NCBI GenBank assembly: GCA_017541025.1
Contig: JAFXZY010000060.1
Coordinates: 1-47,196 of the forward strand
Direction: 5' to 3'
DNA length: 47,196 nucleotides
Source of the DNA: Bacteroidaceae bacterium
GTDB taxonomy: Bacteria > Bacteroidota > Bacteroidia > Bacteroidales > Bacteroidaceae
The notes under the pieces were generated by a model. It worked only from the letters and a program-made list of their open reading frames with translations. It did not search any database and had not been told where the DNA came from. Position 1 is the first letter of the stretch. Each line of letters opens with the position of its first letter. A program made the translations under genes and the position numbers. Positions 1 through 47,196 of this stretch are shown one piece after another.

Positions 1-1
1 T

Positions 2-235
2 GCTGAGGGACTTACCACCTCGGACGGCACAGCACTTCGCACCTTCGAGGTGGCTGACGAATTCAGCATTTTCCATCCTGCCCAAGCCCGGGTGGATGGT
101 ACCAATATTCTTGTGTCTTCGCCCGAAGTCCGTAACCCCACAGCCGTCCGTTATGGATGGGAACCATTCTCTCACGGCAATCTGGTCAACGGCTACGGCC
201 TCCCCGCCAGCACTTTTTTCACCGTGATAAAATAA
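2..235 (+). CDS. Sialate O-acetylesterase, C-terminal fragment (5' end outside window)
   Basis: The reading frame is open from the window edge to TAA at 233-235, giving the last 77 residues. The segment 'VSSPEVRNPTAVRYGW' followed by 'NLVNGYGLPASTF' matches, from memory, the C-terminal beta-sandwich of the SGNH-type sialic acid 9-O-acetylesterases common in Bacteroidales. Such enzymes remove acetyl groups from sialic acids, usually in the periplasm, so that the sugar can be taken up and degraded. The catalytic domain is not in the window. The symporter and epimerase genes at 5819-10157 fit the same pathway, although a minus-strand operon lies between. Family assignment rests on the tail alone. 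Confidence 0.75.
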   Translation, partial: AEGLTTSDGTALRTFEVADEFSIFHPAQARVDGTNILVSSPEVRNPTAVRYGWEPFSHGNLVNGYGLPASTFFTVIK

Positions 236-311
236 GGAAAACTCGTTTTTCTTTTTATTCCCGAGTGAAAGTATCTTCAAATACGATAGAATACGTTCGT
301 GCTGGACGAAC

Positions 312-351
312 AAAAAAAAAGTCCCCGCTGCAGCTTAGCCACAGCGGGGAC
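312..351 (-). terminator. Intrinsic terminator of the alkylsulfatase operon
   Basis: GTCCCCGCTG (321-330) pairs perfectly with CAGCGGGGAC (342-351) across an 11-nt loop. On the minus strand the hairpin is followed directly by nine T residues (312-320). It sits about 125 bp past the stop of the alkylsulfatase gene. The plus-strand esterase also ends upstream, but no T run follows the hairpin in that direction. Confidence 0.85.
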
Positions 352-476
352 TGGCGTCATCAGACAATTATCTTTTACCCTATCCTCATTTCAAACTAAA
401 AAATATCACCTCAATCCAGAGGTTTGATAAAGGGCATAGCCCACTTGTTGTGGGGTGTCAGGTGTGCTACTGCATC

Positions 477-2582
477 CTATGGTTCAATAATGTTGAAGTT
501 GAGGATGGGTTTCTGAATGCCACTGAAGAGTGAGTTGACAGCATCTGTGCTGCCGGTGACAGAGAGACCGCCGAAGTTGCCGTTGAGGTATTTCACCAAC
601 GTAGCCTTGGAACCTGTAGCAGTAGCATCGGCATTGGCGCGGGTCTCGCCCATGTAGGTTAGGACAACGCCTGCACGACGCACGACGCAGCATTTCTCGT
701 CTCCGATGATAAAGTTGACGGTAACATCCTTGTCAACCATCTCGCGACTGTCGGTAGCAATAGCTGCATACTCGAAGATCATACTGATGCTACTGGCTCC
801 CAGCATATTGGCAATACCTTCGCCAGTACCATAGATAGGAGCTGCAGGCGTGGCGGCACGCAGTTCCATAGCACCAGTCAGGTATGCGTTACGCCATGTT
901 CCGCTTTCACACTGATAGCCTAACTGCTCCAACGCATCGGCACAAAGGCGGCGAGCCTCGGTATTGGTAGGATCGGCAAAGACAAGCTCCTTGGTTACCT
1001 GAGCCACCCACTGGTATTCACCGCGGGCATAGTCCTCACGAGCCATACGCAGGATACGCTCGGGTGATCCCATATACTCAACAATCTTCTTGGCTGTACG
1101 TTCGGGCGTAAGCAAGTTCAGGTTCACGGGGTTGGCATCATACCAGCCCATATAGCGCTGATAAACGGCCTTGATGTTGTGGCTGAGGGTGCCGTAGTAT
1201 TGGCGGGTGTACCAAACGCGGTCCAAGCGCTCGGGTAGCTGCAGCGTATCGGCAATCTCGGTTGAGGTAAGACCCATGTTTACGTAGTGTAGGGTCTGGT
1301 CGTGAATGAATTTATATACCGAAGCTGTATTTACCATGTATTCACGGATTGTCTCTGTGCCCCAGTGCGGCCAGTTATGACTCTGGAAGACTACGTCGGT
1401 CTTATCGGCAAACTTCTGCTCGGCTTCCAGAATGTAGTTACACCAAGCCTCGGCATCACGAACCTGAGCACCACGCAGGGTGTAGAGGTTGTGCATGGTA
1501 CCGGTACAGTTCTCGGCCATCCAGAGTGCACGGTAGTCAGCAAAGTAGGCGTTCATCTCGGTGGGAGCCTCTGTGCCGGGAGTAACCTGGAAGGTAACGG
1601 TGAGACCGTCAATGATGAGTGTAGTATCCTCTACTACCTCGAAGGTCGGAGGCATAAGGGTAAGTGGTGAGTTGGTGCTCTGTCCCATACCTATACCCAT
1701 GGCCATACGTCCGGTAACACCCTTTGGCAGATTGGCTCCGTACTGATAGCTGGCTCGGCGGCTCATACCACCGTTGCAATAGGTATTCTCGGCAATGACA
1801 TGCTTCATGAAATTCTCGGAAGTAATGACGGCAATCTTGCCAGAGGCTATCTGATCGGTAAGCGAAAGCTTGGGATCGGCAATGTTCTTTTCGTTGACGA
1901 TGGCACCCACACCACCATAATGGTCAGCGTGACTATGGCTGATAAGCACGGCCACAATGCGGGGATTGGAATCAACGTTTTTCTTGAAAATCTCCAGGGC
2001 AGCCTGCGCAACTTCCTTGCACATAAGCACGTCAAAGATAAGCCAACCGCCGGACTTTGTCTTTATGAAGGTCATATTGGCCATATCGTAGCCACGTACC
2101 TGATAGATACCATCGCAAACCTGAAAGAGTCCGCACTGCACGTTGCAGAGGGTGTTACGCCAGAGGCTGGGATTAACGGTTGAGGGAGCCTCACCGCCTT
2201 CCTGCATGAACTTGAACTCAGCCATGTTCCACACCTCACCGACGGAATTCTTAATGACAAGATCGGGCGTTGCCTCTATAAGACCGCGCTTGGCATTCTC
2301 CAACTCGGCCTGGTCTTCAAAGTCCAGGCGGGTGTACCACAGGTTGTTCCTCTCGGCAGTAGCCTTGGTTGCCTTCTTGGGATCCATAGGATCATGTTCC
2401 GGATCCTCTTCTTCGGGTTCCTGAGCAGGACTCTCCTCAGTCTTGTAAAATACTAAACTGTCCATTTCGTTGGCGCGATAGGACTGACGCTGCCCGTTTT
2501 TGTAAAGGTAATAGCCTTGGGCTGAAACCTGCTGTGCCATGCCACACAGGCAAAGCAAGAAAAGGGTAAGATGTTTTTTCAT
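477..2582 (-). CDS. Secreted class III (metallo-beta-lactamase fold) alkylsulfatase-like protein
   Basis: A 701-residue protein with a signal peptide (about 1-21), then a short Bacteroidales-type segment ('YYLYKNGQ') and an acidic linker at 50-65. The zinc-binding motif H216-x-H218-x-D220-H221 lies in 'LISHSHADHYGG'. Further on, 'LYTLRGAQVRD' and 'QSHNWPHWG' are typical of the SdsA1/BDS1 family, and the C-terminal third fits the dimerisation and sterol-carrier-like domains of that family. Known members cleave primary alkyl sulfate esters to alcohol and sulfate. The substrate here is not knowable from sequence. It is the last gene of a minus-strand operon, with a 4-bp ATGA overlap with the gene upstream. 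Residual doubt concerns substrate rather than fold. Confidence 0.85.
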   Translation of the reverse strand: MKKHLTLFLLCLCGMAQQVSAQGYYLYKNGQRQSYRANEMDSLVFYKTEESPAQEPEEEDPEHDPMDPKKATKATAERNNLWYTRLDFEDQAELENAKRGLIEATPDLVIKNSVGEVWNMAEFKFMQEGGEAPSTVNPSLWRNTLCNVQCGLFQVCDGIYQVRGYDMANMTFIKTKSGGWLIFDVLMCKEVAQAALEIFKKNVDSNPRIVAVLISHSHADHYGGVGAIVNEKNIADPKLSLTDQIASGKIAVITSENFMKHVIAENTYCNGGMSRRASYQYGANLPKGVTGRMAMGIGMGQSTNSPLTLMPPTFEVVEDTTLIIDGLTVTFQVTPGTEAPTEMNAYFADYRALWMAENCTGTMHNLYTLRGAQVRDAEAWCNYILEAEQKFADKTDVVFQSHNWPHWGTETIREYMVNTASVYKFIHDQTLHYVNMGLTSTEIADTLQLPERLDRVWYTRQYYGTLSHNIKAVYQRYMGWYDANPVNLNLLTPERTAKKIVEYMGSPERILRMAREDYARGEYQWVAQVTKELVFADPTNTEARRLCADALEQLGYQCESGTWRNAYLTGAMELRAATPAAPIYGTGEGIANMLGASSISMIFEYAAIATDSREMVDKDVTVNFIIGDEKCCVVRRAGVVLTYMGETRANADATATGSKATLVKYLNGNFGGLSVTGSTDAVNSLFSGIQKPILNFNIIEP

Positions 2583-3061
2583 CTGTTCTTTGATATTTTG
2601 AAGGTTTTACTTTCAGTTGTTACTAAATAGACACCCTTGTTCAGGGTTGCGGTAGAGAGGGTTGCCACGCCGCCGGCATTGGCCTTGACTGTCTGCAGAC
2701 ACTTGCCATCTGGGGTATAGAGGGCCAGTTGTTTGCATCCGTAGGCCGTTACCTGGCTGTCGGTGATACGAAATGTGTTGTCCGGTGTGGGTTGGATATC
2801 CGTTGCCTTTTCCTCGATGGCCATCTTCAGATAACCATCCAAGGGATAGAGCACGGTAACCTCGCCGGAAACCAGCTGTACATCTTCGCCCACAAACGTT
2901 ACAATAGGCTTTTCTGCTAAATTAAACGCCGTGGTACCTTTCGTTTCATAAACAACTACACACATACATTTCTCATCTGCCCGCGCTACATCAGTCACGA
3001 GCATCAACACAAGCAGGAAGAATGCTCGTGCTGCATTACAAATAAATCTTTTTGAACTCAT
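2579..3061 (-). CDS. Small secreted protein of unknown function
   Basis: A 160-residue protein with an N-terminal hydrophobic signal (about 10-28, 'FFLLVLMLVTDVARA'). The mature part begins with a segment like those on many short Bacteroidales exported proteins ('FNLAEKPIVTFVGEDVQL'). It ends with a beta-rich segment ('LYTPDGKCLQTVKANAGGVATL', then 'GVYLVTTESKTFKI') resembling the C-terminal sorting-type domains of Bacteroidetes secreted proteins. Its stop overlaps the alkylsulfatase start by ATGA, so the two are probably translated together. No catalytic motif is visible; an accessory role to the sulfatase is inference from position. Confidence 0.7.
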   Translation of the reverse strand: MSSKRFICNAARAFFLLVLMLVTDVARADEKCMCVVVYETKGTTAFNLAEKPIVTFVGEDVQLVSGEVTVLYPLDGYLKMAIEEKATDIQPTPDNTFRITDSQVTAYGCKQLALYTPDGKCLQTVKANAGGVATLSTATLNKGVYLVTTESKTFKISKNR

Positions 3062-3088
3062 AGAATATTATCTTAAAAAGAATGTTTG

Positions 3089-4357
3089 TTAATCGCTCAT
3101 ATTCTGCAGGAATTCATCAGTAAAGACCTTCGTACCGCGAGGACCATATTCGCCTAACGCCAGATCAGCTTGCATATTCTCAGGATCCTGACGGGAAGAA
3201 GTGACAGGATCTCCATAAGGTGTAAACTTCATGTTAGATATAGAATGCTCCCATTTATTATTAGGCAGGATGTTACGGTACATAACGGTAATGCAGTTGC
3301 CAATGGGTGTTTCAGGACCAAAGTAGGAAGGACGTTCACGATCCCAGACAATCAAGTGGATATATTGTCCTGCAGCCTTTGCTTTGGCAACAGTCTGTTC
3401 AATTTCAGCCAATTTAGGATTCTGCTTTACGCAGAGAACAAAAGTAACCTTCTGACCATCGGGCACATTAGCCTGCGCATCATAGACTGAATAGTAAGAA
3501 CGGGTATCCAACTGTGTACCGAAACACATCGACCAGTAACGGCATGGTGCATCCTTGTACTGCTCAACACTCTTAGGATATGGAGCGGGGATGAAACTCC
3601 AAGTCATTACCTGATTATCCTCGATGGCAGTACGGCAATAGAGATAATCGGTAGCATTGTTAGGATAAAAGCTGCCACGAGGAGCCAGCATGAAGGGAAC
3701 ATCGGTCTCACTATCGGACCAAAGGGGCTGGAATTGAGCAGGCTCTCGCCATATGTTACTGGTACCACGCTTGGGAGCCATCACCTCCTTCATAGTGTTC
3801 ATGTCATAGGCCTGAATAGAGGGTAACTCTACGCCACCGTACTCATCAACACCCAAATACTCACGGATGATGAGACAAGCTTTTTTGATGCTGGCACCCA
3901 ATTTGATGATATTATCGTTGGCCAACTTGGCAATCTGCTCGTCTGTGGCGGTGGCGGGCACAATATAGACAGTAAAGGTATTCCTTGAATTTGAAGTCTG
4001 CACGAAAGGATTCACGCAACCGGCATCGGGTTTTATCTCATAGTCAGACATACCACTGATTACATCACCGCTCTCATCGTCGTAGGTACTGAAACTGAAA
4101 TAACGGCAAGATGGAAACTCACCCGAGATTTTCAAGGCCAAGTTAGCATTCTCCTCTACATTGTAGCTATACTCCCAGTAGTTTACAAATAGATCAGGCA
4201 ACTGTGGAACGGTAAAATCGGAACCCTTGGCTGTTGGTCCCCATTGCTCTTTAGGAGAAGGATTATGGATATCCGACTCTTTGTTCTCGTTATCCGAGCA
4301 TGCAGAAAACGAAATACAAGCCATTGTGAAAAATGCTATAAAAAGATCTTTTCTCAT
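3089..4357 (-). CDS. Lipoprotein of unknown function with two similar 'RYxS' half-domains
   Basis: I place the start at ATG 4357 ('MRKDLFIAFF...') because it gives a lipoprotein signal with lipobox 'FSAC' (Cys about residue 20). An upstream in-frame extension to 4528 would read through the separate small gene at 4378-4500. The 422-residue protein has two segments of the same style, 'CRYFSFSTYDDESGDVI' and 'CRYWSMCFGTQLDTRSYYS', suggesting an internal duplication of a beta-sandwich-like unit. The style loosely recalls DUF1254/DUF1214 proteins, but I cannot confirm that. It belongs to the alkylsulfatase operon, 20 bp after the microprotein. Function unknown. Confidence 0.75.
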   Translation of the reverse strand: MRKDLFIAFFTMACISFSACSDNENKESDIHNPSPKEQWGPTAKGSDFTVPQLPDLFVNYWEYSYNVEENANLALKISGEFPSCRYFSFSTYDDESGDVISGMSDYEIKPDAGCVNPFVQTSNSRNTFTVYIVPATATDEQIAKLANDNIIKLGASIKKACLIIREYLGVDEYGGVELPSIQAYDMNTMKEVMAPKRGTSNIWREPAQFQPLWSDSETDVPFMLAPRGSFYPNNATDYLYCRTAIEDNQVMTWSFIPAPYPKSVEQYKDAPCRYWSMCFGTQLDTRSYYSVYDAQANVPDGQKVTFVLCVKQNPKLAEIEQTVAKAKAAGQYIHLIVWDRERPSYFGPETPIGNCITVMYRNILPNNKWEHSISNMKFTPYGDPVTSSRQDPENMQADLALGEYGPRGTKVFTDEFLQNMSD

Positions 4358-4377
4358 AATAGTTTTATTTTGTTGAT

Positions 4378-4500
4378 TTAATTCTTGCGAAACATTCGGA
4401 AAAAAGCCCATATGGCAACAACCCATATGACAATATAGATAGCGCCCAGGGTGATAGTAAACCATAAGGGTGAATCCTTGATAAAAGAGGTAAAATCCAT
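4378..4500 (-). CDS. 40-residue single-pass membrane microprotein
   Basis: A short reading frame encodes MDFTSFIKDSPLWFTITLGA..., with one hydrophobic helix at about 13-33 (rich in I, V, W, A) and a basic tail 'RMFRKN'. It has a strong Shine-Dalgarno-like AAGGAGAG 4 nt before the ATG, unusual for Bacteroidetes, and a TACCTTTG promoter box 36 bp upstream. It ends 20 bp before the lipoprotein start, so it is probably the first gene of the alkylsulfatase operon. No family recognised. The helix and charge pattern suggest an inner-membrane protein with the C terminus inside, perhaps regulating or stabilising a membrane partner; that role is inference. Confidence 0.6.
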   Translation of the reverse strand: MDFTSFIKDSPLWFTITLGAIYIVIWVVAIWAFFRMFRKN

Positions 4501-4535
4501 GAGCTCTCCTTCGTGTTATTGTTTGCATTCTGTTT

Positions 4536-4543
4536 CAAAGGTA
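4536..4543 (-). promoter_or_regulatory. Promoter -7 box (TACCTTTG) of the microprotein/alkylsulfatase operon
   Basis: On the minus strand TACCTTTG matches the Bacteroidetes primary-sigma -7 consensus TAnnTTTG. It lies 36 bp before the microprotein start. No clear TTTG -33 element was found at the usual distance. Confidence 0.55.
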
Positions 4544-4635
4544 GTATCATTTTTATATAAGAGAGTGTGTAAAACTGCAGAATGGTGTGTACTTTTCCAC
4601 AAAAGGATGTGGAAATAAGCGTAATTTACACACTG

Positions 4636-4670
4636 TTTGACCTTTTTCTTGCAGAAATTCATTAACTTTG
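4636..4670 (+). promoter_or_regulatory. Promoter of the AraC-type regulator gene
   Basis: TTTG at 4636-4639 and TAACTTTG at 4663-4670 match the Bacteroidetes -33/-7 pattern, with a slightly long 23-bp spacer. The ATG at 4689 follows 18 bp after the -7 box. A TTG lying inside the box could be mistaken for a start codon. Confidence 0.65.
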
Positions 4671-4688
4671 CAAGGGAAAACAGATAAA

Positions 4689-5804
4689 ATGGAACAAATG
4701 CAATTTACTGCCGTCATACTGATGGCATTACTCACTCTGAAACTGTTGCTGCTACCCGGAAAAGTAGTGGTAAACCCCATGGTGAACAAAGCCCGCAAAC
4801 TGATGGCCTGTGGTATATTTCTGTTGGGCATACAGTTCCTGCTGCAATACACCCTGCATTTGCGTGCCATGGGTGTCACTCAGGCCGTGATGCTTAACCT
4901 GTTCCTTTTCATCCCCGTATCCTGGATGATTTCTATGGCCGTGCTGAACTTACAAGGCAAGGGACGTATAAAAAAGACAGACAGGTGGATAGGAGGCATC
5001 ATTTGGCTTGTGACCACAGCACTGATAGTTATAACAGCAGCTTTAGACGGCGAGTTATTCTCTGACACGCCTGAACTGCGCACAGCAGAAATTACCGGAT
5101 CTGTTCTCTACGCCACCATGCAATGCCATTATGCATGGCGTCAGACCACGAACTTACACTCCATGCAACGTGCTCTTCAGAACTACTACGACCGCGACAT
5201 GGAAGGAATGCTGCGCTGGATGCAATTGAGTATCATCATCCTGATGGTGCTGGCATTGATGGCACCTTTGCTGATATTCGGATCGGGTCCATGGCTGGCA
5301 ATCTACGCAATTTTCTTCATTACCAGCATCTTCTATCTGGTAGATACGTTCTGCAACTACGTTCTGAGCTCGGCCCCCGAAAAGATGGAGGAGGCAGAAG
5401 ATAGCGAGGAGGAAGAATTAAACGAAAAGAATTCCTGTACGGGAGCAGAAATCTCGGAAGAGAAAATGCAACGCATAGAACGCTTTGTAGAGCAATGGAC
5501 AAAGAATGGCAGCTACCTGAAATGCGGGCTAAAACTACCCATTGCCGCTGCAGAAATAGGTGTGCCACAATATCAGCTCTCGGGATGGCTGAAACAGAAG
5601 AACCTGAAATATAGCGAATGGATAACCACCCTGCGCATAGAAGAAGCCAAACGAGTGCTGCTAGAATATCCGGAATGGACATTGGAAGCCGTTGCAGAGC
5701 ATTGTGGATTCAATAGCCGCGAATACTTCCACCGCATCTTCCGCAGCTATTTAGGCATGCCTCCTATCAAGTATCAGCAGAACAAAGGAGTAATCAGCGA
5801 ATAA
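4689..5804 (+). CDS. Membrane-anchored AraC-family transcriptional regulator
   Basis: I chose ATG 4689 because the upstream in-frame TTG (4668) lies in the promoter box. The 371-residue protein has about six hydrophobic helices in its first 230 residues, then a very acidic linker ('EEAEDSEEEEL') and a C-terminal AraC/XylS double helix-turn-helix (about 275-365). The second HTH 'TLEAVAEHCGFNSREYFHRIFR' followed by 'GMPPIKY' is classical. Such proteins are thought to sense a signal at the membrane and bind DNA through the tail. The symporter gene starts 14 bp downstream, so this may control the sialic-acid genes. The ligand is unknown. Confidence 0.85.
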   Translation: MEQMQFTAVILMALLTLKLLLLPGKVVVNPMVNKARKLMACGIFLLGIQFLLQYTLHLRAMGVTQAVMLNLFLFIPVSWMISMAVLNLQGKGRIKKTDRWIGGIIWLVTTALIVITAALDGELFSDTPELRTAEITGSVLYATMQCHYAWRQTTNLHSMQRALQNYYDRDMEGMLRWMQLSIIILMVLALMAPLLIFGSGPWLAIYAIFFITSIFYLVDTFCNYVLSSAPEKMEEAEDSEEEELNEKNSCTGAEISEEKMQRIERFVEQWTKNGSYLKCGLKLPIAAAEIGVPQYQLSGWLKQKNLKYSEWITTLRIEEAKRVLLEYPEWTLEAVAEHCGFNSREYFHRIFRSYLGMPPIKYQQNKGVISE

Positions 5805-5818
5805 TTATTAAGGAGACC

Positions 5819-8509
5819 ATGAAAAAGAAAATAACTATAATTAACATCCTTATCATCCTTTTCATAGGAACATGTTGGGCCCAGAACCGCATTGTGGTTA
5901 CTCCCGCGGGTGAGATGGAGCGTGCCGTATCTGGACACTTCGCTGGCATGGTGAATGGGGAGCTGAAAACGTGGGGCGGCTGCAACTTCCCTGACATTCC
6001 ATGTGCCGACGGCGGAATGAAAGTTTTCTACCCCAAGGCCTACGGTGCCAGCGTAACAGTGCCGGAGGGAACGGTGTATATTGGGGGGGCCTCACCCCTA
6101 ACCCCTCTCCGAGGAGAGGGGAATAAAGGCTCAACCACCATCAGTACCCCAGAAGTAACTTTTCTCCCCTCCTCCTCGGGGGCGACTGGGGTCTCTAGAG
6201 AAACCACTGAATGTGGTTTCGGCCCCACAAAGGGGAGTAAGTCCCCACTCACGAGGGAGAGCAGGCTGGGGAAGGGGGCTGGGTTCTCCCCTCTCCCCAA
6301 AGGTCTCGACAACTTTGCGGCTTGCTACGGAGCCGACAGGATATTTGTAGCAGGAGGTCAGTCGAATGGTGTACCCAACAGGGATGTCTATGCGCTGGAT
6401 TGGCCCGACGGAAAGGAATGGGTGAAGGTTGCTACGCTTCCCGACGAAGGCCGCTTACAACCTTGCATGGCAGTTCAGAATGCGCCGGAAGGGAAAGCGT
6501 TGTATATATTTGGGGGGTACAAAGTCCCCTCCCCGCTCCCCCTTTGGGGGAGTGCCTCAGTTTTCCTGAAAGGACTGAAACTCAACTTGAAGACATTGGA
6601 ATGGCAAGAAACGGCACCAGCCATTGTCCTCCCCTCCTCCTCGGGGGAGGGGCAGGGGGAGGGGGCTGCTCTTGTCGGCTCCTGCTGCACTCCCTCTGGC
6701 TACAGCCACATACTCTTCTTCGGCGGCGTGAACTACGACATCTTCCTATCGGCTATTCAGGGGAAACAGGATAGTTTGTACCTGCGGCACGAGCCCGCCT
6801 GGTACAAGTTCAGGCAGGATGTGTTGGTGTACCATACTATCACAAACTCTTGGGCACTCCTCCCCGGCGACTCGGCTCTGGCTCGTGCCGGTGCTGCCCT
6901 CACGCCAATTTATCAAATTGTAAATAGTAAATCGTCAAATGGTAAATGGTGTTGGTACTATAGCGGAGGTGAGACCATGCCGGGCATCCGGTCGAATAAG
7001 ATTTCCCGCATCGAGATAAGACACGAGACGCACTTCGGCTTTGCCAACTGGATGGTATTAGTACTCTACCTCCTGGCGATGTTGGGCATGGGCATATACT
7101 TTATGCGAAGGGAGAACGGTGCCGACGATTTCTTCAAAGGCGGCGGACGTATCCCCTGGTGGGCGGCAGGCATCAGCATCTATGCCACTATGCTGAGTGC
7201 CATCACCTATATGGCGATTCCTGCCAAAGCATACGCAACGGACTGGACCTACTACCCCATGCTATGGATGATTCCTATAGTCGGTTTCCCCGTCATCTGG
7301 TATTACCTGCCCTATTTCCGTCGGCTTAAAGCAGCATCTGCCTACGCCATACTGGAGGAACGGTTCAACGTGGCAACACGTCTGATGGCATCCACGCTGT
7401 TCTGCATCTTTATGGTTGCCCGTATGGCGCTGGTGATGTACCTGCCCTCGTTGGCGCTGACTGCCGTGACGGGCATCGACATCTATCTGTGCATCATCAT
7501 GATGGGACTCGTTACCATTATATATTGTACAATGGGCGGTGTGGAAGCTGTCATCTGGGGCGATGTCGTGCAAGGCTGCATCCTGGTGGGCGGTGCCATC
7601 TTTGCTGCCCTGTATCTGTGGAGCAACACTGAGGGCGGTTTTGCAGGAGCATGGCAGTTAGCGGTGGACAACGACAAACTGCGCCTCTTTGTATGGAGCT
7701 GGGACTATCGGTACGCTACTTTCTGGGTAGCCATCCTGGGCGGCGGCATTGCCAACAATCTGATTTCCTACACCAGCGATCAGACTGTTATCCAACGCTA
7801 TATGACCACCAAGGACGAGAAGAGTGCAGGCCGAAGCATCCTGGTGAACGGCTTCATGAGCGTGTTCATTTCTGTGGCTTTCTACTTCATCGGAACAGGT
7901 CTCTACACCTTCTACAAGACGCATCCGCAGAGTCTGGACATCACCATGCAACAGGGCGATGCCATCTTCCCCTTCTTCATGATGAGCCAGATGCCTGCAG
8001 GTGTGGCGGGACTGCTGATTGCAGCTATCTTTGCGGCTACGATGAGTACCATCTCCAGTAATATCAACAGCGTGAGCACCGCGTTCAGCGTGGATTTCAT
8101 TCAGCGCTTCCGACCTACTATCAAGGATTCCACCCTGCTTCGCGTGGCCCGATGGACTTGCATCGTGAGCGGACTGATGGGATTAGGCATCGCCCTGCTG
8201 ATGGCAACGTGGGACATCGCCTCGCTGCTCGACTACTTCAACACCATTCTGGGCTTGCTGACAAGCGGCCTCGGAGGTCTGTTCGTGATGGCTGTTTTCT
8301 TCCCGCGTATCAAAGGCGGTGCTGCCCTGACAGGTTTTATCGTTGGTGAGTTGGTGGTTTTCCTGATGTGGCTCTACACGGATGCCAACTTCTTCCTGTT
8401 CGGAGCGACGGGAATTGTGGTAAGTGTCATAGTTGCACTGATACTAAGCCTCAACAGCCCCCTCCCCGCTCCCCCTTTGGGGGAGTGCCTAAAGCATTCT
8501 AATTCATGA
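5819..8509 (+). CDS. NanM-like beta-propeller fused to a sodium:solute symporter (probable sialic acid transporter)
   Basis: An 896-residue protein with a signal sequence (1-21), a Kelch-type propeller of the cyclically permuted NanM mutarotase kind (about 22-400; 'IFVAGGQSNG', 'HILFFGGVNYD'), and a sodium:solute symporter domain of about 13 helices (405-885). In Bacteroidales this fusion goes with sialic-acid loci: the propeller would equilibrate the sugar anomers and the membrane part import it with Na+. An AAGGAG precedes the start and the AraC gene is 14 bp upstream. The propeller is enlarged by at least four in-frame palindromic repeat units (6089-6280, 6524-6667), and the last residues ('SPLPAPPLGECLKHSNS') come from a fifth unit. 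Whether the swollen propeller still folds is uncertain. It overlaps the DUF559 gene by ATGA. Confidence 0.88.
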   Translation: MKKKITIINILIILFIGTCWAQNRIVVTPAGEMERAVSGHFAGMVNGELKTWGGCNFPDIPCADGGMKVFYPKAYGASVTVPEGTVYIGGASPLTPLRGEGNKGSTTISTPEVTFLPSSSGATGVSRETTECGFGPTKGSKSPLTRESRLGKGAGFSPLPKGLDNFAACYGADRIFVAGGQSNGVPNRDVYALDWPDGKEWVKVATLPDEGRLQPCMAVQNAPEGKALYIFGGYKVPSPLPLWGSASVFLKGLKLNLKTLEWQETAPAIVLPSSSGEGQGEGAALVGSCCTPSGYSHILFFGGVNYDIFLSAIQGKQDSLYLRHEPAWYKFRQDVLVYHTITNSWALLPGDSALARAGAALTPIYQIVNSKSSNGKWCWYYSGGETMPGIRSNKISRIEIRHETHFGFANWMVLVLYLLAMLGMGIYFMRRENGADDFFKGGGRIPWWAAGISIYATMLSAITYMAIPAKAYATDWTYYPMLWMIPIVGFPVIWYYLPYFRRLKAASAYAILEERFNVATRLMASTLFCIFMVARMALVMYLPSLALTAVTGIDIYLCIIMMGLVTIIYCTMGGVEAVIWGDVVQGCILVGGAIFAALYLWSNTEGGFAGAWQLAVDNDKLRLFVWSWDYRYATFWVAILGGGIANNLISYTSDQTVIQRYMTTKDEKSAGRSILVNGFMSVFISVAFYFIGTGLYTFYKTHPQSLDITMQQGDAIFPFFMMSQMPAGVAGLLIAAIFAATMSTISSNINSVSTAFSVDFIQRFRPTIKDSTLLRVARWTCIVSGLMGLGIALLMATWDIASLLDYFNTILGLLTSGLGGLFVMAVFFPRIKGGAALTGFIVGELVVFLMWLYTDANFFLFGATGIVVSVIVALILSLNSPLPAPPLGECLKHSNS
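6089..6122 (+). repeat. REP-like unit in the symporter gene (type 1)
   Basis: The unit starts GCCTCACCCCTAACC and ends in the palindrome CCCCTCTCCGAGGAGAGGGG. It is translated in frame as 'SPLTPLRGEG'. It forms an inverted pair with the long unit at 6164-6280, with about 40 bp between. Confidence 0.85.
6164..6280 (-). repeat. Long REP-like unit with internal hairpins, in frame in the symporter gene
   Basis: The unit begins CTCCCCTCCTCCTCGGGGG and ends GGGGAAGGGGGCT. Between lie the palindrome TCTCTAGAGA and the perfect hairpin AAACCAC-TGAAT-GTGGTTT. The central part is nearly identical to 21041-21108 in the coaD/parE interval. Here it is translated in frame. A short related tract (6285-6302) follows directly. 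Confidence 0.85.
6524..6554 (+). repeat. REP-like unit in the symporter gene (type 2)
   Basis: GTCCCCTCCCCG is followed by the palindrome CTCCCCCTTTGGGGGAG. It is translated in frame as 'VPSPLPLWGSA'. It pairs in inverted orientation with 6629-6667; the 74 bp between them encode normal-looking propeller sequence ('LKLNLKTLEWQ'). Confidence 0.85.
6629..6667 (-). repeat. REP-like unit in the symporter gene (type 3, inverted)
   Basis: CTCCCCTCCTCCTCGGGGG leads into GGGGAGGGGCAGGG and GGGGGCT. It is translated in frame as 'LPSSSGEGQGEGA'. It is the inverted partner of 6524-6554. Confidence 0.85.
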
Positions 8510-8952
8510 CTAAGTTCGATAGAAATAAAGCTAATTATTGTTATTCTGATCCCATCCTTTATCCTATTCTGAAGGAACATGCCAAGGAGATGAGGAATAT
8601 GCCTACAGATGCTGAACGCCTGTTATGGTTACACCTTCAAAAAAACAAATTAGGTTTACCTTTCAGAAGACAATATATTATTGCTGACAATATTGTTGAT
8701 TTTGTTTGTTTACCAGCACGCTTAGTCATTGAGATTGATGGTGGCTACCACGATGATATTCGACAACAATATCATGATTTGGCAAGGACCAATGAAATAG
8801 AAAAGCTAGGGTTTAACGTCATAAGATTTACGAACGAAGATATATTCACAAGATTAGACGAAGTTATAGAGATAATCAAAAACACAATAACATGAAAACG
8901 ACAAAAGAAACCAACAATGGTACTCCCCCAAAGGGGGAGCGGAGAGGGGGCT
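8456..8952 (+). mobile_element. DUF559-REP element 1 (inverted repeat units enclosing a nuclease gene)
   Basis: The left unit (8456-8487) reads AGCCCCCTCCCCG then the palindrome CTCCCCCTTTGGGGGAG. The right unit (8922-8952) is its near-exact reverse complement. The only gene inside is DUF559 copy A. The left unit supplies the C terminus of the symporter; the right unit is translated inside the N terminus of the epimerase. Calling it mobile is inference from the repeated structure (three copies in this window) and the disturbance of host gene ends. Confidence 0.7.
8506..8895 (+). CDS. DUF559 endonuclease-like protein, copy A
   Basis: A 129-residue protein of the DUF559 family, related to the Vsr mismatch nuclease fold. 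The core 'FRRQYIIADNIVDFVCLPARLVIEIDGGYH' region (about 53-82) carries the expected Asp in 'VDF' and the E-x-D pair in 'IEIDGGYH'; a 'LGFNVIRFTNEDI' strand follows. The gene overlaps both neighbours by ATGA (symporter stop, epimerase start), so it is translationally coupled in the operon. It is A/T-richer than its neighbours and is bounded by inverted REP-like units. It is clearly more distant from copies B (16665) and C (20631) than those are from each other. Catalytic activity and target are unknown. Confidence 0.85.
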   Translation: MTKFDRNKANYCYSDPILYPILKEHAKEMRNMPTDAERLLWLHLQKNKLGLPFRRQYIIADNIVDFVCLPARLVIEIDGGYHDDIRQQYHDLARTNEIEKLGFNVIRFTNEDIFTRLDEVIEIIKNTIT

Positions 8953-10157
8953 TTTTTTCTGATTTAGCCGCTCAGTACAAGAGCGAACTGCTGGATAGGG
9001 TGATGCCCTTCTGGATGCAGAACAGTATAGATAAGGAATATGGCGGGTATTTCACCTGCATAGAGCGAAACGGCGAGGTGTACGACACCGACAAGTTCAT
9101 CTGGCTACAGGGACGCGAAGTCTGGATGCTTTCTACATTATATAATAAGGTAGAGGCCCGTAAGGAGTGGCTGGATGCTGCCATTCAGGGTGCCGAGTTC
9201 CTGAAGAAGTTCGGGCACGATGGGAACCTGAACTGGTACTTCTCGCTGGACCGTCAGGGCCGTCCGCTCGTGGAACCCTACAACATCTTCTCTTATACCT
9301 TTGCCGTTATTGCCTTCGGTCAACTCTATAAAGCAACAGGCAACGGGGAGTATGCCGAGACTGCCAAGAAGACCTTCGACATCGTGCTCGCCAAGCGCAA
9401 CAACCCAAAAGGTAAATGGAACAAGGCAGTTACAGCACTCCCCCAAAGGGGGAGCGGGGAGGGGGCTTCAGCTGCACGTGCCCTAAAGGACTTTGCCCTG
9501 CCTATGATACTCTGCAACGTCGCCCTCGAGATAGAGGATCTGCTCTCTCCCGAGTTCCTAAAGGAGACCATCGACATCTGCCTGCACGAGGTGCTGGATG
9601 TTTTCTATCGTCCCGAGTTGGATTTGGTGGTAGAGCACGTCAGCAAGGACGGTCAGTTGGTGGACTGCCACGAAGGACGCCTCTTGAATCCCGGTCATGC
9701 CATCGAAGCCATGTGGTTCATCATGGACCTGGGAAAGCGTCTCGGCCGTCAGGACCTTATCGACAAGGCTGTTCACATCGCGCTTCGCGAAGCTGAGTAT
9801 GGCTGGGACAAGCAGTACGGCGGCATCTTCTACTTCATGGACCGACTGGGACGCCCTCTACAGCAGCTCGAATGGGACCAGAAGTTGTGGTGGGTCCACA
9901 TCGAGACCCTCATCACCATGATCAAGGGCTACGAGCTGACAGGCAACAAGGATTGTCTGGACTGGTTCATGAAGGTTCACGAATATGTCTGGAGCCACTT
10001 CATGGATCCCGAATATCCCGAATGGTTCGGTTATCTGAATCGCAGAGGCGAGGTGCTCCTTACCCTCAAGGGCGGCAAATGGAAGGGCTGCTTCCATGTT
10101 CCCCGCGGCCTGATGCAGGTGTATCAGACCTTAGAGAGAATTGCAGCCAAAGAATAA
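8892..10157 (+). CDS. AGE-family epimerase (probable N-acylglucosamine 2-epimerase)
   Basis: A 421-residue (alpha/alpha)6-barrel protein of the N-acylglucosamine 2-epimerase/renin-binding-protein family. Conserved blocks include 'WLQGREVWMLSTLYN', 'EGRLLNPGHAIEAMWF', 'WWVHIETL' and 'GCFHVPRGLMQVY', whose histidines fit the catalytic positions. It would interconvert ManNAc and GlcNAc, linking sialic-acid breakdown to amino-sugar metabolism. Two REP-like units lie in frame: one after the first few residues ('GTPPKGERRGGFF', then normal 'SDLAAQYKSELL') and one at 9435-9467. No sialate lyase gene is in the window. Confidence 0.88.
   Translation: MKTTKETNNGTPPKGERRGGFFSDLAAQYKSELLDRVMPFWMQNSIDKEYGGYFTCIERNGEVYDTDKFIWLQGREVWMLSTLYNKVEARKEWLDAAIQGAEFLKKFGHDGNLNWYFSLDRQGRPLVEPYNIFSYTFAVIAFGQLYKATGNGEYAETAKKTFDIVLAKRNNPKGKWNKAVTALPQRGSGEGASAARALKDFALPMILCNVALEIEDLLSPEFLKETIDICLHEVLDVFYRPELDLVVEHVSKDGQLVDCHEGRLLNPGHAIEAMWFIMDLGKRLGRQDLIDKAVHIALREAEYGWDKQYGGIFYFMDRLGRPLQQLEWDQKLWWVHIETLITMIKGYELTGNKDCLDWFMKVHEYVWSHFMDPEYPEWFGYLNRRGEVLLTLKGGKWKGCFHVPRGLMQVYQTLERIAAKE
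9435..9467 (-). repeat. Solo REP-like unit inside the epimerase gene
   Basis: The palindrome CTCCCCCAAAGGGGGAG is followed by CGGGGAGGGGGCT. It is translated in frame as 'LPQRGSGEGAS' between 'WNKAVTA' and 'ARALKDFALP', both normal for the family. No inverted partner lies close by; the nearest unit is 8922-8952, in the same orientation. Confidence 0.85.
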
Positions 10158-10248
10158 TAAGTAGCCTCATCCCATGAAACAAATTATCTGAATGAAGCAA
10201 AGGGGAAATGGTCTGTTTTATGCAGATTATTAAAAAAAAATAATTTTA

Positions 10249-10280
10249 TTTGCATAAAATGGAAAAGCTTGTTATCTTTG
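10249..10280 (+). promoter_or_regulatory. Promoter of the AAA ATPase gene at 10310
   Basis: TTTG (10249-10252) and TATCTTTG (10273-10280) are separated by exactly 20 bp, a canonical Bacteroidetes promoter. The 10-mer TTTGCATAAA occurs at both elements. Confidence 0.8.
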
Positions 10281-10309
10281 CATAAAGATTTTAATAAAAA
10301 GCAAGTTCT

Positions 10310-11455
10310 ATGACACCTTTTATCAATCCATTTGTTGTGTCCGGTCATATAGCAGATGAATATTTCTGCGATAGGAAGGAAGAGTCCGAGCAACTGAAGC
10401 GTTTCCTCAGTAATCAGCAGAACGTCGTGCTCTCAGCAGCAAGACGTATGGGTAAAACTGCTCTTGTTGACCATGTTTTCGCAATGCCAGATATTGCAGG
10501 GAACTACATTACCATTTCGATAGATATACTGGACACCAACAACTTCAGCGATTTTGTTTTTACGCTGGGGAACGCTGTTTTTGAAAAGGTGGCACAACGG
10601 AGTGACAAACTCATGAAATTATTCCCGATGGTTATGAAGTCCCTGCAAGCTTCGTTCGGCTACGATAGCATACGCGGAAGTATGACTTTTGATATAAAGT
10701 TGGGTGATATTGTCCGTCCTGAATATACATTGCAAGAGATATTTCAGTTCTTGGCAAATGCCGACCAACGTTGTCTTGTTGTCATAGATGAGTTCCAGCA
10801 GATAACATATTATCCCGAAGCAAATGTTGAGGCTACATTAAGAAAACATATACAGAAGGCCGAAAACGTCAATTTTGTCTTTGCCGGTAGCCATCGGCGC
10901 ATTATGTCGGAGATGTTCGGTTCTGAGCAGCGTCCTTTCTTCAATAGTGCCCGTTCCATTGACCTTGAACCTATAGACCTTGATATCTATACTGATTTTT
11001 CCCAAGAGAAATTCAGAGAAAGAGGAAAGGACATAGAGGCAGAGGCTGTACACTATGTTTATGAAACCTTTTGTGGTGTGACGCTCTATAATCAGCAACT
11101 GATGAATGATGCTTTTGATGCAACGCCTGCTCATGAATGTTGTGACGTGGAAACAATTAAACTTCTCATTGAAAACTTCATTCTGGAGAGTGGTAAGAAG
11201 CAAAAGGAAATTCTCCAATTTGTCACCGAGCAACAAAAGGCGGTCCTTTTTGCTATCTTGGCGGATGAGCCCGTAAAAAGCATAACATCCAGTGCTTTTA
11301 CAAAACGGCACAGGTTGAAGTCCCCCAGTGCAACACAGTCTGCCATGAAAGCACTCTTACGGTCAGACCTTGTAACACGTCGTGATGGATTTTACAGTAT
11401 TTCTGATCCATTGATGGACCTATGGTTGAAGAGGGTACTGTTCCTCAAATCATAA
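10310..11455 (+). CDS. AAA-family ATPase (COG1672-like) with C-terminal winged helix
   Basis: A 381-residue protein. The Walker A region reads 'SAARRMGKTAL' (about residues 42-52), Walker B 'CLVVIDEFQQ', and the sensor strand 'FVFAGSHRRIM'. The last about 70 residues ('KAVLFAILADEPVKSITSSAFTKRH' onward) look like a winged helix, as in archaeal-type STAND-like ATPases widespread in Prevotella. These proteins are common accessory genes of unknown role, possibly mobile or defence-related. It stands alone with its own promoter, in a stretch that also has an MNT protein and a second ATPase. The specific function is not recognisable. Confidence 0.8.
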   Translation: MTPFINPFVVSGHIADEYFCDRKEESEQLKRFLSNQQNVVLSAARRMGKTALVDHVFAMPDIAGNYITISIDILDTNNFSDFVFTLGNAVFEKVAQRSDKLMKLFPMVMKSLQASFGYDSIRGSMTFDIKLGDIVRPEYTLQEIFQFLANADQRCLVVIDEFQQITYYPEANVEATLRKHIQKAENVNFVFAGSHRRIMSEMFGSEQRPFFNSARSIDLEPIDLDIYTDFSQEKFRERGKDIEAEAVHYVYETFCGVTLYNQQLMNDAFDATPAHECCDVETIKLLIENFILESGKKQKEILQFVTEQQKAVLFAILADEPVKSITSSAFTKRHRLKSPSATQSAMKALLRSDLVTRRDGFYSISDPLMDLWLKRVLFLKS

Positions 11456-11849
11456 GTCTTTCAGCAAGATAAAGAGAACAGGCTGGTTGCAAATTGAAGG
11501 ATAGCAACAAGGTTCTTCGTCAATTTCATTGATAAACAAAAACCTTAAACTACAACCACTGCTCTATCCGTATTATAGTCCCAGCGCAACTCCTATATTC
11601 CTCATATTGTTGTCCGATATATGTCCGGTACTTGTCCGCTATATACCGAACATATACTGAACAGGTACTGGACATGTACTGAACATAAATATGAGTTACT
11701 CCCTTGGTGATTCCTTATTACATTGAGGTTCTTTACTAAGTAGATTGATGTTTTCATTTCAAAGTGAAGAAGAACCGTTTTGGTTTTAATATGAAGCAGT
11801 AAGTCTGACTCAGGAATTTCCTGGTGACCTCAAAAAAACTCTCGTATTC
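11456..11849. other. Gene-poor interval containing an imperfect inverted repeat
   Basis: No credible reading frame is seen here. At about 11590-11697 there is an imperfect inverted repeat of about 50-bp arms centred on TATATA. Each arm carries tandem variants of a TGTCCGGTAC-like unit (TGTCCGATATA, TGTCCGGTACT, TGTCCGCTATA, then the complement). Short outer arms AACTC/GAGTT extend the symmetry. It could fold into a large hairpin, be an operator array, or be a relic of an element. The rest of the interval shows nothing recognisable. Confidence 0.5.
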
Positions 11850-11880
11850 TTTGTGGGTATTGGGAAAATCGTTATTTTTG
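11850..11880 (+). promoter_or_regulatory. Promoter of the MNT nucleotidyltransferase gene
   Basis: TTTG (11850-11853), a 19-bp spacer and TATTTTTG (11873-11880) match the Bacteroidetes consensus. The start codon follows 26 bp later. Confidence 0.75.
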
Positions 11881-11906
11881 CAAGCAGAAACATATAATGT
11901 CGTTAT

Positions 11907-12206
11907 ATGGACAGGCAGCAAATGATAGAAAAGATAGCCGAGTACTTCAAGACGCAACCCGTTCTGAAGGCATGGCTTTTTGGCTCCTACTCACGTGGTG
12001 AGGAACGTGCTGACAGCGATGTGGACATTCTGGTTAGGTACGATGATAAGGCACGAATATCATTAATGACAATCACCCACATGATGAGTGAATTGAGGAA
12101 AACTATCAACCGTCGTGTTGATCTTGTTGAAGAAGGGTGTTTGTTGCCATTTGCCGAAGAATCTGTAAACAGGGATAAGTATTTGATTTATGAGAGAACC
12201 GCTTAG
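11907..12206 (+). CDS. MNT-type minimal nucleotidyltransferase (antitoxin of a HEPN/MNT pair)
   Basis: A 99-residue protein with the nucleotidyltransferase signature 'GSYSRGEERADSDVDILV' (about 26-43), the G-S motif followed by D-x-D. Family members pair with a HEPN-domain RNase toxin and neutralise it, in studied cases by adding AMP to it. As is typical, the next start codon (12190) overlaps the end of this gene by 17 bp, but the partner frame is cut after 27 codons. The protein itself looks complete, so it is an orphan antitoxin or has another partner elsewhere. Confidence 0.85.
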   Translation: MDRQQMIEKIAEYFKTQPVLKAWLFGSYSRGEERADSDVDILVRYDDKARISLMTITHMMSELRKTINRRVDLVEEGCLLPFAEESVNRDKYLIYERTA

Positions 12207-12273
12207 AGACCGTGAGCGCTTAGAATTAGCCTTTCCTGATTTGTGTGGAAAAGGCTTTTTTGATTCTTTATGA
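12190..12273 (+). pseudogene. Truncated HEPN (DUF86-like) toxin remnant
   Basis: The frame begins 'MREPLRDRERLEL', the usual opening of DUF86/HEPN partners of MNT proteins, and overlaps the MNT gene by 17 bp. After about 13 residues the similarity stops and the frame runs through a terminator hairpin to TGA. I see no continuation of the HEPN domain in the next 280 bp in any frame, so the toxin was deleted rather than frameshifted. Confidence 0.6.
12228..12261 (+). terminator. Intrinsic terminator after the MNT/HEPN remnant
   Basis: AGCCTTTCC (12228-12236) pairs with GGAAAAGGCT (12247-12256), allowing one bulge, followed by a T run through 12261. It lies within the remnant HEPN reading frame. 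Confidence 0.7.
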
Positions 12274-12469
12274 TTCAGCAGAAAGGTCAGAGATTCTGTT
12301 ATTATTTCGACCTTACGCTCAATGCTTTCAAAAATCGAGAATTAATTCAAATCATCCATCGAGTTAATGAAATTGTCTGAACAGGTCATGGAGACTATCT
12401 GAATGAGACAAAGGTGATTAAGACTCGAACTTACTTCCGCCCGGAAAAGAAAAAAAATCTTGCTTTTCT
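12274..12469. other. Non-coding interval with no recognised gene
   Basis: Nothing coding is visible. TATCTGAATGA at 12396-12406, with the following AAAGG, closely matches 10185-10203 just after the epimerase gene (17 of 19 bases), so the pair brackets the ATPase/MNT block. Confidence 0.4.
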
Positions 12470-12500
12470 TTTGCTTTTCTCTCACTTAATCGTAACTTTG
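12470..12500 (+). promoter_or_regulatory. Promoter of the DUF4143-type ATPase gene
   Basis: TTTG (12470-12473), a 19-bp spacer and TAACTTTG (12493-12500) form a canonical Bacteroidetes promoter 60 bp before the ATG. Confidence 0.75.
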
Positions 12501-12509
12501 CGGTACGAT

Positions 12510-12563
12510 TTGAGTAAAATTGCAAGGAGAATTGAGTAAAATATCATATCAATTTGAGTAATG
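12510..12563 (+). promoter_or_regulatory. Three evenly spaced TTGAGTAA repeats before the DUF4143 ATPase gene
   Basis: TTGAGTAAAAT at 12510-12520 and 12532-12542, and TTTGAGTAATG at 12553-12563, lie 21-22 bp apart (about two helical turns). They fill the leader between promoter and start codon, and the third includes the start codon itself. The spacing suggests cooperative binding of a protein, perhaps the ATPase repressing itself; this is inference. Confidence 0.45.
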
Positions 12564-13769
12564 GAATATATTCGAAAACAGTTCTATACGCTAAAGGAAC
12601 GACTCCAAGAACCTAGGAAATTCATGCAGGTGCTGGCCGGTCCCAGACAGGTAGGAAAGTCAACGCTGGTGAATCAGGTGCTCTCTCAGGTGAGCATTCC
12701 CCACACCATAGAGGTGGCAGACGCGGTGGCCCCGAAAGACAGCGACTGGATTCATCGCGTATGGGAAGCCTCCCGCACCACGATGATGCTACGGAAAATG
12801 GAGGAGTACCTGCTGGTGATTGATGAGGTGCAAAAGATTGAGAACTGGAGTGAGGTGGTGAAACGGGAATGGGACACTGACACGCGAAACCATGTGAACC
12901 TGAAGGTGGTGCTGCTGGGGAGTAGCCGTCTGCTACTGAAGAAGGGGCTGACGGAATCGCTGGCAGGACGGTTTGAACTGATTAGGATGCCACACTGGAG
13001 CCTGCAGGAGATGCAGGAGGCTTTCGGGGTGTCGCAGGACGAGTATATCTATTTTGGCGGTTATCCCGGGCCTGCTCACATGATACAGGATGAGCGCAGG
13101 TGGCGAAAATACATCAAGGACTCGCTGGTGGCTCCAGCTATCGAGAAGGACGTGATTATGACATCGAACATCTACAAACCTGCTCTGATGAAGCAACTGT
13201 TTGAGCTGGGATGTAGCTATTCGGCTGAGATTCTGTCGCTCACGAAGGTGATGGGGCAGTTGCAGGATGCGGGCAATGTAACCACACTGGCCGGCTATCT
13301 GGAGATTCTGGAGCAATGCGCCTTGTTGACCGGCCTTCAGAAATATGCCAACGATGAGGCACGTAAGAGAGGTTCCATCCCGAAGTATCAAGTGTATAAC
13401 AACGCCTTGCTAACGGCCTACAAGGGTCGCGGGTTCATTGCTGACCGGACAGACACGAAGGTGTGGGGCCGTTGGGTGGAAAGTGCCGTGGGTGCGCACC
13501 TGATGAGTATGGCGGACGAACTGGATTATAAGGTTTATTATTGGCGCGAGCCGTTGAGGAATCCTGCTCTAGCCGATTTGGAGGTGGATTTCATCGTGGT
13601 GCGTGACGGTGAGGTGACGGCCATTGAGGTGAAGAGCGGCCGCAGAGGGATGAATTCCGGTCTTCCCGAGTTTATAGAGGCCTTCCATCCCAAACGTTCG
13701 TTTGTGGTAGGCACCGATGGCGTGAGCATAGAAGACTTTTTGAGTTGCGAAGTGGAGGAAATTATATGA
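12561..13769 (+). CDS. ATP-binding protein, AAA_14 with C-terminal DUF4143
   Basis: A 402-residue protein. Walker A is 'GPRQVGKST' (about 28-36), Walker B 'LLVIDEVQ' (about 89-96), the sensor strand 'VVLLGSSRLL'. The C-terminal DUF4143 domain ends with a nuclease-like strand pattern 'DLEVDFIVVRDGEVTAIEVKSG', where D and E-x-K match a PD-(D/E)XK core. The family is very common as single accessory genes in Bacteroidales and its biological role is unsettled. It is unrelated in sequence to the ATPase at 10310. Confidence 0.88.
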   Translation: MEYIRKQFYTLKERLQEPRKFMQVLAGPRQVGKSTLVNQVLSQVSIPHTIEVADAVAPKDSDWIHRVWEASRTTMMLRKMEEYLLVIDEVQKIENWSEVVKREWDTDTRNHVNLKVVLLGSSRLLLKKGLTESLAGRFELIRMPHWSLQEMQEAFGVSQDEYIYFGGYPGPAHMIQDERRWRKYIKDSLVAPAIEKDVIMTSNIYKPALMKQLFELGCSYSAEILSLTKVMGQLQDAGNVTTLAGYLEILEQCALLTGLQKYANDEARKRGSIPKYQVYNNALLTAYKGRGFIADRTDTKVWGRWVESAVGAHLMSMADELDYKVYYWREPLRNPALADLEVDFIVVRDGEVTAIEVKSGRRGMNSGLPEFIEAFHPKRSFVVGTDGVSIEDFLSCEVEEII

Positions 13770-13806
13770 TAGCCAAGGATATCATTGCTATTGCTAATAT
13801 AAAACC

Positions 13807-15306
13807 TTACCGGAAATACTTGCCTACCACGGGCAACGACTTCAGGGGCAGATCATGATAAAGGATGTGCCCCACAAAGGCGCATATCAGCGCTGTATTA
13901 ATGGCAAGGCGCAACACTACAGGCCACTCTTGGGGTACAGCCTGCATGACGGCAAAGAACAAAGCTGCCATCAGGACATAAACCATGATGCTTTTCATAG
14001 GATAAGGGATAGGATTCTTTATTTGCCCCACGATATATGAGAGCACCATTGCCGTTCCGTAGCCTGCCACACCGCCCCAAGCGCAAGCCATATAGCTATA
14101 CTTTGGGATAAAAAAGTAATTAACGGCAAACAGAACAGCACAGCCTGCCAGTGAGAACCAGGCTCCGTAGATGGTTTTGTCAATAAGCTTGTACCAGAAC
14201 GATAGATTGAAATAAACACCCATCATTATCTCTGCTGCCATAACAATAGGCACCACCTGCATTCCCTCGCGATAGTCCTTACCCAGGATATGCTGTAACA
14301 CATCTATGTAACCCATTACGCACAGGAAAGCTAGCAGGGTAAAAATCAGGAAGTACTTCATGGCCACGGCATAGTACTCGTTCTTGTCGCCATCCTTGGC
14401 TTTGGCAAAGACGATGGGCTCATAGGCATAACGGAAAGCCTGTGTTATCATGGCCATAATCATGGCTATCTTCACACAACTGCCATAGACACCCAATTGC
14501 ACATTGGCATCAGCCTGATCAGGATAGACAAGCGGAAACATGATCTTATCAGCTACCTGATTCAGGTTGCCTGCAATACCCAAGATAAGGATGGGCCATG
14601 AATAGGAAAACATCCGCCGAAGCAAGGCCACGTCGAAGTGCCATTGTATCTTGAATAGCTGAGGCAGGAAGAGCAAGGATATGACACCTGTACATACCAA
14701 GTTGAGCAGGAAAACGTAGAAGACGCTGGTCCTATGCAGCACCACAAAGAAGAGTACGTTCAGCCCGATATTGAGGGCTATGAACAGCATCTTCAGCGAA
14801 GCAAAGCGTATGGGTCTCTTCTGGAAACGCAGATACGAGAAAGGGAGCGCCTGCAAGGCATCCATTGCCACTACGACTGCCATCATCAATAGGTAGTTGT
14901 GATGTTCGGCATACCCCAGTTTATCGGCAATAGGGGAAATGAAGCCAAAGACAAGAATCAGGAACACTGCTGTGAGCGATGCTATCAGAGTAAAGCCTGT
15001 AGAGAACACCGTATCAGACTTTTCCTTCTCCTCGTTGGCAAAGCGGAATAAGGTGGTTTCCATACCAAAGGTCAGCAGCACGAGAATAAGAGCTGTGTAT
15101 GCATAAATATTGGTGGAAACCCCATAATCGCCCGATTCCTTGGGCATATAATGGGTATAGAGGGGTACGAGCAGATAGTTCAGGAATCTGCCAACAATAC
15201 TGCTCAAGCCATAAATGGCCGTATCTTTTGCTAAGGATTTTAAGCCCCCTCCTGCTCCCCCTTTGGGGGAGTGGGAACTTTGGGCTATATTGTCATTTTT
15301 TATCAT
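13807..15306 (-). CDS. Polysaccharide flippase (Wzx/MOP family)
   Basis: A 499-residue integral membrane protein with about 12-14 hydrophobic helices, typical of MOP-superfamily O-antigen/polysaccharide exporters that flip lipid-linked sugars across the inner membrane. The family-like N terminus is 'KDTAIYGLSSIVGRFLNYLLVPLYT'. Before it lie about 25 residues, including 'SHSPKGGAGGGLKS', encoded by a REP-like unit (15243-15273); the true start may have been moved by that insertion. It ends the long minus-strand housekeeping run starting at 24388. No glycosyltransferases are nearby, so its substrate cannot be inferred. Confidence 0.85.
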   Translation of the reverse strand: MIKNDNIAQSSHSPKGGAGGGLKSLAKDTAIYGLSSIVGRFLNYLLVPLYTHYMPKESGDYGVSTNIYAYTALILVLLTFGMETTLFRFANEEKEKSDTVFSTGFTLIASLTAVFLILVFGFISPIADKLGYAEHHNYLLMMAVVVAMDALQALPFSYLRFQKRPIRFASLKMLFIALNIGLNVLFFVVLHRTSVFYVFLLNLVCTGVISLLFLPQLFKIQWHFDVALLRRMFSYSWPILILGIAGNLNQVADKIMFPLVYPDQADANVQLGVYGSCVKIAMIMAMITQAFRYAYEPIVFAKAKDGDKNEYYAVAMKYFLIFTLLAFLCVMGYIDVLQHILGKDYREGMQVVPIVMAAEIMMGVYFNLSFWYKLIDKTIYGAWFSLAGCAVLFAVNYFFIPKYSYMACAWGGVAGYGTAMVLSYIVGQIKNPIPYPMKSIMVYVLMAALFFAVMQAVPQEWPVVLRLAINTALICAFVGHILYHDLPLKSLPVVGKYFR

Positions 15307-15372
15307 CTTACCGTATCAAATTATAACTTGCCTCGTCATAAGCACTCCCCCAAAGGGGGAGGTGGAGGGGGC
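15243..15372. repeat. Inverted pair of REP-like units without a gene between
   Basis: The unit 15243-15273 (AGCCCCCTCCTG plus CTCCCCCTTTGGGGGAG) and the inverted unit 15343-15372 (CTCCCCCAAAGGGGGAG plus GTGGAGGGGGC) face each other across 69 bp. The interval holds the start of the flippase gene. This is the same architecture as the DUF559 elements but with no nuclease gene, like a non-autonomous derivative. Confidence 0.85.
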
Positions 15373-15374
15373 CT

Positions 15375-16607
15375 TTACCCGAAGAACATATATCCTATTG
15401 CTATGGCGGCAATGATGCCAGCCAAATCTGCCAATAGCCCGCAAGTCACAGCATGACGCATCTTGACAACTCCTACACTACCGAAATAGACTGCCAGAAT
15501 ATAGAATGTGGTATCTGTAGAGCCTTGGAAGATACAACTGAGACGACCGACAAATGAATCGGCTCCATAAGTGGTCATGGCATCAACCATCATGCCCCGT
15601 GCCCCACTGCCGGAAAGCGGCTTCATTAATGCCGTTGGAAGGGCGGCTACAAAATCAGTATTGCCACCACAGGCTCCTACACCATATTTAATACCATCTA
15701 TCAGCATGTCCATGGCTCCCGAGGCGCGGAATACTCCAATACCTACAAGGATAGCCACCAGATAGGGAATAATCCTCACAGCTGTGGTAAAGCCATCCTT
15801 GGCCCCCTCGATGAATGCATCATATACATTGATTTTCTTTCGTACTCCAGCCAGAATAAAGGCAATGATAATCAGCATCAGGATGATGTTGGCAGCACTG
15901 GTGCTTACTTTGTTCATCAGCAGCGAATCCATCTGTCCGAATCCCCAAATGATGGTGGCGACAATCACAGCAGCACCACCTAATGTCAGCAGCATGGTGC
16001 GGTTGAGCAGATTAATCTTCTGGTACAAACTGGTAATAATAACACCTGCCAATGTGGAAAAGAAAGTTGCCAACAGGATAGGAATAAATATGTCTGTTGG
16101 TTGGGCTGCTCCCATCTGGGCACGATATACCATGATGGAAATAGGTATCAGCGTAAGTCCGCTGGTATTCAATACCAGGAACATAATCATGGGGTTGGTG
16201 GCTGTGTCCTTCTTGGGGTTCAGTTCCTGCAACTGCTCCATCGCTTTCAGTCCCAGAGGTGTGGCAGCATTGTCCAAACCCAACATATTGGCAGCAATGT
16301 TCATGAAGATGCTGCCCGTTACAGGATGACCCTTGGGGATGTCAGGGAACAACTTCACGAATATAGGACTCAACAAACGGGCCAAAACGTTTACCACGCC
16401 TCCCTTCTCGCCAATCTTCATAATACCGAGCCAAAGGGACAGTACTCCCGTCAGACCCAAAGATATCTCGAAAGCTGTTTTGGATGACGAAAATGTGGAA
16501 TCCATCATAGCGGGGAAAACATCAAAGTCCCCAAAGAATATCAACTTTATCAACGCTATAAGAAATGCGATGAGAAAGAAACCTATCCAAATGTAATTTA
16601 AAACCAT
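15375..16607 (-). CDS. SpmA/SpmB-like fused membrane protein (nucleoside-recognition 'Gate' domains)
   Basis: A 410-residue multi-pass membrane protein. The first half ('FEISLGLTGVLSLWLGIMKIGEKGG', 'NMLGLDNAATPLGLKAMEQL') matches spore maturation protein A and the second half ('GAKDGFTTAVRIIPYLVAILVGIGVFRASGAMD') matches SpmB. Fusions of the two are standard in Bacteroidetes, which do not sporulate; the transported substrate is unknown. I use ATG 16607 ('MVLNYIW') rather than the GTG at 16619, which lies inside the adjacent REP-like unit. Confidence 0.85.
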   Translation of the reverse strand: MVLNYIWIGFFLIAFLIALIKLIFFGDFDVFPAMMDSTFSSSKTAFEISLGLTGVLSLWLGIMKIGEKGGVVNVLARLLSPIFVKLFPDIPKGHPVTGSIFMNIAANMLGLDNAATPLGLKAMEQLQELNPKKDTATNPMIMFLVLNTSGLTLIPISIMVYRAQMGAAQPTDIFIPILLATFFSTLAGVIITSLYQKINLLNRTMLLTLGGAAVIVATIIWGFGQMDSLLMNKVSTSAANIILMLIIIAFILAGVRKKINVYDAFIEGAKDGFTTAVRIIPYLVAILVGIGVFRASGAMDMLIDGIKYGVGACGGNTDFVAALPTALMKPLSGSGARGMMVDAMTTYGADSFVGRLSCIFQGSTDTTFYILAVYFGSVGVVKMRHAVTCGLLADLAGIIAAIAIGYMFFG

Positions 16608-16611
16608 AAAA

Positions 16612-17119
16612 AGCCTCACCCCCTTCCCCTCTCCGAGGAGAGGGGAGTTGTTAGATATTAATAACTATGTTAATTGTCTCAAGATATTTTTTATATCACT
16701 CTTTACGTTATCTAAATCAAAAAGAACTCTTTCATTGGAAAATCGCACAAGCGAGAATCCCAGACTATTGAGTATTCTCGTCCGTATCTCATCATCTTCT
16801 GACTGGATCCTTTCCGTATGGTAGCCACCATCAACTTCAATGACCAACATCTTATCAAGACATACAAAATCGACTATAAAGTCCCCGATAATGTGTTGAC
16901 GGCGAAACTCTACCCCCAATTGTTTATTTCTTATGCTTTGCCAAAGAACATTTTCCGCTGTTGTGCTATTTCTCCTATTTTTTTTAGCACAATCCTTAAG
17001 GATATTGTATCTGTCAGAGGAAGCCCAACGGAAACGAGTAGTTTTTGTCACCTCATTCATAAATCAAGTTCTCCCTGGACATACTCCCCTCTCCCCGGAG
17101 AGGGGTTGGGGGTGAGGCT
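16612..17119 (-). mobile_element. DUF559-REP element 2 between ruvB and the SpmAB gene
   Basis: The left unit (16612-16648, AGCCTCACCCCCTTCC then CCCTCTCCGAGGAGAGGGG) and right unit (17083-17119) are near-exact reverse complements with the palindromes facing inward. The enclosed gene is DUF559 copy B, on the host-operon strand. The right unit is translated as part of the RuvB C terminus. These are type 1 units (CCTCTCC palindromes), unlike the type 2 units around copy A. Confidence 0.72.
16665..17060 (-). CDS. DUF559 endonuclease-like protein, copy B
   Basis: A 131-residue protein. The core '[19 protein letters not shown]' followed by '[14 protein letters not shown]' (about 49-84) has the Asp and E-x-D residues expected of a Vsr-like nuclease, then '[14 protein letters not shown]'. 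Its start overlaps the ruvB stop by ATGA. It shares with copy C the N-terminal '[13 protein letters not shown]' block and is much closer to C than to A. Flanked by inverted type 1 units. Function beyond the fold is not established here. Confidence 0.85.
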
Positions 17120-18103
17120 TCTATTGAGATGTGAATACGCCAATTCTGTAACTTCACGTCCACGAGGAGTACGCTTAAGGAATCCCTCCTTGATGAGGAA
17201 AGGCTCATAGACCTCCTCGACTGTACCGCCGTCTTCACCAATAGCTGTTGCGATGGTGTTGATGCCCACAGGGCCGCCCTTGAACTTATCAATGATGGTG
17301 AGCAAGATCTTATTGTCTATCTCATCCAGACCATAGCGGTCGATATTCAATGCCTCCAAAGCCACACGGGCAATCTTGAGGTCAATCTGACCATTTCCCT
17401 TCACCTGAGCAAAGTCGCGAACACGTCGCAACAGTGCATTGGCAATACGTGGCGTACCACGGCTGCGACTGGCAATCTCACCGGCAGCTTCTGCATCTAT
17501 AGGAAGCCCCAAGATACCGGCACTACGGGTAATGATACGTTGCAGCGTCTTGGCATCATAATACTCTAAGTGCATGTTGATACCGAATCGGGCACGCAAA
17601 GGTGCCGTAAGCAGACCACTGCGGGTGGTGGCACCCACCAAGGTGAAAGGAGCCAAATCAATCTGTATGCTACGGGCACTGGGACCCTTGTCTATCATGA
17701 TATCTATCCGATAGTCTTCCATCGCACTATACAGATATTCCTCAACGACAGGACTCAGACGGTGAATCTCATCAATAAAGAGAACGTCGTTGGCTTCCAA
17801 GCTGGTAAGGATACCTGCCAAATCGCCTGGTTTATCCAAAACGGGACCGCTGGTGAGCTTAAATCCTACACCCAACTCGTTGGCAATGATATTACTGAGT
17901 GTGGTCTTTCCCAATCCTGGAGGACCATGCAGCAGGGTATGGTCCAGGGGTTCTCCGCGGTACTTGGCGGCCTCCACGAAGATGCGTAGATTCTCTACCA
18001 CCTTCTGCTGACCGCTAAAGTCCTCGAAACGCAAGGGGCGAAGGGCATTCTCAAAATCCTTCTCCTTGTTGCGACCCTCTTGTCTTATATCAAATTCTTC
18101 CAT
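17057..18103 (-). CDS. ruvB: Holliday junction branch-migration ATPase RuvB
   Basis: A 348-residue AAA+ motor that with RuvA/RuvC drives branch migration of Holliday junctions. Walker A '[10 protein letters not shown]', Walker B 'LFIDEIHRL', sensor 'GATTRSG' and the winged-helix tail '[24 protein letters not shown]' are all present. After the normal C-terminal helix the protein continues with about 20 extra residues ('[21 protein letters not shown]') encoded by the inserted REP-like unit and what follows. It overlaps ybeY by 19 bp and DUF559 copy B by ATGA. Core function should be intact. Confidence 0.95.
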
Positions 18104-18507
18104 AATTCCAATGCTTTGTCTTCCTCGGCTTCCATAATGGCACGTTCTCCTGGCCCCTTGTCATCGATGCCGCACAGGTGCAACACACCATGTATAATAA
18201 CGCGATACAACTCCTCGTTGTAATCGCAGCCTATCTGTTCACTGTTCGTCCGAACCGTATCTACTCCAATATAGATATCACCTGATATGGTAGAACCCTG
18301 ACTGTAATCGAAACCTATGTGGTCGGTGTAATAATCATGGCCTATGAATTCGCGGTTCACACGCAGAATTTCCTCATCATCCACAAAGATAAAATTGATA
18401 TCTCCCACATGTCGCCGGTATGTTGCTGCCACCTGACGTACCCATTCAGTAACCTTCTGCTGGTTGATGGGCGGCATCTCGGTATTTACGACATTGTACG
18501 ATATCAT
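18085..18507 (-). CDS. ybeY: Endoribonuclease YbeY (16S rRNA maturation)
   Basis: A 140-residue metal-dependent RNase involved in 16S rRNA 3'-end maturation and ribosome quality control. The motif '[17 protein letters not shown]' carries two of the zinc-binding histidines; the third His of the E. coli type is Asp or Lys here, which I believe is usual in Bacteroidetes. It overlaps the S41 protease stop by ATGA and ruvB by 19 bp, so the block is tightly coupled. Confidence 0.93.
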
Positions 18508-20108
18508 TTCTCCAACAGTTCAACCGCCTTCTTCACCACCTCATCATCCTCATAGATAATGCTGAAGTATTCACTCATATCCCAAAGGTCACGGGCAATC
18601 AATCCCTTCAGTATCATACGGATATTCTCCGTTGCCTTTGCCTTGTCTTCATCGTCCTTGGGGGTAATTTTCTCCTTTTCACCTTCTGCAAAGATTCCGT
18701 CGATAAGTTCCTGGGGAACCTGGAATGTGGCCTTGTACTGCTCGAAGGTAGGATATTGCTTGGAGAGCTTCTTGCGGTTCTTATCCATGTACTTCAGGTT
18801 GGCGTTCACAATCAGGTTCTTTGCCGAGAGTTCTCTGTAGTACTTGCTGTACTTCAGCGTATCCAGGGGAACAAAATAATCGGGCATAATACCGCCACCA
18901 CCATATACAGTACGTTTCTCGCGCAAAGTCTGATAACGCAGGGAGTCGGGGAAGTGAATGCTGTCGGCATTTGTCAGTTCACCTTTATTGTAACGATTGA
19001 TAACATCCTTGGCATAACTCAACTTGTCACCCTTCTCGTAAGGCTTCTGAATACATCTGCCGCTGGGAGTGTAATACTTGGCGGTTGTCAGACGAATCAT
19101 ACTGCCGTCAGGCAAATCGATGGGACGCTGTACCAAACCTTTTCCAAAGGTTCTCCTTCCCACTACAATACCACGGTCCTGATCCTGAAGCGCACCGGAA
19201 AGAATCTCTGAAGCAGAAGCGCTGTACTCATCAACCAGACAGACCACCTTTCCCTCCATAAAGATGCCATTACCTGTGCTACGGAATTCCTGACTGGGAA
19301 CACTTCTGCCCCGTGTATATACTATCATATCACCCTTGGGCAGGAACTCACTGGCGATATCCGCTGCAGCCTGAAGGAATCCTCCACCATTCTGCTGAAG
19401 GTCAATGATAAGGTTCTCCATCCCCTGTTCCTTGAGCTTCTTGATGGCTTCTACCACCTCCTGGTGCGTGGTCTGTGCAAAGTTATTGAAACGGATCAGA
19501 CCAATCTTTGGAGTCACCATATAGGCAGCATCAACCGAATTAACAGGAATCTTGTCGCGCTTCACATCAAAATACATGGTTTCCTTAATACCCCGTCTTA
19601 CCACACCCAGATGGGCGATGGTTCCCTTGGGACCACGCAGACGGCGCATAATCTCTTCCCTGCTCATCTTAACACCGGCTATGGCTGTATCAGCTACACT
19701 TACAATACGGTCGCCTGCCAGGATTCCCACTCTCTCGCTGGGACCTTTAGGAACGGGTTGAATAACCAGAAGTGTATCATCCAGCATATTGAACTGTACG
19801 CCTATACCCTCAAAGCTTCCTGCCAGAGGCTCTGTAAACTTCTTTGTTTCCGAAGCATTGGTATAGGCAGAGTGAGGATCCAACTTAGAGAGAATGCCGT
19901 TAATGGCATCCTCCACCATCTTCTTGGTATCTACGCTGTCCACGTATGCATTGTTAATCATTACGCTGGCCATTACCAGCTTCTGGATATTTTGCTGCAG
20001 GTCGTTTGCCGGTGCCTGCTGCTCTGCAGGTCGATTATTGCTAAAAAACTGGGCTGACGATGCGAGTGCTACGCAGAACGCCATTACGCCCAAAACCATT
20101 CTTTTCAT
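18504..20108 (-). CDS. C-terminal processing peptidase, S41 family (CtpA-like)
   Basis: A 534-residue exported protease with signal peptide (1-19), a PDZ domain around 'SFEGIGVQFNMLDDTLLV' to 'GDRIVSV' (about 95-160) and the S41 core. The nucleophile serine lies in 'DEYSASASEILSGAL' and the general-base lysine in 'GRRTFGKGLVQ'. Such enzymes trim or degrade periplasmic proteins at the C terminus. It sits between coaD and ybeY, an arrangement I recall from other Bacteroidales, and has an extra C-terminal region of about 150 residues also found in that group. Confidence 0.92.
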   Translation of the reverse strand: MKRMVLGVMAFCVALASSAQFFSNNRPAEQQAPANDLQQNIQKLVMASVMINNAYVDSVDTKKMVEDAINGILSKLDPHSAYTNASETKKFTEPLAGSFEGIGVQFNMLDDTLLVIQPVPKGPSERVGILAGDRIVSVADTAIAGVKMSREEIMRRLRGPKGTIAHLGVVRRGIKETMYFDVKRDKIPVNSVDAAYMVTPKIGLIRFNNFAQTTHQEVVEAIKKLKEQGMENLIIDLQQNGGGFLQAAADIASEFLPKGDMIVYTRGRSVPSQEFRSTGNGIFMEGKVVCLVDEYSASASEILSGALQDQDRGIVVGRRTFGKGLVQRPIDLPDGSMIRLTTAKYYTPSGRCIQKPYEKGDKLSYAKDVINRYNKGELTNADSIHFPDSLRYQTLREKRTVYGGGGIMPDYFVPLDTLKYSKYYRELSAKNLIVNANLKYMDKNRKKLSKQYPTFEQYKATFQVPQELIDGIFAEGEKEKITPKDDEDKAKATENIRMILKGLIARDLWDMSEYFSIIYEDDEVVKKAVELLEK

Positions 20109-20128
20109 CTTTCTATCTAATGTCTTTC

Positions 20129-20653
20129 TTATTTCTTACTTGAATAATGTAATCCTTCTGGCAAGAAGGGCTTTATATCTTTACCAAAATGAGCCAACTC
20201 GCGCACTATGCTGCTACTGACAGAACTATACTGCGGGTTGGCAAAAAGCAGCAAGGTTTCTATTCCCGATAGCTGCTTGTTCATATCAGCCAGTTGCATC
20301 TCGTACTCGTAGTCTTTTACCGAGCGAATACCGCGCAGGATTGCCACGGCACCGCATTGCTTGGCAAAGTCTATGGTAAGACATGTGTAGCTCTCCACGG
20401 TCACCCTGGGTTCATTGGCATATAAAGCCTTCAGGGCTCTCACTCTTTCTTCCACAGGTATCCATCCCTCTTTGTTCTCGTTGTAGCCCACCGCTATCAC
20501 GATACTGTCAAAGAGTTGCAAACCTCGTTCCACAATGTCTGCATGCCCTTTTGTGAATGGGTCGAAAGAACCGGGAAAGAGAAGCCCCCTCCCCATCCCT
20601 CCCCCGAGGAGGAGGGAGTTTTTATCAATATCATTGTAGTTTTTTGAGCTCAT
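20129..20653 (-). CDS. coaD: Phosphopantetheine adenylyltransferase CoaD with repeat-remodelled start
   Basis: CoaD makes dephospho-CoA from phosphopantetheine and ATP, the fourth CoA biosynthesis step. 'LLFPGSFDPFTKGHADIV' carries the nucleotide-binding T/H-x-G-H motif, and 'NPQYSSVSSSIVRELA' the second signature. The normal start lies 3-6 residues before FPGSFDPF. Here that region is a REP-like unit (20583-20619). The frame can begin at ATG 20653, giving 19 extra residues 'MSSKNYNDIDKNSLLLGGG', or at ATG 20596, created within the repeat, giving a 155-residue protein of normal length. I report the longer form because a GGAGAG precedes it and it overlaps the DUF559 stop by 23 bp. Confidence 0.88.
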   Translation of the reverse strand: MSSKNYNDIDKNSLLLGGGMGRGLLFPGSFDPFTKGHADIVERGLQLFDSIVIAVGYNENKEGWIPVEERVRALKALYANEPRVTVESYTCLTIDFAKQCGAVAILRGIRSVKDYEYEMQLADMNKQLSGIETLLLFANPQYSSVSSSIVRELAHFGKDIKPFLPEGLHYSSKK

Positions 20654-21020
20654 TATTTATACTCTCCAAAACTTTTTCAACATTCATAAGTACCTCTTCA
20701 TTCCTGAAACGGATTATCTTAAATCCTATTTGCTCCAAGTTTGCAGTTCGCACCATGTCATCGTCATGTTGATCACGCTCTGCATGGTATGCACCATCAA
20801 CTTCAATTATCAGTCCCTCATCTAAACAAACAAAATCAGCTATATAGTCGCCGATAACATATTGTCGTCTGAATTCAACTCCCAATTGGTTCCGTCTTAA
20901 TCGCTCCCACAGGAAAGATTCTGCTAACGTCTGGTGTTTTCTATTCTCTTTAGCAAACTCTCTCAACAGTCCATATCTGTCAGGAGAAGCCCATTTAAAC
21001 CGATTGGTTTCCGTTGTCAT
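20631..21020 (-). CDS. DUF559 endonuclease-like protein, copy C
   Basis: A 129-residue protein with 'GVEFRRQYVIGDYIADFVC' then 'GLIIEVDGAYHAERDQHDDD' (about 47-85): Asp in 'ADF' and E-x-D in 'IEVDGAYH', then 'IGFKIIRFRNEEVL'. Its N terminus 'RFKWASPDRYGLL' matches copy B. Its 3' end overlaps the long form of coaD by 23 bp. Again it lies on the strand of the host operon and inside inverted REP-like units. Confidence 0.85.
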   Translation of the reverse strand: MTTETNRFKWASPDRYGLLREFAKENRKHQTLAESFLWERLRRNQLGVEFRRQYVIGDYIADFVCLDEGLIIEVDGAYHAERDQHDDDMVRTANLEQIGFKIIRFRNEEVLMNVEKVLESINNELKKLQ

Positions 21021-21033
21021 ATAGCTTTATTTG

Positions 21034-21233
21034 TTCCCCTCCTCCCCGGGGGCGACTGGGGTCTCTAGAGAAACCACTGAATGTGGTTCCGGCCCCACAA
21101 AGGGGCGAAGAAGGCCCTTTGGAAGAAAGACTGAATGTCTTTCTGTGCCTGATGAGGGGAAGAATCTTCGATTCTGACGGTGGCCCGAAGGGGAGTCCCC
21201 ACTCACGAGGGAGGCAGGTCAGGGGAGGGGGCT
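21034..21233 (-). repeat. Extended multi-hairpin REP-like unit upstream of DUF559 copy C
   Basis: The first about 70 bp match the long unit in the symporter gene (6168-6238), including TCTCTAGAGA and the hairpin ACCAC-TGAAT-GTGGT. This copy has an additional about 80 bp with two more hairpins, AGAAAGAC-TGAAT-GTCTTTCT and GAATC-TTC-GATTC. The two copies rejoin at AGTCCCCACTCACGAGGGAG. The recurrent TGAAT loop is striking. Confidence 0.75.
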
Positions 21234-23234
21234 ATCCTCTTCTGGTAAATCTTCCTCAATCACCAGATTGTCGATGATAAAGTTCTGACGCTCCATCGTG
21301 TTATCGCCCATATAGAAATTCAAGAGCTCTGCCACCTGATCAGACTTATGAAGCGTCACCTGGTCGAGACGGATATCAGGACCGATGAAGTTACGGAACT
21401 CCTCAGGACTAATCTCACCCAGACCTTTGAAACGCGTTATCTCCGGCTCCGGCCCAAGGTCCTCTATAGCCTGCAGGCGCTCTTCTTCAGTATAACAATA
21501 TTGTGTTACAAAATCCTTCGAGAGACTGAGGTGGCGAGGACGTTTCCCATCGCTATAGGCAGGAGTATCCTCAGCATTGTTTCGTGCTTCCAGCTCGGCC
21601 TCTATGGCATTCAACCTGGTTTTCCCTATCTTTGTCTTCTTACCGCGGACACGGAAAAGAGGAGTCTGCAAGATGAAAACGTGACCTTTCTTCACCAGTT
21701 CCGGGAAGAATTTCAGGAAGAAGGTCAGCATCAGCAGACGGATGTGCATACCGTCATCATCGGCATCGGTTGCCACAATAACCTTGTTGTAGCGCAGACC
21801 ATCCAACCCGTCCTCTATATTCAGGGCAGCCTGAAGCAAGTTGAACTCCTCGTTCTCATAAACAACCTTTTTGGTCAGCTTATAACAGTTAAGGGGTTTT
21901 CCTCGCAAAGAGAACACAGCCTGAGTGTTCACGTCCCTACTCTTGGTGATGCTTCCGCTGGCAGAGTCACCCTCTGTAATAAAGATACTGCTCTCCTCCT
22001 GCAGTTCGCCTTTGGAATCAGTAAGGTGCACACGACAGTCGCGCAATTTACGGTTATGCAAACTGGCTTTCTTAGACATCTCACGTGCTTTCTTGGCTAC
22101 ACCGGCCATCTCCTTTCGGAGTTTCTCACTCTCAGCGACCTTCTGAAGGATGACATCAGCCACATCGGTATTCTTATGCAGATAGTTGTCCACCTGTTCC
22201 TTCACGAAATCACCAATGAACTTATCGATGGAGACACCTCCTTCAGGCTCGGTTGTGGTACTACCCAACTTTACCTTTGTCTGGCTCTCAAAGAGAGGTT
22301 CTTGGATATTGATGCTGATGGCAGCCACCATACCGTTGCGGATGTCGGCATACTCATAGTTCTTGCCGCTATAGTCCTTGATAACTTCAGCTATGTATTT
22401 CTTGAAAGCTGCCTGATGGGTACCTCCCAACGTGGTATTCTGACCGTTGACGAAAGAGTAATACTCCTCTCCGTTTTGTTTGGTATGGGTAAAGGCAACT
22501 TCGATATCTTCACCACGGAGGTGTACAATGGGATACAACGGTTCATAGTCCATACGGTCGGAAAGCAGGTCGCTGAGTCCGTTGCGCGAGAGGATGCGAC
22601 GTCCGTTGAACATAATGGTCAATCCAGTGTTCAGGTAGGTGTAGTTACGGAGCATTGTCTCCACAAACTCACCTCGGAAAGCATAATGTTTGAAGAGTGA
22701 AGCATCTGGCTCAAAAAATACGGATGTTCCGTTCTCATCCTGTGTAGCTTCTGTGGTATCGTTTTCCAGAATACCCTTACAGAACACAGCCTTGCGTACC
22801 TGTCCGTCACGGAAACTCTGCACCTCGAAGCGCACGCTCAAGGCATTAACAGCTTTCAGACCCACACCATTCAGACCTACGCTTTTCTGGAAAGCCTTGC
22901 TGTCATACTTACCTCCAGTATTAAGCATGGAAACCGCTTCTATCAGTTTTCCTAAAGGAATACCGCGGCCATAGTCACGAACTCTTACGCGCAGATTATC
23001 CTCGATATCCACTTCGATACGTTTGCCAGCACCCATTTTGAATTCATCAATGCTATTATCGATGACTTCCTTCAGGAGCACATAGATGCCATCTTCAGCC
23101 TGTGAACCGTCGCTGAGACGCCCAATGTACATACCTGGACGCGTACGGATGTGTTCCATATCGGAGAGGTGACGGATATTACCCTCGTCGTAATTTACTT
23201 TCTCCTGTACACTATCTTGTTTTGTTTCTTCCAT
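21219..23234 (-). CDS. parE: DNA topoisomerase IV subunit B (ParE; GyrB-type)
   Basis: A 671-residue type IIA topoisomerase ATPase subunit. The GHKL ATPase includes '[12 protein letters not shown]' and '[13 protein letters not shown]'. The TOPRIM domain includes '[11 protein letters not shown]' and '[17 protein letters not shown]', and the tail has '[12 protein letters not shown]'. ParC is not in the window, so the choice of ParE over GyrB rests on overall resemblance. The last residues 'EEDSPLP' and the TGA come from the adjacent REP-like unit, so its original stop was lost or displaced. The GNAT-like gene upstream ends 2 bp before its start. Confidence 0.88.
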
Positions 23235-23236
23235 TC

Positions 23237-24388
23237 TTACAAATCTTTCCCAAATGCTGCCCTGCGCTTATGAATAACACAATCCAAGTTCTTCCATTGC
23301 GTCTGACTGGCAATATTCTCCTCTAACTGAGGATGTGTCTCAGCCCACTCGTAACCGTCTTTTGTTGCTTCTGGAATAATATTGGCAAATATAAGGGCAT
23401 TGGCTCCCTTGTCATGATACTCAGGCAATACACCCACTAACAGCATATCCAATATTCTGGGATGCTTGTTGAACCATAGTGCCTTGGCTATATGATACCA
23501 TCCAAAGGGGAAAAGCTTAGATTTTGCCTTCTGTACAGCCCGGCTAAGACTGGTGACACAGACACCCATTCCTATCACCTCCCCTTCTGCGTTCTCCACA
23601 ACAGAGAGGTATCGCTTATCCAGTAAAGGCAGAAACCTGTCGGCAAAGGTTTTCATCTGGTACTCATCAAGTTCACTGTATTCATATAGCTTAGCATAAG
23701 CACGGTTTACCACACCGAAAATCTTCTCTATATAGCCTTCTTTCAGAATTTCCTTCTTGCTCTTGAACTTACGGATCCTGAATCCGTAACGCTCCTGCAC
23801 CATTTGGGCAATTCTAAAATACTTCTGCATATTGGCCTCATGCCCGTTTACCGGCACCATAACCTTACGCTCCACCCACCCTTGTTCTTTCTGGTAGCCC
23901 AACTGCTCCATGTGCTTGGGATAATAGGGGTAGTTATAAATAGAAAAGACGGTTCCCAACTGATCGTATCCTTCCGTGAGCATTCCTTCCGGGTCAAGGT
24001 CGGTAAAACCAAGAGGACCTACAATATGTGTCATGCTGCGTTGTCGACCCCAATTCTCTACTGCTTGCATCAGCAGACGGGTTACCTCAATATCATCAGT
24101 GAAGTCAATCCATCCAAAACGTACATGCTTTGTATTCCATGTCTCATTGGCACGATGGTTGATGATGGCAGCAACACGACCGACGATTTCCCCGTCTCTG
24201 TGAGCAACAAACAACTCGGCCTCACAAAAACGGAATGCAGGATTCCTTTTGGGGTCAAAAGTATCCAACGTGTCCTCCAACAAATCAGGTACGGCATACG
24301 GGTTGCCTTTGTACAACTCATAGCCGAATCTGGCAAACTGTTTCAACTCCTTTCGGGTCTTAACGCTGCTTATGATGATATCTGACAT
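23237..24388 (-). CDS. GNAT-like N-acetyltransferase of unknown substrate
   Basis: A 383-residue protein. The N-terminal half ('[28 protein letters not shown]', '[24 protein letters not shown]', '[14 protein letters not shown]') and C-terminal half ('[23 protein letters not shown]') resemble a family of paired GNAT-fold proteins common in Bacteroidales. The acetyl-CoA loop is only weakly recognisable, so activity is uncertain. It is the first gene of the minus-strand run that continues to parE 2 bp downstream. Confidence 0.75.
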
Positions 24389-24416
24389 CTACTAACGTTG
24401 ATTAATAATTTGACGG

Positions 24417-24424
24417 CAAAGATA
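24417..24424 (-). promoter_or_regulatory. Promoter -7 box for the GNAT/parE run
   Basis: TATCTTTG on the minus strand, 28 bp before the GNAT-like start. No good -33 element at 19-21 bp was found. Confidence 0.55.
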
Positions 24425-24502
24425 GCAAAAAATAACCATAACAACGGGCTTATTCCCCAAATTATGTGAAATATGAACGTTAAAAGAATAAAAAATGGCA
24501 CT

Positions 24503-24539
24503 TTGACGCCCTAATTGACCAAAAAACAAATAACTTTGC
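24503..24539 (+). promoter_or_regulatory. Promoter of the outer-membrane barrel gene at 24546
   Basis: TAACTTTG (24532-24539) is only 6 bp from the ATG, so the transcript would be almost leaderless. A TTTG at 24503-24506 is 25 bp upstream, longer than usual. Confidence 0.55.
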
Positions 24540-24545
24540 AAAGCA

Positions 24546-25226
24546 ATGTATCAAAAAAAGAAACTCAAACACATAATAACAACTTTTTTCCTGCTTGTTA
24601 TTTGCTTATCAAATAGAGCCGAAAATACGGCAGAAGAACCACCTTGTCATCAGGCGTATCCCTATATGTTTGCCGGCATTCAGGGAGGCATGCAGACTAC
24701 GCTCTCGAAAGGTTATAGCAATGCCCGACTTATCACCCCGACTGCCAGCATCTGCTTTGGCGCATTTTTCTCATCATATATGGGTGCGAGATTGCACGTT
24801 AACGGACTTTGGAATCAGGGAGGATATAACGAGAACGGGCTCGACTTCAAATACAAGTACAAATATACCACCATCAACCTTGATATGATGATCAACCTGG
24901 TGAATCTCATCTGCAGAAGAGCCTATTCCCCCGTGAATGTCTATTTCATTAACGGCTTTGGTCTGAATATGGCTTGGGACAATGACGATGCCTATGCGCA
25001 CAAGGATGTATTACCCTATGCATACAACAGTACCAGCTTTAGCCACAATATCAGAATAGGTCTGATGATTGATTACAATATCGCCAAGAACATCAGCGTC
25101 AATCTGGAAATCAACGGCAACAACCTTGGCGACCGTTATAACAGCAAGCTATCCAACCATACCGACTGGCAGCTGACTGCTCAGCTTGGTTTGGCTTATA
25201 AGTTCGGTTACAAGAAAGCCCGATAA
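24546..25226 (+). CDS. Outer-membrane beta-barrel protein
   Basis: A 226-residue protein with a basic start and signal peptide (about 1-25, 'KKKLKHIITTFFLLVICLSNRA'). Alternating hydrophobic/aromatic strands follow ('YMFAGIQGGMQTTLS', 'GARLHVNGLWNQGGYN', 'INLDMMINLVNLI', 'NIRIGLMIDYNI', 'LTAQLGLAYKFGYKK'), consistent with an eight-stranded barrel. It resembles the N-terminal barrel of Bacteroidales OmpA-like proteins, but here no peptidoglycan-binding domain follows. It has its own promoter. The partner and role are unknown. Confidence 0.75.
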   Translation: MYQKKKLKHIITTFFLLVICLSNRAENTAEEPPCHQAYPYMFAGIQGGMQTTLSKGYSNARLITPTASICFGAFFSSYMGARLHVNGLWNQGGYNENGLDFKYKYKYTTINLDMMINLVNLICRRAYSPVNVYFINGFGLNMAWDNDDAYAHKDVLPYAYNSTSFSHNIRIGLMIDYNIAKNISVNLEINGNNLGDRYNSKLSNHTDWQLTAQLGLAYKFGYKKAR

Positions 25227-25277
25227 CTAAGGAAGATGTAAGATGGCTGATGGCTGAAGTAAACAGTAAACGGTAAA

Positions 25278-28200
25278 CTAATCTTCAACCAACACCGTGA
25301 ACTCCGCGCCACTGGCAAAATCGGCTCCGTTCTGGCTGCTCAGAGCGGTAAACCTGAGGTAACGGGCCTTCTGCGGTTTGGCAAACAGCACCTTCTTTTC
25401 CTTAGCGTTATTCTCGAATTCACCTTCACTGACGGCTTCACTCCACGTTTTGCCGTCCTGACTCACCTGAACCCTGTATCCCTTGATGTTACCATTCGGA
25501 CTCCCGTCCTGACGAGGAAGATAGGTAAAGCCTTTCAGCGTCTTTGTCTCGTTGCAGTCGAAATCAATCCAGTGCGGGTACTTAGGCACCGTAATGCTGT
25601 ACATGGTGTGCCAGATGGTAGAGCGGTCATGATCTACAAGGTTCTTGGCCACATCACCGCCAGGTCCTTCCTCGCTGCTTACATAAACCACGTCAAGAGG
25701 TACTGTTTCTATCTTCTCAAAGGTTGTTGACACAGGGTTCTTTTCATCGCCCTCATACCATGCATAGACGGTGCCGCCCTTCTGGAAGTTGAAGGTCCCG
25801 GTATATTTTTCGGTTTTACCCTTGTCGACACGATAGTAGATGGGATATTCCTCCAATCCATACTCAGGGTCGCCAGCAATGGTGACTTTGCCCGCCTTGT
25901 CACGATAAATGGCCACAGGGCAGAGTATGCTTCTTCTGATAACACCAGCCTCGTCATCCTCATTGAGAGGACGAATCAAGATTTTCATTTGATGCAATGC
26001 ACCCTGTACTCTGTCTTGCTTCAACGGGCCGCCTTGTCCGCAACTGTTCCCTCCCAGTCCGTTCACCTTGCAATCCAGATGCAAATAGGTGCCGTCGCTC
26101 TCAGGGAGCTCATACGGATGCTGGGCAAGCGTCATTTGCAGGGCACTCCAGGGAAGTGCAGAGGTGCTCATCGTGCCCAGTTCGCTTACGAACAGCAGAC
26201 CCGTGCCTTCTTCATCTCTCAGAGAACACCAGCGTACATCCTCTCTGTTACCCATACTCTGGGGCTTGGGGAAGTTCACAAACTGCTCCTGGACCGTACT
26301 TTTATAAAGGCCAATGAAAGAGCCGGTCTTTCGGTCGTTATAGTTGTTCAAAGGTCCCCTTCCATAGTAGGCATATTGGTTGAACTGACTTGGCAACTTC
26401 ACCTCGTAACCCAGTCTGGGCAATGCCAAATCCGGATTGCTGGTAACGATGCTGCTTGCCAACACAACGGTACCATTGGGATAGATAATATAGGTTTGCG
26501 TTGTAGTAAAGGAAACATGATCACCTTCTCCTGTTGCCTCTGCCACACTCTCGTAGGGTTGCCCTGCCTTGCCTGGACGATACTTGACTCCGCCCCTGCC
26601 TCTGGCTTGGCTTACAATGGTATAGGCAATGCCAACAAGACCTTCGGGCGACTTCTCGATATAGGGCTTTCCGATGGCCTTATGCTGCAAGTCGTACAAT
26701 CCTTGCTCAAACCATTGGTTTCTTGCCCAATTATCGTTATCCACAGGAGCACGAAAAGCAGAAAGATGCAACGGCGAATCCTTCAGGATGATCTTACCAT
26801 CATATTGTATTCCACAAAGGCTGCCGGTTGTATTATCAAAGGTGACGTTGAAGTTCTTACCGCTTACCACCGTCTTTTCTCCCTCTTCCGATAATTGCAG
26901 AACCCCACGTTGCCAACCCGAGCCGTCCTTTCGTGTGTCCTCAATAAACAGTTGCTCTGCCATCTGCACATAGCCCTTCTTGGCCCAAGGCTTATCCTCC
27001 TTCAAACGGAACTCCACATTCAAGAAGTACTCGCCCTCCCCATCAACGTATTTATTAACAGGGCAGTAGCATCTAACCGACTTGCGAGGCTGAATGTCTT
27101 CGTGCAGAGAGATAGGTACATCCCCCATTTTCTCTCCATCCAATACTGTGTATGCCACAATGTCATAGTCCCTGGAAGTGATTGGCTCAAAGTAGTTTTT
27201 GTTGAAGATGGTGAAGTCGGCTATCACCCCTCTATCTCCTTCCTTGAGTCCATTCAGGGTTACGCCCACATTCTGATACACCTTCTTTACCTCGTAATAC
27301 TGAGGCTTGGGTGTAAGGTCGGGCAACATGATACCGTTCATGCAGAACATACCGTCGTTGGGCCAGTCGCCATGATCACCGCCATAGCCCATATACTTCC
27401 TGCCGTCCTTGGTATAAGTGTCAATGGCCTGATCTACCCAGTCCCAGATGGCCGCTCCGCAGAAGTAGTTGGTACTCTCCATCGCCTGCCAGTAATCCAC
27501 TAAGTTACCCAGCGAGTTACCCATGCTGTGGGCATATTCCGAGATGTGGTAAGGATATTTCACATTAGATTTCCCTTTGGCCACCTGCTGTACCCAGGCC
27601 ACGCTGGGATATTGGTTGGAACCCATATCCACAATATCATTGTTACGTTCATACTGAACTGGACGGCTTGTGTCAAACGCCTTGATGGCATTATAGGCAG
27701 CCACAAAGTTCTCGCCCGGTCCTGCTTCGTTGCCCAAGCTCCAGATAACGATGCTGGGATGGTTCACATGTGCGTGTACCATTTCCATATTACGGGCCAC
27801 ATGAGCAGCCTTCCATTCCTTGGGATGCGAGAGCGACTCCTTGCCATAATAATATTCGTGACTCTCTATGTTACACTCATCCTCCAGATAAAGGCCGTAC
27901 TTGTCGGCAAGATAGTACCAGTAGGGATCATTCGAGTAGTGCGACAGGCGCACATGGTTGATGTTGCCCCGCTTCATCAGCATCACCTCCTCCAGCATCT
28001 GCTCACGTGTGATGGCATGACCTACAGTCGGATTGGTCTCATGGCGGTTCACGCCTTTCAGCTTCACGGGCTTCCCGTTCACATAGAAGTAGCGACCTGC
28101 CAAGCCGAATTCATCCTCGCTGGCAGGAGTATCTTTTATCTCAACCGTCCGGAATCCGAAGTAGGTACTGGTGCAATCCAAGAGCCGTCCCTTCTTATCC

Positions 28201-29324
28201 TTCAACTCTGCCACAAGGACGTATCGGTACGGAGCCTCAGCACTCCACAGTCTAACACCTTTTAATTCCTGACCGGAAGTAACTGGTTGTCCTTCTCCTT
28301 CAATTTCATCAGAATACAGACGGACGGGGTAATAGTGGAACTCTGTGGTAAGCCCCTTGGGTTCCTTTTTCCCATAATTCTTTATTTCAGCCTGAATATC
28401 AAGACTTGCCTCGCCATACAGTTCCCCTCTCCCCGGAGAGGGGTTAGGGGTGAGGCTGGGGCTGGGGCCCGGGGAGAGGGTCTTTATCCTCACCACCAAG
28501 TCGCTAATTTCCACCTTGGGCATAGCCGTCAGATAGACGCTGCGGAAGATACCAGGCAAGCGGAACATATCCTGCGCTTCCAGGAACGAGCCGTCGCTGC
28601 TGCGATAAACTTCCACCGCCAGCACATTATCGCCTTCCTTATTTAAATAAGGAGTAATATTGAAACGAGCCGTATTCCTGCTGTTCTTCGAGAAACCCAC
28701 ATACTTTCCGTTTATCCACAGGTAGAAGAAAGAGTCCACGCCGTCAAAGTTGATAAACACCTCCCTGCCTTTCCACAGACCGGGAACAACGAAAGTCCTT
28801 CTGTAAGAACCTACCTCGTTGGGATATCTAAAGGTTGTAAAACGTTCGTCCTTTGGCCTGCGCATCACACCTTCGCGCCAATCATCCACCTTCACCTCGT
28901 GATAGAAAATCACAGGCTGGTTCACATAGACGGGCACACCGTACTTCATACTTCCGTCTTTCTGCAAGCCCTGTACATTCCAGCATCCGGGAACTTTGAT
29001 ATCATCCCATGCCGTCACATCATACTCCGGCTGATAGAAATCCATTGGACGTTTCTCGGGAGTGGGCACCCAATGGAATTTCCATGTACCGTCCAGGCAC
29101 TGGTAATATGTACTGAACTCAGGAAGAACCTTCAGCGCCTCCTCCGTATTGGCAAAGGAGAAGGCATAAGTCCGCGGCAGCTCTTTGTTCAGCGACAGCA
29201 ACTCAGGGTTCTGCCACTCCGTTCCGTCGGGAGCACTCTTTTCTCCATAAAGAAAACCTTGCAAGTTATCAGCCTTTGCCACCAGGGCAAAAGCAAACAG
29301 GAGTAATGTCATACGTGTAGTCAT
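25278..29324 (-). CDS. Glycoside hydrolase family 2 beta-galactosidase with C-terminal F5/8-type domain
   Basis: A 1348-residue exported enzyme. The start is set at ATG 29324 ('MTTRMTLLLFAFALVAKADN'); upstream frame lies in the promoter. Order: signal peptide, GH2 sugar-binding domain ('KVPGCWNVQGL', 'GSYRRTFVVP'), Ig-like domain, TIM barrel with acid/base Glu in 'WSLGNEAGPGENF' and nucleophile Glu in 'HISEYAHSMGNSLGN', a beta-galactosidase small-chain-like region ('NYNDRKTGSFIGLY'), and a discoidin-like carbohydrate-binding domain over the last 130 residues. It would release terminal galactose from host or plant glycans in the periplasm. A REP-like unit adds about 15 in-frame residues ('[12 protein letters not shown]') near residue 295. 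Confidence 0.93.
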   Translation of the reverse strand: MTTRMTLLLFAFALVAKADNLQGFLYGEKSAPDGTEWQNPELLSLNKELPRTYAFSFANTEEALKVLPEFSTYYQCLDGTWKFHWVPTPEKRPMDFYQPEYDVTAWDDIKVPGCWNVQGLQKDGSMKYGVPVYVNQPVIFYHEVKVDDWREGVMRRPKDERFTTFRYPNEVGSYRRTFVVPGLWKGREVFINFDGVDSFFYLWINGKYVGFSKNSRNTARFNITPYLNKEGDNVLAVEVYRSSDGSFLEAQDMFRLPGIFRSVYLTAMPKVEISDLVVRIKTLSPGPSPSLTPNPSPGRGELYGEASLDIQAEIKNYGKKEPKGLTTEFHYYPVRLYSDEIEGEGQPVTSGQELKGVRLWSAEAPYRYVLVAELKDKKGRLLDCTSTYFGFRTVEIKDTPASEDEFGLAGRYFYVNGKPVKLKGVNRHETNPTVGHAITREQMLEEVMLMKRGNINHVRLSHYSNDPYWYYLADKYGLYLEDECNIESHEYYYGKESLSHPKEWKAAHVARNMEMVHAHVNHPSIVIWSLGNEAGPGENFVAAYNAIKAFDTSRPVQYERNNDIVDMGSNQYPSVAWVQQVAKGKSNVKYPYHISEYAHSMGNSLGNLVDYWQAMESTNYFCGAAIWDWVDQAIDTYTKDGRKYMGYGGDHGDWPNDGMFCMNGIMLPDLTPKPQYYEVKKVYQNVGVTLNGLKEGDRGVIADFTIFNKNYFEPITSRDYDIVAYTVLDGEKMGDVPISLHEDIQPRKSVRCYCPVNKYVDGEGEYFLNVEFRLKEDKPWAKKGYVQMAEQLFIEDTRKDGSGWQRGVLQLSEEGEKTVVSGKNFNVTFDNTTGSLCGIQYDGKIILKDSPLHLSAFRAPVDNDNWARNQWFEQGLYDLQHKAIGKPYIEKSPEGLVGIAYTIVSQARGRGGVKYRPGKAGQPYESVAEATGEGDHVSFTTTQTYIIYPNGTVVLASSIVTSNPDLALPRLGYEVKLPSQFNQYAYYGRGPLNNYNDRKTGSFIGLYKSTVQEQFVNFPKPQSMGNREDVRWCSLRDEEGTGLLFVSELGTMSTSALPWSALQMTLAQHPYELPESDGTYLHLDCKVNGLGGNSCGQGGPLKQDRVQGALHQMKILIRPLNEDDEAGVIRRSILCPVAIYRDKAGKVTIAGDPEYGLEEYPIYYRVDKGKTEKYTGTFNFQKGGTVYAWYEGDEKNPVSTTFEKIETVPLDVVYVSSEEGPGGDVAKNLVDHDRSTIWHTMYSITVPKYPHWIDFDCNETKTLKGFTYLPRQDGSPNGNIKGYRVQVSQDGKTWSEAVSEGEFENNAKEKKVLFAKPQKARYLRFTALSSQNGADFASGAEFTVLVED
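28422..28456 (-). repeat. REP-like unit inside the beta-galactosidase gene
   Basis: CCCCTCTCCCCGGAGAGGGG followed by TTAGGGGTGAGGCT. It is translated in frame on the minus strand between the sugar-binding and Ig-like domains. A further G-rich tract (28457-28480), translated as 'LSPGPSP', looks like a partial second unit. Confidence 0.85.
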
Positions 29325-29346
29325 ATTCAGAAGCATTAGTTTTGCG

Positions 29347-29377
29347 CAAAGGTACAACTAAGTGAACAGAATACAAA
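29347..29377 (-). promoter_or_regulatory. Promoter of the GH2 beta-galactosidase gene
   Basis: On the minus strand TTTG (29374-29377), 19 bp, then TACCTTTG (29347-29354): a canonical Bacteroidetes promoter 22 bp before ATG 29324. Confidence 0.8.
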
Positions 29378-29432
29378 ATAAAAATGCTTAAACTGTTGTT
29401 TTTTTTATTGAAGGGGAGTATGGTGGTACATA

Positions 29433-29464
29433 AAAAAGAGCAACCTCGAGGTCGCTCTTTTTTT
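29433..29464. terminator. Bidirectional terminator hairpin in 150-bp repeat copy 1
   Basis: AGAGCAACC and GGTCGCTCT form a hairpin with a TCGA tip, flanked by A residues on the left and T residues on the right. It can terminate transcription from either side: the hydrolase gene on the minus strand, or plus-strand transcripts. Confidence 0.75.
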
Positions 29465-29582
29465 AAGTTAGTATGTTTCTTGGATGCTTCGCAGCAACCG
29501 TGTTGTTTGTTTTAATTTAGCACTAACTTGTTTATATAGAAAAAGCAATAAAAATGTTATCTTGTTAAGTTCATGGAGTCCG
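29433..29582. repeat. 150-bp direct repeat, copy 1 (left boundary of a 6.3-kb module)
   Basis: It matches 35872-36021 with no gaps and three mismatches. It contains the terminator hairpin, then an 8-bp inverted repeat AAGTTAGT (29465-29472)/ACTAACTT (29522-29529) enclosing a second hairpin, which on the minus strand reads GGTTGCT-GCGA-AGCATCC with a GNRA-type loop. No reading frame. The following stretch to 29675 is A/T-rich and shows nothing recognisable. Confidence 0.9.
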
Positions 29583-29675
29583 ATAAACACAAATTTTATT
29601 TGCATTTATTTTCACATTCCTCCTTACTGCTTATTTTAGGTTTCTCTTTTCCGGCGTAGGACATTCGTGGTATTT

Positions 29676-30761
29676 TTACTTCAAAGCAGGGAGGATATGG
29701 TCCCAAACGAGGTTCAACTCAGCCTGCATGTCGCGTAAATCCGCAGTATTGATAACTACGGCATCTTTTTCTGGTATGACGATGATATATTGCCCGCCGG
29801 CGCCATCAGCACGGAATGCATTATGACGACAACGCCACACCTGGTAGCCGTAACCTTGAACCCAATCACTGTTCTCCTTGGTCAGTCCTCTTTCAGCCAC
29901 TTTATCAGGACTGGTTCCTGCAGGCTGGCAAGGCACCTGGGCGCACGTCATCTCTTTGACATAGTTTGCAGGCAACACCTGCCTGCCTTTCCATTTTCCC
30001 TTCTGGAGCAGCAACTGTCCCATCTTAGCCAAATCCTCAGTTTTCAGGTAGAGGCCCCAACCTCCGCAGTTGATGCCCTGCGGACTCTCTTCCCAACGTG
30101 GCGATTCTATGCCGAGCGGGTCGAAGAGGCGAGACTGCAGATAATCCACGACCTTCTGTCCCGTCACCTTCTGCACAATGGCCGACAGCATATACGTACC
30201 CATACTATTGTAACAGTACCAAGTACCCGGTTCATGCTCCACAGGCCAGGCAAGGAAGGTCTTTACCCATGTATCTCCATCCCTTCTGCGCGATGGTTCG
30301 GAATCATGTCCGCAGTTCATCGTTAGCAGATGGTGGATTGTCACTTTCTTCAGGTTCTCCGTAAGCATGGGAGGCAAGTCGTCGGGGAAGAAGGAAATCA
30401 GCTTGTCATCAAGCGACAACAGGCCTTCGTCGATGGCCAATCCCACAGCAGCAGAAGTGAACGTCTTGCTTACGCTGTTCAGGATGTGCGGTGTCTGAGG
30501 CTCACCGCCATTCAGCCATTTTTCATATATCACTTTCCCGTGCTGGAGCACCATCACGCTCTGGATGTTGAGGTTCTTCTCCTTTGCATCCTGCAGGTAA
30601 CTATCCATAGCAACATTCAGGCTGCTTTGAGGTTTTGCACGTTTTATCGAAGCAACCTTTTGAGAGGTCTCTTTCGGAGCTGCGGGTATCGACGCAAAGC
30701 TATATAATCCGCAAAGACATAATAGGACAACAAGTCCATAACAACTGAAGATCTGTTTCAT
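29676..30761 (-). CDS. Exported serine hydrolase, beta-lactamase/class C-like (CubicO family)
   Basis: A 361-residue protein with a signal peptide (about 1-25, 'MKQIFSCYGLVVLLCLCGLYSFA'); ATG 30767 ('MHMKQ') is equally possible, while starts further up lie in the promoter. The S-x-x-K catalytic motif is in 'LNSVSKTFTSAAVG', and the Tyr motif in 'WYCYNSMGTYML'. Family members include peptidases, esterases and beta-lactamase-like enzymes, so the substrate cannot be stated. It is divergent from the sigma-TonB gene and is the first gene inside the module bounded by 150-bp repeats. Confidence 0.85.
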   Translation of the reverse strand: MKQIFSCYGLVVLLCLCGLYSFASIPAAPKETSQKVASIKRAKPQSSLNVAMDSYLQDAKEKNLNIQSVMVLQHGKVIYEKWLNGGEPQTPHILNSVSKTFTSAAVGLAIDEGLLSLDDKLISFFPDDLPPMLTENLKKVTIHHLLTMNCGHDSEPSRRRDGDTWVKTFLAWPVEHEPGTWYCYNSMGTYMLSAIVQKVTGQKVVDYLQSRLFDPLGIESPRWEESPQGINCGGWGLYLKTEDLAKMGQLLLQKGKWKGRQVLPANYVKEMTCAQVPCQPAGTSPDKVAERGLTKENSDWVQGYGYQVWRCRHNAFRADGAGGQYIIVIPEKDAVVINTADLRDMQAELNLVWDHILPALK

Positions 30762-30797
30762 ATGCATAACATTTACGAAATTGCCGAAAATCCGTTG

Positions 30798-30829
30798 CAA
30801 ATATACTATTATCTTCTATGATAGCCAAA
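30798..30829 (-). promoter_or_regulatory. Promoter of the serine hydrolase gene
   Basis: Minus-strand TTTG (30826-30829), a 20-bp spacer and TATATTTG (30798-30805) match the Bacteroidetes consensus. Confidence 0.75.
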
Positions 30830-30878
30830 TCCTATACACTTTTAACGGAAAAAACATACAATATTCCATAACTATCCG

Positions 30879-30886
30879 TATCTTTG
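30879..30886 (+). promoter_or_regulatory. Housekeeping-type -7 box upstream of the sigma-TonB gene
   Basis: TATCTTTG matches TAnnTTTG; the -33 region is poor. The transcript would include the conserved box at 30925-30946 and about 100 nt of leader before ATG 30998. Confidence 0.55.
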
Positions 30887-30924
30887 CGAAGAAATCACTA
30901 AATGTTCTCTGTTATGTCAAATGA

Positions 30925-30946
30925 TTTAACATCTTTTATAGGTAAA
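30925..30946 (+). promoter_or_regulatory. Conserved 22-bp box, copy 1 (before the sigma-TonB gene)
   Basis: TTTAACATCTTTTAT-AG-GTAAA. The same sequence with GA for AG recurs at 31994-32015 before the receptor gene. Distance to the start codon is 51 bp here and 54 bp there. The ends TTTAAC/GGTAAA form an imperfect dyad. It is a candidate promoter or operator for the sigma factor encoded here. Confidence 0.55.
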
Positions 30947-30997
30947 CTTCCTGGGTGTTCTGCGTTAAATAAACAAAAGAACCAAGAAGAAATAAAG

Positions 30998-31942
30998 ATG
31001 GACAATAGTGTAATGACAGAACTGGAGTTTGAACAATTGGTGGAAAAAATGCGCCCCCGTTTGATGCAGATGGGACGTGAATTCTTCGGGTCGGATACAG
31101 AAGCTGAGGAGGTTGTGCAGGAAACATGGCTAAGAGCGTGGAATGTAAGGGACAAGGTGATGCTCACAGAAGCCTACATCATGCGTATTGCCCGTAACTG
31201 CTGTGTCAGTATGTGGCGCGGACAGCGAACGCAAGTGGAATTGGCAGAGAACGATGGGACCGCCGTAACAGAGGTCACGCCCCAGGAAGAGATGGAGGAG
31301 AAGGAGAACTCGGAATGGTTGCAGTTGCGCTTGCAGCGTCTGCCCAAAAACGAACGTGAGGTCTGGCAACTATTCTATGACGACGGATTAACCGTAGAAG
31401 AAATTGCCGAGGAGCGTAACATCAGCGTTGCCACTGTCCGAAAGACAATTTCCAACGTTCGGAGTCGCTTGCGTAAAGACATACGCCGTCACTTCTTCGG
31501 CTTGCGTCATCTGGTCATCATAATCCTTGTTGCTCTGGTAACAGGCATTGCTGTAGCAGCCATCGTCAATCCACAGGGTCGTGTGCGTGGTGCCTTGGAG
31601 AGAATGTTACGCATACCAGAAGATACGACAATTTATGATAGTCCTGAAGTATTACCAAGCAGCAATATGGACTTAGAAAAGTTCTACAGATTTATCATTT
31701 CTGAACTGCATTATCCCGAATCAGCTGCTGACGAGGGTATTGAAGGGCATGTTATTGTCAGCTTTGTAGTTGAGAAGGATGGTACCCTTACTCATTTTGA
31801 AACTCCAAATTCGCCTGATGAGCGTCTCAGCGCAGAGGCTATTCGTGTTATTCGTCTGACAGCGCCCTGGCATCCTGCACAGAATAAAAAGAAGTATGTC
31901 CGTAGTCGGTACAGTACGCCAATCAATTTCAGATTAAAGTAA
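30998..31942 (+). CDS. ECF-type sigma factor fused to a transmembrane helix and TonB C-terminal domain
   Basis: A 314-residue protein from ATG 30998 (an in-frame ATG at 30902 would add 32 residues but would read through the conserved box). Sigma region 2 is about 10-80 ('FGSDTEAEEVVQETWLRAWN'), region 4 about 105-160 ('LPKNEREVWQLFYDDGLTVEEIA', 'SVATVRKTISNVRSRLRK'). A single membrane helix follows at about 170-189 ('LVIIILVALVTGIAVAAIV'), then a periplasmic TonB C-terminal domain at 227-314 ('YPESAADEGIEGHVIVSFVV', 'KDGTLTHFETPNSPDE'). The layout puts DNA-binding parts in the cytoplasm and a receptor-contacting domain in the periplasm. The receptor gene 127 bp downstream is the likely partner. 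Domain calls are firm; the signalling role is inference. Confidence 0.85.
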   Translation: MDNSVMTELEFEQLVEKMRPRLMQMGREFFGSDTEAEEVVQETWLRAWNVRDKVMLTEAYIMRIARNCCVSMWRGQRTQVELAENDGTAVTEVTPQEEMEEKENSEWLQLRLQRLPKNEREVWQLFYDDGLTVEEIAEERNISVATVRKTISNVRSRLRKDIRRHFFGLRHLVIIILVALVTGIAVAAIVNPQGRVRGALERMLRIPEDTTIYDSPEVLPSSNMDLEKFYRFIISELHYPESAADEGIEGHVIVSFVVEKDGTLTHFETPNSPDERLSAEAIRVIRLTAPWHPAQNKKKYVRSRYSTPINFRLK

Positions 31943-31964
31943 AAAAAACAGTTCTAATAGCACA

Positions 31965-31991
31965 AGCCTCACTTAGCGGTGGGGCTTTTTT
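31965..31991 (+). terminator. Terminator after the sigma-TonB gene
   Basis: AGCCTCAC (31965-31972) pairs with GTGGGGCT (31979-31986), with one G-T pair, then TTTTTT. It separates the sigma-TonB gene from the receptor gene. Confidence 0.75.
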
Positions 31992-31993
31992 AT

Positions 31994-32015
31994 TTTAACA
32001 TCTTTTATGAGTAAA
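31994..32015 (+). promoter_or_regulatory. Conserved 22-bp box, copy 2 (before the receptor gene)
   Basis: TTTAACATCTTTTAT-GA-GTAAA, 20 of 22 bases identical to 30925-30946, 54 bp before the GTG start of the receptor gene and just after the terminator. No TAnnTTTG promoter is present, which fits use of an alternative sigma factor. Confidence 0.6.
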
Positions 32016-32069
32016 GATTTAGGAAAAAACACGTTCATATGATAGAAACAAGAACAAAACGAATACACA

Positions 32070-34799
32070 GTGTCAAACAATAGTTTTTTTCACCGCTTTC
32101 TGTTCATCATTACCATTCTGGTTACAGTTGGTAAGGCACAGGGACAAACCATTATCGAGGGGACGATAACGGACTCTCTTGGACGTGCGGTGGACGCTTT
32201 TATCACTATATCACCCAAAGGCACAGGCAATATCATCGGTTTTGCTGATACTGACGTAAATGGATACTATAAGCTTCAGTTCAAAAGTGAAACGGACTCC
32301 GTTGTGGTAACGGCTGCGGGAATAGGTATTGGTAATGTGTCACGTATTGTAGCCAACAAGTCCCAACGCTTGGATATTCGCGCTAATCAGAAGGAGATAG
32401 AACTCAAGGAAGTGTCTGTTAAGGCTGATAAGATACGGCAAAATGGTGACACACTGAATTATTTCGTTGGAACCTACCAGCAGCAGGGCGACCGCGTCAT
32501 CGGTGATGTACTAAAACGTATGCCTGGCATTGAGGTGTCTGAGAACGGGGGCATCAAGTACAACGGCAAGGCCATCAAAAAGTTCTACGTGGAGGAAATG
32601 AACCTGCTACAGGGTCGTTATGGCATAGCAACCAACAACATCAATGCACAGGACGTTGCCACCGTGCAGGTGCTTGAGAACCACCAGCCCGTAAAGATGT
32701 TACAAGGCAAGACCCTTACAGATGATGTTGCCATCAACCTGAAGCTGAAGAACTCAGCCAAAGGAACGATAGCCATCAACACTATGCTGGGAGGCGGTGC
32801 ACAACAGGCACAGACCTTAGGCAGCAATCCCTTATGGACAGCCGAGGCGGTAGGCATGTACTTTGCCAAACGCCGTCAAAACATGACATTATATAAAGGT
32901 AATAATACAGGCGAAGGTATATCAAAAGAACTTACACAGCACTATTCCAGTATCAATAGTGTAGGCCTTTACCCCTTCTGCCCAACGAATGTTATACAGC
33001 CCAGCGGCTCTGGTCTTCCGCAGAAGCGTACTTTTAACAACCACAGCCACATCGTTACGCTCAACCATTTGGAGAAACTGAACAAAGATACGGAGACAGG
33101 CATTAACATTGCCTATCATAACGACTGCATACGCAGGGAAGGAAATAGTCTGAGCGACATCTTTATAAATGATGACAGCAGATTGCTAACCCGAGAGATT
33201 CTGGCCAGTGAAACGAAGATAAACAACCTGAATGTGCAGGCGCGTTACAACTGGAATGCAGAAAACGGTTTCATGGCTAATGTGCTGAAGTTTGATACCA
33301 ATTGGAACAGCGACCATGTGGATGGTCTGATGGCGTCAGAACAGATGGGATTCGTACCTGTGAACTATGGCAACGAGCGTGTCCGCCAGCACTTCCGCCG
33401 TCCGGAACTCTCCATCTCGAACACCTTTAATACCATACGTAACATAGGCAAGAACACCTTTGACCTTCATTTCTCAGCCGGCTATGCACACCGTCCCAAT
33501 ACCCTCAACGTAGCAATTGACTCATTGGATTCACAATCCATAATCCACAACTCGCAATCATATCAGCAGGACATTAACTCCCACCATATTGCCGCTTGCT
33601 TCAACACCAGCTACGAGTTCCGCTTGGGCGATCATTTCCGCTTCAACTACGGCATCAACGCATCGGCCAATCTGCATGGCATCGTTACCGACCTTGATGG
33701 CGCAACCAACTTTCAACTCTCAACTTTCAACTCTCAACTAACCAATGACCTCTGGTACAACACCTACAACATAGCCCTTTGGCAAAGCTACAAATACAAT
33801 ACTCACGACTTAGACATCACCCTGGCTTTGCCGTTAGAGCTCTATACACAAACGCTGGACGACCGCATCCGCAAGGACAAGAACAGCTACACCCATCTGC
33901 TCTTTTTCCCTTCGCTCTCGCTCAATTGGGTCATCACCCGTAACCTCTGGTTCTCTGCAGGTGGCAACTACAGCAAGACCGTGGGTGATCCGGGCGGCAT
34001 CTATAGCGGCTACATTATGTCTAACTACCGCGCTTTCCAACGCAGCTACGTAGACCAACTCTCCGAGACCAAGAACTACAGTGCCAACGCAGGCCTGCGA
34101 TACCGTAGTGCCATTCGCGCCATCTTTGCCAATGTAGGCTTTAATTACCGCCGTACTCATGACAATCAGATTTATGGTTACAGCTACGAAGGTGCCACCA
34201 GCGTGGTGCAGGCTATCAACCAGCCCACCGTTGCCCAGACATACAGCATTAGCGGCGATGTCAGCAAAGGCTTTGATTTCTTGCGCTCTAACATTCGCAT
34301 CTTTGGCGGGTACCGCCTCTCTGAGAGTGAGCGTCTTATCTCCCAAAACCTATACCAATATCATGCTCAGGACATCAGCTTCGGCGGCAGTCTCTCGTTC
34401 TGTCCCGTAGAATGGATGGGCATCGTCTGCAGTAGCGGGTTCAACCTCAGTAGAAGTAAGACCAAGAGCACATCACTTACACCAGGTTGGAATGGGGCTA
34501 CCGTACGCAGCAGCACACAGCGCTTGTCCATGAGCCTATATCCTACCAAAACACTTACGTTGACACTGGCTGCCGAAGACAACTACAATAATCTGACGGA
34601 AGAGAACCGCCATGCCTGGTTCGGTGATGTCTCGGCCAAGCTCAAGCTGAAGCGTTTTGACTTAGAGCTCCAACTCAACAATATCTTTGACCAGCGCCAA
34701 TATACCCGCGTAACGTACAGCAGTCTGGACATCTACACACAGACCTCGCAACTGCGTCCCCGTAATGCAATCCTTACCGTAAGATTCAAACTTTTTTAA
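32070..34799 (+). CDS. TonB-dependent-receptor-like outer-membrane protein with carboxypeptidase-regulatory-like domain
   Basis: A 909-residue protein starting at GTG 32070; no in-frame ATG lies upstream at a sensible distance. Signal peptide about 1-25, then a carboxypeptidase-regulatory-like Ig domain (26-110, 'GTITDSLGRAVDAFITISPKG'). A TonB-box-like stretch 'LKEVSVKAD' comes next, followed by a plug ('GDVLKRMPGIEVSENGGIKYNG', 'VATVQVLENHQPVKML') and a long beta-barrel ending in Phe ('ILTVRFKLF'). It probably imports or senses a ligand through TonB. A GLPGLI gene follows 11 bp later, a common pairing. An in-frame tract of CAACTTT/CAACTCT repeats lies at 33708-33740. Confidence 0.85.
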   Translation: MSNNSFFHRFLFIITILVTVGKAQGQTIIEGTITDSLGRAVDAFITISPKGTGNIIGFADTDVNGYYKLQFKSETDSVVVTAAGIGIGNVSRIVANKSQRLDIRANQKEIELKEVSVKADKIRQNGDTLNYFVGTYQQQGDRVIGDVLKRMPGIEVSENGGIKYNGKAIKKFYVEEMNLLQGRYGIATNNINAQDVATVQVLENHQPVKMLQGKTLTDDVAINLKLKNSAKGTIAINTMLGGGAQQAQTLGSNPLWTAEAVGMYFAKRRQNMTLYKGNNTGEGISKELTQHYSSINSVGLYPFCPTNVIQPSGSGLPQKRTFNNHSHIVTLNHLEKLNKDTETGINIAYHNDCIRREGNSLSDIFINDDSRLLTREILASETKINNLNVQARYNWNAENGFMANVLKFDTNWNSDHVDGLMASEQMGFVPVNYGNERVRQHFRRPELSISNTFNTIRNIGKNTFDLHFSAGYAHRPNTLNVAIDSLDSQSIIHNSQSYQQDINSHHIAACFNTSYEFRLGDHFRFNYGINASANLHGIVTDLDGATNFQLSTFNSQLTNDLWYNTYNIALWQSYKYNTHDLDITLALPLELYTQTLDDRIRKDKNSYTHLLFFPSLSLNWVITRNLWFSAGGNYSKTVGDPGGIYSGYIMSNYRAFQRSYVDQLSETKNYSANAGLRYRSAIRAIFANVGFNYRRTHDNQIYGYSYEGATSVVQAINQPTVAQTYSISGDVSKGFDFLRSNIRIFGGYRLSESERLISQNLYQYHAQDISFGGSLSFCPVEWMGIVCSSGFNLSRSKTKSTSLTPGWNGATVRSSTQRLSMSLYPTKTLTLTLAAEDNYNNLTEENRHAWFGDVSAKLKLKRFDLELQLNNIFDQRQYTRVTYSSLDIYTQTSQLRPRNAILTVRFKLF
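33708..33740 (+). repeat. In-frame CAACTTTCAACTCT tandem tract in the receptor gene
   Basis: CAACTTTCAACTCT repeated about 2.3 times, translated as 'NFQLSTFNSQL'. The same family occurs in reverse orientation in the sigma factor gene (36710-36768) and, as A/T variants, near aroK and flotillin. Confidence 0.75.
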
Positions 34800-34810
34800 A
34801 CCAATAAATT

Positions 34811-35674
34811 ATGAACAGAAGATTTTATATTATCATTTTGGCCTTTGCTGCCATATGCAATGGGGCAAGTGCACAACAGAAACAGGGGAGGGTACATAGA
34901 CCATTGCCTGCTGACTATGGGATGAAGAAGCCAACCATGATTGGCCGAAGTAAAATAAGGATTAAGTATGCTTTCCAGCCAAAGGACATACACGACCCGG
35001 AAACGTGGATTGATTGTGGACAGTTGCTTGTCGGCGACGGGCTGACGCTCTATACGAGTTATTTTGTGGCGCAAAATGATTCGGCTCTGCGCGCATGGCT
35101 GAAAGCCAATCCCAAGAAGAGTTACTATCCCAATAGATTGTGCCTTCATGGGCGAGACTATGCTTTCTGGACGGAGTATCAGTATGGCTATTTCTATGTT
35201 CGTGAAAATGAACTGACCGAGTGGGCTATTATGCCCTTTCCTGAAATTACACACTATCGCTATAGTGAACCATGGCCCTCTATGAAATGGGAACTGAGTG
35301 ATGAACAGCAGACCATCTGTGGCTATCAATGTCAGAAAGCCACATGCCATTGGCGTGGCCGAGACTTTGCGGCATGGTTCACGCCAAAGATACCTATAAA
35401 GTCGGGGCCTTGGAAATTTGGGGGATTACCAGGCCTTATTATGAAGGTATATGATAGCAGACGCCTTTATCTATGGGAGGCTGTGGCCGTAGAGAAGGGC
35501 TCCTTTCCCATCTACCAACCTGATGAACATATGTATAAGAAGAGTACTCGCCAGAAAGTATGGAAAATGCAGAGCGAGTGGAACAAACGCCACAATGAGC
35601 TCGCTGGAGTGCTTGATTTCAACTTCCGTCCCAAAACAAAGCGTTACCCCTACGATCCCTTGGAGCTGGAATAA
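34811..35674 (+). CDS. GLPGLI family protein
   Basis: A 287-residue exported protein with signal peptide (1-21, 'MNRRFYIIILAFAAICNGASA'). The defining motif is in 'WKFGGLPGLIMKVYD' (about residue 200), and a conserved 'ICGYQCQKATCHWRGRDFAAWFT' block precedes it. The family is Bacteroidetes-specific, secreted, of unknown function, and often follows a TonB-dependent receptor-like gene as here. It is co-transcribed with the receptor. One possibility is a periplasmic partner of the receptor in peptide or protein handling; this is inference. Confidence 0.9.
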   Translation: MNRRFYIIILAFAAICNGASAQQKQGRVHRPLPADYGMKKPTMIGRSKIRIKYAFQPKDIHDPETWIDCGQLLVGDGLTLYTSYFVAQNDSALRAWLKANPKKSYYPNRLCLHGRDYAFWTEYQYGYFYVRENELTEWAIMPFPEITHYRYSEPWPSMKWELSDEQQTICGYQCQKATCHWRGRDFAAWFTPKIPIKSGPWKFGGLPGLIMKVYDSRRLYLWEAVAVEKGSFPIYQPDEHMYKKSTRQKVWKMQSEWNKRHNELAGVLDFNFRPKTKRYPYDPLELE

Positions 35675-35871
35675 TTACCATGCTGTATAATACTTAGCTG
35701 TCATAAGTATGATAGTTGAAACAGTCCACTTAACTACATGGTCAAAATGGATGAGTTTATAGAATTTCCAGAGGCTGCTAATTCAAACGGTTTACGGTTG
35801 TTGAAATTTACTGCCTAACGTAGTAGCAAAGATGATTGAACATTACGTTTTTGGATAAATCTTTACATACC
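35675..35871. other. Non-coding interval after the GLPGLI gene
   Basis: No gene, promoter or hairpin is evident up to the 150-bp repeat copy 2. The repeat's terminator hairpin (35876-35903) probably ends the receptor/GLPGLI transcript. Confidence 0.5.
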
Positions 35872-36021
35872 AAAAAGAGCAACCTCGCGGTCGCTCTTTT
35901 TTTAAGTTAGTATGTTTTTTGGATGCTTCGCAGCAACCGTGTTGTTTGTTTTAATTAAGCACTAACTTGTTTATATAGAAAAAGCAATAAAAATGTTATC
36001 TTGTTAAGTTCATGGAGTCCG
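35872..36021. repeat. 150-bp direct repeat, copy 2 (right boundary of the 6.3-kb module)
   Basis: It matches 29433-29582 over its full length with three substitutions. It includes the AGAGCAACC/GGTCGCTCT terminator and the AAGTTAGT/ACTAACTT stem. On the minus strand its first 26 bp encode the last residues ('DSMNLTR') and stop of the anti-sigma-like gene. Confidence 0.9.
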
Positions 36022-36473
36022 TCTGCTCAACAGCAAGTGCAGCCTGCTGTTCTGGCAGGGGTGTTACCTCCTGTACGGGATTCTCCATACTGTCTATTTG
36101 AGCATACTGGGCCTGCTGAGGCTCTTCTGAGCCATCGAAACTACGCTGAGCGGCCATTCCAATGGTGAGAATCAATGCTACTAAGCCTGCTGCCTGATAG
36201 AAAGGACGGAAAAAAGCCCCCCATGCGGCCCCTCTCCCCGCTCCCCCCAAGGGGAGAGCCTTAACTGTTTCACCCTCAATCATATGCAGCATACGGGTAT
36301 CGAAATCCTCACCCAGCGTGGGTTCTGCCTGTTCCTGCTGTACATCAAAGACGGCCTTGTAGGGCATCAGATGGACGGGCACCTCAGCTTGCTGGAAGAA
36401 AGTACGCAGAATTTGCTCCTCCTGTAGAGAAGTCTCGCACGCCCAATAGCGTTCCAATAATTGTTCTATGTAC

Positions 36474-36484
<11 letters not shown>
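35996..36484 (-). CDS. Anti-sigma-factor-like single-pass membrane protein, 3' end rewritten by a repeat
   Basis: A 162-residue protein whose opening 'MDYKYIEQLLERYWACETSLQEEQILRTFF' is typical of a Bacteroidales protein encoded right after ECF sigma genes. One hydrophobic helix lies near 'FYQAAGLVALILTIGMAA'. Its start overlaps the sigma factor by 11 bp, so it is probably the cognate membrane anti-sigma factor. A REP-like unit (36213-36259) is translated in frame just before the helix ('LPLGGAGRGAAWGAFF'). The C terminus and stop come from the 150-bp repeat, so the original tail may be missing. Confidence 0.7.
36213..36259 (+). repeat. REP-like unit inside the anti-sigma-like gene
   Basis: AGCCCCCCATGCGGCC is followed by CCTCTCCCCGCTCCCCCCAA and GGGGAGAG. 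This is a variant with a longer left arm, translated on the minus strand in frame. Confidence 0.75.
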
Positions 36485-37004
<520 letters not shown>

Positions 37005-37022
37005 CTCTCTGTCTATTATGAA

Positions 37023-37048
37023 GACGAACGAGGGCCGTAAATGTTACA
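37023..37048 (-). promoter_or_regulatory. ECF-type promoter of the sigma/anti-sigma pair
   Basis: On the minus strand TGTAAC (37043-37048), a 16-bp spacer, then CGTC (37023-37026). This matches the general ECF consensus and lies 18 bp before the sigma start, consistent with autoregulation. Confidence 0.65.
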
Positions 37049-37058
37049 GCCCCGTTTG

Positions 37059-37865
37059 TTAAAATTGTTTAATTATAGTTCCTCCTTCGCCATTAATACT
37101 GTCGGACCGTGTTATCACTACTTTCTGTACACCTAAATGGATGGCCTCGAAGGCATTCTCCAGTTTTGGAAGCATCCCGCCTGAGATAATACCGGAATCT
37201 CTATAATCGGCAAAGTCCTGTTCGGTAATAACGGGAATCACACTTTCATCATCATCGGCATTGCGGAGGACGCCTTTCTTCTCGAAGCAATAGGTGAGTG
37301 TGACATCAAAGTATGGAGCCAGAGAACAGGCCACCTTGCTGGCGATGGTGTCCGCATTGGTGTTCAGCAGATTGCCTGCGCCATCATGCGTAAGGGGTGT
37401 CATCACAGGCACCACACCCTCAGCAATCAGCTTGCAGAGCATCTCGCCATTGGCCTTGTCCACATCGCCCACAAAGCCAAAGTCCACCATCTGCTCTGTA
37501 CCGTCATCCATCACCATCTTCTTCAACGGGCGCTTATGACTCCTCAGGACATCCATATCAGCGCCTGTTAGTCCCAGCGCATTCACACCACGAGCCTGTA
37601 GGCCTGCCACAATATTCTTATTGACCAAGCCGGCATAGACCATTGTTACCACCTGTAGCATCTGAGCATCGGTAATGCGTCTGCCGCCCACCATCTTACT
37701 CTCTATTCCCAGGCTGGCAGCAATCTTGGTGGCACTTCTGCCTCCTCCGTGAACCAGCACTTTGATTCCTGGCAATTCTGCAAACTGAGTAAGCAGGTTA
37801 TTCAGCGATGTGGCGTCCTCTACCACAGCGCCCCCGACTTTTATGACGTTTACTTGTTGTTTCAT
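37059..37865 (-). CDS. argB: Acetylglutamate kinase (possibly acting on succinylglutamate)
   Basis: A 268-residue amino-acid kinase for the second committed step of arginine synthesis. 'VIKVGGAVVED' binds the phosphate donor, 'VLVHGGGRSATKIAASLG' and 'LLNTNADTIASKVA' are classical ArgB signatures. Some Bacteroidetes use N-succinyl rather than N-acetyl intermediates, and sequence reading alone does not decide. It shares one base of its start with the speA stop (TAATG), so arginine synthesis and arginine decarboxylation are coupled here. Confidence 0.92.
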   Translation of the reverse strand: MKQQVNVIKVGGAVVEDATSLNNLLTQFAELPGIKVLVHGGGRSATKIAASLGIESKMVGGRRITDAQMLQVVTMVYAGLVNKNIVAGLQARGVNALGLTGADMDVLRSHKRPLKKMVMDDGTEQMVDFGFVGDVDKANGEMLCKLIAEGVVPVMTPLTHDGAGNLLNTNADTIASKVACSLAPYFDVTLTYCFEKKGVLRNADDDESVIPVITEQDFADYRDSGIISGGMLPKLENAFEAIHLGVQKVVITRSDSINGEGGTIIKQF

Positions 37866-39757
37866 TATTCCAAATACGTGTATCCGTAGAGGCCGGCACG
37901 ATAGTTGCTGATAAACTCCTTGCCCTCACTCTCCGTAATCTTCCCGTCCTTGACGGCTTTGCTGACCCAAATCTCCAGGCGGCGAACCAGCTTCTTGGGG
38001 TCGTACTGCACATACTCCAAAACATCGGCAACCGTCTCTCCGTCGATAAACTGCTCAATGTTATAGCCGTTCTCGTCCACAGAGATGTGCACGGCATTGG
38101 TATCGCCAAAAAGGTTGTGCATATTACCCAGAATCTCCTGATAAGCACCTACCAGGAATACACCTATATAATAATGCTCGTCAGCCTTAACGGGGTGCAG
38201 GGGAATGTAGTTGGTCTGCTGACCGCCATTTACGTAAGCCGAAATCTTACCATCGCTGTCGCAGGTAATATCCTGCAGGGTAGCGCTACGGCTGGGTTGT
38301 TCTTCCAACCTCTCAATAGGCATAATGGGGAAGAGCTGGTCGATACCCCATGAGTCGGGCATACTCTGGAAGAGGCTGAAGTTGCAGAAGTACTTGTCGG
38401 CCATCTGCTTATCCAACTTGCGGAGCTCATCGGGCACATGCTTCTGATGATGTGCCAATTCGGCCACCTCGTGACTGATGGCCCAATAAAGGGATTCTAT
38501 CTGCGCACGGGTCTTGAGGTCGATAATGCCATGGCGGAAAAGGTCCAATGCCTCTTCGCGGATATCCTCAGCATCATGCCAGTCCTCCAGCATAGAGCGG
38601 GAAGAAAGCTTGTCCCAAATCTCGGTCAGGTCATGCACCAGCTTATGGTCATCAGGACCTGGCTCGAAATCCTCAGGCATCTGGGGAGCCGAAACGCTCT
38701 CCATTACATCAATCACCAATACACTATGGTGTGCAGCCAGAGAACGACCACCCTCGGTAATGATATTGGGGTGGGGGATGTTATTCTGATTGGAAGCCTC
38801 GGCAAGCGTATAAACGCAGTCGTTCACATACTCCTGAATACTATAGTTCACGCTGCTCTCGCTGTTGCTGCTTCGGGTACCATCATAGTCTACGCCTAAT
38901 CCGCCTCCGCAGTCCACAAATTCTATATTGAAGCCCATCTGGTGCAGCTGTACATAATACTGGGCCATCTCGCGCAAGGCAGTACTGATACGACGAATCT
39001 TGTTAATCTGGCTGCCGATGTGGAAGTGAATCAGCTTCAGGCAGTCGCGCAAGCCCATATCATCAAGCAGCTTCAACGCCATCAGCAACTCTGAACTGTT
39101 CAGACCAAACTTGCTGGCATCGCCTCCGCTCTCGCTCCATTTGCCAGAGCCGTTGCTGGCCAACTTGATGCGCACACCTAAGTTAGGACGAACACCCAAT
39201 CGTTCTGCAGTCTCGGCAATAATCTTCAGCTCGGGCAGTTTCTCTATCACCAGGAACACACGCTTACCCATCTTCTGAGCCAACAGAGCCAGCTCGATGT
39301 AGTTCTGGTCCTTGTGTCCGTTGCAGACAATCAGGCTGTCGCTGTCCATGTTGGTGGCCAGCACCACATGCAGCTCAGGCTTTGAGCCGGCTTCCAGACC
39401 CAGGTTGTAACGCTTGCCATGACTGATGATTTCCTCAACAACGGGACGCATCTGGTTCACCTTGATGGGGAAGATAATAAAATGCTCTCCGTTATAAGAG
39501 TATTCTTTCTCAGCCTTGCGGAAGCACTCGTCAGTCTTCTCAATGCGGTTGTCCAGAATATCGGGGAAACGCAACAGCACAGGAGCCGTCACATGGCGTG
39601 TTGCCAGATGGTCCACCACTTCCTTCAGGTCTATCTGCACCGAATTCTTCTTAGGGGTAACATACACATGCCCCTTATCGTTGATGCCAAAGTAGTTAAC
39701 TCCCCAACCTTTAATGTTGTAGAGCTCCTCCGAGTCTTCAATTCGCCATTTTTTCAT
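37865..39757 (-). CDS. speA: Biosynthetic arginine decarboxylase
   Basis: A 630-residue PLP enzyme of the SpeA type, making agmatine from arginine for polyamine synthesis. The PLP lysine is in 'FPIKVNQM'; 'GLEAGSKPELHVVLA', 'FHIGSQINKIRRISTALREMAQYY' and 'FVDCGGGLGVDYDGT' are family blocks. Length agrees with the family (about 630-660). It overlaps argB by one base. Confidence 0.95.
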   Translation of the reverse strand: MKKWRIEDSEELYNIKGWGVNYFGINDKGHVYVTPKKNSVQIDLKEVVDHLATRHVTAPVLLRFPDILDNRIEKTDECFRKAEKEYSYNGEHFIIFPIKVNQMRPVVEEIISHGKRYNLGLEAGSKPELHVVLATNMDSDSLIVCNGHKDQNYIELALLAQKMGKRVFLVIEKLPELKIIAETAERLGVRPNLGVRIKLASNGSGKWSESGGDASKFGLNSSELLMALKLLDDMGLRDCLKLIHFHIGSQINKIRRISTALREMAQYYVQLHQMGFNIEFVDCGGGLGVDYDGTRSSNSESSVNYSIQEYVNDCVYTLAEASNQNNIPHPNIITEGGRSLAAHHSVLVIDVMESVSAPQMPEDFEPGPDDHKLVHDLTEIWDKLSSRSMLEDWHDAEDIREEALDLFRHGIIDLKTRAQIESLYWAISHEVAELAHHQKHVPDELRKLDKQMADKYFCNFSLFQSMPDSWGIDQLFPIMPIERLEEQPSRSATLQDITCDSDGKISAYVNGGQQTNYIPLHPVKADEHYYIGVFLVGAYQEILGNMHNLFGDTNAVHISVDENGYNIEQFIDGETVADVLEYVQYDPKKLVRRLEIWVSKAVKDGKITESEGKEFISNYRAGLYGYTYLE

Positions 39758-39800
39758 TTTTTTTGGTTTTAAAAGTTGAAAGATTAGAGTTTAGAGGCTG

Positions 39801-39839
39801 TTTACGGTTTACTAATTCTCAATTTTCAATTTTCAATTC
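39801..39839 (-). repeat. A/T-rich TTGAAAATTGA tract at the aroK 3' end
   Basis: On the minus strand GAATTGAAAATTGAAAATTG then AGAATTAGTAAACCG. The aroK stop TGA lies in the first unit. Close relatives occur at 44061-44190 and 45637-45720. Confidence 0.7.
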
Positions 39840-40369
39840 CCTTCGAGGGCTAACATCTCTCTCAACAACTCAACGCTGGTTTTTATCTTGTCGTAATTAT
39901 CCAACAGGGTTACATCCAGGGTGTGCTTTGCCTTTTTGTAGTAGGGCTCACGCTCCTTCAGGGAATCCTTGATGTACTGCAGGAGTTCCTCCTCGGTCTT
40001 CCCCTTAATAAGAGGGCGCTCTATCTTCCCCATTTTCAGATGCATAGCCAGCACATCAGGCGAGGCTTTCAGATAGACTGTTTCTGCCAGTGAGTTCATG
40101 TAGTCCATATTATCGAAGAAACAGGGGGTTCCTCCGCCACAGGAGAGCACGATATTCTGGAACTCAGCAGCCTCGTGTAGCATGTTACGCTCTATCTCAC
40201 GAAAACCGGCTTCACCCTTCTCGGCAAAAATCTGTGCTACGGTTCGGTGGTAACGCATCTCTATGTACCAGTCCAGATCGTAGAACTGGATACCAAGGGA
40301 GAGGGCCAGCTGTCGGCCAACTGTAGTCTTGCCCGACCCCATGTAACCTATCAGGATGATGCTTTTCAT
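39833..40369 (-). CDS. aroK: Shikimate kinase
   Basis: A 178-residue kinase phosphorylating shikimate in aromatic amino-acid synthesis. Walker A 'GYMGSGKTTVG' is at residues 8-18, the shikimate-binding Asp in 'DLDWYIE', and 'LSCGGGTPCF' and 'RPLIKG' follow. ATG 40369 is chosen because it gives the family N terminus 'MKSIILIGYMG' and overlaps the topA stop by ATGA; the longer frame to 40432 lies within topA. The final codons and TGA run into a simple-sequence tract. Confidence 0.93.
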   Translation of the reverse strand: MKSIILIGYMGSGKTTVGRQLALSLGIQFYDLDWYIEMRYHRTVAQIFAEKGEAGFREIERNMLHEAAEFQNIVLSCGGGTPCFFDNMDYMNSLAETVYLKASPDVLAMHLKMGKIERPLIKGKTEEELLQYIKDSLKEREPYYKKAKHTLDVTLLDNYDKIKTSVELLREMLALEGN

Positions 40370-42690
40370 TTCTTGTGTCGTGTGGTCTTTGTACCCGACT
40401 TCTCTGCCTGTCCGTTTACTATCTGCATACATTCTTCCTCTGTGAGGTCCTTCACGCGGTCATGCAGATTCTTTGGCAAACGATAGTTATTACCCTTATA
40501 TACAATGTAGGGGCCATATCTGCCGTTCAGAATTTCCATATCTGCTCCCTCGAACTTTTTCATGTGGCGCTCTTCTTCCTCAATATGCTTTTTGTGAATC
40601 ATGATTACGGCCTCCTCGAAAGTAATCTTCAGGGGGTCAATATCCTTGGGGATAGAAACGTAAGTGCCGTTATGCACCACATAAGGACCATACTTGCCGG
40701 CTCCAATGGTTACGGTCTTTCCTAAATACTTGCCCAGTTCACGAGGCAGACGGAACAGTTCCAAAGCCTCCTCCAATGTGATGGTCTCTAAGGTCTGACC
40801 TTTCTTGAGTTGGGCAAAACGGGGTTTAGTGTCACCATCGGAACTACCCACCTGAACCACGGGGCCAAACCTGCCAATCTTAACGGTAATAAGCTCACCT
40901 GTCTTGGGATCGTTACCCAGAATGCGCTCGCCTACCTTGTGTTCGGTATGTGTATTGCCCGCACGCTCAACAAGCGGGTCGAAGTCGTTATAGAAGTCGC
41001 TGATAACCCCAGTCCATTCCATCTTGCCTTCTGCTATCTCATCGAATTCCTTCTCAATATCAGCTGTGAAGTTATAGTCCATGATGCTGGGGAAGTTCTC
41101 GCTCAGATAATCGTTCACCACGATACCCGTATCTGTAGGCAGCAACTTGCCACGTTCTGCTCCAATGGTTGTCTTGTGACTTTCGCCGGTTATCTTATCG
41201 CCCTTCAAAGTAAGCGTCTGATAAGTACGTTCTTCACCTGGTTTGTCACCCTTGGTAACATACTCGCGCTGCTGAATGGTGGTGATAGTGGTAGCGTAAG
41301 TACTGGGTCGGCCAATACCTAACTCTTCCAACTTGCGTACCAGACTGGCTTCGTTGTAACGGATGGGACGCTGTGCAAAACGCTGTGTGGCAACAATCGT
41401 GTTTCTCTGCAAAGAATCACCAACCGCCAGCATGGGCAGAACACCTTCTGCATCTGCATCATACTGCTCTGTCTCGTTCTCGGTTTCTTTGTAAACACGC
41501 AGGAAACCGTCGAACTTCACAACCTCGCCGTTGGCAACGAAGTATTCCTCCATGCCGTCTATGCTGATGGTAACCTGAGTCTTTTCTATCTCAGCATCTG
41601 CCATTTGACTGGCTATGGTACGCTTCCAAATCAGGTCGTACAGCTTACGTTCCTGCTGTGTACCTTCTATCTGCACCTGTTCTATATAAGTGGGACGGAT
41701 GGCCTCATGAGCTTCCTGGGCACCCTTTGAATTGGTCTGATACTGACGGGTCTTTACATATTCCTTACCCATCTGCTCTGTTATCACCTGCTTGCTGGCG
41801 CCTAAGCACAATTTACTTAGGTTCACGCTGTCCGTACGCATGTACGTGATGCGTCCGCTTTCATACAGGTGCTGAGCCACCATCATGGTCTGAGCCACCG
41901 TAAAGCCTAACTTATGGGCAGCTTCCTGTTGCAATGTACTGGTGGTGAAAGGTGGTGCTGGAACGCGCTTCTGAGGCTTGGTGGCAATATCCTGAACGGT
42001 GTAGCTCACGGAACGGCATTTCTCCAGGAAAGCTTCTGCCTGTTCCTGGGTAGCAAAACGCTGGTTCAGTTCGGCTTTTACCTCGCTACCCTCGGCATTT
42101 GTAAAAATGGCTGTTATGCGGAAATTGTCATCGCCGACGAAGTTCTGAATCTCACGTTCGCGTTCCACAATCAGACGCACGGCAACACTCTGAACACGAC
42201 CTGCACTCAGAGCGGGCTTTACCTTACGCCACAGCACAGGGCTGAGCTTGAATCCAACTATACGGTCCAGCACGCGACGGGCCTGCTGAGCGTTAACCAA
42301 ATTCAGGTCTATCTTACGCGGATGTTCTATAGCCTCCAGAATGGCAGGTTTTGTAATCTCATGGAAAACTATTCTGCGTGTATTTTCCGGATGCAGACCC
42401 AGTACCTCATACAAGTGCCAACTGATAGCTTCTCCTTCTCGGTCCTCATCGGATGCCAGCCATACGGTCTTAGCCTCCTTAGAGAGTTTCTTCAGATTCT
42501 CTACAACACTTTTCTTGTCCGTGGGTACTTCATATTGTGGAGCGAACGTATTAACGTCCACACTGAAACTTCTTTTCTTTAGGTCGCGGATATGTCCGTA
42601 ACTAGAAACAACCTTATAGTCCTCTCCCAGGAATTTTTCTATAGTTTTTGCCTTTGCCGGGCTCTCCACTATTACAAGATTATCCTTCAT
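40366..42690 (-). CDS. topA: DNA topoisomerase I
   Basis: A 774-residue type IA topoisomerase relaxing negative supercoils. The TOPRIM region has 'LVIVESPAKAKTIEKFLG' and 'ASDEDREGEAISWHL'. The catalytic Tyr is in 'RITYMRTDSVNLS'. The C-terminal part has repeated 'GRFGPVVQVG', 'GKYGPYVVHNGTYVSIP' and 'GRYGPYIVYKGNNYRLP' modules in place of cysteine zinc ribbons, as I expect for Bacteroidetes. AroK follows with an ATGA overlap. Confidence 0.95.
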   Translation of the reverse strand: MKDNLVIVESPAKAKTIEKFLGEDYKVVSSYGHIRDLKKRSFSVDVNTFAPQYEVPTDKKSVVENLKKLSKEAKTVWLASDEDREGEAISWHLYEVLGLHPENTRRIVFHEITKPAILEAIEHPRKIDLNLVNAQQARRVLDRIVGFKLSPVLWRKVKPALSAGRVQSVAVRLIVEREREIQNFVGDDNFRITAIFTNAEGSEVKAELNQRFATQEQAEAFLEKCRSVSYTVQDIATKPQKRVPAPPFTTSTLQQEAAHKLGFTVAQTMMVAQHLYESGRITYMRTDSVNLSKLCLGASKQVITEQMGKEYVKTRQYQTNSKGAQEAHEAIRPTYIEQVQIEGTQQERKLYDLIWKRTIASQMADAEIEKTQVTISIDGMEEYFVANGEVVKFDGFLRVYKETENETEQYDADAEGVLPMLAVGDSLQRNTIVATQRFAQRPIRYNEASLVRKLEELGIGRPSTYATTITTIQQREYVTKGDKPGEERTYQTLTLKGDKITGESHKTTIGAERGKLLPTDTGIVVNDYLSENFPSIMDYNFTADIEKEFDEIAEGKMEWTGVISDFYNDFDPLVERAGNTHTEHKVGERILGNDPKTGELITVKIGRFGPVVQVGSSDGDTKPRFAQLKKGQTLETITLEEALELFRLPRELGKYLGKTVTIGAGKYGPYVVHNGTYVSIPKDIDPLKITFEEAVIMIHKKHIEEEERHMKKFEGADMEILNGRYGPYIVYKGNNYRLPKNLHDRVKDLTEEECMQIVNGQAEKSGTKTTRHKK

Positions 42691-42719
42691 CTTTCTTTCG
42701 TTTTTTACAATTGCGGCGG

Positions 42720-42727
42720 CAAAGGTA
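42720..42727 (-). promoter_or_regulatory. Promoter -7 box of topA/aroK
   Basis: TACCTTTG on the minus strand, 29 bp before the topA start; the -33 element is not clear. Confidence 0.6.
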
Positions 42728-42749
42728 CTGCATTTTTTTGTTCTACACC

Positions 42750-43286
42750 TTATATATTAGGGATTTTTTTTGCTAAAAGTTGTTGCACACCCTTTCTGAT
42801 TGAGGTTAAACCAAAGGTTTCCGGTTTTATCTCTTCCCAAGGAATCCACATGATTTCTGCCGCATCATCTGCCGGAATCGCGTTTTTTGTGCTGTTTACA
42901 TGGCAAAGGTAGAACATATCTATCGTATGAATGTCCAAACCTCCATACGGATAGATATTGGGAATGCTGAACAGGAAATGAACACTTTCTACGATAAGGC
43001 CTGTTTCTTCCTTTACCTCACGTATCACACCCTGCTCGCTGGTCTCATAGCAGTCGCTGAAACCACCAGGCAAATCCAATGTTCCCTTGGCGGGCTCCTT
43101 TGCCCTTCGTACTACCAGCAATTCGTTCTTCTCATTTACTATCACGGCAACGGTACTGGCGCTGGGATTGAAATAATACACAAAACCGCAGGCTTCACAG
43201 CGTTTGCTTTTATTGTTGTTCTCAACAAATCTGTCTGAGCCGCATAATGGACAAAAATGAAACTTTTCAAGAGGATGTTGGGCCAT
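42750..43286 (-). CDS. Nudix hydrolase with N-terminal zinc ribbon
   Basis: A 178-residue protein starting at ATG 43286 ('MAQHPLEKFHFCPLCG'); the in-frame TTG at 43319 is part of the promoter. The N-terminal ribbon has paired cysteines 'CPLCG...CEACG'. The Nudix box 'GGFSDCYETSEQGVIREVKEETGL' follows, with the metal-binding R-E-x-x-E-E core. Such enzymes split nucleoside-diphosphate derivatives; NADH pyrophosphatases have a similar ribbon, but I cannot fix the substrate. It lies 59 bp from topA with its own promoter. Confidence 0.88.
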   Translation of the reverse strand: MAQHPLEKFHFCPLCGSDRFVENNNKSKRCEACGFVYYFNPSASTVAVIVNEKNELLVVRRAKEPAKGTLDLPGGFSDCYETSEQGVIREVKEETGLIVESVHFLFSIPNIYPYGGLDIHTIDMFYLCHVNSTKNAIPADDAAEIMWIPWEEIKPETFGLTSIRKGVQQLLAKKIPNI

Positions 43287-43316
43287 ATCTATGGGTTTTT
43301 TGTCATTTTCGAGTTG

Positions 43317-43347
43317 CAAACTTATAAAAAAGTGGCAGAATTAACAA
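43317..43347 (-). promoter_or_regulatory. Promoter of the Nudix gene
   Basis: Minus-strand TTG (43345-43347), a 20-bp spacer and TAAGTTTG (43317-43324). The A/T-rich region is shared with the divergent NfeD-like gene. Confidence 0.65.
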
Positions 43348-43388
43348 CTATCAACAGGTTTTTTATACCAACATAACTAAGAAAAGAG

Positions 43389-43396
43389 TATCTTTG
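43389..43396 (+). promoter_or_regulatory. Promoter -7 box of the NfeD/flotillin genes
   Basis: TATCTTTG, 49 bp before ATG 43446; the -33 region (TTTTTT around 43360) is weak. Confidence 0.55.
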
Positions 43397-43445
43397 TCTT
43401 TTGGAAACATTAAATACACGTCTAACATCAAATTTACAAAGACTT

Positions 43446-44036
43446 ATGAATTTCCTGTCTGATTGGTTTATCCAGCTTGATCCAACCCTGCGTTTTTACT
43501 GGGGTATCGCTATTTTTGCATCTATTGTGGTGATTATCCAGATGACTATGTCCTTTGCGGGCATGGGTGATATAGATTCAGGTGATGCCGATGTTGATTT
43601 CAGTACTGACACCGATAGTCTGGACAATGCCGGAAGCATGCACTTGCTTTCCATACGAAACATATTCTATTTCCTGTTAGGATTCGGTTGGGCTGGAGTA
43701 AGCCTGTGGAGCACCATCCCCAATACTATTGCCCTATGTGTGGTTTCCATTCTGGTGGGATGCCTCTTTGTGGCAATATTCATCTTCCTGTTCCACCAGA
43801 TGATGAAGTTGCAGAGCAACGGAGCCTTCAACGTCAACGATGCTGTGGGTAAGGTGTGCGATGTTTATCTGCGCATTCCCGGCCAGAATGAAGGCTTGGG
43901 AAAGGTTCAGATTAGCTTCAACGGTTCTGTTCAGGAACTGGATGCACGCACAGCAGGAGACCCCATTTCCTCAGGCACCAAGGTGCGCGTGTTACGCGTA
44001 GTAGATAAAAAGGTATTGGAGGTGGAGAAAGCTTAA
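43446..44036 (+). CDS. NfeD-like membrane protein (flotillin partner)
   Basis: A 196-residue protein starting at ATG 43446; the TTG at 43401 is rejected as too close to the promoter. Three hydrophobic helices ('FYWGIAIFASIVVIIQMTM', 'IRNIFYFLLGFGWAGVSL', 'IALCVVSILVGCLFVAIFIFLF') precede a C-terminal OB-fold domain ('AVGKVCDVYLRIPGQNEGLGKVQ' to 'KVRVLRVVDKKVLEVEK'). NfeD proteins and flotillins are typically adjacent and work together in membrane microdomains. The flotillin gene starts about 200 bp downstream, separated by a repeat block. Confidence 0.82.
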   Translation: MNFLSDWFIQLDPTLRFYWGIAIFASIVVIIQMTMSFAGMGDIDSGDADVDFSTDTDSLDNAGSMHLLSIRNIFYFLLGFGWAGVSLWSTIPNTIALCVVSILVGCLFVAIFIFLFHQMMKLQSNGAFNVNDAVGKVCDVYLRIPGQNEGLGKVQISFNGSVQELDARTAGDPISSGTKVRVLRVVDKKVLEVEKA

Positions 44037-44221
44037 AGCCCCCTCCCCAACCCTCTCGGGAATTGAAAATTGAAAATTGAGAATTGAAAATTATTCTCTG
44101 AACCGTGAACCATGAACCATGAACTGTTGGGGGGAGAGTCCTTTAAACTATAAACCTTAAACTATAAACTTTAAATAACCCGCCCTTATTCACTCCCCCA
44201 AGGGGGAGACGGAGGGGGCCT
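44037..44221. repeat. Composite repeat block between the NfeD-like and flotillin genes
   Basis: Order: truncated REP-like unit (44037-44060, AGCCCCCTCCCCAACCC), a TTGAAAATTGA tract, GAACCATGAAC repeats, TAAACTATAAAC repeats, then an inverted REP-like unit (44191-44221, CACTCCCCCAAGGGGGAG plus ACGGAGGGGGCCT). The block between flotillin and aquaporin has the same order. No gene. Confidence 0.8.
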
Positions 44222-44233
44222 AAATAATAAACT

Positions 44234-45622
44234 ATGTTACAAGATCCATTAACCCTGATTGTGGTTTGCGCCATCCTTGTGGTGGCAATTGTGGCCTTCC
44301 TGGCCAATCGTTACAGAAAGTGTCCTGCCGATAAGATTCTTGTCATCTACGGTAGCGGAAATGGTGGCAAGAAGTCGGCTAACTGTGTTCATGGTGGTGG
44401 CGCCTTTGTTTGGCCTGTTATTCAGGACTATGCCTATATGAGCCTGACTCCCATTGGTATAGATGCCAACCTTACCAATGCCCTGTCTCGTCAGAATATT
44501 CGTGTGGACGTACCCTGCCGTTTTACCGTAGGTATCAGCACCGACCCTGATTACATGAATGCTGCTGCAGAGCGTCTGTTAGGTCAGACGGCCAACCAGA
44601 TTCAGGAAATGGCTCGCGATATCCTCTTCGGTCAGTTGCGTCTGGTTATCGCTACCATGAGTATCGAGGAATTGAACTCCGACCGCGACAAGTTCCTGGA
44701 GGCCATCACAGCCAATGTTGAGGTGGAGCTGAAGAAGATAGGTCTGAAGCTTATCAACGTAAACGTTACTGATATCAAAGATGAGAGCGGCTACATCGAA
44801 GCTCTCGGTCAGGAAGCCGCAGCTAAGGCTATCAACGAGGCTAAGGTTCGCGTAGCCGAGCAGGAGAAGATTGGTGAAATCGGTAAGGCAGAGGCAATCC
44901 GTGAAACCCGTATTCGTACCGCCGCTGCCAATGCAGAGGCTGTAAAGGGTGAGAACGAGGCAAAGATAAACATAGCCAACTCAGATGCTGTACGTCGTGA
45001 AAACGAGGCAGAGGCACTCCGTCGTGCAACTGCTGCCGAGAATGTGGCTCAGGCTCATGCTCTGGAGGAATCCTATGCTGCTGAGCAGAAGGCTGAGGAG
45101 GCCCGTGCTTCTCGTGAGCGTGCTACCCAGAATGCCAACGTTATCGTAAAGCAGGAGATTGAGAAGAAGCGTCTGGTTATCGAGGCTGAGGCTGCTGCCG
45201 AGCAGAAGCGCGTTAATGCCAAGGGTGAGGCTGATGCCATCTATGCTAAGATGGAGGCTGAGGCTAAGGGTCTGTTCCAAATTTTGACCAAGCAAGCCGA
45301 GGGTTACGACAAGATGATTCAGGCTGCCGGTGGCGATGCTACCAAGGCTTACACCCTGTTGCTTTTAGAGAAACTGCCTGAACTGGTGAAGACGCAGGTT
45401 GAGGCAATCAAAGGCATCAATATCGACAAGGTTACCGTTTGGGATAACGGAGGCAATGCCGACGGAAAAGGTTCTACAGCCAACTTCCTCTCTGGTCTTA
45501 TGAAGAGCGTTCCTCCCCTGAGCGAACTCTTCGAGCAGGCCGGCATGTCTCTCCCCGAGTACTTGGGGAAGAAAAGCCCCCTCCCCAACCCCTCCCCCGA
45601 GGAGGAGGGAGAGGAGAAATAG
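44234..45622 (+). CDS. Flotillin-like SPFH/band-7 protein
   Basis: A 462-residue protein: an N-terminal membrane helix (about 5-22), the SPFH domain ('YRKCPADKILVIYG' to about 200), then a long Ala/Glu-rich coiled coil (about 190-345, with 'EAxA' patterns typical of flotillins), and a short tail. Flotillins scaffold membrane microdomains. The partner NfeD-like gene lies upstream. The last residues 'KKSPLPNPSPEEEGEEK' are encoded by a REP-like unit that has replaced the original C terminus. Confidence 0.92.
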   Translation: MLQDPLTLIVVCAILVVAIVAFLANRYRKCPADKILVIYGSGNGGKKSANCVHGGGAFVWPVIQDYAYMSLTPIGIDANLTNALSRQNIRVDVPCRFTVGISTDPDYMNAAAERLLGQTANQIQEMARDILFGQLRLVIATMSIEELNSDRDKFLEAITANVEVELKKIGLKLINVNVTDIKDESGYIEALGQEAAAKAINEAKVRVAEQEKIGEIGKAEAIRETRIRTAAANAEAVKGENEAKINIANSDAVRRENEAEALRRATAAENVAQAHALEESYAAEQKAEEARASRERATQNANVIVKQEIEKKRLVIEAEAAAEQKRVNAKGEADAIYAKMEAEAKGLFQILTKQAEGYDKMIQAAGGDATKAYTLLLLEKLPELVKTQVEAIKGINIDKVTVWDNGGNADGKGSTANFLSGLMKSVPPLSELFEQAGMSLPEYLGKKSPLPNPSPEEEGEEK

Positions 45623-45769
45623 CAACCCCTTCCGAGAATTGAAAATTGAAAATTGAAGGCAGCGATTAAGCGAGAGAAGAGTAAACCGTAAACCGTAAAC
45701 TATAAACTATAAACTTTAAATTTAACAACCGCCCTTTTTCACTCCCCAAAAGGGGAGGTGGAGGGGGCT
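45575..45769. repeat. Composite repeat block between the flotillin and aquaporin genes
   Basis: REP-like unit (45575-45611, AGCCCCCTCCCCAACC plus CTCCCCCGAGGAGGAGGGAG), a TTGAAAATTGAAAATTGA tract, GTAAACCGTAAAC and TAAACTATAAAC repeats, and an inverted unit (45740-45769, CACTCCCC plus AAAAGGGGAGGTGGAGGGGGC). The order matches 44037-44221. The first unit is translated as the flotillin tail. Confidence 0.8.
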
Positions 45770-45785
45770 AAAATTACAAAACAAC

Positions 45786-46451
45786 ATGAAAAAGTACATT
45801 GCTGAATGTATCGGTACATTTGTACTGACATTCCTCGGTTGCGGAGCAGCCGTCAGTCTGAGTTGTGGAACAGATGCCGCATCTGTAGTAGGAACCGCCA
45901 TTGCCTTTGGTCTCGCTGTAGTAGCTATGGCCTACACCATCGGTGGTGTTTCAGGTTGTCACATTAACCCTGCCATTACACTGGGCTGCCTGATCACAGG
46001 CCGTATCAGCTGTAAGGACTGTGTAGGTTACATGTGTGGTCAGGTAGTAGGTGCCGTCATTGCAGGTGCTTGCCTGGCTTATATCTACGGAGCAGGAACA
46101 GGCATTGGCAGCAACGGTATCGGAGCCGGTTGTAACGGAAGTGCTGCAACAGCCCTTATTGTTGAGGCTATCCTTACCGCCCTCTTTGTGCTGGTAGTAC
46201 TGGGTGCTACCCACAAGACCAATGGTGCTACAGGCAATTTCGCAGGTCTGGCTATCGGTCTGTCGCTGATTCTCATCCACTTGGTAGGAATCCACTTCAC
46301 AGGCACCAGCGTGAACCCCGCTCGTTCTATCGGTCCTGCTCTCTTCGCAGGTGGCGAAGCACTGACCAACGTATGGATCTTCATTGCAGGTCCTTTTATT
46401 GGCTCATTTATCGCCGCAGGCCTCTGGAAGTTGGTCGAGAATAAAGAATAA
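45786..46451 (+). CDS. aqpZ: Aquaporin (AqpZ-like water channel)
   Basis: A 221-residue MIP-family channel with six helices and both NPA loops, 'GCHINPAITLG' and 'GTSVNPARSIGPA'. The His of 'LIHLVGIHFTGTSVNPAR' and the Arg after the second NPA match the narrow water-selective filter of AqpZ rather than glycerol facilitators. It follows the flotillin gene across the repeat block and is followed by a strong terminator. Confidence 0.9.
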   Translation: MKKYIAECIGTFVLTFLGCGAAVSLSCGTDAASVVGTAIAFGLAVVAMAYTIGGVSGCHINPAITLGCLITGRISCKDCVGYMCGQVVGAVIAGACLAYIYGAGTGIGSNGIGAGCNGSAATALIVEAILTALFVLVVLGATHKTNGATGNFAGLAIGLSLILIHLVGIHFTGTSVNPARSIGPALFAGGEALTNVWIFIAGPFIGSFIAAGLWKLVENKE

Positions 46452-46470
46452 AGAAAAAAGGAGTAAAAAG

Positions 46471-46507
46471 AAAGAGCGCAGGAGTTATCCTTGCGCTCTT
46501 TTTTTTT
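46471..46507. terminator. Bidirectional terminator between the aquaporin gene and the converging gene
   Basis: AAGAGCGCAGG and CCTTGCGCTCTT form a long hairpin with one bulge, followed by a T run into 46507. The stop TAA of the converging minus-strand gene lies in that T run. Confidence 0.85.
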
Positions 46508-47195
46508 ATTTCAGAGTCTTTTTCCCGTTTTGGATAAACACTCCATGGTTTGGTACTTTATTTAATGTCCTTCCGGAAAGGTCGTAAACGCCTGTCCCTA
46601 AGACAGCTGCAGAGATAGCTGCATTAGCAGTCTCACCATCTTCCTTTATATTCAAGGTCAGTGTCTGAGAAACCGGAGCCCCCTCAATGCACAACGCATA
46701 TTTGTGTGTACCTGGCTGCAAAAGTCCCAGTTCTATGGTACCGCTGGCTCCTGAGAGCTCTTTCACCGGAGTCCATGTTGTCTCTCCTTCCGTCTGACTG
46801 CAGAGCTGACAGGCAAAGCGGGTTGGCAGTGAACTGTAAGAGAGGACTACCGCATCCGTCTCGGAATATTCCGACTTGCTGCTGCGCAGTAGGGCTGGCT
46901 TGCCTACCACCACATACTTGCGTTCGAAGGGCTCGGTATAACCGTCTGCCATAAAATAGCCTATGAAATACACACCCGTTGGGAGGGCACTCGTCCAGTT
47001 ATTATTGCCGCTGGTATTCAGGGTGACGGTTCCCGATGTCTTGCTGTTGTACACATAACAAGGGCACTTGGCTTCCTTAGGCACAATACCGTCCTCATAG
47101 ATTCCTATCCAGTCCTTGCTTATCGCAGGAGCACCGGCAAGGGTTACACGGATGGGATTACCCTGATTGTAAACCGTTTTGTCGGTTGTCATTCC
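46506..47195 (-). CDS. Secreted protein, C-terminal part with Bacteroidales C-terminal domain (5' end outside window)
   Basis: At least 229 residues, open to the window edge, so the ATG at 47192 is probably internal. Ig-like beta segments ('MTTDKTVYNQGNPIRVTLAG', 'DWIGIYEDG') are followed by a C-terminal domain ending 'GVYDLSGRTLNKVPNHGVFIQNGKK', a signature on many Bacteroidales exported proteins. The main domain is outside the window. The opening resembles an Ig-like module seen before phosphoesterase domains, but the function cannot be given. Confidence 0.7.
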   Translation of the reverse strand, partial: GMTTDKTVYNQGNPIRVTLAGAPAISKDWIGIYEDGIVPKEAKCPCYVYNSKTSGTVTLNTSGNNNWTSALPTGVYFIGYFMADGYTEPFERKYVVVGKPALLRSSKSEYSETDAVVLSYSSLPTRFACQLCSQTEGETTWTPVKELSGASGTIELGLLQPGTHKYALCIEGAPVSQTLTLNIKEDGETANAAISAAVLGTGVYDLSGRTLNKVPNHGVFIQNGKKTLK

Positions 47196-47196
47196 A

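Follow-up and report, generated by a model that had tools for sequence, protein, structure and literature searches.

We describe a protein of a Bacteroidaceae bacterium that combines, in a single chain, an ECF sigma factor, one membrane helix and a TonB C-terminal domain (TonB_C), hereafter the sigma-TonB protein. Its gene occupies positions 30998..31942 on the forward strand of a 47,196-nt stretch of DNA (contig JAFXZY010000060.1, assembly GCA_017541025.1; here called the window) and encodes 314 residues plus a stop codon. Computation establishes this architecture, its conservation, a promoter-like element common to the gene and its presumed targets, and the co-occurrence of that element with the protein. 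We put at about 60% the probability that the protein is a one-protein cell-surface-signalling switch, in which TonB_C would act as receiver, the sigma part would probably be released by proteolysis, and the freed sigma would read its own promoter and those of receptor and GLPGLI genes. We infer both the cleavage and the partner of TonB_C.

A sigma factor, a membrane helix and a TonB domain in one chain

Three Pfam families match the protein, all above the gathering score: Sigma-70 region 2 at residues 14-77 (31037..31228, forward strand; PF04542 Sigma70_r2, 3.4e-11), Sigma-70 region 4 at residues 106-158 (31313..31471, forward strand; PF08281 Sigma70_r4_2, 4.1e-11) and TonB_C, predicted to be periplasmic, at residues 236-313 (31703..31936, forward strand; PF03544, 5.7e-17). 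TonB_C scores 62.4 bits against a cut-off of 24.6, and a genome-wide search returns identical coordinates. Sigma-70 regions 2 and 4 without region 3 define an ECF sigma, and this is the arrangement found, with both regions matched by Pfam in 22/22 aligned members of the family; TonB_C is likewise present in all 22. NCBIfam TIGR02937 is matched at 82.9 bits (cut-off 42.9); scores for two narrower sigma subfamilies, GFO_1088/PG0214 (98.8 vs 130 bits) and Sig70_bacteroi1 (92.8 vs 126.4 bits), lie below the NCBIfam curated cut-offs. FecR is not among the 20 Pfam families listed for the protein at E <= 1.

The sole hydrophobic segment of the protein starts at residue 172. It forms a transmembrane helix with a 19-residue core (residues 172-190; 31511..31567, forward strand) that hydropathy detects in 22/22 aligned members, with a Kyte-Doolittle mean of 2.3-3.2, the next best 19-mer elsewhere reaching at most 1.14. 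In these 22 members the 15 residues before the helix carry 5-7 positive and 0-2 negative charges, a bias that predicts an N-inside orientation with the sigma regions in the cytoplasm and TonB_C on the outer side, in agreement with the topology that an earlier note on this DNA had claimed. The AlphaFold2 model (mean pLDDT 78.6, pTM 0.44) contains sigma2, sigma4, an unbroken helix at residues 144-190 that includes the hydrophobic segment, and, at about residues 226-311, a fold like that of TonB; the low pTM makes the relative placement of these domains untrustworthy. Foldseek matches the model to ECF sigmas (SigW first) and to TonB C-terminal domains such as 5lw8 and 6i97_D. Pfam, hydropathy, AlphaFold2 and Foldseek thus bear out the central claim of the earlier note, a single sigma-helix-TonB_C protein.

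The same note had offered proteolytic release, a reasonable suggestion, and also pulling as routes of activation. A long linker between the N-terminal helix and TonB_C is a feature of TonB energy transducers. Here the linker measures about 35-45 residues, compared with about 110 in a separate TonB-like protein of the same genome (L006, G000:C35), and the 19-residue helix core has no charged residue; pulling, as by an ExbBD-driven TonB, is therefore unlikely. The good TonB_C match and the many invariant positions kept in the family would suit a protein that works as an energised TonB and carries its sigma domain incidentally. However, given the uncharged core, the short linker and the longer-linked TonB-like protein encoded elsewhere in the genome, we find that reading scarcely credible.

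Relatives, selection and distribution

A further full-length copy of the sigma-TonB gene, 69% identical to the first, lies in the own genome (3.28 Mb, 83.85% complete). A contig scan of genomes yielded 20 loci, 17 of which, 64-87% identical, span residues 1-313 or 1-314, the other three being fragments. The aligned members are 22 distinct proteins from different contigs, with 52-87% identity to the first. The earlier note had asked whether other proteins combine Sigma70_r2/r4 with TonB_C and whether a sequencing error had fused two genes. Such proteins exist, and the paralogue, together with the complete set of families in 22/22 members on different contigs, excludes an assembly or joining error. 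A longer open reading frame starting at 30902 was rejected as the gene, since the promoter-like element lies inside it and protein conservation starts at 30998.

Median dN/dS is 0.138 for the sigma part (residues 1-165; 162/231 pairs usable), 0.273 for helix and linker (135/231) and 0.137 for TonB_C (64/231), with saturated or out-of-range pairs omitted; the sigma and TonB_C parts are under similar purifying selection. Between the window gene (30998-31942) and one relative (L009:8001-8942), dS is 2.1 in the sigma part and 0.35 in TonB_C, which hints that the 3' part has recombined or been exchanged. Where hosts are named, the relatives belong to uncultured Bacteroidales, Prevotellaceae or Bacteroidaceae MAGs, and several source samples came from the gut of goat, roe deer, yak or water deer.

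Beyond the taxonomic family, we searched 393 genomes of the order and 395 of the phylum, two overlapping sets, with profile A1 at E <= 1e-25 and up to five candidates scored per genome. Outside the own genome the best E value was 5.0e-32 in both samples, and none of the matches was near full length; those listed in other genomes begin at residue 115 or later. The matches that begin before residue 150 comprise those in L150 and L159, the two that were read, both M56-like by eye, and further ones in G470, G486, G608 and one of G624.

A promoter-like element before the sigma-TonB gene and its putative targets

Upstream of the gene lies a promoter-like element (30925..30966, forward strand) composed of a TTTAACATCTTTTAT block with 0 mismatches, a -35-like GTAAA whose G is at 30942, and a -10-like CGTT at 30963-30966. 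A second copy, again with 0 block mismatches, precedes the receptor gene (31994..32035, forward strand), its GTAAA beginning at 32011 and its CGTT lying at 32032-32035, the same 21-nt distance. Across the family, TTTAACATCTTTTATRGGTAAAC...GCGTTATA sits 73-150 nt before the sigma-TonB ATG in 22/22 upstream rows, with at most three mismatches in the block; three loci occur twice under different ids, so that these rows represent 19 distinct loci (18 distinct sequences), and the element is upstream of the gene in 19/19.

The window contains the block twice, once ahead of the sigma gene and once ahead of the receptor gene, against 0.01 occurrences expected. In the whole 3.28-Mb genome it has three perfect matches, namely this pair and one ahead of the paralogue; the reversed pattern has no perfect match in this genome (G000). 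At two mismatches 8 further block sites appear, and the reversed pattern reaches 7 sites at up to two mismatches. Among 46 distinct sites with at most one mismatch in the fetched loci, 42 have [CT]GTT at a distance of exactly 21 nt from the G of GTNAA, a figure that tests spacing and not frequency, since many of these loci were chosen by motif or protein. The four exceptions are the L009 receptor site, the L058 sigma site and two sites that look like chance. When a 52-nt matrix trained on sigma-gene sites was run over the fetched loci, 42 distinct sites scored above 12 bits, all of them, on reading of the maps, sigma-gene or target-operon sites.

The receptor site of the window is not among these matrix sites. 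It scores -0.8 bits (block +31.8, spacer and rest -32.6), so its spacer is divergent and the case for it rests on the block and the GTAAA and CGTT words. This unlike spacer and the L009 receptor site lacking CGTT count against a regulon. Between the sigma and receptor genes, a pattern scan and RNA folding place a terminator-like hairpin with a T-rich tail (31964..31987, forward strand; -14.3 kcal/mol, z -3.73), which makes it plausible that the receptor gene needs a promoter of its own; terminator-like sites in the region are not enriched overall (6 found vs a shuffle mean of 4.5, sd 2.3). From position, word composition and ECF-like spacing, we infer that the element is a promoter read by this sigma, and its presence before both sigma-TonB genes and target operons probably marks a regulon.

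Across 399 genomes of the taxonomic family, the block has 27 perfect sites in 17 genomes, compared with 4 reversed-pattern sites in 4. Protein presence, scored as a profile match at E <= 1e-60 with up to 5 first-look candidates per genome, was found in 13 genomes. The block is present in 12/13 genomes with the protein vs 5/386 without it (Fisher p 2.8e-18, treating genomes as independent and leaving kinship uncorrected). In the 13th protein genome, G146, the member is 53% identical and the element degenerate. Where the element occurs without a full protein, G261 has a truncated sigma-TonB gene and the G085 site looks like chance, having no CGTT at the right distance; G234, G255 and G293 carry the element before a target operon, and the protein itself is matched there just in part, over one of its halves. 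These last three count against the proposed switch.

They would also suit an alternative in which another sigma reads the element and the sigma-TonB protein is just one of its targets, all the more so as the genome holds further ECF sigmas. Against this, the element tracks the protein over the 399 genomes and precedes the members' own genes, and the three element-only contigs are merely 3.5-8.3 kb long, so that sequence may be missing or mis-binned. We consider a reader other than the sigma-TonB protein distinctly unlikely.

The 27 perfect sites comprise 13 before sigma-TonB genes (one truncated), 1 attributed to chance and 13 before other genes: GLPGLI genes (6), receptor genes (2), S41 peptidase genes (3) and operons for secreted TonB_C proteins (2). 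Receptors, GLPGLI arrays, secreted TonB_C proteins and S41 peptidases thus appear to be the targets. The S41-type genes with the element lie at L017:11357-13504, L091:13408-15555 and L100:367-2367, the first assigned by Pfam and the other two by clustering; the one in L100 adjoins an M56-like gene.

Receptor and GLPGLI genes in the neighbourhood

The gene downstream (32070..34799, forward strand) encodes an outer-membrane receptor with an OMP_b-brl_3 match above the Pfam cut-off and a CarboxypepD_reg-like N-terminus whose match is below it. No Pfam plug domain is listed for this receptor; reading by eye shows a region that resembles a plug and a TonB-box-like ELKEVSVKADKIRQ stretch, the latter with 12 receptor N-termini aligned, and we take this stretch to be the TonB box from its resemblance to one. 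The receptor presumably serves import. No STN family is listed on the receptors of the window (E <= 1) or of L014, L021 and L178 (E <= 0.1). Next comes a GLPGLI protein gene (34811..35674, forward strand; Porph_ging, PNGase_F-II_N). Further along, on the reverse strand (35996-37004), the window contains a separate ECF sigma gene and a small downstream open reading frame without a Pfam match, possibly an anti-sigma.

Complete sigma genes occur in 23 loci, 21 of which can be evaluated for their neighbours (L016 and L019 end too soon). By sequence clustering, 17/21 have a receptor or GLPGLI gene as the next gene on the same strand, and these 17 loci have one to five GLPGLI genes each. The exceptions are L012 (an S41 peptidase gene next), L013 (a gene on the opposite strand) and L015 and L017 (another ECF sigma). 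Of the six PF09697 matches in the own genome, the paralogue locus accounts for five and the window for the remaining one. Among 80 chosen genomes, GLPGLI genes are present in 15/15 with the protein and in 21/65 without it. The tie to neighbouring receptor and GLPGLI genes that the earlier note had claimed and proposed to check by co-occurrence is supported by the common promoter-like element and the 17/21 conserved neighbourhoods; the four loci lacking an adjacent receptor or GLPGLI gene, and the 21/65 genomes with GLPGLI genes but no sigma-TonB protein, count against the model.

Stand-alone TonB_C proteins whose N-termini resemble signal sequences by eye are found in 6/23 neighbourhoods, and it is possible that such a secreted TonB_C is a soluble partner or a competitor. 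Secreted-looking examples within operons lie at L086:10267-10674 (reverse strand), L014:13932-14333 and L011:7415-7816. The receptor at L021:4505-7747 itself ends in a TonB_C domain; this domain is nearly identical to the secreted one of L022, so the receptor gene probably fused recently with the gene that follows it, in a single MAG, and we gave it no weight as evidence.

A proposed switch and its alternatives

On our preferred reading, the ECF sigma would be held inactive by inner-membrane anchoring, with the final helix of region 4 continuing into the membrane helix, and periplasmic TonB_C would receive the signal by gaining or losing a periplasmic partner, which may be the TonB box of the receptor, the GLPGLI protein or a secreted TonB_C protein. 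The sigma-TonB protein would then be cut in or near the membrane and its sigma part released. Freed in this way, the sigma would read a dedicated promoter before its own gene and before the receptor and GLPGLI genes together with a few more for the envelope, with positive feedback from reading its own promoter. The linker of about 35-45 residues is short for reaching a TonB box at the outer membrane, and this counts against the model.

The choice of partner separates this proposal from one in which a GLPGLI or secreted TonB_C protein shields the anchored sigma from proteolysis and leaves on ligand binding. The shielding of RseA/MucA by RseB/MucB offers a parallel, and GLPGLI proteins show a weak fold likeness to LolA, RseB and MucB. 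We regard such shielding as unlikely overall, yet as the most substantial of the alternatives.

Related operons under other heads

We fetched 20 further regions, 19 of them for their GLPGLI genes. In L181, L188, L192, L193 and L194, an M56 protein ending in TonB_C stands directly before GLPGLI/receptor genes (the M56 match in L181 is just under the cut-off), and Pfam finds Penicillinase_R (BlaI-type) upstream in L181 and L192, both regions tested. Within the stretch fetched, most other regions of the 20 have no such head. In two genomes of the same genus, G017 and G014, an ECF sigma gene overlaps a gene for a short tail, transmembrane helix and TonB_C, followed by a receptor gene; these receptors are close to those of sigma-TonB loci (profile scores 1752.7 and 1745.9), whereas receptors at M56-headed and several other loci score 177-304. 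This two-gene form, located at L178:3334-7548 and L197:2306-6374, resembles an anti-sigma with a TonB_C receiver. In G164, from another genus (L231:2482-3818), the sigma gene overlaps a gene for a transmembrane helix and TonB_C with no adjoining receptor.

In both of our trees the 23 TonB_C domains of the fused proteins cluster together (support 100/94 in the earlier and 95/98 in the later), and a single origin of the fusion is therefore likely. The later tree has 56 rows and 92 columns and omits L008, L120, L123, L127, L134 and L136 as long branches or odd cases; in both trees the M56 class label is rough, being set by HE..H or a length above 330. With about 92 columns, the deeper branching order of the TonB_C tree is without resolution. 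We rejected the split form as direct ancestor because in the later tree the three split TonB_C domains do not join the fused group; it is an analogue and not a demonstrated ancestor.

Taken together, these arrangements raise the idea that TonB_C is a general signal receiver in Bacteroidales. One type of receptor/GLPGLI operon would then be under the control of three different output modules with nothing in common except a membrane anchor and TonB_C: an ECF sigma fused to TonB_C, a sigma encoded apart from a short-tail-TM-TonB_C protein, or BlaI acting with M56-TonB_C. In its boldest form, this idea would have TonB_C read the exposed TonB box of a loaded receptor, so that the contact used by the import machinery would itself be the signal. 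We advance the general idea tentatively, judging it somewhat less probable than its opposite. The M56 proteins also bear on a further alternative, that TonB_C senses peptidoglycan or the state of the envelope and that receptor and GLPGLI genes are mere outputs. The C-terminal domain of E. coli TonB can bind peptidoglycan, TonB_C also terminates the BlaR1-type M56 proteins that head related operons, and S41 peptidases are among the targets. However, the usual linkage is to receptor and GLPGLI genes and not to wall enzymes, which leaves wall sensing improbable in our view.

If the switch and its wider setting are real, a domain used for nutrient import would also listen to import, and unrelated output modules would have been attached to it before the same kind of operon, which would explain TonB_C on both M56 proteases and sigma factors. 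The unexplained GLPGLI family would gain a regulatory setting, and the system would offer a testable minimal switch of one protein, one promoter and few targets.

Comparison with known systems

The earlier note knew of no described membrane-tethered sigma factor of this kind; such factors do have precedents. Pseudomonas putida IutY (ECF243) places a cytosolic ECF sigma, a single transmembrane helix and a periplasmic domain in one chain, works with an outer-membrane receptor (PMC5411451, PMC8999054) and is released by Prc and RseP (PMC5411451). The periplasmic domain of IutY is of the CSS anti-sigma family (FecR-type), that of the sigma-TonB protein being TonB_C, and Prc/RseP cleavage is demonstrated for IutY, whereas cleavage of the sigma-TonB protein is putative. 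ECF48, ECF52 and ECF53 sigmas (e.g. SCO4117) are likewise expected to be membrane-tethered through a C-terminal membrane extension (PMC8999054); they differ in being actinobacterial and in having a zinc-finger anti-sigma region and other extracellular domains. VreA, a CSS component of P. aeruginosa PUMA3, shares a TolA/TonB-like C-terminal domain, identified by homology modelling (PMC2729926), but it stands as a protein of its own, is mostly soluble and has an STN domain, and the PUMA3 sigma and anti-sigma are separate genes.

FecI/FecR/FecA, including FoxI/FoxR/FoxA, resemble the present system in combining a sigma, a single-pass inner-membrane protein and an outer-membrane receptor, and the receptor gene here may belong to the regulon, which would be a further FecA-type likeness. 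Unlike them, the present system has no separate anti-sigma and no STN domain on the receptors tested, and its receiver is TonB_C. The BlaR1-type M56-TonB_C proteins with a BlaI-type repressor carry the same periplasmic module and head similar GLPGLI/receptor operons; they have a metalloprotease domain as output, with a repressor encoded alongside, whereas the output of the sigma-TonB protein is a sigma factor. In the literature searched, mostly open, we found neither sigma-TM-TonB_C nor its promoter or regulon described (the ECF classification may name the group), and no paper on M56, TonB and BlaR1 together in Bacteroidetes. Membrane-tethered sigmas and a modelled TonB-like domain in a signalling protein were thus already known; what is probably new is their combination as sigma-TM-TonB_C with a probable regulon.
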